A stretch of 45,545 bases of DNA from a virus. The notes beneath the pieces were generated by a model. It saw only the letters and a list, made by a program, of their open reading frames with translations, searched no databases and was not told where the DNA came from. Numbering within the stretch: the stretch's first letter is position 1; every line of letters starts with the position of its first letter. Where the stretch lies: positions 1-45,545 of the IMG/VR virus record IMGVR_UViG_3300021961_000167. The stretch is one strand, 5' to 3'. Below, one piece after another: positions 1 to 45,545 of this stretch. The translations under genes and the position numbers were made by a program.

Positions 1-848
1 CTGGCTTCTTTTACTTTACCTTGGGCCAATAATTCTTGAATCTTAGCATTAAATCTTGTTTCTGCTAACATGGCTTGCTGGCGTTCTTGTAGAGCTTTTC
101 TGTTATCACCTGTTACTCTTGATAACATGTCTAACTCTTTCATGTACCCTGCTGTTGAGCTAGTTAGCTGTTGTGTTGATCTGCCTTGCGTCATGCCCAA
201 CAATGTTTGTTGTTGCATGTAACCGGCTGTGATGTCTGCTATTTCTTCAGCACCATAACCTAGCTGACGTGTAAAACCGTATTGATCGCTAGATAACGAT
301 GATGTCATTTCGCTAAATGCTTTAGTACCCGACATAGCACTACCACTCATGGCCGCCAGTGTTTTACCGTTAGCAACTATTACACGACCAAACTGTTCAA
401 GACTTAATCGTGAACTAAATGCTTGATCGGCAAAACTTTGCATGCCTCCAGCACCTAACACACCTGACTTACTTACAGATTGAAATACACCTGCTTGTTT
501 GCTTAGTTCAGTGACTAAAAATTTAGAAGAATCGACAGCAACTTGAGCCAGTTTGCCTAGGCCTTGTCCAACGAACGGAACGCTTTTGGCTAAACCTACC
601 ATTGCGCCACCCAAGGCATCAATAACAGGTAGTAAAGAATTAAATCCTTTTTCGCCTGCTAACATCGAGTTTGAAAAACTTTTTACACCTGAGCCTATAT
701 TACCTAGGTGCTCTTTACCAAATTTCATAAGGCCGTTGTTAACGTCGCCGATACGTTTGTTCATATCACCGGTTACTTTACCTGTTTTAGCAAATTCGTT
801 TCTGAGAGCCTCTAACTCCCGTTGCATCTGTTCTGCGTTTTCGTCCAT
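1..848 (-). CDS. Tape-measure-like virion protein, N-terminal part (truncated by window edge)
   Basis: An open minus-strand frame starts with ATG at 846-848 and stays open to base 1, giving about 282 residues of a longer protein. The start MDENAEQMQRELEALRNEF is charged and predicted helical. It is followed by Gly/Ala/Ser-rich hydrophobic helical stretches (for example around residues 70-110, with GGAMVGLAKSVPFVGQGLG) and then more Gln-rich helix. This long helical, internally hydrophobic composition, next to gp26/gp51, is typical of tail tape measure or similar tail-interior proteins of T4-like phages. No motif proves it. A late-type promoter (GATAAATA, 898-905, minus) lies 49 nt upstream. 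Other long helical structural proteins remain possible. The gene is certain; the function is inferred from composition and context. Confidence 0.65.
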   Translation of the reverse strand, partial: MDENAEQMQRELEALRNEFAKTGKVTGDMNKRIGDVNNGLMKFGKEHLGNIGSGVKSFSNSMLAGEKGFNSLLPVIDALGGAMVGLAKSVPFVGQGLGKLAQVAVDSSKFLVTELSKQAGVFQSVSKSGVLGAGGMQSFADQAFSSRLSLEQFGRVIVANGKTLAAMSGSAMSGTKAFSEMTSSLSSDQYGFTRQLGYGAEEIADITAGYMQQQTLLGMTQGRSTQQLTSSTAGYMKELDMLSRVTGDNRKALQERQQAMLAETRFNAKIQELLAQGKVKEA

Positions 849-873
849 TAATTTTTACCTGGTTTTATACGTA

Positions 874-881
874 TATAAATA
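874..881 (+). promoter_or_regulatory. T4-type late promoter for gp26/gp51
   Basis: TATAAATA, an exact match to the T4 late (gp55-dependent) promoter element. Taking the last A as -6 puts the transcript start near 887, leaving a leader of about 30 nt before the gp26 ATG at 917. Confidence 0.8.
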
Positions 882-897
882 TGTGTGTTATATAACA

Positions 898-905
898 TAT
901 TTATC
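898..905 (-). promoter_or_regulatory. Late-type promoter for the tape-measure-like gene
   Basis: GATAAATA on the minus strand, the variant of the late element that recurs before other structural genes here. The predicted start is near 892, about 44 nt before the ATG at 848. It lies back to back with the plus-strand late promoter at 874-881. Confidence 0.6.
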
Positions 906-916
906 GGAAAAAAACC

Positions 917-1756
917 ATGGCTGAAAATCAACAAAATCCGTTGAACAAATACTTTAGGCAACCAGCAATTTATGTTAAATTGCCTAGCAACGGAAAACAT
1001 TATCCACCAGACAGTATACATATTCCAGCAAATGGAGAAATACCTATATACCCAATGACTGCAATGGATGAAATTATTACTAGGACCCCGGACGCACTGT
1101 TTAATGGGTCAGCAGTTGCACAGTTATTTCAAAGTTGTGTACCAAACATTAAAGATCCGTGGGTAATTCCACAAATTGATATTGACATGTTGTTTACTGC
1201 AATACGTATTGCTAGTTACGGTCATGAAATGGAATTAGAATTTACTTGCCCACATTGTTTAGAAACTGATAATTTTGCTTTAGATCTTAGACAGGTAATT
1301 GACCAATATGGCATTCCAGACTTTGAACAAAATTTACAGGTTGGAGATTTAGAAATTTATTTTAGACCTCTTAACTATACACAGATCAGTCAATCAGCAC
1401 AGAAACAGTTTGAACAACAAAAACGTATTCAGTTAACATCGGCCGCTGAAAACGTCACTGATGATGACAAACTTAAAGCAATGAGTGAAGCGTTAGCTGA
1501 AATTACCAAAATGACATTAGCAACAATGACTGAAAGTATTGCGGCTATTAAGTCAGATGGTCTTGTTATCGACAACCGAGATCATATCAATGAGTTTATG
1601 AATAACATTGATAGAACGCTGTATGCAAGTATTAGAGATCATTTAACAGAAGTAAGATCTAAAGGGCAAATGAAACCTTTAACTGTGTCCTGTAAAAAAT
1701 GTAGTAAACCATTTGAACAACCATTTACTTTGGACTTATCAAATTTTTTCGTATGA
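917..1756 (+). CDS. 26: Baseplate hub subunit gp26
   Basis: 279-residue protein resembling the T4 gp26 baseplate family of marine T4-like phages. Two cysteine pairs, C111-P-H-C114 and C259-K-K-C262, could together bind one zinc ion, with a helical Gln/Glu/Lys-rich stretch between them (roughly 150-230). The N-terminal LPSNGKHYPP motif is typical of the family, where the protein belongs to the central hub or its assembly. It is transcribed from the exact late promoter at 874-881. The stop overlaps the start of the next gene (ATGA), so the two are probably translationally coupled. The family assignment is from remembered sequence features; zinc binding is inferred. Confidence 0.82.
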   Translation: MAENQQNPLNKYFRQPAIYVKLPSNGKHYPPDSIHIPANGEIPIYPMTAMDEIITRTPDALFNGSAVAQLFQSCVPNIKDPWVIPQIDIDMLFTAIRIASYGHEMELEFTCPHCLETDNFALDLRQVIDQYGIPDFEQNLQVGDLEIYFRPLNYTQISQSAQKQFEQQKRIQLTSAAENVTDDDKLKAMSEALAEITKMTLATMTESIAAIKSDGLVIDNRDHINEFMNNIDRTLYASIRDHLTEVRSKGQMKPLTVSCKKCSKPFEQPFTLDLSNFFV

Positions 1757-1980
1757 GGCTCCTGACCGCTAGTTCTGAAGAAATTGAGGAACTAGTCGAC
1801 AGTATGGACAAGGAGATTCGAAGTATCAAACAAGATAGTTTAAAACTTGCATGGTACATGAGAGGGGGCCTAAGTTACACAGAAGCTATGTACTTGAGTA
1901 TGCAAGAACGTGAGATTATTTCTGAAATAATTAAAGACAACATAGAAACAACCAAAAAAACCAAAATGCCGTTCTTTTAA
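1753..1980 (+). CDS. 51: Baseplate hub assembly protein gp51-like
   Basis: 75-residue charged, helical protein whose start overlaps the gp26 stop by four bases. The segment WYMRGGLSYTEAMYLS, followed by QEREII and a C-terminal KTKMPFF, matches the short proteins annotated as gp51 (hub assembly catalyst) beside gp26 in marine T4-like phages. T4 gp51 itself is much longer (about 250 residues), so this would be the short form. The order 26-51 is the same as in T4. It is probably a cytoplasmic assembly factor rather than a virion part. The name rests on context and family resemblance. Confidence 0.7.
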   Translation: MRLLTASSEEIEELVDSMDKEIRSIKQDSLKLAWYMRGGLSYTEAMYLSMQEREIISEIIKDNIETTKKTKMPFF

Positions 1981-1988
1981 CCAAAGAC

Positions 1989-2017
1989 TTGACATAAAAA
2001 TCAAATTATGCTATATT
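1989..2017 (+). promoter_or_regulatory. Consensus sigma70 promoter
   Basis: TTGACA at 1989-1994, a 17-nt spacer, then TATATT at 2012-2017. The start is expected near 2024. It is a host-type promoter just downstream of a late-transcribed baseplate gene pair, so the unit it drives can be made early and independently of gp55. Confidence 0.8.
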
Positions 2018-2023
2018 ACTATT

Positions 2024-2203
2024 AGGGCTGAAGTAATAACCCAATATAATTTAGACCGTATATATGCCAATTGGCATATTTTTAATAACTATGTAGATTA
2101 TACGGAGTTAAGAGTCTAAATAAATTAATACTACGATAAAAAGTAGTATGTACCACAGCACTAACGTGGTAATCGATTAAGCAGTAATGCTTGATCTCTT
2201 TTT
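2024..2203 (+). ncRNA. Structured leader or small RNA of about 180 nt
   Basis: No coding frame is evident between the sigma70 promoter and the next gene, but the predicted transcript is almost fully paired. The stems seen are: ATTTAGAC 2049-2056 with GTCTAAAT 2114-2121 (8 bp), enclosing CGTATA 2057-2062 with TATACG 2099-2104, which encloses the perfect 18-bp palindrome 2062-2079; ATACTAC 2128-2134 with GTAGTAT 2143-2149; TACCAC 2151-2156 with GTGGTA 2166-2171; and GATTAAGCA 2175-2183 with TGCTTGATC 2188-2196 around a GUAA (GNRA) tetraloop, followed by TCTTTTT. It could be a stand-alone RNA ending at the last hairpin, or a cis-acting leader and attenuator for the 77-residue membrane protein. 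No known RNA family was recognised. Confidence 0.6.
2175..2203 (+). terminator. Rho-independent terminator or attenuator
   Basis: A 9-bp stem (one G-U pair) with a GTAA loop, followed by TCTTTTT at 2197-2203. It lies immediately before the Shine-Dalgarno AGGAGGT of the next gene, so read-through here would decide expression of that gene. Confidence 0.6.
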
Positions 2204-2210
2204 AGGAGGT
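2204..2210 (+). promoter_or_regulatory. Strong Shine-Dalgarno sequence
   Basis: AGGAGGT, 7 nt before the ATG at 2218. It directly abuts the T-tract of the preceding hairpin, so hairpin formation and ribosome access could compete. Confidence 0.75.
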
Positions 2211-2217
2211 AATACTT

Positions 2218-2451
2218 ATGAAAGTATTAGAAAACGTAAAGAAGTGGGCTAACGAGATTGCTCATTTAGCAGTAACCTTAATGGCAATGTTCATCGCTTT
2301 AGAAATTTTATTTGGCGGTTCAGCACTACCATTTCTTCCAGCAACAGACGTAATTGGAACTGTTACTGGCTTGGTTAAATCACTAGGGTCTGAAGGACTT
2401 GCTGGTTTAATCGCAGTATGGGTTTTATATACAATCTGGGAAAAGAAATAA
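2218..2451 (+). CDS. Small two-helix membrane protein, possible holin-like protein
   Basis: 77-residue protein. A short basic N-terminus (MKVLENVKKW) is followed by two hydrophobic segments, about residues 15-33 (IAHLAVTLMAMFIALEILF) and about 60-74 (LAGLIAVWVLYTIW), with a connecting loop and a charged C-terminus EKK. It has a very good ribosome binding site, a private sigma70 promoter, a structured leader and its own terminator, so it is probably made in quantity and separately from the late genes. The size and two-helix layout would suit a small holin or another inner-membrane protein, but no catalytic or family-defining motif is visible and no endolysin gene lies next to it. The real-gene call is strong; the function is open. 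Confidence 0.85.
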   Translation: MKVLENVKKWANEIAHLAVTLMAMFIALEILFGGSALPFLPATDVIGTVTGLVKSLGSEGLAGLIAVWVLYTIWEKK

Positions 2452-2475
2452 CTCTTTACCAAGAATAAACCAACT

Positions 2476-2510
2476 AAAAAGGATCATGTAAGAAAGATGG
2501 TCCTTTTTTT
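2476..2510 (+). terminator. Rho-independent terminator after the membrane protein gene
   Basis: AAAGGATCAT pairs with ATGGTCCTTT (one G-U pair) around a short loop and ends in seven Ts at 2504-2510. Confidence 0.75.
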
Positions 2511-2515
2511 ATGGC

Positions 2516-2523
2516 TATAAATA
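2516..2523 (+). promoter_or_regulatory. T4-type late promoter for the sulfotransferase-like gene
   Basis: Exact TATAAATA. It lies inside the first codons of the longest frame (ATG at 2511). The predicted transcript start falls at about 2529, exactly on the next in-frame ATG, which implies a leaderless or nearly leaderless late mRNA. Confidence 0.65.
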
Positions 2524-2528
2524 ATGCT

Positions 2529-3236
2529 ATGTTGGTTAGTCATACACACAAATTCATTTATCTCAAAACACGCAAAACAGCAGGTACATCTGTAGAAGCA
2601 TACTTTGATCAATTTTGTTTACCGCCCAACGAACTGCACGGACAACATGATTTAGTTGGTAGACAAAGCAAATATGGTATATGCAGTGGACGTAATAATC
2701 TGACACACATAGAACCTAACATAGACGCAGATGTTCAAGCGTACAGTGTTTACAATCATATGACAGCCGAAGAACTTAAACAAGAATTAGGTAATGAGAT
2801 TTGGTCCAGTTATTTTAAGTTTTGTGTAGTTAGAAATCCCTGGGACAGAGCTATATCAATGTTTTGGTTTAAAGATAGTTTATTAAGATATAAATTAGAA
2901 CAAAATCCAGATTTATCGTTTGATGAAATTATAAAACAGTTTGAATATTGGTCAGGAACAGTTCCTAACAAACGATGGGTAGAACCAGATTACAATATTT
3001 GGTCTATAGACGGTCAATGTATTGTTGATGATGTTGTTCGTTATGAAACTATCAATGAAGACTGTGCTAGACTAAGTTTAAAGTTTGGTAAAGAATTTAC
3101 AGAATTGCCAAGATATAAAACTGAATCACGTAAACAGAAACATCCTTACCAAAGTTATTACACAAACCCAGAAGTGTTAGAAAAGTTAACAGAATTGTTT
3201 ATGCCTTACAGTAAGCAATTTGTATATACTTTTTAA
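2529..3236 (+). CDS. Sulfotransferase-like protein
   Basis: 235 residues from the ATG at 2529; a longer frame from 2511 adds six residues. The shorter start is preferred because the longer one begins right after a terminator T-tract with no Shine-Dalgarno, and the late promoter 2516-2523 would start transcription at 2529. The motif KTRKTAGTS near the N-terminus fits the 5'-phosphosulfate loop of PAPS-dependent sulfotransferases. VVRNPWDRAIS about 80 residues later fits the 3'-phosphate site, with its Arg and Ser. The family transfers sulfate from PAPS to carbohydrates or proteins. In a phage, a role in modifying host or virion glycans is a guess. The length is normal for the small single-domain members. 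Confidence 0.85.
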   Translation: MLVSHTHKFIYLKTRKTAGTSVEAYFDQFCLPPNELHGQHDLVGRQSKYGICSGRNNLTHIEPNIDADVQAYSVYNHMTAEELKQELGNEIWSSYFKFCVVRNPWDRAISMFWFKDSLLRYKLEQNPDLSFDEIIKQFEYWSGTVPNKRWVEPDYNIWSIDGQCIVDDVVRYETINEDCARLSLKFGKEFTELPRYKTESRKQKHPYQSYYTNPEVLEKLTELFMPYSKQFVYTF

Positions 3237-3642
3237 GATGTCTAAAGACATCTGTTTCATCGCTTACGCTCGAAACTTATTTCTTAATTAACTGCTTTCC
3301 GTATTATCCAGATATAAGTCATAATTCACCTATCCGCAGGCAAATTATGACAAACGCATTATCCGAGTACTGCGCCATACTAACTAACAGAGATTGTATT
3401 ACTACACGGAGGCGGTTAGCCGGTACCCCCTACTCTTGATTCATCCAGCGGATACTTGTCAATCCCTAGTTAGCGAAATTAACAAGCACGTGAGTTGCTT
3501 TTTCTCAGAGCTCACATCATTTAGTTTTTACACTTAATTTTGTTACGTGCCGTCCCGTGTGCAGTTTGATCTACACGTTCCTTGTAGTTAGTAAACTACA
3601 ATCTCCTCATAGGACACGGAGAACACTCCGCATCAGTGGCTG
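3237..3642. other. Gene-free, strongly structured region (candidate non-coding RNA)
   Basis: About 400 bp without a credible coding frame on either strand, more GC-rich by eye than its surroundings. Hairpins seen: AGATGTC/GACATCT with TAAA loop (3236-3253); GTCATAATT 3318-3326 with AATTATGAC 3343-3351, with an inner CCT/AGG; GTGAG 3490-3494 with CTCAC 3511-3515; ACGTG 3545-3549 with CACGT 3574-3578 (or CGTGT/ACACG); TTGTAGTT 3582-3589 with AACTACAA 3594-3601 around a four-base loop; CGGAG 3617-3621 with CTCCG 3626-3630 around AACA. It follows the GIY-YIG gene on the minus strand and the sulfotransferase gene on the plus strand, so the transcribed strand is unknown. A decayed intron, a stable phage RNA or a regulatory element are all possible. 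Confidence 0.5.
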
Positions 3643-4083
3643 TTAGTTTAAATCTTCTTTTAGTATGCCCTTTACGGAGCCTATGCCTAGTCTTATATTG
3701 ATTATGCCGTTATAGTTGTCATCACGGAGTAACACATGCTCTTTTATTTGATAGTAGCACTCCATGTAGTTTGTTATGCCTCTTGTTTTACATAAATGGA
3801 TTATTTCGCGAGTGAATTTATCTTTGCCTAATTGTTCGATATCATGTTGAAGCCGATCACTAGATCCCCAGTAGGTCTTCCAGTCCGTTTCAACAGTTTC
3901 TCGTCTTTTGTTTTTCTTGCCTTTGAGTGGTGGGCGTTTCTTTACTGTCCAGAAAAATTTCCTTCCAATATAGTCGTGCCCATTTATGGTATTAGTAATA
4001 CGATAGATAAAGCCGTAATTATCACCAATATCTTTTGTATCAAAAACTTGGTCTTGATATAACCAAGGGTTTTCGTATGACAA
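3643..4083 (-). CDS. GIY-YIG-like endonuclease domain protein
   Basis: 146 residues. GFIY at about 24-27 and YIG at 38-40, followed by Arg41, form the GIY-YIG nuclease signature in a basic protein with a Lys/Arg cluster at 48-62. Closely similar small proteins occur widely in marine T4-like phages and are annotated as putative endonucleases; whether they are homing enzymes is not established. The start codon is TTG at 4081-4083, supported by AAGGA about 9 nt upstream on the minus strand. It is the last gene of the minus operon, 18 nt after the radical SAM gene. The adjoining gene-free structured region makes an old intron association conceivable but unproven. Confidence 0.78.
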   Translation of the reverse strand: MSYENPWLYQDQVFDTKDIGDNYGFIYRITNTINGHDYIGRKFFWTVKKRPPLKGKKNKRRETVETDWKTYWGSSDRLQHDIEQLGKDKFTREIIHLCKTRGITNYMECYYQIKEHVLLRDDNYNGIINIRLGIGSVKGILKEDLN

Positions 4084-4101
4084 TGTAATGTTCCTTTCGT
4101 A

Positions 4102-5115
4102 TTACCATTCAGTTGCGTAGTCTAAATTGACTACTGACATATTACATTTAGTCTTACATTCCACCCAGGGGAAAATTTCAAACCGTTCTTCCCAGAATTT
4201 ATCTTCAAGAACCTCTGTCAACGCCCGTTTATTAAGGTCAAAACTATTACTCAGTTCAGACCATTCATTATTATGATTGTACCTATTTGCTACCCAACAA
4301 CAAGGAAGTAAACGACCTTGACTGTTTAGGAACAAGCCTTTATTGCCAATACTACATAAAGGTTTGATGTCTCCATAGGTTTTAGATTTTTCGTATAATT
4401 CAACGTTGGTTTTGTAACCTACTGTGCTAGGCTGTCTGCCTGATAGGTTAAGGACTTCACGTGTAAATCTATACTTATCGCTGATATTAGGAGTACTAGG
4501 TTGTAGTGGATCGTTTTTAGGGTATATAGGATATACCTGATTAAATTTTGTACTACGAGTTATTTGAAATTCATCAAACCCTAGGTGCTCAGCCTGTGCT
4601 TTCATAGTATCTAGGTGTTCTTCGTTAAATTTAAACACTATACAATCCCAAGTCATGTATACATCGCTAACCTGTCTAAGTGTTTGTACACCTAATATAA
4701 TACTGTCCCAATTAGAGTTTACTCTATACTGTTCGTTACTTGCTTGGTCCCAGCCATCTAAACTAAAGTGTATGTGATCATTTTCATCTAATACACTACC
4801 AAGTTGAAGCCACCAGTCTGCTTTTTTGTAACTACCGTTAGTAACAATAACAAACTTAACTGGTTTAATTGATTTAAAATATTCAATAACATCAACAAGA
4901 TCGTGTGCATATATAGGATCTCCGTCATCACCACAGAATGTAATCTTTTCTACATTGTCACGTATAAAGTCAGGAGTAAAATTCTTTTTGAAAAAGTCAA
5001 GTCTAAGCTCAGTATTAACTAATGTTTCTGGAACTTCTTCTCTAGCACACCTAGGACACTTTAGTGTACATTTACTAGATATTTCTATATGCCAATGCCA
5101 GGTTGCTAGTTTCAT
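4102..5115 (-). CDS. Radical SAM protein (first of an adjacent pair)
   Basis: 337 residues. The cluster C16-TLK-C20-PR-C23 binds the 4Fe-4S cluster that cleaves S-adenosylmethionine. FCGDDGDP supplies the GGE-like SAM-binding segment, and HFSLDGWD a further core strand. A C-terminal region with C-SIGNKG, then LLPCCWV, then CKTKC looks like a SPASM/twitch-type auxiliary cluster domain, as in peptide- and protein-modifying enzymes. The ATG overlaps the stop of the upstream radical SAM gene (ATGA), so the two are probably translationally coupled. It sits in the recombination/early operon. The substrate is unknown. Candidates are a small peptide, a host protein or a virion protein; nothing in the sequence decides this. 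Confidence 0.88.
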   Translation of the reverse strand: MKLATWHWHIEISSKCTLKCPRCAREEVPETLVNTELRLDFFKKNFTPDFIRDNVEKITFCGDDGDPIYAHDLVDVIEYFKSIKPVKFVIVTNGSYKKADWWLQLGSVLDENDHIHFSLDGWDQASNEQYRVNSNWDSIILGVQTLRQVSDVYMTWDCIVFKFNEEHLDTMKAQAEHLGFDEFQITRSTKFNQVYPIYPKNDPLQPSTPNISDKYRFTREVLNLSGRQPSTVGYKTNVELYEKSKTYGDIKPLCSIGNKGLFLNSQGRLLPCCWVANRYNHNNEWSELSNSFDLNKRALTEVLEDKFWEERFEIFPWVECKTKCNMSVVNLDYATEW

Positions 5116-6008
5116 TTAAATTCAACCTCGTGTTGCCATTGTCCTGTAAAACTAGTAACTTCTTCAACAGATCTACAAGTTGTATAACACATATCGTTGG
5201 GTTGGTCAGTTTTCCAAGATTGTTTAATAGTTTCAAATTGATCAATAGAATTATCTGTAATACCCAAATAACAACAAGGATATATAACACCTTCTGCTGA
5301 CATGTATCTACTTTGTTCGTTTAGTGCTTGACAGGAAATATTACCAAACCTTACTGTTGGATTTTTCCAACCTTTTGGTGGATTTAAAAACTTAACAGGA
5401 TTAATTTCATGGCGTCTAGTAATTTTAGCTCTAAACCATTTAAATCCTAAATCACGTGCTAGTTGTTCACACGCATTAACTTGATGTTCGTTGTGTTCAA
5501 ACACTAACATATCCCAATGAGCTCGACCTCCAGCTTTGATAAATGTCTGAGCATTTTCAATAACTTTATTCCAATTTACATTTATCCTATAGATATGGTT
5601 AGTGTCCTCTAGTCCATCAATACTGAACACGCTGTAATCTTTTTCAGTATTTAATATGATACCTAATTCATGCCACCAATCCTGATCACGCAGTCCGCCG
5701 TTAGAATTCATTCCTAAACTAATACCTGGATTAACTGTTCTAAAGTAACGATAAATGTCTAATGTGTGTTTGCCAGCGGCTGGATCACCATAATCGCCAC
5801 ACATAAACATTTTGTCTAAGTTACTGATAATGTCATCACCTAACTGTTTACGTATTTGCTCTATAGTTAAATGATGTAGATTTTTTTTATCAAACGATGT
5901 ATCTGTTTCTCTAGAACATTGTGGACAAGCCGCATTACACGCATCTGTGGGTTCTAGGTGTAATATTTTAAACGGAGTCAACATCTGTGCCATATGTAGT
6001 AAAGCCAT
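5112..6008 (-). CDS. Radical SAM protein (second of an adjacent pair)
   Basis: 298 residues with C24-NAA-C28-PQ-C31, the radical SAM cluster motif. MCGDYGDP is the SAM-binding segment, FSIDGLED a core strand, and the C-terminal VIYPCCYLG plus later MCYTTC is a likely auxiliary cluster domain. It is clearly related to its downstream neighbour, with the same CGDxGDP and CC arrangement, so the pair arose by duplication or works as partners. The longest frame overlaps the 3' end of gp46 by 41 nt. Internal ATGs at residues 6 and 9 give smaller overlaps, and the strong homology-like region begins only at about residue 11, so the true start may be MLTPFK. No strong Shine-Dalgarno distinguishes them. 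Substrate unknown. Confidence 0.86.
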   Translation of the reverse strand: MALLHMAQMLTPFKILHLEPTDACNAACPQCSRETDTSFDKKNLHHLTIEQIRKQLGDDIISNLDKMFMCGDYGDPAAGKHTLDIYRYFRTVNPGISLGMNSNGGLRDQDWWHELGIILNTEKDYSVFSIDGLEDTNHIYRINVNWNKVIENAQTFIKAGGRAHWDMLVFEHNEHQVNACEQLARDLGFKWFRAKITRRHEINPVKFLNPPKGWKNPTVRFGNISCQALNEQSRYMSAEGVIYPCCYLGITDNSIDQFETIKQSWKTDQPNDMCYTTCRSVEEVTSFTGQWQHEVEFK

Positions 6009-7737
6009 TTTCTTTTGTAACTGTCATAATATTGTTAACTCGTCCTGACAGTTCGTCTTTGTGCGATACTAACCAAATACTCTTGTTTTGTTCACGTGAC
6101 ATCTTTTTAAGTATTGCAAGGGCACTTTCTACACCACTAGCATCCATACCTGAATCAATAAGTTCGTCAATGAATAACAAGTTAATAGGGTCGTAGAGGC
6201 TTTCATAGACATCTCTGAAACTCCATGACAGTGAAAGTATCAGTCTATTACGTTCACCTCTACTTAAATTGTCAAAATCTAACTCACGGCCAAGCTCTGT
6301 AATTTCCACTGACAGATCGTTTAGGAAGGTAACTGTGTGTGGCAGTCCGATTCTGTCAAGGTAATAACTTAGCCGTGCGTTTAGATAACTGAGATTTTGA
6401 TCAATTATTCGTTTTCTAATAAAGGAGTCTTTATTAGTTAATAGTTTTTGTAAAAATTCTTGATGTTCTCTTAGTTTAACTAGAACATTAATTTCATTAT
6501 AGTCTGGGTCTTGTGTTGAACTTTCTTCCATTTCTTGTATTTGCTCAACATAAGGATCTTCTTCTTGTTCTTTTGATGTTAATTGTGCTTTTAGTGTAGT
6601 AATTGAATTTTTATGTTCAAAAGCATCTGACTCGTTAGCATAAAAAACTTCAGGAGCAAAGCCTACGTCACCAAGCTCTGTTAATGCGTCTGTGAGTTGC
6701 TGTAAGGTCGCTGTGTGCGTGTTTACATCTTCCTGCACCCTGACTAGCGTGGCTTGTTTTTCTTCTAGCTGTGCTTCGTGTTTGTCGTCGTGTATTTCTT
6801 GTCCACAACTATGACATTTATGTTCTTTTAGTAACTTGATGTCTTGTTCTAATTTAACTATGTTGCCTTGTTCACGCTTAAGATCACGCTCTGTTCTCGT
6901 AATAGCATCAGTGATGTCATCATGATCTTTTTTGTTTTGTTTAAATTTGGTTAATTCTTTATGACTTGCTAGTTCTTGATCAATATCAATCTTTTCTAAT
7001 TTTTCAATGGCCGCATTTAAACTATCTATGTCTTCTTGTTTTTTGTTAGCCCATAGAGTCTGTCTACGCTTCATTGACTCTACTTGTTCTTTCATTTTTT
7101 CATTAGCATCTTTAAGAGCTTCAATTCTTATTTCTTCTTCTTTAATCCTATCTCTGGTTTCTTTTAACCGTTCTTTAAGATTGTTTGCTTTTTCTGAAAG
7201 TAAGGTAATACCTAATAACTGTTCAATAATGTCTTTTTGATCGTTTGCTCTTAGATTAAGGAATGGTTCTGTGTAAGTGTTTAATGCTACTAAATGCTTG
7301 AACATCTCATGACTCATGCCCAGCATTGATTCAATAGCTTTTTGTGTTTCTCTACTATCGCCTTGTGCCATGTCTGTGATTTCTTGTTCTTCATCACCTA
7401 CATAAAAACGCATAACATTTTTCTTACGCCCACGCTCTATTTTATATGTTTGTCCATTGTGTTCAAAGTCAAGACTAACTAACATGCCCTTTGCGTTAGT
7501 TTTGTTGATTAAGTTATCACGTTTAATGTTAGTTAATGCTTGACCAAATAAAGCATAAGAAAGGGCATTGATGATAGTGGTCTTACCGGTACCATTCCTA
7601 GCGCCACTATCATCGCCTCCAAGGTCAATGTTAACACCAAGAACCAGTGTTAAGTCTCTGCGATCAAAGTTAACTGCTTGTGTGGCATTACCCACACTCA
7701 TAAAGTTTTTAACTGTTAGATTTTTTAGTTTGAACAT
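5968..7737 (-). CDS. 46: Recombination endonuclease subunit gp46 (Rad50/SbcC-like)
   Basis: 589 residues with the full SMC/Rad50 layout: Walker A GARNGTGKTT (about 45-54); a long coiled coil interrupted near residue 306 by the zinc hook CHSC; the ABC signature LSRGERNRL (about 490); Walker B LLFIDEL with D-loop SGMD (about 517-527); and the switch histidine in LVSHKDE (about 557). With gp47 it forms the ATP-driven nuclease that processes DNA ends for recombination-dependent replication and host DNA breakdown. The length is normal for T4 gp46 (560 residues). Two SGNH-like genes separate it from gp47. Its start overlaps the preceding SGNH gene by 29 nt. Confidence 0.96.
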   Translation of the reverse strand: MFKLKNLTVKNFMSVGNATQAVNFDRRDLTLVLGVNIDLGGDDSGARNGTGKTTIINALSYALFGQALTNIKRDNLINKTNAKGMLVSLDFEHNGQTYKIERGRKKNVMRFYVGDEEQEITDMAQGDSRETQKAIESMLGMSHEMFKHLVALNTYTEPFLNLRANDQKDIIEQLLGITLLSEKANNLKERLKETRDRIKEEEIRIEALKDANEKMKEQVESMKRRQTLWANKKQEDIDSLNAAIEKLEKIDIDQELASHKELTKFKQNKKDHDDITDAITRTERDLKREQGNIVKLEQDIKLLKEHKCHSCGQEIHDDKHEAQLEEKQATLVRVQEDVNTHTATLQQLTDALTELGDVGFAPEVFYANESDAFEHKNSITTLKAQLTSKEQEEDPYVEQIQEMEESSTQDPDYNEINVLVKLREHQEFLQKLLTNKDSFIRKRIIDQNLSYLNARLSYYLDRIGLPHTVTFLNDLSVEITELGRELDFDNLSRGERNRLILSLSWSFRDVYESLYDPINLLFIDELIDSGMDASGVESALAILKKMSREQNKSIWLVSHKDELSGRVNNIMTVTKENGFTTYGTDVDSV

Positions 7738-8440
7738 ATTCGTACATTAAATTGGCCATGTGTTGATGGCCTTCTTCTAAGAAGTGTCCTCCTAGTCCTG
7801 TAGGAAACTGTTGACATAATTGTCTAAGATACCACATATCGTTATTTGGACTATAAAATTTACTCCAGTCTATTAAGCTATAATAATAATGTATTTCTTC
7901 CACTTCTGCAAGTTTTTCGGCATCAGACTTGTGTTCTAACACGCGAAAATCTTTAAGATATTGCAGTATAGGACTTGCCTTCCAAAGTTGTATCATACCA
8001 TCGAACGTATGAATCATTAGATAGTTTTTATCTTTTAATAAATTCTGACAGTGTATTATCTGCTGTAAAAAACGTTTAAAGTTGTACTGACTGTTACACC
8101 ATTCAGCATATAAAGTTCTACCCCAATCCCAGAAGAAAGGCTCTTTGCCAAACACAGGATGATGTAATGTAGGAACAAATGCTACTTCTTCTTCAGATTC
8201 GTCAGCACGAACAAATGTATATCTTCCTGGCTCACTCCAGGATATAAAATAAAAATCAAAGTCTTTGGCAAAGTGTCTTGTGGTATGAAATAAGATACGC
8301 TCATTGCTAGAACCACTCATTGAAGTGTCTACCATTTCTGCACCAAGTTTTTTTGCCAATAAGTTAGGCCAACTTGAAACAGTACGATCTTTTAATTCGT
8401 CGCCGTAGGTAAAACTATCACCAGTTACATATATTTTCAT
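7709..8440 (-). CDS. SGNH-hydrolase-like protein A
   Basis: 243 residues. GDSFTYGDEL at 7-16 supplies the nucleophile-type Ser9 of the GDSL/SGNH family. SGSSNERI supplies a block III Asn (residue 46). Near the C-terminus LEEGHQHMA supplies an acid and the catalytic-type His225. Family members remove acyl groups from lipids, polysaccharides or peptidoglycan; others are inactive. It is paralogous to the next upstream gene, which it overlaps by four bases (ATGA). Its 3' end overlaps gp46. The position between gp47 and gp46 is unusual because these normally act as one nuclease. Activity and substrate are not shown by the sequence. Confidence 0.75.
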   Translation of the reverse strand: MKIYVTGDSFTYGDELKDRTVSSWPNLLAKKLGAEMVDTSMSGSSNERILFHTTRHFAKDFDFYFISWSEPGRYTFVRADESEEEVAFVPTLHHPVFGKEPFFWDWGRTLYAEWCNSQYNFKRFLQQIIHCQNLLKDKNYLMIHTFDGMIQLWKASPILQYLKDFRVLEHKSDAEKLAEVEEIHYYYSLIDWSKFYSPNNDMWYLRQLCQQFPTGLGGHFLEEGHQHMANLMYEYVQTKKSNS

Positions 8441-9186
8441 TGGTTTTTATTATAAAAGTTAATTAATTTATCTGCAATAGCATTGTGCCCATCTTCTAAA
8501 GGATGTCCACCTTTACCAAATTGAAACTCTTTGTTGCAATCAGTAATGCACCATTGGTTAAAATCTAAATAATATGAATAATCAATCATTGATAACAGTG
8601 TTTGTATATTATTATATTCAGCAAGTATTTGATCATCATTGAGATAATCAAAAAAATCTAATAATGGCTTAACATTAAAAATAAATTTATCTTTAGGACT
8701 AGTCCATTTTTCTAAATTGTTTTCTACAGCATTCAACATAATGTATTTTTTATTTTGTTTTTCAAAAACTGACTGTAAAAGTATTATTTCTTGTAGCCAT
8801 TTTTTAAATTCATATAACTCATTATGCCAATGTGTGTAATAAAGTTTTCCATAATCATAATATTTTTTATAGTTTTCTTTTAAATCATTACTTAAATGTA
8901 AAGATGTTTCTAAATTTAAGTTAGGAGTAAAATTAATTTCAAAATTATCTACAGGATTATATTCAGTAAATCTATTATAATTGGTCCAGGCAATTATAAA
9001 GTATTCATACTCATTTAAATTTTGTACTGTACGGTATACAATTCTTTGATTTGATCCTCCAGACTCTGCATCATTTACAAACTCTAATCCAAGTTTTTTA
9101 GACATCACTGCCGGAAATGCTGTTGTTTTTGGATCAGTTAATTCATCTCCTTTGGTAAAACTACATCCATTAAAATATAATTTCAT
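8437..9186 (-). CDS. SGNH-hydrolase-like protein B
   Basis: 249 residues, sharing with protein A the same frame of motifs: GCSFTKGDEL (Ser9; Cys replaces the usual Asp before it), SGGSNQRI (Asn46) and GGHPLEDGHNAIAD (His234 near the C-terminus). The two are diverged tandem copies. The middle part is unusually rich in Lys, Asn, Tyr and AT-rich codons compared with neighbouring genes, suggesting faster divergence or separate acquisition of this copy. Its ATG overlaps the gp47 stop by one base (TAATG), so it is coupled to gp47. Hydrolase activity is inferred from the family only. Confidence 0.72.
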   Translation of the reverse strand: MKLYFNGCSFTKGDELTDPKTTAFPAVMSKKLGLEFVNDAESGGSNQRIVYRTVQNLNEYEYFIIAWTNYNRFTEYNPVDNFEINFTPNLNLETSLHLSNDLKENYKKYYDYGKLYYTHWHNELYEFKKWLQEIILLQSVFEKQNKKYIMLNAVENNLEKWTSPKDKFIFNVKPLLDFFDYLNDDQILAEYNNIQTLLSMIDYSYYLDFNQWCITDCNKEFQFGKGGHPLEDGHNAIADKLINFYNKNQ

Positions 9187-10202
9187 TACAAATCTCTGTA
9201 AATTTCTAACAGTAGATTAGGATCATAATGGTCTGATTCAATTGATGTTAACTGATTGGTAACAATAGTGTCTACACTTTCAAACTTTAACTCTCCAGGC
9301 TCTGCTACCGATTCCATAATATCTTTTTTAACTGGAATCAGCGTAAGTTCTCTAAGATTATATTTGCCTACAAATGTTTCACGAATAAAACTTGCTTCTT
9401 CATATGAGATATCAATATTCAAGTTTACACGGATGTGCATTTTTTCTTTAAGCAATTCATCAGGATTGTTTAACATTTCATCTAGATTGTAAACACGATA
9501 TCTAGGTTGCATAGGCCAAGAATGATATTCTGGGTCTTTGCCCCACTCAATAATGGTCATTCCTCTGGCATCATCGCCAGCGTCAGCATAGTTGTGAGGA
9601 AAGCAGTTACCAGTATAGATAATGTTGTTATGACTTTGACGTTTATGGAAATGTCCTGTGTAGACTTGTTCTAAGCCACGAAAGTCTTCACGCTGTATCT
9701 CGCCTGTATCAGGCATCTGTACCATAGCATTCATAAAGAAGTGAGGTAACTCTAAATGACCAAACGCATAACGTCCTTCCATCTTTTTAACTTTCTTAGC
9801 CTCATCTCCTACTAGCCAAGGTATAAACTGTACATCGCCCTCTGAATGAAAGTCATTCATAATATGTACATTTTTGATATGTTTAGCCCAGGCCGCTGAC
9901 TGTATGTCACGCTTGTCTCTGTAGTATAAGTCGTGATTACCTGGAATAAAGAACACACGATCAAAAGCATCGCCCAACAGCTCAATAGCTGTCATACTGT
10001 AGTTAAGTGTCACGATGTTGATTGCCGCACGGTTGTTGTGCCAATCGCCCATCATGATACAAGTTTCACAACCTTCTGCTTTGGCTTTTTCAATAAACCA
10101 TTTGACAAAATTCAAACAGTCTTCGTTGTGTGTTGTTGAATTGGATTTTAATCCAAAGTGTATATCTGTAAGGACTGCCGCCTTTTTAAATAAATTACTC
10201 AT
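9186..10202 (-). CDS. 47: Recombination endonuclease subunit gp47 (Mre11/SbcD-like)
   Basis: 338 residues with the metallophosphoesterase motifs in order: D13-I-H15, G-D53-W-H-N, G-N89-H-D91, GHLE, and GHFHKRQ in the middle. These bind two metal ions and cut DNA. With gp46 it forms the Mre11/Rad50-type nuclease needed for recombination-dependent replication in T4-like phages. The length equals T4 gp47 (339). A Shine-Dalgarno (AAGGAAGG) lies directly before the ATG at 10200-10202. It follows gp55 by 44 nt in the same operon. Confidence 0.96.
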   Translation of the reverse strand: MSNLFKKAAVLTDIHFGLKSNSTTHNEDCLNFVKWFIEKAKAEGCETCIMMGDWHNNRAAINIVTLNYSMTAIELLGDAFDRVFFIPGNHDLYYRDKRDIQSAAWAKHIKNVHIMNDFHSEGDVQFIPWLVGDEAKKVKKMEGRYAFGHLELPHFFMNAMVQMPDTGEIQREDFRGLEQVYTGHFHKRQSHNNIIYTGNCFPHNYADAGDDARGMTIIEWGKDPEYHSWPMQPRYRVYNLDEMLNNPDELLKEKMHIRVNLNIDISYEEASFIRETFVGKYNLRELTLIPVKKDIMESVAEPGELKFESVDTIVTNQLTSIESDHYDPNLLLEIYRDL

Positions 10203-10246
10203 ACCTTCCTTGAATGAATAAAACTAATACAGACTAGTTTACAGGA

Positions 10247-11161
10247 CTAGCCTGCTGTTGTCGACTTTTTTGGCTTACTAGTTGTTACTTTAGCCGGACC
10301 ATCAGGATCACTGTCATCTACACCACTGTTTTGACGTGTCCAACTTGGATTTAATCCGTTCATTTCTAAGATATCGTCTCTGATGCTTTGGTTTTTCTTT
10401 TCAATGTTAAGCACACGGGTAAACGAATTGGTAATGGCCGCAGTGTAATAAGCAAACGGATTGTCTGATTTTGATTCATCAAACTGTAGACCAATTTGAC
10501 TTAGTTGCAGTAGCGCCTGTCCACGCATTTCTTCATTGTAAGTATAACCACGCCAGTTTGATCTAGTAGCATAACGCTCACATAGTTTAATAAACATGTT
10601 GGCTAACTTCATAGTCATTTCACCGTGATCTTTTGAAAACTCACCTTTTTCTAATGTGCCTTTCCAGTGACTTTTACCAACTAGATATGGCTTTCCGTTT
10701 TCGTCAACTCTGTAGTGCTGAAATGGAGGAAAGTTAACTTTAGCATGTACCTGATCATCAATACCGTAGTCTTCATCTTCTCTGGCTTCGTTAATGTCAT
10801 CAAACATTTCTTCTAACTTAGCACGTTTCTTTAACTGTGCTTTAGTAGGCTTTTTATCTACCATTGGAATATGCTCCCAAGTCATAACACGAAATACTAA
10901 ATCAGTATCTGCTATGTCCTTAGGCTCAATGATAATGCCTTGTTCTTTTTTTGTACGATCTATACGTGCTTGACGTGCTTCTTTAATACGTGTTTTATTA
11001 ATTTTTAAAATATCATCTACAATAATATCATAATCTGAATCTGTTTCTCGATTAATATATTTGCAGTATGTTTTCTTTGACTTGTGTATTTCTGCTAGAA
11101 TGTCGCGATTATTTAGATAGTTAACCTTACGACCGCCTCTCATGATTTTTTGTTCTGCCAC
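10247..11161 (-). CDS. 55: Late-transcription sigma factor gp55, long form
   Basis: 304 residues. The region of about 175-285 (motifs MFIKLCERYATRSNWRGYTY, EMRGQALLQL, SDNPFAYYTAAITNSF and EKKNQ) is typical of gp55, the sigma70-region-2-like protein that directs host polymerase to TATAAATA late promoters. T4 gp55 has 185 residues, so about 120-170 extra N-terminal residues, highly charged, are an extension. The C-terminal tail is Pro/Lys/Thr-rich. The start is GTG at 11159-11161 with GGAG about 8 nt upstream. A near-consensus sigma70 promoter (11191-11218) precedes it, so it is expected early. The window contains eight matching late sites, mostly before structural genes. Confidence 0.85.
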   Translation of the reverse strand: MAEQKIMRGGRKVNYLNNRDILAEIHKSKKTYCKYINRETDSDYDIIVDDILKINKTRIKEARQARIDRTKKEQGIIIEPKDIADTDLVFRVMTWEHIPMVDKKPTKAQLKKRAKLEEMFDDINEAREDEDYGIDDQVHAKVNFPPFQHYRVDENGKPYLVGKSHWKGTLEKGEFSKDHGEMTMKLANMFIKLCERYATRSNWRGYTYNEEMRGQALLQLSQIGLQFDESKSDNPFAYYTAAITNSFTRVLNIEKKNQSIRDDILEMNGLNPSWTRQNSGVDDSDPDGPAKVTTSKPKKSTTAG

Positions 11162-11190
11162 AGTAGTATTCTCCGTTTACGATAGTATTA

Positions 11191-11218
11191 ATTATACATT
11201 CTTTCCGGCCCCTGTCAA
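11191..11218 (-). promoter_or_regulatory. Near-consensus sigma70 promoter for the gp55-gp47-gp46 operon
   Basis: On the minus strand, TTGACA (11213-11218), a 16-nt spacer and TATAAT (11191-11196). Both hexamers are perfect. The transcript would start near 11184, about 23 nt before the gp55 GTG, and could cover all genes down to 3643. Confidence 0.85.
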
Positions 11219-11259
11219 CCTTTTTTGGTTTAGCAATTATAGTGGGTTATTATTTTTCA

Positions 11260-11267
11260 AATAAATA
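11260..11267 (+). promoter_or_regulatory. Late-type promoter for the baseplate block
   Basis: AATAAATA, one base off the T4 late element. The predicted start is near 11273, 17 nt before the ATG at 11290, leaving room for the Shine-Dalgarno AGAGGAAA. Confidence 0.6.
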
Positions 11268-11289
11268 GTATGTATACAGAGGAAAACAA

Positions 11290-12666
11290 ATGGCATACAG
11301 ATATGAAGATGGTATTGGATGGGTCTCTTATGACGAAAATGCTAATCCTACCATAGTAACACAACAGATTAATGTAGGCGAAGAGCCTGATTTTACTGAT
11401 AGAACTACTGCGGGTCCTGCTGGTGCAGAGTTCTCACCTACTGAATATAGTTTACTTAAAAGTGAGGAAACCCTAGCACCAAACTTTCAGGTAGACCGAG
11501 GTCTAGGACAATCTAGTTCAAATGTAGAATATACAGGTGCAGTTCCACAACCTAATTTTGCACCAGTAGAAACTAATGATTCAGCAGTTACTTATGGTGA
11601 ACCTATAGGTCCAGACTTTACTGGCGTAGGCACAGGCAGTCAAGTACCTGGCGACCGTGCTATTACAGGTCCATCTGAGCAAATAGGTCCACAATTTGGT
11701 GCTGGCGAAACACGTGGTACAGGAACCATTGGTGGCGATGCCGCTATTACAGAAGGACAACCTATAGGTCCAAACTTTAGTAATCCTACAGGCACAGGAC
11801 CTGAAACACCCGGCGGTGGCGGATGGTCACCTGAAGAAGTACAGGTTGCCCGACAATCAGCACCAGCAGTTCCACAACGTCCATTAACAGAAGATTGGCG
11901 GTTTAGAATTGGACTAATGCCTGGCAGTGAAGTATTATATAAAGATGGTGACTCTTCAAGTTTACTATCTCCATTGTTGGCCACAGACGGTGTTATATTT
12001 CCATATACTCCAACTGTTATGGTTAATCATCGTGCTAACTACGATAAAATATCACCAGTACATTCAAACTATCCAACATACTTTTATCAAAGTTCAGAGA
12101 TCAGTGATGTACAGGTTAATGCTACATTTACAGCACAGTCAACAGAAGAAGCAGACTATATGATGGCTATGATACATTTCTTCCGTTCATCAACCAAAAT
12201 GTTTTATGGACAAGATGCTAACAGAGGAACACCTCCACCATTACTAGCATTAACTGGTTTTGGACAACATCAGTTTAATTTTCATAAAGCAGTGTTAACA
12301 CAATTTAACTATGCACTACCTGATGGTGTTGATTATATTAGAACAAGTGCAGGCGGAGTTGGCAGTATACAAGCACAGTCATCAAGGGCAAATTTACAGG
12401 GCGGCAGTGGCAACTTTGGTATATTTGGTATTGCATCACGTATTGGTAGACTATTTGGTATTGGTGCCACACCTGGAGCAGAAGTACAATTCCAAGCCGC
12501 AAACGAAGGAACCAACCTAGCAAGAGCTGGTGCAAGTTATGTGCCAACTAAAATTGAAATTAGTTTAACCTTGTTACCAGTTGTTACAAGAGCAGAGCAA
12601 AGTCGACAATTTAGTCTTAAAGACTACGCATCTGGTAAAGGATTATCACAGAGAGGACAATGGTAA
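11290..12666 (+). CDS. Baseplate tail-tube cap/junction protein (gp48/gp54-like) with repeat-rich N-terminus
   Basis: 458 residues in two parts. Residues 1-190 are Gly/Pro/Thr-rich with about seven copies of a [IA][GP]P[DNQ]F-type motif (for example PDFTD, APNFQV, QPNFAPV, IGPDFTG, IGPQFGA, IGPNFSN), interspersed with VPGDRAIT-like elements. Residues about 195-458 form a folded core with LTEDWRFRIGL, GVIFPYTPTVMVNHRANYD, a pattern of alternating strands, FFRSSTKMFYG and YVPTKIEISLTLLPV. This resembles the tail-tube cap (gp48/gp54) proteins of marine T4-like phages, which end the baseplate and start the tube. The N-terminal repeat region is an addition and recurs in the 979-residue hub-like protein. 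Whether it is gp48 or gp54 cannot be decided here. Confidence 0.75.
   Translation: MAYRYEDGIGWVSYDENANPTIVTQQINVGEEPDFTDRTTAGPAGAEFSPTEYSLLKSEETLAPNFQVDRGLGQSSSNVEYTGAVPQPNFAPVETNDSAVTYGEPIGPDFTGVGTGSQVPGDRAITGPSEQIGPQFGAGETRGTGTIGGDAAITEGQPIGPNFSNPTGTGPETPGGGGWSPEEVQVARQSAPAVPQRPLTEDWRFRIGLMPGSEVLYKDGDSSSLLSPLLATDGVIFPYTPTVMVNHRANYDKISPVHSNYPTYFYQSSEISDVQVNATFTAQSTEEADYMMAMIHFFRSSTKMFYGQDANRGTPPPLLALTGFGQHQFNFHKAVLTQFNYALPDGVDYIRTSAGGVGSIQAQSSRANLQGGSGNFGIFGIASRIGRLFGIGATPGAEVQFQAANEGTNLARAGASYVPTKIEISLTLLPVVTRAEQSRQFSLKDYASGKGLSQRGQW
11380..11785 (+). repeat. PDFTP-type repeats in the tube-cap-like protein
   Basis: Seven loosely spaced copies (mostly 17-27 residues apart) of a P-[DNQ]-F core with a following VPG..AIT-like element, diverged from each other at DNA level. 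The core phrase GGTCCAGACTTTACT recurs at about 11609 here and at about 13270 in the gene at 12970. Confidence 0.75.
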
Positions 12667-12968
12667 TGGCCGCAAAATACTCACCAAACTCACCTTATTT
12701 TCAAACACCTAAAACAGAAGGATATTTGGACGTCATGACTGATCGTCCTATCCCTAAACAAAACGATGATCAGATTATTGAAATTAATCAAACATATCAA
12801 TATCGTCCAGATTTATTAGCCAATGACTTATATGGTGATCCAGGATTATGGTGGGTGTTTGCACAGCGTAATCCAAATGCAATTAAAGATCCAATCTGGG
12901 ATTTTCGTACAGGCATTAAAATTTATCTTCCTAAAATAACAACATTAAAAACAGCATTAGGATTGTAA
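12666..12968 (+). CDS. 53: Baseplate wedge protein gp53-like
   Basis: 100 residues. The motif set YRPDLLANDLYGDPGLWWVFAQRN, then IKDPIWDFRTGIKIYLP, is the short LysM-like core found in gp53-type wedge proteins of T4-like phages. T4 gp53 (196 residues) has additional domains that are absent here. The start is taken as ATG 12666, overlapping the upstream TAA, because GAGAGGA at 12651-12657 lies 8 nt before it; an ATG at 12660 would leave only 2 nt. It is followed after one base by the next gene. In T4 gp53 links wedges into the ring. Confidence 0.78.
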   Translation: MAAKYSPNSPYFQTPKTEGYLDVMTDRPIPKQNDDQIIEINQTYQYRPDLLANDLYGDPGLWWVFAQRNPNAIKDPIWDFRTGIKIYLPKITTLKTALGL

Positions 12969-12969
12969 G

Positions 12970-15909
12970 ATGCCAACTATAACTGAAGTACTTCAAAGGC
13001 AGACTGGTGCTATTCGAGGAATGGACAATGCCAATGCACGTGCAGATCGTGTACTTGCTAATCCTGACAGCACAAAACAAAATTTTTACAACGCTAAAAA
13101 TGATGTGCGTGTTGCCAGTCAAGAAGGACGCAACGCAAGATACGAAGCAGAAGTATTTCAAAGATCAAACATCACAGAGTACGACAGTGAAATAACAACC
13201 AATAATGAGTTGATCCAACAAAGACGTCAAGAAAGTTATCAACGTATTACACAGTTAGACAGCAAAATAGGTCCAGACTTTACTCCAGTGGTAGAACAAG
13301 CAGGAGTAGGTGGTGACACTGCTATAACAGGAACTGATGACGCTGTTGCTCCTGACTTTACTCCAATTAGAGGAGAAACACAAGGTGCTACATCCTCGGG
13401 TAGTATAGTTGACAACGAAGCTCAAGCAGGTGCAGACGGTGCAGGAACACAAACACCATATCCAAGTCACTTAACAAATCCAGCTGGACAACCAGTTACT
13501 GAATCAAATGCTGATTTAATACCAACGTCACCATATGGCACAACCGCGGCGGCTCCGGTAACTCCTGATATTCTAATCGGAGGAAAAGTTTCTCAAGATG
13601 ATACTGCTGATATTGGTAACAATCAGTTTACTCAATCAACAAACGGTGGAGTATCTACAGCAAAAGCATTTTCTGAAAAGTTTAGTCCGCAATTAAATCC
13701 AACAGCAGAGTTTGCACAGTTAACTTATAATATAGCATTGTATCTACAAACTCCTGAACAGTATAAAAGAATGGTGGTTGAACAAACTAAAAGTACACAA
13801 GGTCTCAAAAAAATTCTACAAAGCGGCGGCAACAGTCAAAATGAAGATGTAATTTTTCCAGACTTGTATATTAATGATTTAGAAGTTGAAACTCTAATGG
13901 ACAGTATGACACAGTCACCGCACAATGTAGTACAGCTAAGATTTAACATCATTGAACCAATGGGATATACATTCTTTAAAAAACTAAGACAGTTATGTCA
14001 CGAAAATGGAATGACAGAAATTGCTAAACAACATTATCTTATGGTTATTAAGTTTAAAGGCTTTGATGAAAACGGTAAAGAGTTAAGTGATAAAGATGAT
14101 AATCGTTTAACTAAGTTTGTACCATTTACTTTTAGTAAAATTTTAACTAAAGTCCATGAGGGTGCAGTTACCTACGATTGCCAGGCGATAGCACATAATC
14201 ATCAAGTTGGTTTATCTGCTAAACGAGCAACTATACCTTTTAATGTTGAACTAGTAGGGCAAACATTGGGAGACATGTTTAATGCTAGTGTAAACCTAAC
14301 AAGGAATCCAGCAAAATCTACAAGTCAAACAACAGCAACATCACCTTTTGGCACAACAGAAACCACAGTTACCCCAGGTATACTTAAAGGTAGTGCTACA
14401 GGTACACCTCAACAAAGCAAAGGCATTATTGATGCGTTAAATGAACAACAGAAAAAGTTAGCCAAAGAAAACGGATATAAACACGCTGACAAGTATAAAG
14501 TTACCTTTAATGGCGATATAGGTAAAGCAAAATGTATTTCTAGTGATACACTGTTAAAAGTTAAAAGTAAAACACCAATGAGTGCCAGTGCAAGTGCCGC
14601 GGCCAATGCTTTACTAAATTCTATGACTATGGATAAAACAAGACAGATTTATTCAGTAGCACCAATGCCATTACATCAGTTTATTGATATTATGGTTAGG
14701 TCAAGTGATTACATTACTAAACAACAAACACATATTATTGATCCAAAAACAGGTAAAACAAAACCTAATCCTGCACAGAATAAATTTTTACAATGGTATC
14801 ACATTGGCATTAGACTACTACCAATTGAGTGGGACGAAAAACGTGCAGACTATGCTTATGAAATAGAATATATTGTTTCGCCTAAACAAATTGCAGACAC
14901 GTATTCTCCATTCTTTCCTAAAGCACCATTGAGAGGAGTACACAAAACTTATCAATATTGGTTCACAGGTGAGAATACAGAAATATTAAGTTATGAACAA
15001 GAACTAAATGCAACATACTTTGTTGCTATGGACGGAAGAATAGAACAACCAGATCAACAGATCACAGAGGAATCCCAAAAATCAACACCAAAAGCATTTG
15101 TAAATAAATCTGGATCCAGTGGTCTAGGACAACCTGGCGATAATGCCAGTGCGGCAATGCAGGCCGCTGATGTGATTTATTCATCAGTAGACTTCCAAAA
15201 GTTTAATATGGAAATTATAGGTGATCCAGATTACATTCAACAAAATGATATATTGTATACCAGTGGCGATACTTATGAGCCATTTTTAGCAGATGGTTCT
15301 ATCAACTTTGATGCCAGTGAAGTATTTGTTGAAGTAGGATTTAAAACAATGGAAGACTACAACGCACTAACCGGTGGAGCTGATCTTAAAGATCCAACGT
15401 TTATTGATGGTGCTGGCAACAGTAGTACAAAGTTAATTTATAAACTAACTAAAATAATGTCTAGATTTGCTGACGGTAAAATGACTCAAAACATGGAAGG
15501 ACTACTACGTGAATTTGACGAGGAAGAATCCCAACAAGAACAACAAAGAGAAGAGCAGGTTAAACAACCATTTGTAGGTCCAAAGCGTAACGGAAATGCA
15601 GTTCCTGGACAACAAGCAATAACAGAAGGCAGTAACAAACATGCTCCAGACTTTACTCCAGTATCGATTAAAGGTAATAAAGTACCTGGTGAGGCCGCTG
15701 TCACACAAAATTCAGATATTGCTCCAGACTTTACACCCATTGGTGTAGCACAAAACGGCCAGGGCGTTTATGACACTGCTGGTCCTATAGGACCTAACTT
15801 TGCACCAATAGATAACGGAAACAGTGTTCCTGGACAACGAGCAATAACACCAGATGACCCAACTGCCCCTGACTTTTTACCCATCAGAGGCGAAACACAA
15901 GGTAATTAA
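12970..15909 (+). CDS. Large baseplate hub-like structural protein with PDFTP repeats
   Basis: 979 residues. Residues 1-90 are charged and helical, and 98-135 carry two PDFTP units. From about 225 the protein is globular: FSPQLNPTAEFAQLTYN, VIFPDLYINDLEVETLMDS, NVVQLRFNIIEPMGYTFFKKLR, FVPFTFSKILTKVHEGAVTYDC, then a second half with QIYSVAPMPLHQFIDIMVRSS, YEIEYIVSPKQIADTYSPFFP and RGVHKTYQYWFTGENT. The C-terminus (about 850-979) is a charged coil followed by four more PDFTP units. Similar large proteins sit before gp5 in marine T4-like phages and are annotated as structural. The position just before gp5 suggests the gp27-type hub that carries the spike. It shares RGETQG with the N-terminal RGQTQG of the next protein. 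The gp27 identity is inference. Confidence 0.7.
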   Translation: MPTITEVLQRQTGAIRGMDNANARADRVLANPDSTKQNFYNAKNDVRVASQEGRNARYEAEVFQRSNITEYDSEITTNNELIQQRRQESYQRITQLDSKIGPDFTPVVEQAGVGGDTAITGTDDAVAPDFTPIRGETQGATSSGSIVDNEAQAGADGAGTQTPYPSHLTNPAGQPVTESNADLIPTSPYGTTAAAPVTPDILIGGKVSQDDTADIGNNQFTQSTNGGVSTAKAFSEKFSPQLNPTAEFAQLTYNIALYLQTPEQYKRMVVEQTKSTQGLKKILQSGGNSQNEDVIFPDLYINDLEVETLMDSMTQSPHNVVQLRFNIIEPMGYTFFKKLRQLCHENGMTEIAKQHYLMVIKFKGFDENGKELSDKDDNRLTKFVPFTFSKILTKVHEGAVTYDCQAIAHNHQVGLSAKRATIPFNVELVGQTLGDMFNASVNLTRNPAKSTSQTTATSPFGTTETTVTPGILKGSATGTPQQSKGIIDALNEQQKKLAKENGYKHADKYKVTFNGDIGKAKCISSDTLLKVKSKTPMSASASAAANALLNSMTMDKTRQIYSVAPMPLHQFIDIMVRSSDYITKQQTHIIDPKTGKTKPNPAQNKFLQWYHIGIRLLPIEWDEKRADYAYEIEYIVSPKQIADTYSPFFPKAPLRGVHKTYQYWFTGENTEILSYEQELNATYFVAMDGRIEQPDQQITEESQKSTPKAFVNKSGSSGLGQPGDNASAAMQAADVIYSSVDFQKFNMEIIGDPDYIQQNDILYTSGDTYEPFLADGSINFDASEVFVEVGFKTMEDYNALTGGADLKDPTFIDGAGNSSTKLIYKLTKIMSRFADGKMTQNMEGLLREFDEEESQQEQQREEQVKQPFVGPKRNGNAVPGQQAITEGSNKHAPDFTPVSIKGNKVPGEAAVTQNSDIAPDFTPIGVAQNGQGVYDTAGPIGPNFAPIDNGNSVPGQRAITPDDPTAPDFLPIRGETQGN
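13261..13374 (+). repeat. PDFTP-type repeats, N-terminal pair in the hub-like protein
   Basis: Two units, IGPDFTPVV and VAPDFTPIRGETQG, about 26 residues apart, separated by a GGDTAITG element. Confidence 0.8.
15592..15906 (+). repeat. PDFTP-type repeats, C-terminal array in the hub-like protein
   Basis: Four units at about residues 891, 918, 940 and 966: APDFTPV, APDFTPI, IGPNFAPI and APDFLPIRGETQG. Each of the first, second and fourth is preceded by VPGxxA[IV]T, and the third by a diverged linker. The array ends exactly at the protein C-terminus. Confidence 0.85.
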
Positions 15910-15915
15910 TAGAGT

Positions 15916-18150
15916 ATGGCTGAAGATCACATAAGAAGTAGAGGACAAACACAAGGATACAAGCACGGCACTGGTAATCAGATGCCAGCTACTCCTGGTC
16001 CGTATATAGGCATTGTTAAAAACAATATTGATCCAACACGAGCCGCTCGATTACAAGTATACATTGAGCAATTTGCTGGTCCAAACAAAGAGGATGAAGC
16101 AAACTGGAGAACAGTAAATTACTTGCCTCCATTTTTTGGATCAACTGAACACTCAGGAGCCAAACAAGGTACAGGTTCTTACATAGGCAATAAACATTCA
16201 TATGGTATGTGGTTTACTCCTCCAGACATTGGAACAAAAGTATTATGTTTCTTTGTAGCAGGTGACCCAAATCAAGGTTACTATGTAGGGTGTATTCCTG
16301 AAGACAGTCTAAATCATATGGTGCCTGCTATTGGTTCAGCAACCACATACCTAGCCGGCGAAGAAGCCAAACCTTTTGTTTCAGGTGCTAGTCAGGTTCC
16401 AGTAACTGAAATTAACAACGAAGATCCTACAATCAATGATGATCCGCAATTTTATAAAAGAGAAAAGCCAGTACACAAGTATCTAGCGGCCAATCTGTTT
16501 AGTCAAGGTCTTATTAAAGATAATGTTAGAGGACCTATTACATCAACAGCACAGCGTGAATCGCCCTCAAATGTATTTGGAGTAAGCACACCTGGTAAAC
16601 CTATCTATGCCAAAGTCAAAGGTGATGATGTACAAGAGATTAAAGAAAAACTAAAAAGTGGTGACTTAAAATCTGAAGATATCAAAGTTGTTGGCAGAGA
16701 AGGTGGACATAGTATTGTTCTTGATGATGGTGACATTGAAGGTAAAGATCAACTAGTAAGAATTAGAACAGCACAAGGTCATCAGATCTTAATGAGCGAT
16801 GACGGTGAATGTTTACATATTATTCATGCCAATGGTCTGTCCTGGGTTGAACTAGGCAAAGAAGGTACAGTAGATGTATTTTCAACTAATTCAATTAACA
16901 TGCGTACTCAAGGTAGCATTAACTTTCATGCTGACAAAGACATTAATATGTACGCAGGCAGAAACATAAACACACGCAGTTTAAATTCAACAACAATTGA
17001 AGCACAAAATGAAATGTTAGTTACTGGTCTTAACTATGCTAGTGTTTACAGTAAACAACTTGTAGCTGTACGTAGTGATAATACCACTGCTATTGATGCC
17101 GCCAAGTACGGAAGTTATACCGGTGGCGATAAGATAGACGTAAAAGCAGGTATTGTTAATCTAAACAACGGCGGTGGCATTAATGTAACTCCAAATAGAT
17201 TAATTAAGAAAAACAAAGTTAGTGATGCTGTTTATAATAATGGATGGCAAGCAGAGTACAGCAAACTTGAAACTATTGCAACTAGAGTACCACATCACGA
17301 ACCATGGCCATATCATAACCTAGGTGTTGAAAATTCTGTAACACAAGGCACGCCTCCACAAAAAGCACTAAATCCTGCTGTGGCAGTTGTTTCAAATCAA
17401 GTAGCAAGTAAGGCACCTACTAATCCAATTACTACAACAGATTATGCCAAACAAGCACAGGCAACAAAAAGCATTGGCAGTCTAGATCAAGACCAAGCAA
17501 CAGGTATGTTAGCACAAAAAGCTAAAGATGTTGGCCAAGCGGCTAATATAGTAAGCCCTGATAAAGGTATAGGATCTTATGGCATTTCAGCAAAACAATT
17601 AGAAGAAACAGGATACCTAAAACCAGGCACAGCGGCTAAGTTCCTTAAAGATCCTTCTGCTCTAGTAACAGATGGATTTGGCAATCAAACTACACAGTTA
17701 GAAGCGGTGCTTAAAAATACAAATGTATGGACTGGCAAGGGCGGAACCAACAACCTAACCGAGTTCTTAAAAAATCCATCAACACAGTCAACTGCCATGG
17801 AAGATATTTATAGTTCAAGTTTATCACAATTAAAATCTCGTGGACTAGTAACAGGCGGCGAATCACCTGAACAACTTAGTGGATTACTACAAGCAGGATC
17901 AACTTATGGTGTTGATGCTGTTCAGGAATGGACCAAGGGCGGTGGCAATACGATAATCAACGCAGGGATTGAACAAACAGCACGTAATGCACAGTATGCT
18001 ACTAATTTAGTTGAAAATAAAATTGCTAATTTAAGTAAGAGTTATGGTAACCCAGGTGGCTTTGCTAACACAGTTGATGTGTCTGCAGTGCTTAATTCTG
18101 TTAATAAGATTACAGGAGATGTGCGTATTAGGAAGCCAAAATTCTTCTAA
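15916..18150 (+). CDS. 5: Baseplate central spike protein gp5-like
   Basis: 744 residues. Residues about 28-150 match the gp5/VgrG OB-fold domain (GPYIGIVKNNIDPTRAARLQVYI, WFTPPDIGTKVLCFFVAGDPNQGYYVG). Residues about 255-390 (IVLDDGD, LVRIRTAQGHQILMSDDG, then short strands with INMRTQGSINFHADKDINMYAG) form the repetitive beta-helix needle. Unlike T4 gp5, no T4-lysozyme-type domain lies between OB-fold and needle. Instead a C-terminal region (about 545-690, GIGSYGISAKQLEETGYLKPG and onward) may be a substitute cell-wall-acting or binding domain, as in relatives from marine phages. The spike pierces the outer membrane. It starts 6 nt after the hub-like gene. Confidence 0.85.
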   Translation: MAEDHIRSRGQTQGYKHGTGNQMPATPGPYIGIVKNNIDPTRAARLQVYIEQFAGPNKEDEANWRTVNYLPPFFGSTEHSGAKQGTGSYIGNKHSYGMWFTPPDIGTKVLCFFVAGDPNQGYYVGCIPEDSLNHMVPAIGSATTYLAGEEAKPFVSGASQVPVTEINNEDPTINDDPQFYKREKPVHKYLAANLFSQGLIKDNVRGPITSTAQRESPSNVFGVSTPGKPIYAKVKGDDVQEIKEKLKSGDLKSEDIKVVGREGGHSIVLDDGDIEGKDQLVRIRTAQGHQILMSDDGECLHIIHANGLSWVELGKEGTVDVFSTNSINMRTQGSINFHADKDINMYAGRNINTRSLNSTTIEAQNEMLVTGLNYASVYSKQLVAVRSDNTTAIDAAKYGSYTGGDKIDVKAGIVNLNNGGGINVTPNRLIKKNKVSDAVYNNGWQAEYSKLETIATRVPHHEPWPYHNLGVENSVTQGTPPQKALNPAVAVVSNQVASKAPTNPITTTDYAKQAQATKSIGSLDQDQATGMLAQKAKDVGQAANIVSPDKGIGSYGISAKQLEETGYLKPGTAAKFLKDPSALVTDGFGNQTTQLEAVLKNTNVWTGKGGTNNLTEFLKNPSTQSTAMEDIYSSSLSQLKSRGLVTGGESPEQLSGLLQAGSTYGVDAVQEWTKGGGNTIINAGIEQTARNAQYATNLVENKIANLSKSYGNPGGFANTVDVSAVLNSVNKITGDVRIRKPKFF

Positions 18151-18158
18151 AAATACTC

Positions 18159-18166
18159 GATAAATA
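18159..18166 (+). promoter_or_regulatory. Late-type promoter before gp25
   Basis: GATAAATA. The predicted start is near 18172, only about 2 nt before the gp25 ATG (18174), so this transcript would be essentially leaderless. Confidence 0.6.
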
Positions 18167-18173
18167 ATATACT

Positions 18174-18548
18174 ATGGCAAGATTCTACGGATACAGTTCA
18201 ATTGGCAGAAACAAAAAGTTTCGCTTAGAAGACTTTGAATTAATTAAAAGAGATTTGTTAAACAATCTTTTAATTAGACAAGGTGAAGTTCCAGGCAGAC
18301 CTAATGTTGGTACTGATTTATGGAATTACTTGTTTGAAACTGTAGACGACAAAACTCTAAGACAGTTAGAAAACGAAATGCGTAAAGCCATAGAACGTGA
18401 CCCTAGAGTTAAAGTAGATGACATTGTGTTTTATTCACAAGAAAATGGTTTACTAGTTGAATTATCCGTATCAACTGTACAATCATCAGAAAGTCAAATG
18501 CTGAGACTTTTCCTCAATACACAAAACTTAACAGCCGACTACATATAA
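18174..18548 (+). CDS. 25: Baseplate wedge protein gp25
   Basis: 124 residues of the GPW/gp25 family: IGRNKKFRLEDFELIKRDLLNNLLIRQGEVPGRPNVGTDLWNYLFE-type order (basic start, a helix, then the PGRPNVGTDLWNYLFE stretch at about residues 40-55), followed by helices and a C-terminal strand pair. This is the conserved sheath-initiating wedge protein found in all contractile tails, comparable in length to T4 gp25 (132). A late-type promoter lies a few bases upstream. There is no convincing Shine-Dalgarno; ribosomes may come from the upstream gene or start on a leaderless mRNA. Confidence 0.92.
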   Translation: MARFYGYSSIGRNKKFRLEDFELIKRDLLNNLLIRQGEVPGRPNVGTDLWNYLFETVDDKTLRQLENEMRKAIERDPRVKVDDIVFYSQENGLLVELSVSTVQSSESQMLRLFLNTQNLTADYI

Positions 18549-18568
18549 TATACGCACTTTATTAAAGT

Positions 18569-18576
18569 GATAAATA
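18569..18576 (+). promoter_or_regulatory. Late-type promoter before gp6
   Basis: GATAAATA. The predicted start is near 18582, giving a 22-nt leader that contains AAAGGA before the ATG at 18604. Confidence 0.65.
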
Positions 18577-18603
18577 CTTGTAATAAAGGAATATAGGTAA
18601 TCT

Positions 18604-21600
18604 ATGGCTAAGACTACACGACAAACCGCTATATTTGGGGCGGAAGATTGGAAGAAGTTATACCGTACTTTCAAAGAAGCAGATTTTCAAAGTTATGACT
18701 TTGAGACTCTAAGAAAGTCAATGGTAGACTACTTACGTCTATACTACCCTGAAACATTTAACGACTTTACAGAATCAAGTGAATTTGTTGCACTATTAGA
18801 TCTAATGGCATTTATGGGCCAAGGTCTTGCTTTCCGTAGTGATTTAAACACACGTGAAAACTTTTTAGACACAGCAGAACGTAGAGATTCAGTAATTAAA
18901 CTTGCTAAACTTGTTGGATATACTCCAAAGCGTAACCTTAATGGTAATGGCTTTTTAAAAGTAACAGCAGTATCAACAACAGAATCTGTTTTAGATTATA
19001 ACAATCAAAACTTATCTGGATTAACTATAAACTGGAATGACGTTACTAACCCTGATTGGTTAGAACAATTCAATGCAATTATGAATGCCTCCATGGTGGA
19101 TAGCCAACGCTTTGGTCGCCCAGGTAACAGCCAAAAGATTTTAGGTGTACAAACAGACGAATATCAAATTAATACAACACCAAACACACTACCTATTGCT
19201 AGTTTTGAAAGCAGTGTTGATGGCATCTCAATGGATTTTGAAATTGTATCAGGCACTTCGCTTAATAAAACTTATGTATACGAACAAAGCCCACAACCAA
19301 GTGGTGCGTTTAATGTACTTTATAAAAATGACAAACTAGGGTATGGTTCAGAAAATACTGGTTACTTCTTTATGTTCAAGCAAGGAGCATTAAGTAATCA
19401 AGACTTTACATTAGTTGATCGTATTTCTAATAGATCAGTTAACATTAATGTTGAAGGCATTAATGAAAATGATGTATGGCTGTTTGAATTAACTGAGAAT
19501 GGCAACGCATTAGTTGAATGGTCTCCAGTTGACAACATCTACTCTGTTGACGAAACAGGTGGACAAAGAAGTAGAACAGTCTATCAAGTTAATACAAGAA
19601 CAAATGATCAAATTTCCTTACAGTTTGGCGATGGTACTTTCTCAAAAATACCTTTAGGTGATTATAGAGCATACATGAGACAATCAAATGGATTGGAATA
19701 TGTAATTAATCCTGAAGAAATTCAAAACATACAGGTACCTATTAATTACGTAAGTCGTAAAGGTCGCGTTGAAACATTAACTCTAACAGTTAGTTTACAG
19801 TCACCAGTTTCAAACTCTAAGTCAAGAGAAACTGTCAGTGAAATTAAAGAACGTGCACCAGCGGCTTTCTACACACAGAACAGAATGGTCAATGGTGAAG
19901 ACTATAACAACTTCCCATATACAAGATTTACAAGTATTTTAAAATCAAAAGCAATAGCACGATCAGGCATTGGTATTAATCGCCAGTTAGATTTATTAGA
20001 TCCAACAGGTAAGTACTCGTCTACAACAGCATTTGCCAGTGATGGTATGTTATATAGATCATTTACTGATCCAACAAAAACATTTTCATTCTTAGATACA
20101 AATGATATTGCTGACGTAATTCAAGGCACACTAGAGCCAATAATTAAATCACGTGCATTACGTCATTTTTTCTATGATAAATTTCAACGTATTCCAGTAA
20201 CAAACATTAAATGGAATCAATCAACGGCTATTGTAAACCAAACAACTGGTTACTTTAAAGATAACAGTTCGGGTGGAGCAGTTGCGATAGGTGCATTTGC
20301 CAGTGGAGATACCAAGTATATTCAGGAAGGTTCTCTAGTTAAATTTGTACCACCTGAGAATCAATACTTTGATGCTAACAATAGATTACAGTCAGGTGTA
20401 CCAACTAAGGCAAATGAAAAATTAGTACTATGGGCAACTGTAACTAAACTTGTATTAGATGGAACTAACTTTGGGCAAGGTAATTTAAGTGATGGCACAG
20501 GTCCTGTAACATTTAACGAATATCTTCCTAGTGGTTGTATTCCAACAGAAATTATTCCTAAGTTTATTACAGACTTACCAACAACATTTGAAGGTCAGGT
20601 TATTGAACAGATTGAAGTATACAGAGACTTTGGTCTAGGTTATGATGAAAAAACAGCCACCTGGTATATTATTTCAACAGATAACTTAAACGAAAATGCT
20701 GAATATAACAACAGTTATGCTAAAAACAAAGATGGATTAAATCGTGATGCGTCGTGGCTAATTCAGTTTACTACAGATGGTGAAATATACACTATCAAGT
20801 ATCGTAACTTGGGCTATTACTTTGCATCTGTATTAGAAAACAGATTTATATTTGATTCAAATGCAAAAGTGTATGATCCTAAAACAGGTAAAACTGTTAA
20901 CGACAACGTTACAGTATTAAAAGCAAATACTAAACCTGATGCTAACGAAAACCTAACAACAGATGTTAGACTTGACATTATTGGTCAAGAAACTGAATCA
21001 GATGGTTTTGTAGATAACTTTAAAGTGTTAGTAAGTTATTCAGACAAAGATTCAGATGATATTGCTGATAACCCAGACATTTTTAGAGATTTAGTTAACC
21101 CAGATACAAACCCAAATACAAAATATGTATTCTTTAATCGTCAAACAGACTTTGACAATTTAGAAAGATGGGTGCCTATCAGCAGTGGCAGTATTAATAT
21201 GATATTTGCTGATTTAGAAAAAGTTGAGGCTAAGAAAACTGAATATCTAAACGGACAAGTATTCTATGCGTATACTGATAAGAAATTCTATAAGTTAGCA
21301 ATTACAGGCAATGAGTTTACTATTACAGAAACTAAAGACTATCGTGTAGCAGTGGGTAGACAAGATTTGTATTTCCAATACAAACATAATTCACCTAACA
21401 CACGTAGAATTGATCCAGCATTGACAAACATTATTGATTTGTTTTTAGTAACTAATACATATTATACAACTTATACAAACTGGATTAAAGATACAACTAA
21501 TTCAATTAAGAAGCCTGATCAGCCAACCATTGATGAATTAACACTGGCATATAACTCATTAGAAGATTATAAAATGGCCAGTGACAATATGATTTTAAAT

Positions 21601-21981
21601 TCAGTTACATTTAAGCCGTTGTTTGGTGAAAAAGCAAGTTTAGAGTTACAGGGCAAAATTAAAGTTATTAAACAAAGTGGTGTTGTAGTATCAACTGGTG
21701 AAATTAAATCACGTGTAGTAGAAGCACTTAACGGATACTTTACCATTGATAAATGGGACTTTGGTGATACGTTCTACTTCTCAGAACTATCAGCATACCT
21801 ACACGAAGAACTAGGTGACATTGTTAGCTCTGTAGTTATTGTACCAACAGACCCAACTAAAACATTTGGTGACTTATACGAAGTACGCTGTTCGCCTAAC
21901 GAAATATTTGTGAATGCGGCCACAGTGAATGATATTGACGTTATTGATGCACTTACAGCTGGTGCATTGAGAAAAAGTTAG
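18604..21981 (+). CDS. 6: Baseplate wedge protein gp6
   Basis: 1125 residues. The N-terminal stretch with DFQSYDFETLRKSMVDYLR, PETFNDFTESSEFVALLDLMA and RSDLNTRENFLDTAERRDSV (about 28-110) is the hallmark of T4 gp6/J-type wedge proteins. The C-terminal part (IKVIKQSGVVVSTGEIKSRV to YFTIDKWDFGDTFYFSELSAYL) is the conserved gp6 tail that dimerises into the iris ring. T4 gp6 has 660 residues, so the central 450 or so residues are extra, consistent with the enlarged wedges of marine T4-like phages. A late-type promoter and Shine-Dalgarno precede it. The giant wedge gene follows 8 nt later. Confidence 0.92.
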   Translation: MAKTTRQTAIFGAEDWKKLYRTFKEADFQSYDFETLRKSMVDYLRLYYPETFNDFTESSEFVALLDLMAFMGQGLAFRSDLNTRENFLDTAERRDSVIKLAKLVGYTPKRNLNGNGFLKVTAVSTTESVLDYNNQNLSGLTINWNDVTNPDWLEQFNAIMNASMVDSQRFGRPGNSQKILGVQTDEYQINTTPNTLPIASFESSVDGISMDFEIVSGTSLNKTYVYEQSPQPSGAFNVLYKNDKLGYGSENTGYFFMFKQGALSNQDFTLVDRISNRSVNINVEGINENDVWLFELTENGNALVEWSPVDNIYSVDETGGQRSRTVYQVNTRTNDQISLQFGDGTFSKIPLGDYRAYMRQSNGLEYVINPEEIQNIQVPINYVSRKGRVETLTLTVSLQSPVSNSKSRETVSEIKERAPAAFYTQNRMVNGEDYNNFPYTRFTSILKSKAIARSGIGINRQLDLLDPTGKYSSTTAFASDGMLYRSFTDPTKTFSFLDTNDIADVIQGTLEPIIKSRALRHFFYDKFQRIPVTNIKWNQSTAIVNQTTGYFKDNSSGGAVAIGAFASGDTKYIQEGSLVKFVPPENQYFDANNRLQSGVPTKANEKLVLWATVTKLVLDGTNFGQGNLSDGTGPVTFNEYLPSGCIPTEIIPKFITDLPTTFEGQVIEQIEVYRDFGLGYDEKTATWYIISTDNLNENAEYNNSYAKNKDGLNRDASWLIQFTTDGEIYTIKYRNLGYYFASVLENRFIFDSNAKVYDPKTGKTVNDNVTVLKANTKPDANENLTTDVRLDIIGQETESDGFVDNFKVLVSYSDKDSDDIADNPDIFRDLVNPDTNPNTKYVFFNRQTDFDNLERWVPISSGSINMIFADLEKVEAKKTEYLNGQVFYAYTDKKFYKLAITGNEFTITETKDYRVAVGRQDLYFQYKHNSPNTRRIDPALTNIIDLFLVTNTYYTTYTNWIKDTTNSIKKPDQPTIDELTLAYNSLEDYKMASDNMILNSVTFKPLFGEKASLELQGKIKVIKQSGVVVSTGEIKSRVVEALNGYFTIDKWDFGDTFYFSELSAYLHEELGDIVSSVVIVPTDPTKTFGDLYEVRCSPNEIFVNAATVNDIDVIDALTAGALRKS

Positions 21982-21989
21982 GATAAACA

Positions 21990-24900
21990 ATGGCAAGATA
22001 TACCAGAACTATAGATCTATTACCTGAAATATTTAGAACCACTACCAACGAAAAGTTTCTAAATGCTACACTTGATCAGATTGTACAACGCCCACAATTA
22101 AGAAAAGTTGAAGGCTACATTGGTCGACGAGTTGGCTTAGGTGTTGACGGTAAAGACAGTTATGTGCTTGAGCAAGATCAAGAACGTGCGGCCTATCAAT
22201 TAGAACCAACTGTTACCTGGAAAAAGAAAGATACCAATCAAACACATGACTTTTTAACATATCCTGGTATTGTTGACGCACTACAAGTTAATAGTGCATT
22301 AACTGATAGACATGATAGACTATTTGATTCAGAATACTATTCCTGGGATCCATTTGTAGACTATGACAAACATGTTAACTTTAGTCAATACTATTGGTTA
22401 CCACAAGGTCCAGACTCAGTTGATGTAAGTTCAACTGAAATATCAACTAGCGATGCTTACACTGTTACAAGAAATGAATTTGATTATACGCTAAGTGGTG
22501 TTGAAGGTCCTAACCCAACTATCACAGTTGTTCGTGGTGGCAATTATAAATTTAATGTACAACAAACAGGCACACCATTTTGGATTCAAGCGGCACCTGG
22601 TAGTAATGGCCAAATGCCTGGACAGCCAAATCAATCAAGTCGTGAAGTTATGGGTGTTACTAACAACGGCGATGATAATGGTATTGTAGAATTTAATGTT
22701 CCACTAGACACAGAACAAAACTTTTTCTTAAACATGGACACAGTAGGTACTGTGGATCTTGTTACTAGTTTACGCTTTGATGAAATACATAACCAATTAG
22801 TAAGACCATTCTTAGACAAGCACGATGGCATTGATGAAGTAACTGACCTACGTAACAGAACAATTATCTTTATTAATAGAAACCCCGGCAACGGTGATGA
22901 CTCAGGATGGAAACGTGATTCAAGATTTGATGAAGCAAGATTTGATGAAAATGGTACTAGTTTTGCAGAGTCTGAAGAAATAACAAGTAAAACAGATCGT
23001 TACAGTATCTACAGAATTGAATATAGATACGAAGGACAAGATAGCTCAAGTGATGTATTTGATGCGTCAGGTAAAAACCCATATATGGTATTAAACAAAG
23101 TTAAGGAAATCCCTAGCTTAAAGAAAGTACACATTCAGTATGGTACAGAATATAACAATAAATTTATGTGGAAAACATCTGAAGGGTTCTTTGAACTTCA
23201 GCCACATATTACAGCAATTAACGATACTTTATATTATCAGGATGGCACAGATACAAATAGGTTTGGTATTATCCGTGTAGTTGATGCCGTTGATCAATTA
23301 ACTTTAAATATTGAAGATATTATTGGTAAAAAACAATACACTTCGCCTACTGGCGTTACATTTTCTAATGGAATGAAAGTACAGTTCCGCGGTGGCACCA
23401 AGCCAGAACAATATCAAGATAAGAGTTATTACGTTGAAGGTGTAGGTACAGCAATTAAACTATTACCAGTAGAAGAATTCCTTACACCAGAATCATATAC
23501 AATCAGTGAAACCCAACCATTTGACGTTTCAGGATATGATGAACAGCCTTGGGATTCATCATTGAATGCACCTACTATCAAAGATTATATTACAATTAAT
23601 AGAGGATCAGGAGATAATAACCCTTGGTCAAGATCTAATAGATGGTTCCATATTTCAGTAATTAAAGCAAGTGCTGAATACAATAAAACAGTTGCTAATT
23701 TAGATCAAACAGCTCGTGCTAAACGACCTATCTTAGAATTTAATGATGGACTAAGACTGTTTAACTTTGGTACAGACGGTAAACGTGCAGTTGATATTAT
23801 TGATTTAAGACAACGAGACGCATTATCTAATGTAGCTGGTAAGATTGGTTATAACATTGATGGACTAAGTTTATTTGACGGTGCTAGAATAATTTTTGCT
23901 GTAGACGAAGATCCACGAGTACGTAATAAAATTTATCAAGTTAGAATGGTTGATCCTATAGGGTTAACAGAAGATCCTTCACAGCTTAGTGAAAAGATTA
24001 TTCAATTAGTTGAAGCAGATGACACTAATGTTTTGCAAGACCAAACAGTCTTTGTTAAGTCTGGCATTACCTTACAAGGTAAGTCATATAGATACGATGG
24101 CACAAAATGGACAGCAACACAACAAAAAACAAAAGTAAACCAGGCACCATTATTTGATATTTTTGATAAAGCCGGTAGTTCTATTGGAAATACCGTAAAG
24201 TATCCGTCAACTAACTTTACAGGCACTAAACTATTCAGTTATGCTTCAGGCTCAGGCCCACTAGATTCTGAACTAGGCATGCGATTAAAGTATCTAAACA
24301 TCAACAATGTTGGTGATATTGTTTTTGAAAATAATCTTTATAAAGATACATTTGTTTATACTATTAATAATGTTTCTACAACCACAGATGTTGCTACAGG
24401 CTTTATTAGAAAGTACACAGACAGAACAAACTTTAAATTACAAACAGGTTGGGAAAAAGCAGTTGGCTCAACACGTCAGGCACAGATCTTTACGTTTACA
24501 AATACCAATAAATGTATTTGTGATGTAAGATATATAGATGGAGACAATAAAGTTGTAGTATATGCTGATAACGTTTATATTAATCCATCAGACTATACGT
24601 TAACAAGAACGGCAAAAACGTCTACAATTGAATTAAAGACAAAAGCAGAAATAATTAATATTCATATTATCAGTGATCAGAAAAGTAAGGTTGCGTACTA
24701 TGAAATGCCAAGTAACCTAAGTGATAACTCTGTTAATGATTCATTTGAAACAGTTACTCTCGGCACTATTAGAAATCACTTTGTTGGGTTAGCACAAAGT
24801 CATCCTGAGTTAAAAGGCGTTGTATTAGGCGAAAACAATATCAGAGACTTAGGCAACATTGTTGGCTACGGTAAACAAATTGTTGAACAATCGTCACCAT

Positions 24901-27900
24901 TGCAATTTACAGCAATATTTGCTAAAGACTCAAATATTAATTTCTTTGACTCTGTTGAGTATGCGTCAAATGAATATGAAAAATTTAAAACAAGATTGAT
25001 TGATACCTTAACAAAAAATGATTATCAAGGTACAGCCGACGAAAGGCTAGATCAAGCATTTGCAGATCTTAATAAAGGTCGTAACCCAGATATGCCATTT
25101 TACTGGGCAGATACTATTCCTTGTGGACAAGTCTACGAAGAATCAAAAATAACAATTACACCAATTGACGATAATGTTTTTGATTTATTAAAAATATATG
25201 ATTTTACCAAAGCAAACTATCAAGGGTTACTCGTATACTTAAATGATAACATTTTATTAAAAGATATAGACTATACAATCTCTACAGATAGCCCACGATT
25301 GACAGTATTAAAAACTTTAAAACAAGGTGATGTAATACGTATTAGAGAATACCAATCAACAGCAGGAAGTTTTGTTCCTCCAACTCCAACCAAGTTAGGT
25401 ATGTTTAATGTATTCAAACCAGAAGTATTTACAGATGATTCATATACAACACCTCAACAAATTCTACAAGGTCACGATGGATCGAGAATAATCACATTTG
25501 GTGATAACCGTGACGAAGTATTGTATGAATTTGAATCAAGAATTTATAACAATATCAAGGTACCTAAAGATAGAAAAATTCCACTACGCTGGTATGACAT
25601 TATTCCAGGTAAGTTTAGAACCACTGATTATGCTGATTCAGAAATTACTGACCTAATGAGTGAAAGTTTCTTATCATGGGTAGCCTGGAACAAGTTAGAT
25701 TACAAAGAACAAGACTATGATTCAAATAACAAGAAAACTTGGAACTACTCTAGAGCAACTGACAGATTAGATGGTAGTCTACTTAAAGGTGGATGGAGAG
25801 CTAATCTTTATAAATTCTATGACACAGATGTACCTCACTTACGTCCATGGGAAATGTTTGGTTTCAGTGAAGAACCTACATGGTGGCAACGTCAATATGG
25901 TCCAGCACCATACACAGGCGACAACATGGTTCTATGGGATGACATGGCCAATGGTGTTGTAGCACACCCAGACGGTGACTACATCATTGAAGATTTTAAA
26001 CGTCCAAGACTACAAGAAGTTATTCCTACTGGTGACGAAGGAGACTTAGAAGCAAGTTTTGATGTACTTGTAAAAAATTACGATTTACTAAGCACACGTA
26101 AAAGCTGGCTAGTTGGAGACATGGGTCCTGTAGAAACAGCCTGGAGACGTAGTTCAGCATATCCATTTGCTGTAATGAAACTACTAGCACAAACTAAACC
26201 AGCACAGTTCTTTAGCTTAATGGCTGACAGAGATAGGTACATTTATTCCTCAGAGTTAGATCAATACGTATTAGATGGACGTTATAGATTAACTTCGCAA
26301 AACATTGAAATATATGGCGAAGGTACAATCAAACACTCATACATCAACTGGTGTGTTGACTTTGCACGTAGACAAGGTATTGTTAATAAACAAGAAATTG
26401 TTGATTTATTTCGTAATACAAAAATAAATCTTGTTTATAGAGTTGGTGGTTTTACTGACAAACAATATCTAAAAATGTTTACAGAAAAAACATCGCCTAA
26501 TTCATTAAATGCAAACTTACTATTGCCTGATGAAAGCTATGAAATATTGTTGTACAACAACGAGCCATTTGACGAAGTTGTATATAGTTCTGTTATTGTA
26601 CAGAAAGTTAAAGGTGGCTATGCTGTATACGGTAACTCAAAAGAAACACCTTATTTTAAAGTATATGAATCAATTACAAACGGCAACTATAAAAATGTTA
26701 CTGTAGGTGATGATACTGTTAGAATGAGTTTAGACTTTACTAACAAAGAAGTGTTAATACCATATGGTTATACATTTACTAGTAAAGGTGCTATGGTTGA
26801 CTTCTTAGTAAGTTATGGTTCTTGGTTACAGTCAAAAGGTTTTATATTTGAAGACAAACATGATGATTACTTGCTTAACTGGGGCCAAATGGTTAATGAA
26901 TTCTTATACTGGAATCAACAAGGCTGGCAAGAAGGTGCTATTATTAATTTAAATCCTGCGGCCAACGAGATACGTATTGAACGTATTGGTGCAGTAGCGG
27001 CACCTATGTTAGGTCGACGTGCAGACGAGTTTATACTAGATCAGAACTTACAACCAATTATTAAAGAAAACTTAGCTTGGGATAGATTAGGTAATGAATT
27101 AAGAATCAGCAGTCTTGATGAAAGTGCAATTAGTTTCCTTAAAATTAAATTTACCAGTTATGAACACGCATTAGTATTTTCAAATACCAGTATCTTTAAT
27201 GACTTGTTATACGACCCAGCAACAGGTGCAAGACAACAACGTCTTAAAATAGTAGGCACATTCTCAGATAACTGGGACGGCACTATTAATGCTCCAGGCT
27301 TTATCATGAATCAACCTAACGTTGAAGAATGGAAATCAAACAGAGAATATTCAAAAGGCGATATAGTCAGATATAAAAGTAATTATTATTCAGCTCTACG
27401 CAGATTAAACCCTGCAGAGTTATTTGATTTTGCTGACTGGGCTGAAACAGAGTATGAGTCAGTCAAGACAGGCATGTTACCAAATATTGCTCTTAAAGCA
27501 CAACAAAGTGAAAAATTTTATGATCTAAGTGAAGCAAATTTAGAATCAGATGCTGACCTATTAGGGTTTGGTTTAATTGGGTTCCGCACAAGAAACTACA
27601 TGCAAGGACTTAACCTAGACGACGTAAGTCAAACAAATGTTTACAAAAACTTTATTGGTGCAAAAGGTAGTAATCGAGCAATGAACTTATTTAAGAGTGC
27701 TCAGCTTGATAAAGAACTTACAGAATATGATATTTACGAAAACTGGGCAGTACGCTCTGGTTTCTATGGTGCAAACAGCAACAGAAGTTATGTTGAAGTA
27801 AACTTAAACGGTGACAGATTAACAGGTAATCCAGCAACAGTAAAAATTACTAATAGCTCATTAGTGGGTACAACAGTTAATCAAATTGTAAGATTAGACG

Positions 27901-30900
27901 ACATTTATAAATCAAGTTACAAAGTCATTGACGAAAACATACTGCCAACAGTTGATTATCAAGATGTTGAAAACTCATTACCTACCGCAGGGTTTGTTAA
28001 TGTTGAAGATGTTGACATTAAATCATACGAATTAAGTAGTCTTGATGCTGTAGTTGAAAACTTAGATGAAATTACAGAAGGCACAAAGATTTGGGTAGCT
28101 AAAGATAACAACTACTCCTGGAACGTTTACAGAGCAACTGTGTTACGTGCAGAACCTATTTTAGTATTTGATAATTTAGATGGAACATCATCAATAACAT
28201 TTAACGGTCATCACCATTTAAACAAAGACGATATAGTTGTAATTAAATTCTTTAGTCAGCAAGTTGATGGTGCATTTAAAGTTAAGAGTGTCACAGCAGT
28301 TGATAAAATTATTGTTGACCTAGAATTTTCCAGTGAAATTACTGTACTTGAAGATTTAGGTGTAGCATTTGTTCTACAATCAAGTAAGGTATTCCAAGGT
28401 AGTGATATCGCAGACTTACCATTCATTAAAAATATGCAGACAGGTGAAAAGATCTGGGTTGATGGCACACAGTGGAAAGTATTACAAAAGTTTAATCCAT
28501 TTAGCAATGTTAATAACATTTGGAGTAAGACACTTAAAACACCAGTAACTAATGCTAACTTTGGACAAGTAGTTTCGCAAACACCAGATGGGTTAACTGC
28601 CATGGTTGGTGCACCAGCCTGGAGAGACAGAGGTGCTGTTCATGTTTGGGGTGCATTAGGCAACGGCGATTTATCTGAAGGCACACGTTTAAGTTTAGGT
28701 AAAACTACAAGCACTGTTGATAACCAGCTAAGTGAATATGGTGCAAGTGTTGATTGTGCAAATTCTGGGTGGCACATTATTGGTGCACCTGGACACAGAA
28801 GCAACGAAGGCCTTGCTGTTTTAGTTAAACAGGTTAGTGCTGGAGTTATTAAAGAATTACAAGTCCTTACATTACCAGGTGCCAATAGATTTGGTGAGTC
28901 AGTAATATTTACAAATGATAACAAATGGGCATTTGTAGGTTCACCAGGCGATGAAAAAGTTTATGCGTATCAATATAAAGAATATGAACAGCAGAAACAT
29001 GACTTCTTAGCAGATGGAACAAGTTTAGTATACAATGTTGGTGATTATATTGAAGTTGACGACGAAACACAAATTTCAATGAACATTGACAACATTGTAC
29101 AAATACCTGTTACAGATTACACAATGACAGGTGGCAATATTACATTTGTTGAAGCACCTAAAGCAGGACAACGTATTGAAATTGTACGTAAGTACGTACA
29201 TCAGGCAACAGGCGATGGTTCAACAGTTGATTACAATATTAGCTCATTATACAAAGCAACGTCGATAGAGACCTTTAATGTTATTTTAGATGAAGAGCTA
29301 CTAAGACCTGGATATGATTACACATTTAATCCAAGTACAAAAGTAATTACATTTACACTAACAAACAAGTCTGGTACTCCAATAGCGCCGCCGGGCGGAC
29401 AGTTAATTTTAGTTGAAACCATTGATCATTTCAAATATGTATCAACTATACATAATCCTGGTGAAGTTGGCAACGGCTTTGGAACAAGTCTTGCAACAAC
29501 CGCTGAAGGACGTCAATTGTTTATTGGTGCAACCACAGGCGTAGGCGAAGACTCTACTGATTCTATAGGTAAAGTATATGTGTATGATAGAGACGTTGAA
29601 CGTTTCCAAGTTAAAAATAATACAACACTTGCATTTACCACAACAGAAGCAATTCAAGGCACAGCAAGAGTAACAGTTAATAACGCTGATTTGTATGATA
29701 GTGATTACTATCTACTAAAAGGTAATTACACACAGTCAGGTCAAACATTTACTATTCAAGATGCCGCAGTTGATCTAGGTGACTTTGTTGAAATTGAAAC
29801 TAATAACTTTAGACTAGCAGGTATACTCTATAAACCTGACGTTATGCAAGGAGCACAGTTTGGCTATAGTGTAAAAGTATGTCCAACTAATTGTTCTATC
29901 TATGTTGGTGCACCTGGTGATTCAGCAATATTAGACTCAGCAGGTTCAGTTACACGTTTTGTTAATAGATCAAGACTGTACGGATCAATAACGGGATCAA
30001 TAGCAAATCCAGTGATAACACCTGGCACTAAGTTGCGTATTAATAATTACTACGTTACTGCTACAGGTACAACAGTAGAAGATTTTGTAAAAGATATTAA
30101 AGATGCTAATCTACCAAATATCACAGCAAGTGTAGTTGATTCAAAAATTAAAATTAATTTAGTAAACGTTAATGCGGCACCTGCGGCTAATAAACTTTAT
30201 ATCTATCCAGCAGATTCAAGCTCACTAATAGAAGATCTAGGTCTTGAGTTGTTCCCATCAATGCAGACAATTCAGAACCCATACCCAATTACCAATGCTA
30301 GGTTTGGACATGCGTTAGACATTTCAAATGATGCGTTTAGCGTTGTGATTGGTGCTCCCAACGGTGCTACAAACTTAGAAGTAACTTTAGATAAAAACTT
30401 AACTAAGTTTGACGCAGGCGGAACAAAAATTAAAGATGTACAAACACAGAGTGGTGCTGTTTATACATACGACTACTTAACCAGTGACAACGATACCTAT
30501 GATAATCCAGGTAAATTTGCATATGGTCAACAAATCAACGACAGCCAGGTACATCCACTAAGTGGATTTGGTACTAGTGTTGATTATGGTAATGCTAAAT
30601 TATTGATTGGCGCTCCACATCAATTAGTAGACATCGACGATCCTACATCAGATAAAATTGGACGTATAGTAAGATTTGTCAATGAAAACTTTACACCAGT
30701 ATGGCAAGTGGTAGAAAAAGAGACACCTACAGTTAACACCAAGTTAATTAATTCAATGTTTATCTACAATAAGGTAACAGACAAAGTATTAACGTACTTA
30801 GATTACATTGATCCTGTTCAAGGTAAAATCTTAGGTGCGGCGCAACAAAATATTGACCTAACTATACCTGATGATCCAGCACAGTACAACAATGGCACTA

Positions 30901-33900
30901 ATAATAACTTTGGTATGACCTGGGGTGCTGAACGTGTTGGCACAATTTGGTGGGACGTTTCTACTGCTAAGTTTATTAACTACAATCAATCAACAGCAGA
31001 TTATCGTGCTAAACGTATAGGTAACTTATTCCCAGGTTCAAGTATAGATGTATATCAATGGATATCAAGTGATGTACCTCCAGGTGAGTACGAAGGTGAA
31101 GGTCAAGTTTTCTCAACAGAAGACTACTCGTTGCTCAGTGATGTTAGACAAGGCGGCGAACTTGTAACCAAATATTATTTCTGGGTTAAAAACTTAACAT
31201 CAGTAAATAGAAAACAAGGTAAAACACTAAGTCCATTTACAATTAAACAATATATCGAGACACCTAAGTCAAGTGGCATTCCTTACATAGCCGCAGTTGA
31301 CAAAAATACTTTTGCTTTATTCAATGCACAAGAATATATTCAAGATACTAACAGTGTGTTACACATTGAGTTTGATAAAATTGAAACAGATAATAATGTA
31401 CACGTTGAATATGAACTTATTAGAGAAAAAGATCCAACTCAGTTCTTAACAGATAACTTATATCGTAAGTTCTTAGATTCATTCTGTGGCGTTGACACAG
31501 CTGGTAATATTGTTCCTGATCCTACGTTAAGTTTAACTGATAGACGAGGTGTTGAATTTAGACCAAGACAAACAATGTTTGTTGATAGATTCAAAGCACT
31601 TGAAAATTATTTAACAGCGGTTAATAGAATTTTAAAACAACTACCGATTACTGAAATTAGAAGTTATCCGTTGCTGAACAGTCAGGAAGAAATGCCTGGC
31701 AAACCTTCAGGCACCTGGGACATAATGTTAGAAGATATTGCTGAACTAAGTTATCAGAAACTTAACATTGACCCAATTGGCTATCGTTACTTGGTTAAGT
31801 CAGACGCTAATAATGGAAATTTATGGACAATATATACTCTACAACCAAACAGAACATTACTGTTAACCAGAGTGCAAAATTATAAAACAACACGCTACTG
31901 GAATTTCGTAGATTGGTATGAAGCTGGGTACAATACATTAGATAAACCAACTAAAGAAGTTAATCAATATGCAGATCTAGGCACACTAACAACTGCTATA
32001 GTTGGGTCTATTGTTAAAGTACGGTCAAACGCACAAGGTAAATTTGAAATTTACAGAAAAGATACTACAGGATGGACACGTGTTGGTTTAGAAAAAGGTA
32101 CAATTAAAATAAGTAACAGCATTTTTGATTATGATATTGATCGCAATGGCTTTGATAACGAAGTATTTGATGCACAATATTTTGATCAAGAAGCTGTACT
32201 TGAACTAAGACAAATAATTAAATCTATCAATGAAGAATTATTTGTTGGTGATTTAGCACATCATAGAATTGCCTTAATTACATTAATGTTTAACTATGTG
32301 TTAAGTGAACAACAATCAACTGATTGGTTAGTAAAAACAAGTTTAATTGACGTTAAACATACACTGCGTGAACTTAAACCATTTACAATTCTTAAACGTG
32401 ATAATCAAGACTTTGTTGAACAATACATTCAAGAAGTTAAACCATATAGAACGCAGGTTAAAGAATTTAATCTAGTTTACAAAGGTGACGATAACTTTAA
32501 GGGCGATCCAACTGACTTTGACTTACCTGCACAATTTAATACTGAGTTAAACAAATATATTTCACCAAGACATGTACTTGATCAAGAAAATATTACAGGT
32601 GAAGGTGTTTATCAATTAACTGATCCAATTTGGTTAACCGGTAATTATTCACAGTGGAGACAAAACTTTGCATTATCAATTAGGTCTGTTGCTGTTATTA
32701 ATCCTGGTAGTGGATATTCAGAACCTCCACAAGTTATTATAACAGGGGAATGTGACATTCCAGCAGAAATGACTGCTAGAGTTTCATCAGCAGGCAAACT
32801 TATTGCTGTTAATGTTGATTACCCAGGACAAGGTTATACATCAACACCAGTTATTACACTTAAGGGTGGTAATGGTACAGGTGCAAAAGTGGCCGCAATC
32901 ACTGCCCCTGGCGATGTAAGATCATATACTACTACAATTAAATTTGATAGATATGAATACTCAACCAGTATAGTTGACTGGGAGCCAGAAACTGCTTATA
33001 CAGAAAATCAATTAGTACGCTTCAATAATAAAGTGTATAGTATTGAATGGGCAGATGGTTCAACACTGACAAAAGCAACTTTTGATCCTCTTGATTATAA
33101 ATTAGTTGATGTAACAGATCTATCAGGTGTAGATCGTACAATGGGTCTATATCAACCAGGTAATAACTATCCAGGTCTGGACTTATCATTATTAGTATAT
33201 GGTACAGAGTATCCTGGTGTTAACATACTTGGACCAAACTTTAGTCAAAACACTGGTTGGGACGTAGGTAATTGGGACGTTAATCCATACGACAACATTG
33301 ACTTTGATGAAAACGGTAAACCAAGTTATTCTGAAACTATTCTTGACGCTAAGTATCAAGGTGGTGACTATTCAGGTACAAGTGCAGATGCACAATATAA
33401 TGTTGATTTAGAAACTAAAGTGTTTTCACTAACAACTTCAAGTCCTAACAGTGAACACGGCGACATTGACTTTAATTTTGATGATCCATGGTTATGGTCT
33501 TGGGAGTCAGACTTTTATAGACCTACAGGTGGTGTCGATGTACAAAAACCTAGTCTGGTTTTACAACGTGGATCAACTTATAAATTTGAAAACCACACAT
33601 ATGGTCACAACTTATGGCTCAGATCAAAAGCTCTAAGTGAAGCAGAATATGTTGCAGGCAATACAGAATTATACATACTAAGCCAAGACGATGGTGTAAT
33701 TAATAACGGTGCTAAACGTAGTTCACCAACAGACTTAACACCAGCAGTGATTACTTGGACAGTACCATTGGATTACCCAGGTGACTCAGTTGTTATTCAA
33801 CATAGTCAGTATGGCATGGCAGATACTGTTAAGATCTCTGGAGAGATTATTAATCCAGTAACTGGCAGACCAACAGACATTGATGTAAACGGCGGTGCGT

Positions 33901-36854
33901 TTGTTGACAGTTATAATAGCCATGCTCCACAGGAACTAGTTCCTGGTGCGATGTTTGACACATTAAACATCCAAGTTAACACACGTCCAGGCTCAGATTA
34001 TACCAATGAAGGTTGGGCAGGCCAAAGTCAAACTAAATTCTTTACATTTGATGGAACCAATAGAACATTAAGTTTTGATGGATTAATTGACGTTCCATCT
34101 GCTGTAATTGCTTATGAAGTATCTACAGGTAAACAACTAGTGTTTGAGTATGGTGATACACCTGTAGACACAGTTGACTACACCGTTAATTGGAATGATA
34201 AAACAATTACACTAACAGATGGTAGATTCTCAACAGGTGATATTATTGGTATAACAGCACACGGCATTGGCGGTGGTAATCAACTATTAGTTAAAGATTA
34301 TATTGCTGAAGATTATATAACAACAGAAGGCCATGCAGAATTTATTTTACCAATTGAACATGAACAAATTAAAAACTTAGAAGTTTTAGTTAATGGTGAG
34401 AAGATTGTAAACTGGACACTAGAAACATACGAAACATGGCACACTAAATTACGTGTTGGTAGCCGTGACGTAAATGGTGACGGTGCTCCAGATGTAGATC
34501 AAGTTGTTAACGTTAACTCAGCAGTTGGCGGAGGCGTAGTAGATCCAGAATACAACAATGGTGCAGTTACTAATGTTATTGGAGATGGTAGTGATTTCTT
34601 CAAACGTGAAGTTACAACCAACGGTGTTAGAATAATGGGTGCTGGCACAGTAGGTGGGCAAACAGCAGTTCCGGATGCGTGGTTAGAAAAAGTAGCACGT
34701 ATGTTTGAATTGTTTACAGATTCATCTGGCGCAGGTATTAACGAAGAATATCAAAGAAACTTAATTAAAACACTAAGTGGTGATATAGGAACTTATCACG
34801 CTGGTAAACCAACAATACAAAGAGTAGCTAGAGGTGCTGGCTCTGACTATAATCCAAACTTCTTAACTGACGCAGGTGTTATTGCTTGGAACCTAACAGA
34901 CTTGTTTGATAATACTGTTCAGAACGATATGGTGTGGTATTTAAATTCAACAGGCAGTGGGTATGGCGATGGCGACATTGACGCACAAGAAGTTATCGAA
35001 CACGTATTCCATACACTTCATATGCACGGATTACCTGCAGATGATATAAAACTATACCCGTTCTTAGCCGCTGATTGGGACACTAGTGAGTTATATGCGG
35101 CAATGGTAGAAGCATATGACGCAGGCAAGTGGGATCCATCGGGCTACGAGCCAAGTCCGGGTGCTTTTAAAACAAACTCAGATGCGTTTGAAGTAGCGGC
35201 AAAAGAATACTTATACTTGTTGAATTTCTGTATGTTTGAATACACAGACTTATGGGAAGGCGGAAGTCTTGCACCAGAATGGTCAGATGATATGCGTACC
35301 AAAGCAGGCATTCTAGCAAATAACCCATTAGGTTATGCTTTCCACAACACATATATTAAACCAGTTATCAGCAAACCATCATTGGCAACTATTAGAAGCA
35401 TATTCCAAGATGGTAATACACCAGCACAAGACAATCCAGCACTAGCAGGCGCATCAGGTTATGTGGCAGACGCCATTGGAGGTAAGAGAGCGTTACGTGC
35501 AACAGACTACATTCATTTTGCAGTGTTAGGACACGATGCAGACTATGAGCCAAGTCTTGGTACACTGCTATTAGAATACAATCCAGCAGTTCACTGTGAT
35601 GTTTCATATCCTAAGGTTGATGCTTACTATGTAACAGATGCTTCAGAATATGTATACCCAATATATCAAGACATACACGGACACGGTATCAATCCTGAAT
35701 TTGCTCAGGTAATGTTAAATGGTCATAGACTAAGACCACCAGAAGGTTTAGAATGGACTGGCGATGGCGTAACAACAGACTTTACACTAGATTTACAAAC
35801 AACAGTAGGTCAAGGCTTAATTGCAGACAACGACTTATCTGTTTACGTTGATGAATATGAATTAACATTGTATGCAGACTATGTACTATCACCATACGAT
35901 GGTTCAAGTGATAGAATAGTTACTCTACAAAATGCTCCAGCAGATGGCAAAAAAGTTAAAATATTTGTAAACACAGGTGCAGAGTATGCTATACATAGAC
36001 ACAGTCACAACGGTGGAGGAGTAGGAAATAGTCTACACATTAGATCATCAGGCTTAACGCTACGAGCTGGTGACCATATTGCTGTAACATCATGGGGCTT
36101 TACTGATGAGTTAGATGGTATAACTCGAGTATACCAAGGTCCAACACGGTCAGGATTTACTACAAGAACAACATTTGACTCAGTAGGTTTTGACACAGAA
36201 GCAGGCTTTGATAGACAAGTTGGTGTTACCATTGATCAATCTGTTTACTTCTTAGGTAGAACTATTACTGCACCTGAGCGTGTTATTGTAAGTGTTAACG
36301 GTGAGCGTAAGTTCTACGGTACAGACTGGAAATTACTAGACGGCGATAATAGATACATTGAGTTCTACTCAGTAGATGTACAATCTTCAGATTTAGTTGA
36401 AGTGTCTTTAAGAACAGAGAACCTAGTACCTAATGCAATGACGTTCCAGCTCTTTAAAGACATGAACGATACAGCAGGTATTTGGAGATGTGGTGTATCT
36501 TCAATTGCACGTTTAACCCAGCAAGTTGAAGCCGACGATACAGTAATTTACTTAGATGATGTAACTAAATTAGGTGAACCTAAGATTGACGAAGGATTAT
36601 TTGGATTTGTTATGATAGGTGCTGAGCGTATAAGTTATAGAAAACGTGATCTAACAACAAATTCTATTTCTGGACTACGTAGAGGAGTTCATGGTACAGC
36701 TATTACAACACATCCTCTTGGCACAGATGTAGTAAGTATGGCAAGTACAGAATATGTAAACTGGAGTTACTCACAATCATTGTATGTTAACAACGGTAAA
36801 CCATTAACACAGCAAGAAACAATTCCGGCCAAGTTCTTAAGAAGGGCGAATTAA
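21990..36854 (+). CDS. Giant baseplate wedge/structural protein (gp7-like N-terminus, FG-GAP propeller)
   Basis: A single intact frame of 4,954 residues, one third of the window. The N-terminus (RTIDLLPEIFRTTTNEKFL, IGRRVGLGVD) matches the large proteins that follow gp6 in marine T4-like phages and are considered gp7-type wedge initiators. Domains seen: a cupredoxin-like beta domain at about 175-265; seven FG-GAP-type repeats at about 2190-2880 with beta-sandwich insertions; GSGYSEPPQVIITG-type repeats at about 3570-3650; a second cupredoxin-like domain at about 3855-3950; an all-alpha-looking domain at about 4215-4475 containing EVIEHVFHTLHMHG; fibre-type GDGVTTDFTL modules near 4580; and a terminal IGAERISYRKR module. 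T4 gp7 has about 1,030 residues. The protein probably combines wedge, linker and peripheral receptor-binding functions. AGGA of the upstream stop region serves as its ribosome site. Confidence 0.85.
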   Translation: MARYTRTIDLLPEIFRTTTNEKFLNATLDQIVQRPQLRKVEGYIGRRVGLGVDGKDSYVLEQDQERAAYQLEPTVTWKKKDTNQTHDFLTYPGIVDALQVNSALTDRHDRLFDSEYYSWDPFVDYDKHVNFSQYYWLPQGPDSVDVSSTEISTSDAYTVTRNEFDYTLSGVEGPNPTITVVRGGNYKFNVQQTGTPFWIQAAPGSNGQMPGQPNQSSREVMGVTNNGDDNGIVEFNVPLDTEQNFFLNMDTVGTVDLVTSLRFDEIHNQLVRPFLDKHDGIDEVTDLRNRTIIFINRNPGNGDDSGWKRDSRFDEARFDENGTSFAESEEITSKTDRYSIYRIEYRYEGQDSSSDVFDASGKNPYMVLNKVKEIPSLKKVHIQYGTEYNNKFMWKTSEGFFELQPHITAINDTLYYQDGTDTNRFGIIRVVDAVDQLTLNIEDIIGKKQYTSPTGVTFSNGMKVQFRGGTKPEQYQDKSYYVEGVGTAIKLLPVEEFLTPESYTISETQPFDVSGYDEQPWDSSLNAPTIKDYITINRGSGDNNPWSRSNRWFHISVIKASAEYNKTVANLDQTARAKRPILEFNDGLRLFNFGTDGKRAVDIIDLRQRDALSNVAGKIGYNIDGLSLFDGARIIFAVDEDPRVRNKIYQVRMVDPIGLTEDPSQLSEKIIQLVEADDTNVLQDQTVFVKSGITLQGKSYRYDGTKWTATQQKTKVNQAPLFDIFDKAGSSIGNTVKYPSTNFTGTKLFSYASGSGPLDSELGMRLKYLNINNVGDIVFENNLYKDTFVYTINNVSTTTDVATGFIRKYTDRTNFKLQTGWEKAVGSTRQAQIFTFTNTNKCICDVRYIDGDNKVVVYADNVYINPSDYTLTRTAKTSTIELKTKAEIINIHIISDQKSKVAYYEMPSNLSDNSVNDSFETVTLGTIRNHFVGLAQSHPELKGVVLGENNIRDLGNIVGYGKQIVEQSSPLQFTAIFAKDSNINFFDSVEYASNEYEKFKTRLIDTLTKNDYQGTADERLDQAFADLNKGRNPDMPFYWADTIPCGQVYEESKITITPIDDNVFDLLKIYDFTKANYQGLLVYLNDNILLKDIDYTISTDSPRLTVLKTLKQGDVIRIREYQSTAGSFVPPTPTKLGMFNVFKPEVFTDDSYTTPQQILQGHDGSRIITFGDNRDEVLYEFESRIYNNIKVPKDRKIPLRWYDIIPGKFRTTDYADSEITDLMSESFLSWVAWNKLDYKEQDYDSNNKKTWNYSRATDRLDGSLLKGGWRANLYKFYDTDVPHLRPWEMFGFSEEPTWWQRQYGPAPYTGDNMVLWDDMANGVVAHPDGDYIIEDFKRPRLQEVIPTGDEGDLEASFDVLVKNYDLLSTRKSWLVGDMGPVETAWRRSSAYPFAVMKLLAQTKPAQFFSLMADRDRYIYSSELDQYVLDGRYRLTSQNIEIYGEGTIKHSYINWCVDFARRQGIVNKQEIVDLFRNTKINLVYRVGGFTDKQYLKMFTEKTSPNSLNANLLLPDESYEILLYNNEPFDEVVYSSVIVQKVKGGYAVYGNSKETPYFKVYESITNGNYKNVTVGDDTVRMSLDFTNKEVLIPYGYTFTSKGAMVDFLVSYGSWLQSKGFIFEDKHDDYLLNWGQMVNEFLYWNQQGWQEGAIINLNPAANEIRIERIGAVAAPMLGRRADEFILDQNLQPIIKENLAWDRLGNELRISSLDESAISFLKIKFTSYEHALVFSNTSIFNDLLYDPATGARQQRLKIVGTFSDNWDGTINAPGFIMNQPNVEEWKSNREYSKGDIVRYKSNYYSALRRLNPAELFDFADWAETEYESVKTGMLPNIALKAQQSEKFYDLSEANLESDADLLGFGLIGFRTRNYMQGLNLDDVSQTNVYKNFIGAKGSNRAMNLFKSAQLDKELTEYDIYENWAVRSGFYGANSNRSYVEVNLNGDRLTGNPATVKITNSSLVGTTVNQIVRLDDIYKSSYKVIDENILPTVDYQDVENSLPTAGFVNVEDVDIKSYELSSLDAVVENLDEITEGTKIWVAKDNNYSWNVYRATVLRAEPILVFDNLDGTSSITFNGHHHLNKDDIVVIKFFSQQVDGAFKVKSVTAVDKIIVDLEFSSEITVLEDLGVAFVLQSSKVFQGSDIADLPFIKNMQTGEKIWVDGTQWKVLQKFNPFSNVNNIWSKTLKTPVTNANFGQVVSQTPDGLTAMVGAPAWRDRGAVHVWGALGNGDLSEGTRLSLGKTTSTVDNQLSEYGASVDCANSGWHIIGAPGHRSNEGLAVLVKQVSAGVIKELQVLTLPGANRFGESVIFTNDNKWAFVGSPGDEKVYAYQYKEYEQQKHDFLADGTSLVYNVGDYIEVDDETQISMNIDNIVQIPVTDYTMTGGNITFVEAPKAGQRIEIVRKYVHQATGDGSTVDYNISSLYKATSIETFNVILDEELLRPGYDYTFNPSTKVITFTLTNKSGTPIAPPGGQLILVETIDHFKYVSTIHNPGEVGNGFGTSLATTAEGRQLFIGATTGVGEDSTDSIGKVYVYDRDVERFQVKNNTTLAFTTTEAIQGTARVTVNNADLYDSDYYLLKGNYTQSGQTFTIQDAAVDLGDFVEIETNNFRLAGILYKPDVMQGAQFGYSVKVCPTNCSIYVGAPGDSAILDSAGSVTRFVNRSRLYGSITGSIANPVITPGTKLRINNYYVTATGTTVEDFVKDIKDANLPNITASVVDSKIKINLVNVNAAPAANKLYIYPADSSSLIEDLGLELFPSMQTIQNPYPITNARFGHALDISNDAFSVVIGAPNGATNLEVTLDKNLTKFDAGGTKIKDVQTQSGAVYTYDYLTSDNDTYDNPGKFAYGQQINDSQVHPLSGFGTSVDYGNAKLLIGAPHQLVDIDDPTSDKIGRIVRFVNENFTPVWQVVEKETPTVNTKLINSMFIYNKVTDKVLTYLDYIDPVQGKILGAAQQNIDLTIPDDPAQYNNGTNNNFGMTWGAERVGTIWWDVSTAKFINYNQSTADYRAKRIGNLFPGSSIDVYQWISSDVPPGEYEGEGQVFSTEDYSLLSDVRQGGELVTKYYFWVKNLTSVNRKQGKTLSPFTIKQYIETPKSSGIPYIAAVDKNTFALFNAQEYIQDTNSVLHIEFDKIETDNNVHVEYELIREKDPTQFLTDNLYRKFLDSFCGVDTAGNIVPDPTLSLTDRRGVEFRPRQTMFVDRFKALENYLTAVNRILKQLPITEIRSYPLLNSQEEMPGKPSGTWDIMLEDIAELSYQKLNIDPIGYRYLVKSDANNGNLWTIYTLQPNRTLLLTRVQNYKTTRYWNFVDWYEAGYNTLDKPTKEVNQYADLGTLTTAIVGSIVKVRSNAQGKFEIYRKDTTGWTRVGLEKGTIKISNSIFDYDIDRNGFDNEVFDAQYFDQEAVLELRQIIKSINEELFVGDLAHHRIALITLMFNYVLSEQQSTDWLVKTSLIDVKHTLRELKPFTILKRDNQDFVEQYIQEVKPYRTQVKEFNLVYKGDDNFKGDPTDFDLPAQFNTELNKYISPRHVLDQENITGEGVYQLTDPIWLTGNYSQWRQNFALSIRSVAVINPGSGYSEPPQVIITGECDIPAEMTARVSSAGKLIAVNVDYPGQGYTSTPVITLKGGNGTGAKVAAITAPGDVRSYTTTIKFDRYEYSTSIVDWEPETAYTENQLVRFNNKVYSIEWADGSTLTKATFDPLDYKLVDVTDLSGVDRTMGLYQPGNNYPGLDLSLLVYGTEYPGVNILGPNFSQNTGWDVGNWDVNPYDNIDFDENGKPSYSETILDAKYQGGDYSGTSADAQYNVDLETKVFSLTTSSPNSEHGDIDFNFDDPWLWSWESDFYRPTGGVDVQKPSLVLQRGSTYKFENHTYGHNLWLRSKALSEAEYVAGNTELYILSQDDGVINNGAKRSSPTDLTPAVITWTVPLDYPGDSVVIQHSQYGMADTVKISGEIINPVTGRPTDIDVNGGAFVDSYNSHAPQELVPGAMFDTLNIQVNTRPGSDYTNEGWAGQSQTKFFTFDGTNRTLSFDGLIDVPSAVIAYEVSTGKQLVFEYGDTPVDTVDYTVNWNDKTITLTDGRFSTGDIIGITAHGIGGGNQLLVKDYIAEDYITTEGHAEFILPIEHEQIKNLEVLVNGEKIVNWTLETYETWHTKLRVGSRDVNGDGAPDVDQVVNVNSAVGGGVVDPEYNNGAVTNVIGDGSDFFKREVTTNGVRIMGAGTVGGQTAVPDAWLEKVARMFELFTDSSGAGINEEYQRNLIKTLSGDIGTYHAGKPTIQRVARGAGSDYNPNFLTDAGVIAWNLTDLFDNTVQNDMVWYLNSTGSGYGDGDIDAQEVIEHVFHTLHMHGLPADDIKLYPFLAADWDTSELYAAMVEAYDAGKWDPSGYEPSPGAFKTNSDAFEVAAKEYLYLLNFCMFEYTDLWEGGSLAPEWSDDMRTKAGILANNPLGYAFHNTYIKPVISKPSLATIRSIFQDGNTPAQDNPALAGASGYVADAIGGKRALRATDYIHFAVLGHDADYEPSLGTLLLEYNPAVHCDVSYPKVDAYYVTDASEYVYPIYQDIHGHGINPEFAQVMLNGHRLRPPEGLEWTGDGVTTDFTLDLQTTVGQGLIADNDLSVYVDEYELTLYADYVLSPYDGSSDRIVTLQNAPADGKKVKIFVNTGAEYAIHRHSHNGGGVGNSLHIRSSGLTLRAGDHIAVTSWGFTDELDGITRVYQGPTRSGFTTRTTFDSVGFDTEAGFDRQVGVTIDQSVYFLGRTITAPERVIVSVNGERKFYGTDWKLLDGDNRYIEFYSVDVQSSDLVEVSLRTENLVPNAMTFQLFKDMNDTAGIWRCGVSSIARLTQQVEADDTVIYLDDVTKLGEPKIDEGLFGFVMIGAERISYRKRDLTTNSISGLRRGVHGTAITTHPLGTDVVSMASTEYVNWSYSQSLYVNNGKPLTQQETIPAKFLRRAN
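22510..22790 (+). repeat. Cupredoxin-like domain, first copy
   Basis: Residues about 175-265 of the giant protein: NPTITVVRGGNYKFNV, GTPFWIQAAPG, a loop, then GIVEFNVPLDT and FFLNMDT. It has the same strand order and spacing as the copy at 33540-33850. The metal-binding residues of true cupredoxins are not evident. Confidence 0.55.
28560..30630 (+). repeat. Seven FG-GAP-type repeats (probable seven-bladed propeller)
   Basis: The F/Y-G motifs start at residues 2191, 2250, 2301, 2497, 2624, 2772 and 2860 of the giant protein. Each is followed about 13-18 residues later by GAP/GSP/GAT (GAPAW, GAPGH, GSPGD, GATTG, GAPGD, GAPNG, GAPHQ). Seven is the canonical blade number of integrin-type propellers. 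The longer gaps hold inserted beta-sandwich segments. Confidence 0.8.
33540..33850 (+). repeat. Cupredoxin-like domain, second copy
   Basis: Residues about 3852-3950 of the giant protein: SLVLQRGSTYKFENHTYG, HNLWLRSK, a loop with AKRSSPTDLTP, then ITWTVPLDYPGDSVVIQHSQYG. It aligns by eye with the first copy near residues 175-265. Confidence 0.55.
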
Positions 36855-36858
36855 GTAG

Positions 36859-36866
36859 GATAAATA
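36859..36866 (+). promoter_or_regulatory. Late-type promoter before the 214-residue structural gene
   Basis: GATAAATA. The predicted start (about 36872) coincides with the ATG at 36871-36873, so the mRNA would be leaderless or start at the next Met (36895). Confidence 0.55.
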
Positions 36867-36870
36867 TAGT

Positions 36871-37515
36871 ATGGACGATAAACAAGATAAAAATATGGAA
36901 AACAAAAAACCTGACGAAACTTCAGGTGTGCTGATTGAAGGTCATATCAAGATCTTTGATCCAAACACCAAAGAAGTATTAGTAGACAAGCGTAATGCTA
37001 TTCATTATGAGAACTTCTCAAACAGTTTAGCACAGGCTATGGCTAACAAAAACTTAGGTCACATCTATCAAATGTCATTTGGCAACGGTGGATCATCAGT
37101 TGATTCAACTGGTGTTATTACATACCTGCCACCAAACACAGTTGGTAAAAATGCTGACTTATATAATGAAACATACAGTAAGGTTGTTGATGATACAGCG
37201 GCGGCAAACACAGACCCTGCTCGTAATAAACTTACAGTGTTACATACATCAGGCAAAGTTTATACAGATATACTAGTAAGTTGCTTATTGGACTATGGTG
37301 AACCTGCAGGACAAGAAGCATTCGACAACTCAACAAGTCTAGATGGAGAGTATGTATTTGACGAGTTGGGTTTAAAATCATGGCAAGGTAGTGCAACTGA
37401 TTTAGATCTAGTTACACATGTGATATTCCACCCTGTACAAAAGTCTTTAAACAGACAGATTCAAATTGATTACACGGTGAGAATACAAACGTTAACCAAC
37501 CTTTCTAGTACTTAA
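36871..37515 (+). CDS. Virion structural protein, probable baseplate/fibre connector
   Basis: 214 residues. GHIKIFDPNTKEVLVDKRNAIHYENFS, then HIYQMSFGNGGSSVD, GVITYLPPNTVGKNADLYN and a C-terminal beta region ending IDYTVRIQTLTN. Close relatives are common in marine T4-like phages, in this same position, as structural proteins. The name gp8 is sometimes suggested by position, but T4 gp8 is longer (334 residues) and no motif decides it. The first residues (about 20) are charged and probably disordered. The start may be the ATG at 36871 or 36895, as the late promoter lies immediately upstream and neither has a clear Shine-Dalgarno. Confidence 0.75.
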   Translation: MDDKQDKNMENKKPDETSGVLIEGHIKIFDPNTKEVLVDKRNAIHYENFSNSLAQAMANKNLGHIYQMSFGNGGSSVDSTGVITYLPPNTVGKNADLYNETYSKVVDDTAAANTDPARNKLTVLHTSGKVYTDILVSCLLDYGEPAGQEAFDNSTSLDGEYVFDELGLKSWQGSATDLDLVTHVIFHPVQKSLNRQIQIDYTVRIQTLTNLSST

Positions 37516-37538
37516 TAAGTGCTAATATAATAGGTTGT

Positions 37539-37546
37539 GATAAATA
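37539..37546 (+). promoter_or_regulatory. Late-type promoter for the fibre genes
   Basis: GATAAATA. The predicted start is near 37552. AAAGGA and ACGGAG lie in the resulting 24-nt leader before the ATG at 37576. Confidence 0.65.
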
Positions 37547-37575
37547 ATACTATAAAGGATACGGAGTATTAAAAG

Positions 37576-38928
37576 ATGGCATATACAATTAATTTAACAG
37601 ATGGTACTATATTTGCTACAGTAGCAGACGGTACTATTAACACAGATAGTTCGCTTACTATTGTAGGTAAGAACTATGCTGGTTATGGCGAGTTCTTAAA
37701 TGAGAACATGGTCAAACTATTGGAGAGTGGTGCAAACACTACTCAACCTTCAGCACCTTTAACAGGTCAGCTATGGTTTGATAAAAGTGGTGGCTTATTA
37801 AAAGTTTACAACGGGTCAACATTTAAAAACTTAGGTTCAGCAACTGCAAGTGGATCAGCACCAGCATCAGTGGTCACTGGTGATTTATGGTTTGATACTA
37901 CAAACAGTCAGCTAAAAGTGTACGATGGTGCAAGTTGGATCTTAGTTGGTCCAGCATTTACAGCAGGTACTGGTACTTCTGGTGCTATTGTTGATACAAT
38001 AGAAGACACAGGTGGTACAGATCACGTTGTTGTAAAAATGTATGTAGAAGATACTATTGTAAGTATCACTTCAAAAGATGCTACATTTACTCCATCAGTG
38101 GCAATTTCAGGATTTGCAACAATTGGTCCTGGTACAAACATGAGTTCAACAGTTTCAAATGCTATCTTTAATGGTAAATCCGCTAACGCAGAATTGTTAG
38201 ACGGTATTGACTCAACAGGATTTTTATCATCAACAACAAATGATACAACATCAGGCACACTAGGCGTGTTAAATGACACAGGTCTTGCAGTTGGTGTAGA
38301 CAGTGACTTAAGAGTAACCGTATCCGGCTCAGACGTTACTATTGCTAACCAAACTTCAGACGGTGACTTAAATCTTTCAATTAACGACGGTGGTTCACAA
38401 ACTACTATTATTAACATTGATGGTCCAACAGCATCATTTAACCCAGGTGCTAACGCAACAATTAACATGGGTACATCAAGTCTAAGATTTAATACAATAT
38501 TTGCTCAAAGATTTGATGGTACAGCATCAACAGCAGAATACGCTGACTTGGCTGAACGTTTTGAGGCAGATGACGTATACGTGCCAGGTACAGTTGTAGA
38601 ATTAGGTGGTGCTAAAGAAATTACAAAAGCAACAAGTGAACTAAGTGATGAAGTATTTGGTGTTATTTCAACCAGAGCGGCATACTTAATGAATTCAGGC
38701 GCAGGCAGTGATGCTACACATCCACCGGTTGCTATGTCAGGAAGAGTTCCTGTTAGAGTAATTGGCACAGTGAATAAAGGCGATCGTTTAGTTTCAGCTG
38801 GTAACGGCTTAGCAAGAGCCGCATTAAAAACAGAAGTTAATAACTTTAACGTTATTGGCCGTGCTTTAGAAACTAAATATAGCGAAGAAGAAGGCACAGT
38901 TGAAGCGATCGTAGCAATCGTTCACTAA
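37576..38928 (+). CDS. Tail fibre protein with possible self-cleaving or chaperone C-terminal domain
   Basis: 450 residues. The N-terminal part (1-110) has two GQLWFD/GDLWFDT...LKVY(N/D)G modules typical of phage fibre and neck proteins. A central Ser/Thr/Gly-rich beta region (about 125-310) follows. The C-terminal part (about 310-450: TAEYADLAERFEADDVYVPGTVV, EVFGVIS, MSGRVPVRVIGTVNKGDRL) resembles the peptidase_G2-like or intramolecular-chaperone domains at the ends of some phage fibres. Such domains help trimer folding and may be cleaved off; no catalytic residues could be assigned with certainty here. A late promoter and Shine-Dalgarno are present. It is the likely receptor-binding fibre or its adaptor. 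Confidence 0.82.
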   Translation: MAYTINLTDGTIFATVADGTINTDSSLTIVGKNYAGYGEFLNENMVKLLESGANTTQPSAPLTGQLWFDKSGGLLKVYNGSTFKNLGSATASGSAPASVVTGDLWFDTTNSQLKVYDGASWILVGPAFTAGTGTSGAIVDTIEDTGGTDHVVVKMYVEDTIVSITSKDATFTPSVAISGFATIGPGTNMSSTVSNAIFNGKSANAELLDGIDSTGFLSSTTNDTTSGTLGVLNDTGLAVGVDSDLRVTVSGSDVTIANQTSDGDLNLSINDGGSQTTIINIDGPTASFNPGANATINMGTSSLRFNTIFAQRFDGTASTAEYADLAERFEADDVYVPGTVVELGGAKEITKATSELSDEVFGVISTRAAYLMNSGAGSDATHPPVAMSGRVPVRVIGTVNKGDRLVSAGNGLARAALKTEVNNFNVIGRALETKYSEEEGTVEAIVAIVH

Positions 38929-38952
38929 TTTTTAACATAGGAAATAGTAAAA

Positions 38953-39933
38953 ATGGCATATACCGCAGGCGATACAATACTAGATGACGAATATAACACG
39001 TTTGTCACAGGTGGTGCAGACGGAACAGCAACACATTCAGTTGCCAACGTAAACTCAGTATGGGGCACAGGTTCAGCAGATAAAGGTTGGGGTCAGTCGT
39101 CAACTATCTCAGCAGTGTCACAAGGCACAACAATTACTGCAACACAGTGGAACTCCTTTTTAGGACGTATTGAAACACTTGGTGCACACCAAGGTACTAC
39201 AGTAACAGATTATACTACATTAACATCAAGCGATCTAGTTGAAGCATATTCAACAGTATCAACAGATTTAACAAACGTATATAACAACAGATTTAACTGT
39301 GCCGCTGTCGGTACAGGTATTAACAGTTCAGCTTCAAGAACTACAAGTTGGACAACATCAGTTAATACAACACAACAATTAGCATTTTCAAGTGCAGACA
39401 CGCTACGTTATTTCTTTAACGCAGGTGGTACAGTGAGATTATCATTTAGCCGTTCAGGTGGTACATCAAACAATAAAAACACAGAATGGACAGATTTATG
39501 CTCACGTGCAGGTACAGTTTGGTTCTCTGGTTCAGCTAGCCACACTGTTGCTGGTCAAGCATTAACAGGTACAACTAAAGTTGGTGGTAACACAGGTGGT
39601 ACAGGTTCAGCAGTTTCAAATGTTGACTTCCACGATTTAACAGGTAGTTTCCAACAACTCTTTATTCAGTACGCTGACACAGCACCATACACAGCTAACT
39701 ACATTAAAGTAGAAGCACTAGTTTCAGGTGGTAACATTCAGTTTAGAACAACATTCCAAGATGATGCGGCTGATACAGGTAACCCAGCTCACGTATTAGC
39801 AGGTACCAACCCAGCTTCATTGGACATTGTAGACGGTACACTAACAGTATCAGTAAGTGCTGTTCCACCAGCAACTACTTATATTGCTAATACATGGGGA
39901 ACTCCAGCTTGGACTACTCCAGACGCACTATAA
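38953..39933 (+). CDS. Tail-fibre-like virion protein
   Basis: 326 residues, rich in Thr, Ser, Gly and Ala with few charged residues, as in beta-rich virion appendages. The N-terminal part (IGDTILDDEYN-like AGDTILDDEYNTFVTG, KGWGQ, TATQWNSFLGRI) matches proteins next to tail fibres in marine T4-like phages. The middle carries LRYFFNAGGTVRLSFSRSGG, and the C-terminus ends with short Pro/Thr-rich strands. It starts 24 nt after the fibre gene with TAGGA as ribosome site and ends before a terminator, so it closes the tail block. It could be a receptor-binding tip or a fibre decoration; the sequence does not say which. Confidence 0.78.
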   Translation: MAYTAGDTILDDEYNTFVTGGADGTATHSVANVNSVWGTGSADKGWGQSSTISAVSQGTTITATQWNSFLGRIETLGAHQGTTVTDYTTLTSSDLVEAYSTVSTDLTNVYNNRFNCAAVGTGINSSASRTTSWTTSVNTTQQLAFSSADTLRYFFNAGGTVRLSFSRSGGTSNNKNTEWTDLCSRAGTVWFSGSASHTVAGQALTGTTKVGGNTGGTGSAVSNVDFHDLTGSFQQLFIQYADTAPYTANYIKVEALVSGGNIQFRTTFQDDAADTGNPAHVLAGTNPASLDIVDGTLTVSVSAVPPATTYIANTWGTPAWTTPDAL

Positions 39934-39957
39934 TTAAGTAATACATTTTTACTATTT

Positions 39958-39992
39958 GATAAAAGGTCTTTTTTTCCAAAGGCCTTTTATTT
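39958..39992 (+). terminator. Rho-independent terminator at the end of the tail block
   Basis: ATAAAAGGTC (39959-39968) pairs with GGCCTTTTAT (39981-39990) with one G-T pair, around a T-rich loop, followed by TTT. Confidence 0.65.
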
Positions 39993-40018
39993 TGGCCATA
40001 AGTAGTGTAAAATACATT

Positions 40019-40318
40019 ATGGACAATCTATCTACAACAATTAAAAGACGTTTCGATCACGAAGCAAGTAAGCAGGCTCTGAAAGAAAAGTATCAAGCAA
40101 AATTGATATTTGCTCATCAAGGAGGCATGTTCCGTGCTGGCCCTGAACTGATAACATTATTAAACAGTCTAACTCTGGATACACCAGTTATAGTTGATCT
40201 ATATGATACACCTGTAACTGTAGATAGAGTTCAGCTGTTAGAGGATACAGTACAGCGTTGGCAAGAACAACTGAATGCTTGGCAGACAGAATTGAGCGAA
40301 TTATCAAGACAGCGATGA
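40019..40318 (+). CDS. Small protein of unknown function, first gene of the glycosyltransferase/radical SAM cassette
   Basis: 99 residues from the ATG at 40019. A longer frame from 39956 would run through the terminator and is rejected. Residues 1-35 are basic and helical, the middle is hydrophobic with QGGMFRAGPELITLL and IVDLYDTPVTVD, and 70-99 form a Gln/Glu-rich helix suited to coiled-coil assembly. Similar small proteins occur near fibre genes in other marine T4-like phages without an assigned role. The stop overlaps the start of the first glycosyltransferase-like gene (ATGA), so translation is coupled. Upstream, TAAAAT at 40008-40013 is a possible weak -10, but no clear -35 or Shine-Dalgarno is seen. 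Confidence 0.75.
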   Translation: MDNLSTTIKRRFDHEASKQALKEKYQAKLIFAHQGGMFRAGPELITLLNSLTLDTPVIVDLYDTPVTVDRVQLLEDTVQRWQEQLNAWQTELSELSRQR

Positions 40319-41073
40319 CCCGTGGAGTACTATTTTACGCATTTAACAACGAATCAACAGACTACGAAGCAATAGCAAAGTGGAATGCTGAACGTGTTAA
40401 AAAGTATCTAGGTTTACCTAGCACTATTATTACGGATAAAACTTTAGCAGAATCAGGTGGACAACGTTTAATGCACCCTGGTGTTGATCTAGAAACAGTT
40501 ACTTGGTTAAACGCAGGTAGACATGGTGCTTATGAGCATACACCCTATGACGAAACAATAGTATTAGATGTAGACTACATTGTTAATTCAGATCAACTAC
40601 TAAAGTTATTTGATACAGATAAAAGTTTTTTAATACAACAACGTGTACATGATGTTACTAATAGAAATGATTTCTTTGCACAAACAACATTTGGACAACT
40701 ACAGTTTCCGCAGTCATGGGCAACAGTAATTTACTTTAAAAAAGATGAACGTGCAAAAGAAATATTTGACTTTGTACGTATGATTAAAGAAAACTACAGT
40801 CACTATGCTGAACTGTATAAGTTTGCACATAAGCCGTTTAGAAACGACTATGCGTTTAGTATAGCACTAACAGCACTTAGTGGACATACTGTAACAGATC
40901 AATACTGTATACCTTGGCCATTAACAACAAGTTCACATAATGTAGATGTTAGTGTAGAAGATAATAAGATACATTTAGAATATAAAAAGAATGATAAACC
41001 TATGCGTTTAACAATACAAGATCAAGACCTACACGTGTTAAACAAAAAGACACTGGAGAAGTTATTTGGATAG
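40315..41073 (+). CDS. Glycosyltransferase-like protein A
   Basis: 252 residues from the ATG at 40315, whose ATGA overlaps the preceding stop; the longer frame from 40258 is an artefact of the overlap. The fold pattern is GT-A-like: GVLFYAFNNESTDYEAIAKW, an acceptor-loop region, then TIVLDVDYIV with a DxD motif (85-87) that would bind metal and nucleotide sugar, and PQSWATVIYFKKDERAKEIFDFV. FRNDYAFSIAL fits a late substrate-binding helix. It is paralogous to the next gene (both have HxxYDETI/FHETI followed by an acidic DxD-type motif). The sugar and acceptor are unknown. Confidence 0.72.
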   Translation: MTRGVLFYAFNNESTDYEAIAKWNAERVKKYLGLPSTIITDKTLAESGGQRLMHPGVDLETVTWLNAGRHGAYEHTPYDETIVLDVDYIVNSDQLLKLFDTDKSFLIQQRVHDVTNRNDFFAQTTFGQLQFPQSWATVIYFKKDERAKEIFDFVRMIKENYSHYAELYKFAHKPFRNDYAFSIALTALSGHTVTDQYCIPWPLTTSSHNVDVSVEDNKIHLEYKKNDKPMRLTIQDQDLHVLNKKTLEKLFG

Positions 41074-41842
41074 AGGATACTTAATACCAGCACAAGGTCA
41101 GCAGTATCATCAGTGTGCTAGAGCTTTGGCAAAAAGTATCAAGTACTTTATGCCCGAAGCCAAAGTTGCTACTGTTGGTGACTGCGAAGATCCTATATTT
41201 GATCAGTGTATTGAGTTTAAAGATCCTGAACCAGGTATGCGGAATGATTGGCAAATATATAGATTGTCACCATTCCACGAAACAATACGTTTAGAAGCAG
41301 ATATGATTTTAAACGGAAGTATAGAACATTGGTGGACAGAATTTGAAAAGCGTGACGTTGTAGTAGCAACAGGTACTAAAGATTTTTATGGAAATAAAAC
41401 ACAGGTAAGAAAGTATAGACGTCATTTAGATCAAAACTACTTACCTGATGTTTATAATGCTGTAACGTATTGGCGTAAAAGTAAACTAGCTCTAGACTTT
41501 AGTCGCACAGTTAAAATGCTGTTTAATTCTTGGGGCGAAGTTAAACGTGGACTTGTTGGTTGGGATAATACAGAACCAGACACAGATACAGTATATGCTA
41601 TTGCAGTTAGAATGATGGGACAAGAACAATTTACACTACCAACAGCACCTAAGTTTGTGCATATGAAAGGTGGTATAAACTATTGTTGCGGAGAAGATTG
41701 GACTAGAGAACTTGTTTGGGAGTTAACAGAACAAGGACTTAGAATTAATACTATACAACAAACTAATCCTACTCACTATTACATTAAAAGTTTTAGTGCA
41801 GTATTAGAGGAACACTATGACAAACTTTTGGCAAGCAAGTAA
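41066..41842 (+). CDS. Glycosyltransferase-like protein B
   Basis: 258 residues with a TTG start (41066-41068) overlapping the previous gene by 8 bases. GGAG, 8 nt upstream in CTGGAGAAG, supports it. GYLIPAQGQQYHQCARALAKSIK matches the first strand and helix of GT-A enzymes. FHETIRLEADMIL carries an E-A-D motif (77-79) in the place of DxD. VYNAVTYWRKSKLALDF and PKFVHMKGGINYC are typical later elements. The motif order is that of glycosyltransferase-like proteins in cyanophage and marine bacterial surface-sugar clusters. The first acidic residue is Glu, not Asp, so activity is uncertain. It follows protein A closely and probably arose from duplication. Confidence 0.7.
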   Translation: MDRGYLIPAQGQQYHQCARALAKSIKYFMPEAKVATVGDCEDPIFDQCIEFKDPEPGMRNDWQIYRLSPFHETIRLEADMILNGSIEHWWTEFEKRDVVVATGTKDFYGNKTQVRKYRRHLDQNYLPDVYNAVTYWRKSKLALDFSRTVKMLFNSWGEVKRGLVGWDNTEPDTDTVYAIAVRMMGQEQFTLPTAPKFVHMKGGINYCCGEDWTRELVWELTEQGLRINTIQQTNPTHYYIKSFSAVLEEHYDKLLASK

Positions 41843-42140
41843 ACAACATAAAAAAATTGTTAGAATAGAATCTGAAAATAGATTATATTACGATGATGCC
41901 GGGCAACCTATTACATATTCACAAGAAGACTTACCTGGTAATTATGTTGTAGTTGATCAACAAACATTTAATGAATGTAGAATGGATGTTAGAGTAGTAG
42001 ATGGCAAAGTTACAAGACCACACATGATTACAGAGTTTCGTAAACTAGTACCTGCAGACGAAGGTACTGAAACACTAGTAGAAGATATTACAATAGTAGG
42101 ATACGGACAGCACTGGAAAACAAAATACTATGCAGATTGA
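41817..42140 (+). CDS. Small protein of unknown function within the glycosyltransferase cassette
   Basis: 107 residues, not recognised. It overlaps the end of protein B by 26 nt and the start of protein C by 11 nt. The sequence is predicted beta-rich with QEDLPGNYVVVDQQTFNECRMDVRVVDGKV in the middle and ends in an aromatic WKTKYYAD. Its compact, charged make-up and embedded position suggest a partner or chaperone of the neighbouring enzymes, but nothing in the sequence shows this. ATG at 41817 is preceded by AGAGGAA, a good ribosome site. Confidence 0.7.
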   Translation: MTNFWQASKQHKKIVRIESENRLYYDDAGQPITYSQEDLPGNYVVVDQQTFNECRMDVRVVDGKVTRPHMITEFRKLVPADEGTETLVEDITIVGYGQHWKTKYYAD

Positions 42141-43023
42141 TGTAGCAGATTTAGATGTAGTTTACCTTAGTTACGATGAACCTCAAAAAGAAGAGTTCTG
42201 GGTAAAAATTAAAAACATGGTGCCTTGGGCTACTCGTGTTGACGGTGTTAAAGGAAGTGATGCCGCACACAAAGCCGCGGCTGATGCTAGTACTACAGAT
42301 AGATTTATTTTAATAGATGGCGACAACATGCCAGACCCAAACTTCTTTAATCTAACATTTGACTTAACAGATGAACAATATGAACAGGCAGTGTTTAGAT
42401 GGAGAGCTCGTAATCATATCAATGGATTAATGTATGGTAACGGTGGGCTTAGTTCATGGACTCGAGACTTTGTTTATAATATGAGAACACATGAAAACAG
42501 TCAAGGGGATGCTGAAACTAATGTAGAGTTTTGCTTTGATCCCTTATACTGGCCCATGCACGATTGTTATTCAACTACATATCCTAATGCTACTCCTTTT
42601 CAAGCCTGGCGTGCTGGTTTTAGAGAAGGTGTTAAGATGTGTTTAGACAGAGGGCGTAAGCCAACTATAGAAGAATTTAAAACAGCAGTACATCATCGTA
42701 ACTTAGATAACTTACAGATATGGCACAACGTAGGTCGAGATGTTGAAAATGGTATATGGGCTATAGCAGGCGCTAGACAAGGCACTGTTATGACTATGTT
42801 AAGTGACTGGGATCACACGCAAGTGCAATGGTTTGATCATTTAGAAAAGTTATGGAGTGAAATGCAGTCAGACGATCCTGAGGATACAGCACGGGAAATT
42901 GCCAATGACCTACATAGATTAGATATAGATGTGGTGGAATTAGATCAAGAACAAAGTAAATTTTTTAAACGTCATTATAGATCAAACTGGTGTAATCAAG
43001 GACCAATGGTAAGAGAACAGTGA
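42130..43023 (+). CDS. Glycosyltransferase-like protein C (GT2-type)
   Basis: 297 residues. DVVYLSYDEPQKEEFW, VPWATRVDGVKGSDAAHKAAAD and FILIDGDNMPDPNFF (DGD at 63-65) follow the nucleotide-sugar-binding half of GT-A family 2 enzymes. RWRARNHINGLMYGNGGLSSWTR and a C-terminal helical part (roughly 165-290, with FQAWRAGFREGVKM) complete it. Similar proteins are commonly annotated as glycosyltransferases in marine phages and cyanobacteria. Its stop TGA overlaps the GTG start of the next radical SAM gene. The acceptor may be a virion or host surface glycan (inference from the cassette). Confidence 0.78.
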   Translation: MQIDVADLDVVYLSYDEPQKEEFWVKIKNMVPWATRVDGVKGSDAAHKAAADASTTDRFILIDGDNMPDPNFFNLTFDLTDEQYEQAVFRWRARNHINGLMYGNGGLSSWTRDFVYNMRTHENSQGDAETNVEFCFDPLYWPMHDCYSTTYPNATPFQAWRAGFREGVKMCLDRGRKPTIEEFKTAVHHRNLDNLQIWHNVGRDVENGIWAIAGARQGTVMTMLSDWDHTQVQWFDHLEKLWSEMQSDDPEDTAREIANDLHRLDIDVVELDQEQSKFFKRHYRSNWCNQGPMVREQ

Positions 43024-44450
43024 GTAAACAAAACAAAGGTGATGAAGTAAACAAAGACTTTAAGTCTAAGTTCTTAAGTGACGCAGAAGGCATGAAGGAA
43101 CAACTAGACACAGTAAGTCCTAGCATGTGTTTGGCTAAATGGAAACAGGTTAGCCTACATCTAACTACTGGCATGACTAACTCATGCTACCACCCACCAT
43201 TACATGATATACCTGTAGAGCCATTGACATTCCATCCTAGTGCTTTACATAATACAGCACACAAAAAACAACAGCGTAAACTAATGCTTGAAGGCAAACG
43301 CCCAGACGAATGTAGTTACTGTTGGACTATAGAAGACGAAGGTAAACTAAGTGATAGACACTATCGTTCAGGCGAACCATGGGCCGCAGAAAGTTTTAAA
43401 GAAATAGTAGATGCACCATGGGACCAGGACATTACACCAAGTTATGTAGAAGTTAATTTTAATCACAACTGTAACCTAAGATGTAGTTATTGTAGTCCAC
43501 AATACTCTACTGCTTGGGAAAAAGAAAGTGAAGAGTTTGGTAGTTGGCCTACATCCACTCCCCATAATGATCCTGCTTACTTCAAAGGGAGACGTAGGCC
43601 AATTCCATTTAGAGAACACAATCCATACTTAGAAGCATTTTGGAAATGGTGGCCAGACTTATATCCAGAGCTAAAGCATTTCCGTATGACAGGTGGCGAA
43701 CCTTTAATGGATAAGAATACTTACAGAGTTTGTGATCATGTGTTAGCAAATCCTAAACCAGACTTACATTTAAACGTAACAAGTAACTTTAGTGTAGATG
43801 AAAAACTATGGCAAAAGTATTTAGGTTATGTTAAGCAGATATGTCAAGATGATAACGTAGAACATTTTATGCAGTATGTAAGTATAGATGCTTTTGCTGA
43901 ACGTGCTGAGTATATTCGTGATGGTCTAGACTATGAATTAATGTGGGATAGGGTAAATCAGTTTTTAACAGAAGTGCCTGAACGTTCAAGCATTACGTTT
44001 ATTATTACAATGACTAATTTAAATGTAACAAGTGTAGGTAACTTATTAGCAGGTATTAACGGACTAAGACAAATATATTCAAATGATTATCAACGTGTAT
44101 GGTTTGATACTCCACTGCTACGTACTCCTGAATGGATGCGTATGGACTTACTACCCGAAAGTTATGCTGACGAAATGGAACTGTTATGGGCTTGGATGTT
44201 TAAGTGGAGAGAAACAGAAGAGAATAGATTTAAAGGATTTAAAGACTACGAATTACAAAGATGGGATAGGGATATTGCCTGGATGCGATCAGGTCAAAAA
44301 CACGATGCTAAATACCTCGCAAAACAAAAAGCAGATTTTTATAGATACTTTAGTGAACACGATAAAAGGAGAGGCACTGACTTCTTAAAGACATTCCCAG
44401 AAATGTCTGCCTGGTGGAAGGAGTGTGAACAACATGCCAAAAAAGCATAA
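43020..44450 (+). CDS. Radical SAM protein with N-terminal twitch-like cysteine domain
   Basis: 476 residues from a GTG start at 43020-43022, overlapping the preceding TGA. The radical SAM motif C151-NLR-C155-SY-C158 and RMTGGEPLMD (SAM-binding GGE segment) are clear. In front of the core, residues 45-105 hold a separate cysteine set: C56-YHP, then LHNT, GKRPDEC98-SYC101-WTIED. In most SPASM/twitch enzymes the auxiliary cluster follows the core; here it precedes it, a layout known in twitch-domain radical SAM proteins of marine T4-like phages. It is closely related to the next gene. The substrate is unknown; the adjacent glycosyltransferases suggest sugars or a glycosylated peptide. Confidence 0.87.
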   Translation: MSKQNKGDEVNKDFKSKFLSDAEGMKEQLDTVSPSMCLAKWKQVSLHLTTGMTNSCYHPPLHDIPVEPLTFHPSALHNTAHKKQQRKLMLEGKRPDECSYCWTIEDEGKLSDRHYRSGEPWAAESFKEIVDAPWDQDITPSYVEVNFNHNCNLRCSYCSPQYSTAWEKESEEFGSWPTSTPHNDPAYFKGRRRPIPFREHNPYLEAFWKWWPDLYPELKHFRMTGGEPLMDKNTYRVCDHVLANPKPDLHLNVTSNFSVDEKLWQKYLGYVKQICQDDNVEHFMQYVSIDAFAERAEYIRDGLDYELMWDRVNQFLTEVPERSSITFIITMTNLNVTSVGNLLAGINGLRQIYSNDYQRVWFDTPLLRTPEWMRMDLLPESYADEMELLWAWMFKWRETEENRFKGFKDYELQRWDRDIAWMRSGQKHDAKYLAKQKADFYRYFSEHDKRRGTDFLKTFPEMSAWWKECEQHAKKA

Positions 44451-45545
44451 CGAAACAGATCAAGAATATAAACGCAGAGTCATTGACATTAAGAGTGAAA
44501 GTTTCTGCGGTGCTAAATGGTACAATGCTACTATATGGCTTGGTTCAGGACAAACTACTAGTTGTCACCATCCTTTACCACATCAAATTGATATACATGC
44601 TGTAGAGGATAATCCTAAACTGATACATAATACACCTGAAAAGAAAGAACAACGTAGACAGATGCAGGTAGGTGAGAGACCAGCAGGCTGTGAATACTGT
44701 TGGAAGATTGAGGACATGGGCACTGATAAGATATCAGACCGTGTTGATAAAACTAGAATATACACAGACGAGGAATTAGATGAAGCCTACAATACCCCTT
44801 ACACACAAGATGTTAACCTTAGAACTTTGGAAATTGCATTTGATCGCACTTGTCAGTTGGCCTGTAGTTATTGTAATCCTGCTTTTAGCTCTACATGGGT
44901 TAAAGACATACGTAATAATGGACCCTACAATAACTTGGTCAGTGACGGCCGTAACCATTTTACTCATAGGCATGATAGTAGTCAACTGTTTACTATCCAT
45001 GATCGCAATCCTTATGTTGAAGCCTTCTTCAAATGGTGGGAGTCAGACCTACACAAAACACTAACCGAATTACGTATAACTGGTGGCGAGCCACTAATGT
45101 CAGGATACACTTGGCAGTTGTTTGATTGGTTTAAGGCTAACCGAGGCAAGAGTAAGACACGTATAGCAGTTAACTCAAACCTAGCATTTGATAGAGACAA
45201 GATAGATAGACTGCTAGAAGCCGCAAAAGATGTTGAACTAGACTTGTATACAAGTTGTGAAGCAACATTTGAACGAGCAGAATATATTCGTGATGGATTA
45301 GATTATAACCAATGGTTATCCAATGTTGAATATTTGTTAGAAAGTAAAAAACTTAGAGGCCTACACGTGATGTGTACCATCAATAGTTTATGTTTAATCA
45401 GTTTGCCTAACTTCTTAAAACATATTATATATCTAAAGAAAAAGTATGGGCAAGATGCAATTAACTTTACCTTGAACATCCTACGCTTTCCTAGTTTCCA
45501 AAGCCCATTGGTATTACCCAAAGAGTTTAGACAGGCACAGGCCAA
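44434..45545 (+). CDS. Radical SAM protein, paralog of the preceding gene (3' end beyond window)
   Basis: About 370 residues visible from ATG 44434, which overlaps the previous gene by 17 nt and has AAGGAG about 10 nt upstream; the frame is open to the window end. It repeats the preceding layout: N-terminal C44-HHP, LIHNT, then C86-EYC89-WKIED; then the core C140-QLA-C144-SY-C147, and RITGGEPLMSG. Two such enzymes in tandem may act in sequence or as partners. Function as for the previous gene: radical chemistry on an unknown substrate. Confidence 0.86.
   Translation, partial: MPKKHNETDQEYKRRVIDIKSESFCGAKWYNATIWLGSGQTTSCHHPLPHQIDIHAVEDNPKLIHNTPEKKEQRRQMQVGERPAGCEYCWKIEDMGTDKISDRVDKTRIYTDEELDEAYNTPYTQDVNLRTLEIAFDRTCQLACSYCNPAFSSTWVKDIRNNGPYNNLVSDGRNHFTHRHDSSQLFTIHDRNPYVEAFFKWWESDLHKTLTELRITGGEPLMSGYTWQLFDWFKANRGKSKTRIAVNSNLAFDRDKIDRLLEAAKDVELDLYTSCEATFERAEYIRDGLDYNQWLSNVEYLLESKKLRGLHVMCTINSLCLISLPNFLKHIIYLKKKYGQDAINFTLNILRFPSFQSPLVLPKEFRQAQA

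Follow-up and report, generated by a model that had tools for sequence, protein, structure and literature searches.

What determines when, and for how long, a small phage gene is expressed if it is preceded by a strong promoter, a long folded leader, and a strong Shine-Dalgarno (SD) sequence? The question is raised by positions 1989-2510 of the window, which is the whole 45,545-nt IMG/VR virus record IMGVR_UViG_3300021961_000167. A sequence-only reading of this locus had proposed an early unit encoding one membrane protein under attenuated or riboswitch-like control, or a stand-alone phage RNA with a downstream gene. The answer favored here, with moderate confidence, is that the leader of this mainly late gene has two promoters and that every alternative mRNA starts with paired nucleotides, probably for the longevity of the message. 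The leader is a variant among known phage leaders rather than a novel riboswitch. The computed evidence comprises the conservation of the promoter and of a late box, the onset of a hairpin at the predicted late +1, stem covariation, leader hairpins that do not score as efficient terminators, and SD pairing that is alike in early and late transcripts; from it we infer the firing of both promoters in infection, the exact start sites, and the stabilization of the mRNA.

Judged by its gene content, the source is an uncultured T4-type phage. The window encodes a T4-like baseplate hub protein, a gp46-like SbcC subunit, and a gp55-like late sigma factor. The SbcC protein is closest (~50% identity) to SbcC of relatives of Pseudomonas phage PA5oct, and positions 10247-11161 match phrog_12791, sigma factor for late transcription (E 4e-75), so that the phage carries the gp55-like factor expected where T4-type late promoters are used. 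Another sigma70-type promoter, TTGACAGGGGCC..TGTATAAT at 11191-11218 on the minus strand, lies upstream of the gp55-like gene, and G001 and G004 carry promoters that resemble it. Also on the minus strand of this T4-type phage are a SegE-like GIY-YIG endonuclease (3643-4083), which adjoins a non-coding stretch of about 400 nt (3240-3640), and a pair of neighboring radical SAM proteins (4102-6008), both of which match PHROG 21308.

The outer promoter, at 1989-2017 on the plus strand, is TTGACA-17-TATATT with the extended -10 sequence TGC. It has 11 of the 12 consensus bases and a 17-nt spacer, as had been claimed, and its +1 is predicted at about 2024-2025. It is the sole exact match to TTGACA-16/18-TATWWT on the plus strand of the window, and a TTGA(C/T)(A/C)-17-TATAAT-like promoter recurs in the equivalent position in 11 long-leader lineages.

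Within the leader lies a second promoter element that the sequence-only reading overlooked, a T4-type late box, CTAAATA, at 2116-2122 (+). In phage Aeh1, CTAAATA is a documented late box that begins at -12 (PMC1524935), and this spacing would place the late +1 in the window at 2128. The box conforms to the T4-type pattern, (N)(A/C)TAAATA upstream of late genes. Of 83 distinct leaders, 76 have CTAAATA or a close variant 40-125 nt ahead of the start codon. Searches of nine related phage records for (C/A)TAAATA followed by an SD and ATG gave 9 and 21 matches, compared with 0 and 0 for the reversed-pattern control. Furthermore, all seven ATAAATA sites on the plus strand of the window are at or near an ORF start, the majority 12-43 nt upstream of it. 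The earlier idea that the gene interrupts a late-transcribed block is thus not confirmed, as the gene has a late promoter of its own.

The leader RNA is well folded. Its predicted energy is -49.4 kcal/mol (z = -4.0), and none of 200 shuffled sequences folds as well. The minimum free energy (MFE) structure includes all four of the stems originally described, 2049-2056/2114-2121, 2128-2149, 2151-2171, and 2175-2196, and such structures recur in the relatives. The description of the RNA as nearly fully paired was too strong, since the 5' domain has only moderate structure: when the leader of the window is split at the late box, the 5' part has a z of about -2.1 and the 3' part a z of about -3.7. 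The 5' domain (2049-2121, +), which would be present only in the early transcript, is closed in the window by ATTTAGAC (2049-2056) and GTCTAAAT (2114-2121). In the 3' part, the hairpin at 2128-2149 (+) would form the 5' terminus of the late transcript, followed by a second hairpin at 2151-2171 (+) and a third at 2175-2196 (+), the latter with a GUAA (GNRA-type) loop.

The position of the first of these hairpins is what ties the fold to the late promoter. When 39 leaders are aligned on the late box, hairpin onset falls exactly 12 nt past the first base of the box, that is, at the predicted +1. The mean 5'-side-partner probability in these leaders rises from 0.49 at offset 11 to 0.82-0.99 across offsets 12-16, compared with about 0.48 in shuffled sequences, with the reservation that many of the leaders are mutually related and leader counts overstate their independence. 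Stem arms were tested directly in view of the poor alignment of the 5' domain across lineages. Among 14 clusters, the hairpins have a mean energy of -7.2 kcal/mol with their own 3' arms and -3.6 kcal/mol with swapped arms, a difference reached in 0 of 20,000 permutations; the counterpart of this hairpin in the window is the stem at 2128-2149. Covariation, which had been named as the sign of a genuine structure, is therefore strong for this stem, and it is moderate for the stem that closes the 5' domain. A shared fold within the 5' domain (P2/P3) was considered and rejected, as these pairings vary among lineages.

The early transcript also appears to begin in a stem. Its 5' end, TTAGG at 2022-2026 (+), forms the 5' arm of P1, whose partner is TCTAA at 2115-2119; in the long leaders, CTAA within the late box is the partner of the early 5' end, and the neighboring pairs covary. 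Across 11 lineages, 88.6% of the P1 cells are paired (covariation score 0.361 vs 0.245; 5/500 shuffles), and a permutation test gives p 0.0015. Much of P1 is unable to covary, because CTAA, the partner of its core, is invariant. In the window itself P1 is weak, with a paired probability of 0.3-0.6. Pairing in sigma70 transcripts climbs +6 to +8 past the -10 element in the 11 long lineages (0.72-0.94 vs ~0.52), and it climbs at the same positions in 5 short lineages (0.80-0.97 vs ~0.45).

These leaders fall into three main classes. Long leaders, like that of the window, have the outer sigma70 promoter, the early-only 5' domain, CTAAATA, and hairpins. Short leaders have a sigma70 promoter immediately ahead of CTAAATA, and their own 5' and 3' ends pair together. 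Leaders of the third class have no TTGACA; they contain CTAAATA, TTAAATA, or ATAAATA, followed by one hairpin and the SD. Their structure indicates that the early promoter has been added only in particular lineages. Several third-class hairpins have differing GNRA caps (GAAA, GUGA, GCAA), which fits selection acting on the RNA. Long and short leaders are, from their sequences, swapped as modules. L032 and L033 are near-identical from the SD-proximal hairpin through the gene and terminator but have a short and a long leader, respectively, suggesting recombination at that hairpin.

Taken together, these features describe a single-gene, mainly late unit that would be transcribed from two promoters, the outer sigma70 promoter with a predicted +1 at about 2024 and the internal CTAAATA with a predicted +1 at about 2128. 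In the early transcript, P1 would join the 5' end to CTAA within the late box; in the late transcript, a hairpin would begin right at the predicted start. Both would then run through another one or two hairpins to an open, strong SD. The paired 5' ends would most likely hinder 5'-end-dependent decay (RppH/RNase E) and so yield a long-lived message. Protection of mRNA by a 5' stem is established in E. coli, where paired 5' ends hinder both RppH and RNase E (PMC3997798). With a stabilizing 5' stem-loop, the 5' end has few unpaired nucleotides or none, and this is the arrangement found at the predicted starts.

A late promoter nested in a structured leader also suggests a switch in translation. 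In T4, genes e, soc, 49, and the intron-encoded I-TevI have a late promoter nested within the structured leader of longer early transcripts (PMC3014915, PMC2988022), and for e, soc, and I-TevI the early structure hides the ribosome-binding site, while late transcripts, starting inside the leader, lack that structure. The nesting found here, with the late promoter in the 3' arm of the 5'-domain stem, and the T4 precedent both speak for such a switch, but the pairing computed for the SD does not. The SD, AGGAGGT, is present next to a hairpin as claimed, at 2204-2210 (+), and this arrangement recurs in relatives; its unpaired probability in the window is 0.70 in the early transcript and 0.71 in the late one, and most relatives are alike. 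The openness of the start-codon region is likewise about equal. Starting at the late +1 strips away the 5' domain alone, and in most lineages that domain does not pair with the SD. The T4 gene e/soc pattern, in which the SD or start codon is paired early and free late, is thus not reproduced, and an early/late translational switch is unlikely. Transcription might alternatively be stopped within the leader: the sigma70 transcript would mostly end at the hairpin at 2175-2196 and its U-run. The product would be a stable RNA of about 180 nt, and synthesis of a potentially toxic membrane protein would be held back early. A hairpin followed by a U-run does precede the SD in the window, in several marine relatives (L201, L015, L001, L006), and in the short forms L002 and L014, and the pairing of the two ends of the short form would suit a stable RNA. 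However, the hairpin by the SD only looks like a terminator. By a score calibrated solely on the gene's own downstream terminators, it reaches -20.7, and in 38 of 39 leaders the hairpins score negative, compared with positive scores for 36 of 40 downstream terminators; an intrinsic attenuator requires an efficient terminator between promoter and gene, and only 1 of the 39 leaders scores positive. The U-run is absent from L022, L023, and L017, and several relatives that have lost it retain a hairpin at this site; since the terminator-like hairpin is also 3' of the late promoter, late transcripts would stop there too. Attenuation, or a small early RNA, is accordingly improbable. The terminator downstream of the gene, at 2481-2510 (+), is as first described, scoring +5.1. 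Only in L013, upstream of 4001, does a hairpin lying between the late box and the SD reach the score of a genuine terminator (+10.7). In a scan of the whole of IMG/VR, convincing copies of the conserved core plus CTAAATA were found only upstream of this gene, and other matches were in unrelated contexts; with no efficient 3' end before the SD either, the stand-alone RNA finds no support.

Two conserved elements in the leader raise the possibility of a riboswitch or a protein-binding RNA, in which the early-only 5' domain and an 18-nt element would sense a ligand or a phage protein. The 18-nt element, ATAACTATGTAGATTATA at 2085-2102 (+), is conserved in long leaders and lies 13 nt ahead of CTAAATA. 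The other element, TATATATGCC at 2059-2068 (+), is a position-conserved box (TAGTTATSC in most relatives) that lies 50 bp ahead of CTAAATA in the window and 48-50 bp ahead of it in long, short, and several third-class leaders. In favor of such a sensor are the fixed spacing of the two elements and a 5' domain with a negative z in all 19 long leaders (about -0.7 to -5.4). Nevertheless, the leader has no Rfam match above noise at the standard or relaxed threshold, in agreement with the earlier statement that no known RNA family was recognized; the structure around the conserved element is inconsistent across lineages; and there is neither a conserved aptamer with an expression platform nor any expression platform at all. 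In short leaders, moreover, the TAGTTATSC box abuts the -35 element, upstream of the promoter, and is untranscribed, which suggests a role for the box as DNA or as a relic inner promoter. As a general phage promoter element TAGTTATSC failed, with no more matches in eight records than the reversed-pattern control. Given also hairpins that do not score as terminators and an SD about equally open early and late, riboswitch-like or attenuated control is not supported, and sensing by the leader is very unlikely. Protection of the mRNA, the reading preferred here, gives no account of the 18-nt element and the upstream box at their fixed spacing in the long leader. It is conceivable, if doubtful, that these elements and the 5' domain form a new phage regulatory element, acting as an RNA or as an operator, that sets the timing of a lysis protein and that so far is confined to uncultured marine T4-type phages.

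The protein itself, encoded at 2218-2451 (+), has 77 residues and belongs to an unannotated family. At least 565 relatives are present among the candidate stretches of IMG/VR. By tblastn, with three family members as query, none was found in 50,697 records of cultured phages, and the matches in bacterial genomes, seven contigs, are all in metagenome-assembled genomes and are possibly phage contigs binned with them. The two membrane helices that had been proposed are seen in a low-confidence structure model (pLDDT 65), and the ORF recurs in relatives. Searches of Pfam and PHROG with 28 family members gave no match except one weak DUF match, comparison of the low-confidence model with viral structures found nothing, and a PDB profile search returned only an inovirus coat protein, at an insignificant E of 0.22. 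In L025, L040, and L041, which represent one lineage, the homologue is the first gene of a compact operon and is followed by genes for another small hydrophobic protein and a GH19 endolysin, in gene order a lysis-cassette arrangement; elsewhere the neighbors vary (capsid, dUTPase, thymidylate synthase). We infer from this a holin-like role, as a lead only. The work thus describes a widespread family of small membrane proteins that the searched records of cultured phages lack; one lineage hints at lysis. Beyond this family, comparative data from uncultured phages may allow late starts to be placed from sequence alone, with the onset of conserved pairing as the marker of the predicted +1, and this method could serve phages that resist culturing.

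Comparison with known systems places each part of the unit. The 77-residue protein resembles class II (two-TM) phage holins in its size, two predicted hydrophobic helices, and charged tail, and in the operon that some homologues share with a hydrophobic protein and the GH19 endolysin. Unlike those holins, it matches none of the holin families in sequence, most of its relatives are away from lysis genes, and it is predicted to be made partly from an early promoter. The predicted late promoter has the same box and +1 spacing as those of Aeh1 (PMC1524935), but this phage and its relatives carry CTAAATA alongside ATAAATA, and CTAAATA is here coupled to a hairpin at +1. The leader is like those of T4 e, soc, 49, and I-TevI in that a late promoter is nested within structure shared with longer early transcripts; it differs in that the SD is not hidden specifically in the early transcript and in that the early promoter is dedicated to one gene, rather than being read-through from upstream genes. 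Finally, as in the E. coli 5' stem-loops of ompA, papA, and engineered bla, the first nucleotides are predicted to be paired and the SD to be open downstream (PMC3997798). In contrast to those mRNAs, the paired ends here occur at two or more alternative predicted starts of one gene, and the rule proposed, which is testable, is that the alternative transcripts of one gene all begin base-paired.

Follow-up and report, generated by a model that had tools for sequence, protein, structure and literature searches.

In known contractile tails the hub and the tube initiator adjoin each other and sit inside the baseplate wedges, and in T4 each of the two is present in 3 to 6 copies. PMC11054660 calls the route of phage DNA through the periplasm and inner membrane after contraction essentially unknown; it reports entry of the gp27-bearing T4 tail tip into the periplasm and cross-linking of gp27 to DamX, SdhA and PpiD, the latter a rare clue on this passage. 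Two further papers describe binding of a T4 spike fragment to PpiD (PMC7600766) and a disordered N-terminus from which pyocin S2 displays its TonB box (PMC10994204).

The window analysed here, a whole virus record of 45,545 bases, has a gene order like that of RaK2-like jumbo myophages. The 46- and 47-like genes and a late sigma factor lie on the minus strand ahead of the tail genes, which follow in the order gp48-like, gp53, hub, gp5, gp25, gp6 (Table 1). The hub gene is immediately upstream of gp5 and near gp53, gp25 and gp6, and the order gp53-hub-gp5 is also found in RaK2, PBECO4 and GAP32. An earlier note on this DNA had described a peptide repeat shared by the gp48/54-like protein and the hub, and this repeat is indeed present in both, at a frequency far above that of shuffled sequences. 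It comprises about 13 units of the form [IA][GAP]P[DNQ]F, often with VPGxxAIT before them, seven in the gp48/54-like protein and two plus four in the hub.

Table 1. Positions of the two repeat-bearing genes, their parts and repeat units, and other features of the window.
Feature	Position in window	Strand	Residues	Remarks
Radical-SAM-type pair	4102-6008	-		adjacent genes
DUF6071-matching pair	7709-9186	-		adjacent genes
gp48/54-like ORF	11290-12666	+
gp48/54-like N-terminal arm	11290..11886	+	1-199	predicted disordered; seven units
P[DNQE]F units, gp48/54-like ORF	11386, 11479, 11551, 11611, 11689, 11770			translation, six-frame scan
Seventh gp48/54-like unit, AEFSP	11425			read from translation
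VPGxxAIT-type octamers, gp48/54-like arm	11644, 11728
gp48/54-like folded core	11887..12663	+	200-458	phrog_12050, virion structural protein
gp53-like baseplate wedge subunit	12660..12968	+		between the two repeat-bearing genes; phrog_7145, E 3e-27
Hub ORF	12970-15909	+
Hub N-terminal three-helix bundle	12979..13269	+	4-100	joined to the core through the linker with the repeats
Hub linker	13261..13653	+	98-228	two units; predicted disordered from 109
Hub units near N-terminus	13273, 13351
VPGxxAIT-type octamer, hub linker	13306			VGGDTAIT
RGETQG, hub linker	13369
Hub folded core	13687..15519	+	240-850	T4 gp27 / Pvc8 / VgrG-type hub fold
Hub C-terminal arm	15574..15906	+	869-979	four units; low pLDDT, predicted disordered; ends in RGETQG-N
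VPGxxA[IV]T octamers, hub C-terminal arm	15601, 15682, 15826
Hub units at C-terminus	15646, 15724, 15793, 15868
gp5-like hub/spike protein	15916..18147	+
RGQTQG of gp5	15940-15957			not a repeat copy (see text)
ORF of 4,954 amino acids	21990-36854	+		downstream of gp6

The three arms, 366 residues in total, contain P[DNQE]F 12 times (0.34 expected from 5,000 shuffles, maximum 4) and the joined unit, VPGxxAIT with PDF 3-9 residues later, six times, the latter being absent from all shuffles; both patterns were defined after the units had been seen. Local alignment of the gp48 arm with the hub C-terminal arm scores 97 (shuffles 42 +/- 7, maximum 71), that of the hub N-terminal with the C-terminal repeats 111 (shuffles 30 +/- 5.5), and a 40-residue block, IGPDF..VPGxxAIT..APDF..(R)GET[QR]G, is common to all three. 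From one PDF unit to the next the distance is 60-93 nt in gp48 and 69-78 nt in the hub arms, and a spacing of 78 nt occurs in every one of the three arrays. Tandem Repeats Finder lists no array in the DNA that encodes the repeats of the window; the similarity of the peptides has therefore outlived that of the DNA. The gp53-like protein encoded between the two carriers is without a unit in the six-frame scan.

The RGQTQG of gp5, which the earlier note had listed with the repeat, was rejected as a further copy, and gp5 as a third carrier, because it belongs to the conserved gp5 N-terminus (e.g., SRGRPQNYKPDRGGVPAEFGPF in relatives; near relatives have KGQTQG, RGTPKG and RGKTKS in its place). Two other interpretations of the units were likewise dropped. 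The contiguous pentapeptides of an elastin-like VPGXG repeat do not occur, VPG being present at most once per unit of the window, and just two units fit what we take to be the consensus of the prohead-protease site, the carriers being tail proteins. Elsewhere in the window, the single ORF of 4,954 amino acids takes up a third of the total length and has marginal matches only, to FG-GAP and CBM_5_12. The proteins of 243 and 249 amino acids encoded between the 46-like and 47-like recombination genes match DUF6071 (E 5.3e-5, below the cut-off, and 1.2e-10), the first being also weakly GDSL-like, and the radical-SAM-type pair (E 3.4e-6, just below the cut-off, and 3.9e-9) is situated beside the 46-like gene.

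Structure prediction indicates that the repeats form disordered arms added to ordinary folded cores, of a tube initiator in one protein and of a gp27-like hub in the other. No family matched either protein in a Pfam search, and a PDB sequence search returned nothing for the gp48-like protein and nothing usable for the hub. In the AlphaFold2 models, single chains built on alignments of 47 (gp48) and 35 (hub) sequences, residues 1-200 of the gp48-like protein have block mean pLDDT values of 38-64, and its core is confident from residue 200 apart from a low-confidence loop at about 351-412. Residues about 200-445 of this core match PVC 6j0n_b (VIA Z 10.9, 156 residues, rmsd 3.7) and T4 5iv5_BE (VIA Z 9.6, 139 residues, rmsd 3.6). 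The hub starts with a confident part (residues 1-100, block mean pLDDT 88-98), followed by residues 109-228 with pLDDT <50, and its core matches cyanophage A-1(L) 8kea_A (VIA Z 14.0), 7b5h_AJ (Z 13.5) and T4 gp27 1k28_D (VIA Z 11.5, 286 residues, rmsd 4.5). All units fall in low-confidence parts but one, the first of the two near the hub N-terminus, which borders the helix bundle. By their predicted folds, the two proteins are neighbours at the distal end of the tail tube. The helix bundle of the hub resembles by eye the helix-rich-looking N-terminal extension in the rhizobial jumbo phages Phosso (L011) and Atu_ph07 (L012), where it is carried by gp48 instead of the hub.

Substitution patterns indicate that the repeats of the window are under purifying selection. 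For the hub C-terminal arm, dN/dS is 0.18 against the related locus L028 and 0.21 against L030 (hub core 0.10 and 0.18). The gp48 arm (residues 22-180) has values of 0.20-0.45 compared with 0.07-0.14 in the gp48 core, and those of the short repeat stretch near the hub N-terminus are 0.24-0.41; saturation of synonymous change made two of the hub values for L032 unusable. Motif positions of the gp48 arm are more conserved than spacers in three of four relatives (p 0.013, 0.002 and 0.0012) and not significantly so against L028 (p 0.16). In the hub arms this applies to one of three relatives (p 0.014), the difference for L030 (p 0.08) and L032 (p 0.38) not being significant. Taken together, dN/dS values of 0.18-0.45 and the greater conservation of motif over spacer positions in the gp48 arm suggest that the residues themselves matter.

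The units of the window are confined to two genes and to its close clade. All 24 matches of the joined unit in 894,639 residues from 202 loci are located in hub or gp48, and five loci carry them. The first scan yielded nine relatives, among which the arms of four are only partly readable: L003 and L007 start inside the hub, L009 is without gp48, and L010 contains just the last part of gp48, with its hub spread over two frames. Units are present where arms of the close clade can be read, though in dwindling number. The N-termini of the L008-L010 hubs are without a PDF unit, and L031 carries three near-perfect VPG-led units in gp48 and none in the hub; two of the three are near-identical in DNA and therefore recently duplicated. 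Searches of whole records with the hub C-terminal arm found it in nine of nine close records and in none of eight named jumbo phages (RaK2, PBECO4, GAP32, PA5oct, Atu_ph07, Phosso, SCTP-2 and Vibrio phage 2.275.O). A second search covered five records, three of which had been included before; it gave two matches in the L031 record, both in gp48, and none in that of L033. In the named phages, tblastn gave no match for the gp48 arm and weak matches for the hub C-terminal arm (E 0.4 to 10, the best in Otagovirus hypothetical proteins), which were taken as chance. Scans of a viral collection with DNA patterns, which need exact codons and missed known carriers, returned two stretches without a matching frame and then none; they are therefore no argument against further carriers.

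These losses bear on the proposal of the earlier note that proteins meeting in the hub dock through the shared repeat. A handshake between gp48 and the hub themselves is not required, because L031 has gp48 copies and no hub copy, and the hubs of L008-L010, which are devoid of an N-terminal PDF unit, weaken it further. The note had also held that disorder of the repeats without any binding pocket, or their absence from related phages with the same hub, would speak against docking. AlphaFold2 does predict the units to be disordered, and they are missing from the eight named phages, which encode the related proteins in an unchanged order. However, the same protein pair shares an unrelated peptide family in about ten loci, so that absence of the sequence is not absence of the arrangement.

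The latter is evident from the wider family. Three scans with gp48-core alignments each produced at least 599 pattern matches, 590-594 of them confirmed, from which the best 80 were kept each time; judged from these scans the gp48-core family is large, and a portion of it was sampled. The 203 sequences obtained (202 loci plus the window, 201 with a recognisable hub, 145 non-redundant by gp48 core) appear to derive from environmental, aquatic jumbo phages, and in most of the loci examined gp48 and the hub bear long arms whose sequence is specific to the lineage. The length of the gp48 arms is between 18 and 670 residues (median 245), and the medians for the hub N- and C-terminal arms are 103 and 121 residues, all being lower bounds where contigs end in the arm. 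The gp48 cores have a mean identity of 58% in 200 random pairs. Internal repeats were detected in 28 of the 63 gp48 arms of the first set compared with 1 of 63 shuffled arms, and arm peptides such as LSDEEILARQNAGG, YPPNPVDVAREQALISDAEA, TTDSxGNxxxxGxLYRAAEVD and DPNTNVG are lineage-specific. The gp48 arm of L117 has about nine near-identical copies of a unit of about 32 residues (DPTGVLAAEDAALAEQAAAQGDADAFA), probably helical, and the L117 hub has a different repeat family. All three matches to the hub repeat in the 342-kb record of L117 are within the hub gene coordinates, one of them in a different open frame.

Sharing between the gp48 arm and a hub arm of the same genome was found in 13 of the 145 non-redundant loci by 6-mers (permuted mean 2.4, maximum 9), in 10 by 7-mers (0.4, maximum 5) and in 9 by 8-mers (1,000 permutations, mean 0.2, maximum 2), and was weak by 5-mers (15/63 own against 8.9 permuted, maximum 18). 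BLAST revealed arrays common to both proteins in L163, L035/L115, L220, L091, L102, L173, L056 and the window. A 7-mer in common with the gp48 arm of the same genome is present in 15 of 200 hub arms, 1 of 194 gp5 proteins, none of 202 gp53 proteins and 2 of 1,834 other ORFs, both of the latter being situated between gp53 and the recognised hub ORF. At the level of exact peptides, then, sharing is specific to the gp48/hub pair but not universal, most loci having no common exact 7-mer.

TonB boxes of receptors are located shortly before the plug. In several lineages, hub N-terminal arms and gp48 arms of the relatives contain peptides like LPEVTVTATR, LEEVVVTGKR and PEIVITADR, for which E. coli BtuB offers DTLVVTANR for comparison. 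A 10-mer matrix of 50 bacterial receptor boxes, picked by eye, from other Pseudomonadota as well, was built after the phage peptides had been seen and applied to 675,710 ten-residue positions in plus-strand ORFs of at least 100 residues from the 202 loci, which are related to each other. At the receptors' lower quartile (15.07, here 15.1) it yielded 21 unique matches (hub N-arm 10, gp48 arm 8, gp48 core 2, hub core 1) and none in 395,114 positions of other ORFs. At a cut-off of 12 there were 43 (18, 13, 3 and 5, respectively, with 4 in other ORFs). At this cut-off 37 of 592 arm pieces match, compared with a mean of 3.3 (maximum 8) after shuffling, and twelve column-permuted matrices gave 0-5 unique arm matches against 27 for the real one (hub-bearing loci, counted by 10-mer). 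A TonB-box-like arm peptide is carried by 8 of the 145 non-redundant loci at 15.07 and by 17 at 12. Of the 28 loci whose hub N-arm matches at 12, 26 have the box 11-23 residues ahead of the core. We interpret this, at the sequence level, as an indication that arms of sibling phages carry TonB-box-like peptides ahead of a folded domain, the alternative for those before the hub core being a conserved structural strand. A 7-mer matrix built earlier, from Enterobacterales receptors only, showed no arm enrichment (4 pieces compared with 6.1 in shuffles). Co-occurrence of such peptides in gp48 and hub of the same phage has a p of 0.003 over 201 loci and is not significant after redundancy removal (2/145, p 0.09).

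The units of the window itself were rejected as TonB boxes, the best 10-mers scoring 3.9 in gp48 (core) and 4.8 in the hub (N-terminus) compared with 11.4 for the leave-one-out 10th percentile of the receptors. L156, L157 and L158 carry a peptide of the LEEVTVTGKR type not only in the gp48 arm and the hub N-arm but also within the gp48 core, close to core residue 163. A complete-looking TonB-dependent receptor with a signal-like N-terminus (Plug E 2.6e-15, beta-barrel E 3.2e-27) is encoded at L371:7254-9629, near ClpX- and ClpP-like genes, in the 333-kb jumbo phage record (G018) that also contains L182; it is either phage-borne or misassembled.

Disorder, constraint, pair-specific sharing, lineage-specific sequence and the TonB-box-like peptides of siblings lead us to favour, tentatively and somewhat short of calling it probable, a reading of the units as short linear docking peptides on disordered arms at the tube tip, the target of which is probably a host envelope protein. 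The proposal of a docking peptide in the earlier note is thus kept as the best reading, in that the carriers are neighbours, share a flexible repeat and are under selection, and given up as to mutual docking. The architecture and the sharing are established, and to these we add partner, function and timing by inference. Upon sheath contraction and passage of the tip through the outer membrane, the arms would reach the periplasm; dozens of units per tip, a copy number taken by analogy with T4, would bind a host envelope protein with high avidity. The arms would act like the disordered N-terminal regions with which colicins and pyocins present TonB boxes, and their lineage-specific sequences would reflect different host partners. 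By the matrix test, binding of the putative partner to the window's units would not involve a TonB-box-type sequence. Against the docking reading, units are lost from at least one arm in L031 and L008-L010; the array is therefore not essential in every arm. The low TonB-box scores of the window's proteins, the many loci that share no exact 7-mer (all but 10 of 145) and the non-significant motif conservation against L028 in gp48 and against L030 and L032 in the hub also count against it.

Alternatively, the units may dock within the virion, binding a phage protein (tape measure, wedge, spike or chaperone) as assembly tethers that hold the arms of hub and initiator on the same partner. The folds of proteins that are neighbours in known contractile tails, the 40-residue block in two hub arms and one gp48 arm, and the specificity of sharing to this pair are all in line with such tethers, which we nevertheless regard as rather unlikely: a conserved internal partner should keep its peptide, but the peptide varies among lineages in which the cores remain alignable (58% identity), L031 is without any hub copies, and the eight named phages are without units. 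It is also unlikely, in our view, that the arms are mere flexible spacers or an entropic brush, low-complexity sequence grown by duplication and gene conversion in which only flexibility, length or hydration counts and the two adjacent genes have sequence in common just because stretches were copied between them. The wide range of gp48 arm lengths with little sequence conservation across lineages, internal repeats that allow ready expansion and the recent duplication in L031 would agree with this, but dN/dS of 0.18-0.45 and the conserved motif positions of the gp48 arm in three of four relatives do not, nor do peptides whose similarity has outlived that of the DNA in the absence of a Tandem Repeats Finder array, or the excess of TonB-box-like pieces in sibling arms (37/592 compared with 3.3 shuffled). 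Adhesion before contraction, with units on the baseplate exterior binding cell-surface sugars or proteins, would suit lineage-specific sequences, multivalency and arms that have no confident position in the AlphaFold2 models; we deem it very unlikely, since in known contractile baseplates the wedges enclose both hub and tube initiator, and no Pfam family matches either protein.

If docking to the host envelope is extended to the wider family, aquatic jumbo phages might have bacteriocin-like docking arms at the tube tip that show host-specific motifs to the periplasm, TonB boxes in some lineages and, in that of the window, a VPGxxAIT/PDFTP array for another envelope protein. We consider this generalisation doubtful. 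If true, the TonB boxes of some lineages would couple the incoming tail to the TonB-ExbBD motor. Long, selected, lineage-specific arms at the tube tip lead to a testable hypothesis, that the tip hooks host envelope machinery via short motifs, and the arm peptides would provide a readable signature of host specificity in uncultured phages as well as bait peptides. In the open-access literature searched we found no TonB-box or disordered repeat arms on a phage tail hub or baseplate.

The hub of the window is like T4 gp27 and its relatives (Pvc8, VgrG, Mu gp44 and the A-1(L) hub) in its core fold. Unlike T4 gp27, whose chains in the PDB have 361-375 residues compared with 979 in the window, it possesses an N-terminal helix bundle, a disordered linker of 120 residues and a C-terminal repeat arm of 110 residues. 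The gp48/54-like protein, with its gene beside gp53, likewise shares the core fold of the tube initiators T4 gp48/gp54 and Pvc7/Afp7 and differs from them in its disordered N-terminal arm of 199 residues with seven units. The eight named jumbo myophages, RaK2-like and others, have a homologous gp48-like core and a gene order similar to that of the window; in six of them the gp48-like protein has 211-245 residues and no arm, and in the two rhizobial ones it bears an arm of another, helix-rich-looking kind. T4 gp27 contacts host envelope proteins, according to PMC11054660. Colicins and S-type pyocins (PMC10994204) are like the phage arms in that a disordered region presents a short peptide that must reach the periplasm, whereas in the phage of the window the carrier is a structural protein of the virion and not a toxin, and its units are not TonB-box-like.

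Follow-up and report, generated by a model that had tools for sequence, protein, structure and literature searches.

Glycosyltransferases encoded by phages are usually taken as modifiers of DNA or of the host surface. Among the closest described systems are those of pelagimyophages, where cassettes of radical SAM genes and GT8 genes lie in the host-recognition region, and the GT8 glycosyltransferases have been interpreted as O-chain modifiers (PMC7029224). The locus described here closes a viral DNA stretch of 45,545 nucleotides (IMG/VR record IMGVR_UViG_3300021961_000167; the window hereafter), from an uncultured lineage of aquatic, T4-like jumbo phages whose relatives include Atu_ph07, PA5oct and the Rak2 type. 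Both systems belong to T4-like aquatic phages and carry glycosyltransferase and radical SAM genes beside the tail fibres. Compared by description, they differ in that the sections of the pelagimyophage paper dealing with these cassettes describe no module of five radical SAM genes, and the window represents a jumbo lineage instead. A literature search on twitch radical SAM enzymes and phages found nothing, and no earlier description was found of a fibre-linked architecture with five N-twitch paralogs, though radical SAM cassettes as such are known from those sections of the pelagimyophage work.

Seven genes with overlapping ends had been predicted behind the fibre block of the window. All have been found on the + strand, at 40019-45543, directly after the fibre gene c4:

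c4, 38953..39933, + strand: Ser/Thr-rich tail-fibre-type protein of 326 aa, the proposed acceptor
SM, 40019..40318, + strand: small conserved protein of 99 aa, between c4 and the glycosyltransferase-like genes
GTA, 40315..41073, + strand: GT8/GT-A-like protein, paralog of GTB, with an invariant D88-x-D90
GTB, 41066..41842, + strand: protein with a predicted GT8-type glycosyltransferase fold and an invariant E77-A-D79
UNK, 41817..42140, + strand: fast-evolving small protein of 107 aa
GTC, 42130..43023, + strand: highly conserved, weakly GT-A-like protein with an invariant D63-G-D65
RS1, 43020..44450, + strand: radical SAM enzyme with an N-terminal twitch domain (NF033640, 313 bits)
RS2, 44425..45543, + strand: second N-twitch radical SAM enzyme (NF033640, 263 bits), running past the window end

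GTA starts with the ATG at 40315, overlapping the SM stop by 4 nt, the listed TTG at 40258 being too early; RS2 starts at 44425 (GTG) or 44434 (ATG), and 373 of its approximately 450 aa are inside the window. All six junctions of the window cassette overlap, and in relatives overlap is found in 100% of the adjacent pairs SM-GTA (67 pairs), GTA-GTB (72), GTB-UNK (55) and UNK-GTC (36). Neither SM nor UNK has a family in Pfam, PHROG or NCBIfam. Ser and Thr account for 29.5% of c4, and for 9-21% of the other families measured. Ser/Thr richness is common among phage fibres.

The two radical SAM genes originally assigned to the cassette are both real, but the cassette is cut by the window end, and relatives have five. 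One gene order holds throughout 80 loci of related viruses: c4-SM-GTA-GTB-UNK-GTC-(inserts)-RS1-RS2-RS3-RS4-RS5-c10-carbamoyltransferase. RS1-RS5 are five orthologous clades in constant order, and in 75 of 76 loci the gene immediately preceding SM belongs to the c4 family. In a survey anchored on the backbone gene c8, in which radical SAM genes were not a selection criterion, c4, SM, GTB, GTC and RS genes occur together in 56 of the 59 assessable loci; two further loci hold the full set minus RS, and in one c4, SM, GTA, GTB and RS are all missing together. Some loci have a nucleosidase-like gene (PF01048) inserted between RS4 and RS5, which would fit with the formation of 5'-deoxyadenosine. 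For c10, neither a family nor a solved structure was matched. A sulfotransferase and a pair of SGNH proteins had been assigned to the same pathway. These genes exist (sulfotransferase at 2511-3236, PF03567, 42 bits; SGNH-like pair at 7709-9186, DUF6071, weak GDSL), but they are located 30 kb off, outside the conserved module. SGNH-looking genes (c12) occur in relatives as variable inserts.

RS1 and RS2 belong to the N_Twi_rSAM family (NCBIfam NF033640), scoring 313.3 and 263.4 bits against a curated cut-off of 170 bits. As predicted, the auxiliary cysteines are N-terminal rather than C-terminal; they are four, however, and not three (C37/C56/C98/C101, RS1 numbering). Together with C151/C155/C158 they are 100% conserved in the five paralog groups. 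In RS1-RS5 the twitch cysteines precede the CX3CX2C motif, and no conserved C-terminal Cys cluster, as in the C-terminal SPASM/twitch domain of radical SAM RiPP maturation systems, is present; the Pfam SPASM model PF13186 aligns with the N-terminal part of RS3-RS5 instead, passing its cut-off for RS3 and RS5. With NF033640 at large, RS1 and RS2 have in common the N-terminal twitch cysteines and CX3CX2C. What sets this locus apart from the family in general is the presence of five diverged paralogs, in fixed order, in one cassette with glycosyltransferase-like genes behind a fibre. Searched by tblastn against 50,697 isolate phages, neither RS1 nor GTC gave a match. The diverged RS3, used as query, recovered KVP40-type and K566 genes among isolate phages; RS3 was used for genome scans as well, an alignment of all five enzymes being too diverse.

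GTA and GTB are paralogs as first proposed, though remote ones (hhalign probability 98.7%, 17% identity). The predicted structure of GTB (pLDDT 93.4) matches glycogenin (Foldseek E 3e-8), and VIA ranks GlyE first (Z 15.3, rmsd 3.5, 207 residues), level with glycogenin and ahead of LARGE1. We are confident that the fold predicted for GTB is a GT-A fold of the glycogenin/LgtC type, GT8 type. In sequence the relationship is far less visible: GTB matches nothing in Pfam, even at E values up to 1, its profile hits glycogenin at E 0.75 only, and it is assigned to PHROG 1903, a family of unknown function. Set beside GT8 enzymes of the GlyE/glycogenin type, GTB is alike in fold over its whole length (Z 15), but differs in having about 10% identity, no Pfam match and a metal-type motif which opens with Glu. 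GlyE is an enzyme that elongates the O-glycans of a serine-rich adhesin. GTC, initially read as GT2-like, stays under the Pfam GT2 cut-offs (12.1-12.5 bits vs 23.3 and 27). Its structure matches are mostly to GT-A and nucleotidyltransferase folds, and are weak (Z <=7.3, Foldseek E 0.09); with its invariant DGD, GTC may be weakly classed as GT-A-like.

Linkage to one fibre gene, c4, marks the module. Divergence of GTA follows that of c4 once c8, c2 and SM are controlled for (partial Mantel r 0.49, p 0.0002); for SM the co-divergence with c4 is only 0.13 (c8 and c2 controlled), though SM sits between c4 and GTA. A dedicated modification pathway, acting perhaps on fibres or host surface, was part of the original prediction. 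Such a pathway is supported by the fixed gene order, the GT8-type fold of GTB, the true N-twitch enzymes and the carbamoyltransferase; as to the target, the c4 linkage, a pattern of genes and sequences, favours the fibre over the host surface. We tentatively propose, as a serious possibility still short of probable, that the cassette glycosylates c4 and tailors it by multiple radical steps. The acceptor role of c4, the O-linkage of the sugar and the action of the radical SAM enzymes on the same product are inferred. According to this model, GTA, GTB and GTC would attach a glycan to the Ser/Thr-rich fibre protein, with SM perhaps serving as fibre accessory or scaffold; RS1-RS5 would carry out radical steps (e.g. 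epimerisation, dehydration, cross-linking) on the c4 glycan or the adjoining backbone; the carbamoyltransferase and the variable inserts (other glycosyltransferases, SGNH hydrolases, epimerase) would add or trim groups. The outcome would be a receptor-binding or shielding surface with changeable chemistry. Against the model, homologs of c4 without cassette exist, as in Pseudomonas phage Paride, so that the fibre can work unmodified.

Relatives of the module reside outside the window lineage. Genome G044, of bacterial origin, hosts c4 (E 1e-41), SM (4e-19), GTA, GTB, GTC and two RS genes in one block near pheS-pheT; other fibre genes are absent from the block, and no baseplate match was obtained there. 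GTA was found in only one of 369 bacterial genomes, where the contig stops just past the cassette. In the order including Bacteriovoracaceae, N-twitch enzymes score over cut-off in 31 of 57 genomes, mostly not near any c4-type fibre gene, which also speaks against the model. Eight N-twitch enzymes are clustered on one chromosome contig of the Bacteriovoracaceae genome L098. Copies in this cluster group with phage RS1, RS2 (twice) and RS4, RS5- and RS3-like ones occur too, but, unlike the phage cassette, the cluster has no GTA, GTB, GTC or fibre gene. Pfam scans of cellular N-twitch neighbourhoods revealed no single dominant function. Two contigs binned as bacterial (L128 and, probably, L094) look like misbinned phage and have been set aside, as has a possible cellular parallel in the mosaic adhesive trimer fibres of Bdellovibrio, since their source paper mentions neither radical SAM enzymes nor glycosylation. 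In favour of the fibre model, among isolates Vibrio phage K566 carries four N-twitch enzymes among glycosyltransferase-looking genes and a Ser/Thr-rich fibre-like protein; a K566 radical SAM query gave no match in viral contigs.

The same enzymes could rather alter LPS or capsule of the infected cell, blocking adsorption of competing phages, and the adjacency to fibres would then reflect a shared host-interaction region. The K566 cassette indeed has a gene for PagP and one looking like LpxC as neighbours, carbamoyltransferases lie near N-twitch enzymes in five cellular loci, and bacterial clusters without fibres contain related GTC-like and radical SAM genes. The reading of pelagimyophage GT8 genes as O-chain modifiers, in a region also holding radical SAM cassettes, points in the same direction, at least in the sections cited (PMC7029224). 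Yet action on the host surface only would not predict the strict coupling to c4 and SM, the excess of GTA-c4 co-divergence, or a bacterial block retaining both c4 and SM, and the cassette core yielded no recognisable flippase or polymerase. We hold this scenario to be rather unlikely, but a serious rival.

Less likely still, radical SAM enzymes might act straight on the polypeptide chain of a virion protein, as in RiPPs (epimers, thioethers, C-C links), sugars being added by the glycosyltransferases. A suggestive case is provided by Agrobacterium phage Atu_ph07 and Sinorhizobium phage Phosso, which at the same genomic site, behind the giant structural protein, c8 and c2, carry radical SAM/SPASM genes beside a fibre-like protein ending in a common CH(S/T)SCHASCH(N/S)SRSRR. 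These enzymes resemble PapB/DynA maturases (about 45 bits, far under cut-offs), but they belong to families other than those of the window lineage, and the fibre-like protein is a different one; the Cys/His-tail protein of Phosso, used as query, found no match in viral contigs. Inspection of c4, c2, SM and UNK in the window lineage revealed neither a Cys/His-rich nor any other conserved core peptide, so that only Phosso and Atu_ph07 have a protein that looks like a precursor; the one conserved tail of c4, WGTP-like, may have a structural role, and RS1 and RS2 gave no match to a peptide-recognition domain. The original prediction named an unrelated nucleotide pathway as what would refute it. 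A pathway of this kind, working on nucleotides or small molecules independently of fibres (deazapurine-, viperin- or molybdopterin-like), shares with the cassette a common radical SAM core, and structures of viperin, MoaA and cytosylglucuronate decarboxylase are matched weakly, but it is very improbable given the fibre linkage and scores far under curated cut-offs for QueE (TIGR03963, cut-off 260 bits; RS1 29.1, RS2 13), MoaA (TIGR02666, 284; RS1 32) and viperin (NF038283, 180; RS1 14.7, RS2 13.4).

Returning to the modification of c4, a broader proposal is that five N-twitch enzymes act on fibre glycan or backbone to give a surface chemistry beyond the amino-acid sequence, and that a related module, fibre gene included, has been exchanged with Bacteriovoracaceae-related bacteria; we regard this as possible, with distinct reserve. 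The N-twitch family, large and functionally blank, gains in c4 a concrete, testable partner, and isolated phages offer entry points: Vibrio phages K566 and KVP40/nt-1, with Phosso and Atu_ph07 representing the parallel case. If the proposal is true, giant phages would modify their own receptor-binding parts with a chemistry familiar from antibiotics and RiPPs, which would bear on the current picture of phage host recognition.

The late sigma factor, baseplate, wedge and giant structural genes of this 45.5-kb piece of a virus record match those of jumbo T4-like phages, among which Atu_ph07, Phosso, the PA5oct-like Paride and Rak2-type phages, at identities below 60% throughout. A giant protein of 4,954 aa is followed, in this order, by the backbone gene c8 (PHROG 11259), the fibre genes c2 (Peptidase_G2) and c4 (fibre-type), and seven cassette genes: the small gene SM, the glycosyltransferase (GT)-like GTA and GTB, the uncharacterized UNK, the GT-like GTC, and the radical SAM (rSAM) genes RS1 and RS2. 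The cassette proposed in the original prediction is confirmed, and had even been understated; the overlapping ends are present at all 6 junctions. GTA starts at 40315, as corrected by reading the sequence, and RS2 is incomplete, continuing beyond the window end. A second rSAM gene pair (4102-6008, minus strand) scores 28-30 bits to NF033640, far under its cut-off. Next to it lie a gene for an SbcC-like AAA protein, a metallophosphatase and an SGNH-like pair; at this position the relative Paride carries SbcC/SbcD-type genes alone. MAG contigs labelled Rhodobacteraceae and Flavobacterium (L128, L094) carry genes of the same phage lineage, and are probably misbinned.

RS1 and RS2 score above the curated NF033640 threshold, which defines the twitch domain-containing radical SAM proteins, in keeping with the two rSAM proteins claimed. 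A scan of viral contigs yielded at least 599 encoding stretches; in the best 80 loci, which were retained, rSAM genes form five clades, RS1 to RS5, lying in that order. The exact RS1 RS2 RS3 RS4 RS5 series occurs in 32 of these, the departing loci being mostly cut short or provided with an additional copy. C37, C56, C98, C101 and C151/C155/C158 are invariant across all five clades, the C37-C56 spacing (C-x13-G-x4-C, read from the sequence) agrees with the SPASM/twitch pattern, and the Pfam SPASM model aligns to the N-terminus of RS3-RS5. The N-terminal auxiliary cysteines had rightly been flagged as unusual, since a review locates SPASM/twitch domains only C-terminally (PMC8326336). Nevertheless, N-terminal twitch (N-twitch) rSAMs are a known type, by NCBI family name.

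The predicted structure of GTB (pLDDT 93.4) matches GT8 enzymes along its entire length (Foldseek glycogenin E 3e-8; best VIA match GlyE, Z 15.3). GTA is a remote paralog of GTB retaining the DxD, as the earlier pairing of the two had it. GTC is strongly conserved (mean column identity 74%, DGD invariant); its predicted structure is weaker than that of GTB (pLDDT 77), and matches mostly GT-A or nucleotidyltransferase folds, all at Z <8. Its labelling as GT2-like is not sustained by Pfam.

Downstream of RS5 lie c10 and a carbamoyltransferase (PF02543/PF16861). Variable inserts sit at the GTC/RS1, RS1/RS2 and RS4/RS5 junctions, among them:

Insert c7: other GT-looking proteins, judged by eye; no Pfam match
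Insert c12: SGNH-looking, judged by eye
Further inserts: NDP-sugar epimerase, cytidylyltransferase, B12-binding radical SAM protein, PF01048 nucleosidase-like protein

In about ten loci (L049:15274-15840 and similar) the PF01048 gene separates RS4 from RS5. Removal of 5'-deoxyadenosine is established for MTA/SAH nucleosidase; the PF01048 protein may do the same, and, as it would suit this role, is an indirect sign of active radical enzymes.

Among 59 assessable loci anchored on c8, c4, SM, GTB, GTC and rSAM genes occur together in 56. Two have all genes through GTC and no rSAM within the available stretch; in the last (L270) c8-c2 is followed by GTC only, c4, SM, GTA, GTB and all rSAMs being absent together. 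The rSAM family and GT8 folds are already known, and GT plus rSAM cassettes near fibres are described from aquatic T4-like phages (PMC7029224); no description was found of an ordered module of five paralogs, of its link to a single fibre gene, or of a copy in a bacterial genome.

75 of the 76 loci have SM directly behind c4, and c4 has the highest Ser/Thr content among the families measured. In 32 non-redundant loci, partial correlation ties GTA divergence to that of c4 beyond c8, c2 and SM (r 0.49, p 0.0002), more weakly that of GTB (0.27) and GTC (0.29), and weakly that of RS1 (0.17, p 0.015). SM, lying between c4 and GTA, hardly tracks c4 (0.13, p 0.07; c8 and c2 controlled), a pattern hard to obtain by block exchange alone. 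Linkage, co-divergence and Ser/Thr richness, short of proof, make c4 a candidate acceptor.

Related genes also reside in bacteria. A search with RS3 retrieved 185 relatives in bacterial genomes. A Bacteriovoracaceae chromosome locus (L098, 6040-18036) hosts eight clustered N-twitch rSAM genes, some clustering with phage RS1, RS2 (twice) and RS4, others closest to RS5 and RS3; obg and rsfS-like genes adjoin the cluster. Of 57 genomes in the order to which the L098 genome belongs, 31 hold members of the N-twitch family over the cut-off, often in multiple copies, and in four such genomes N-twitch rSAMs come together with GTC-like genes. Bacterial clusters L193-L196 are rich in several rSAM families, and also hold GTC-like, HTTM-looking, PLP-enzyme-looking and 2OG-oxygenase-looking genes. 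Parts of the set thus work in fibre-less cells, which keeps alive a host-surface or other-glycan reading; remodelling of the host surface, ranked second, is judged less likely than modification of the fibre, yet a serious alternative. One genome (G044), which shares its order with a Bacteriovoracaceae genome, carries a block in phage order (c4, SM, GTA, GTB, small gene, GTC, RS, RS), and is the only one among 369 searched. The contig ends shortly beyond the block, which may be a prophage remnant; c2, c8 and c9 were not found in its stretch, and the baseplate wedge protein of the window has no match anywhere in the genome.

L197 = G044:C21:123000-139884: bacterial block, near pheS-pheT
L086:21119-22009, minus strand: Atu_ph07 fibre-like protein
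L087:22345-23265, plus strand: Phosso fibre-like protein

Isolated phages offer parallels. The two phage proteins listed lie beside rSAM/SPASM genes and share the C-terminus CH(S/T)SCHASCH(N/S)SRSRR, possibly a RiPP-like modified virion tail. These rSAM/SPASM genes occupy the same genomic site as the cassette, yet are unrelated to RS1-RS5. For the module itself, a RiPP-like backbone modification ranks third and is improbable. Paride has the c4 fibre, but lacks the cassette. In Vibrio phage K566, four N-twitch rSAMs stand amid genes that look like GTs, along with a fibre-like protein rich in Ser/Thr; this cassette, however, also has PagP and an LpxC-looking gene (L092:22023-23289) as neighbours. 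The best-supported explanation for the module, to be held tentatively, is a glycan pathway directed to the fibre, complemented by radical tailoring.
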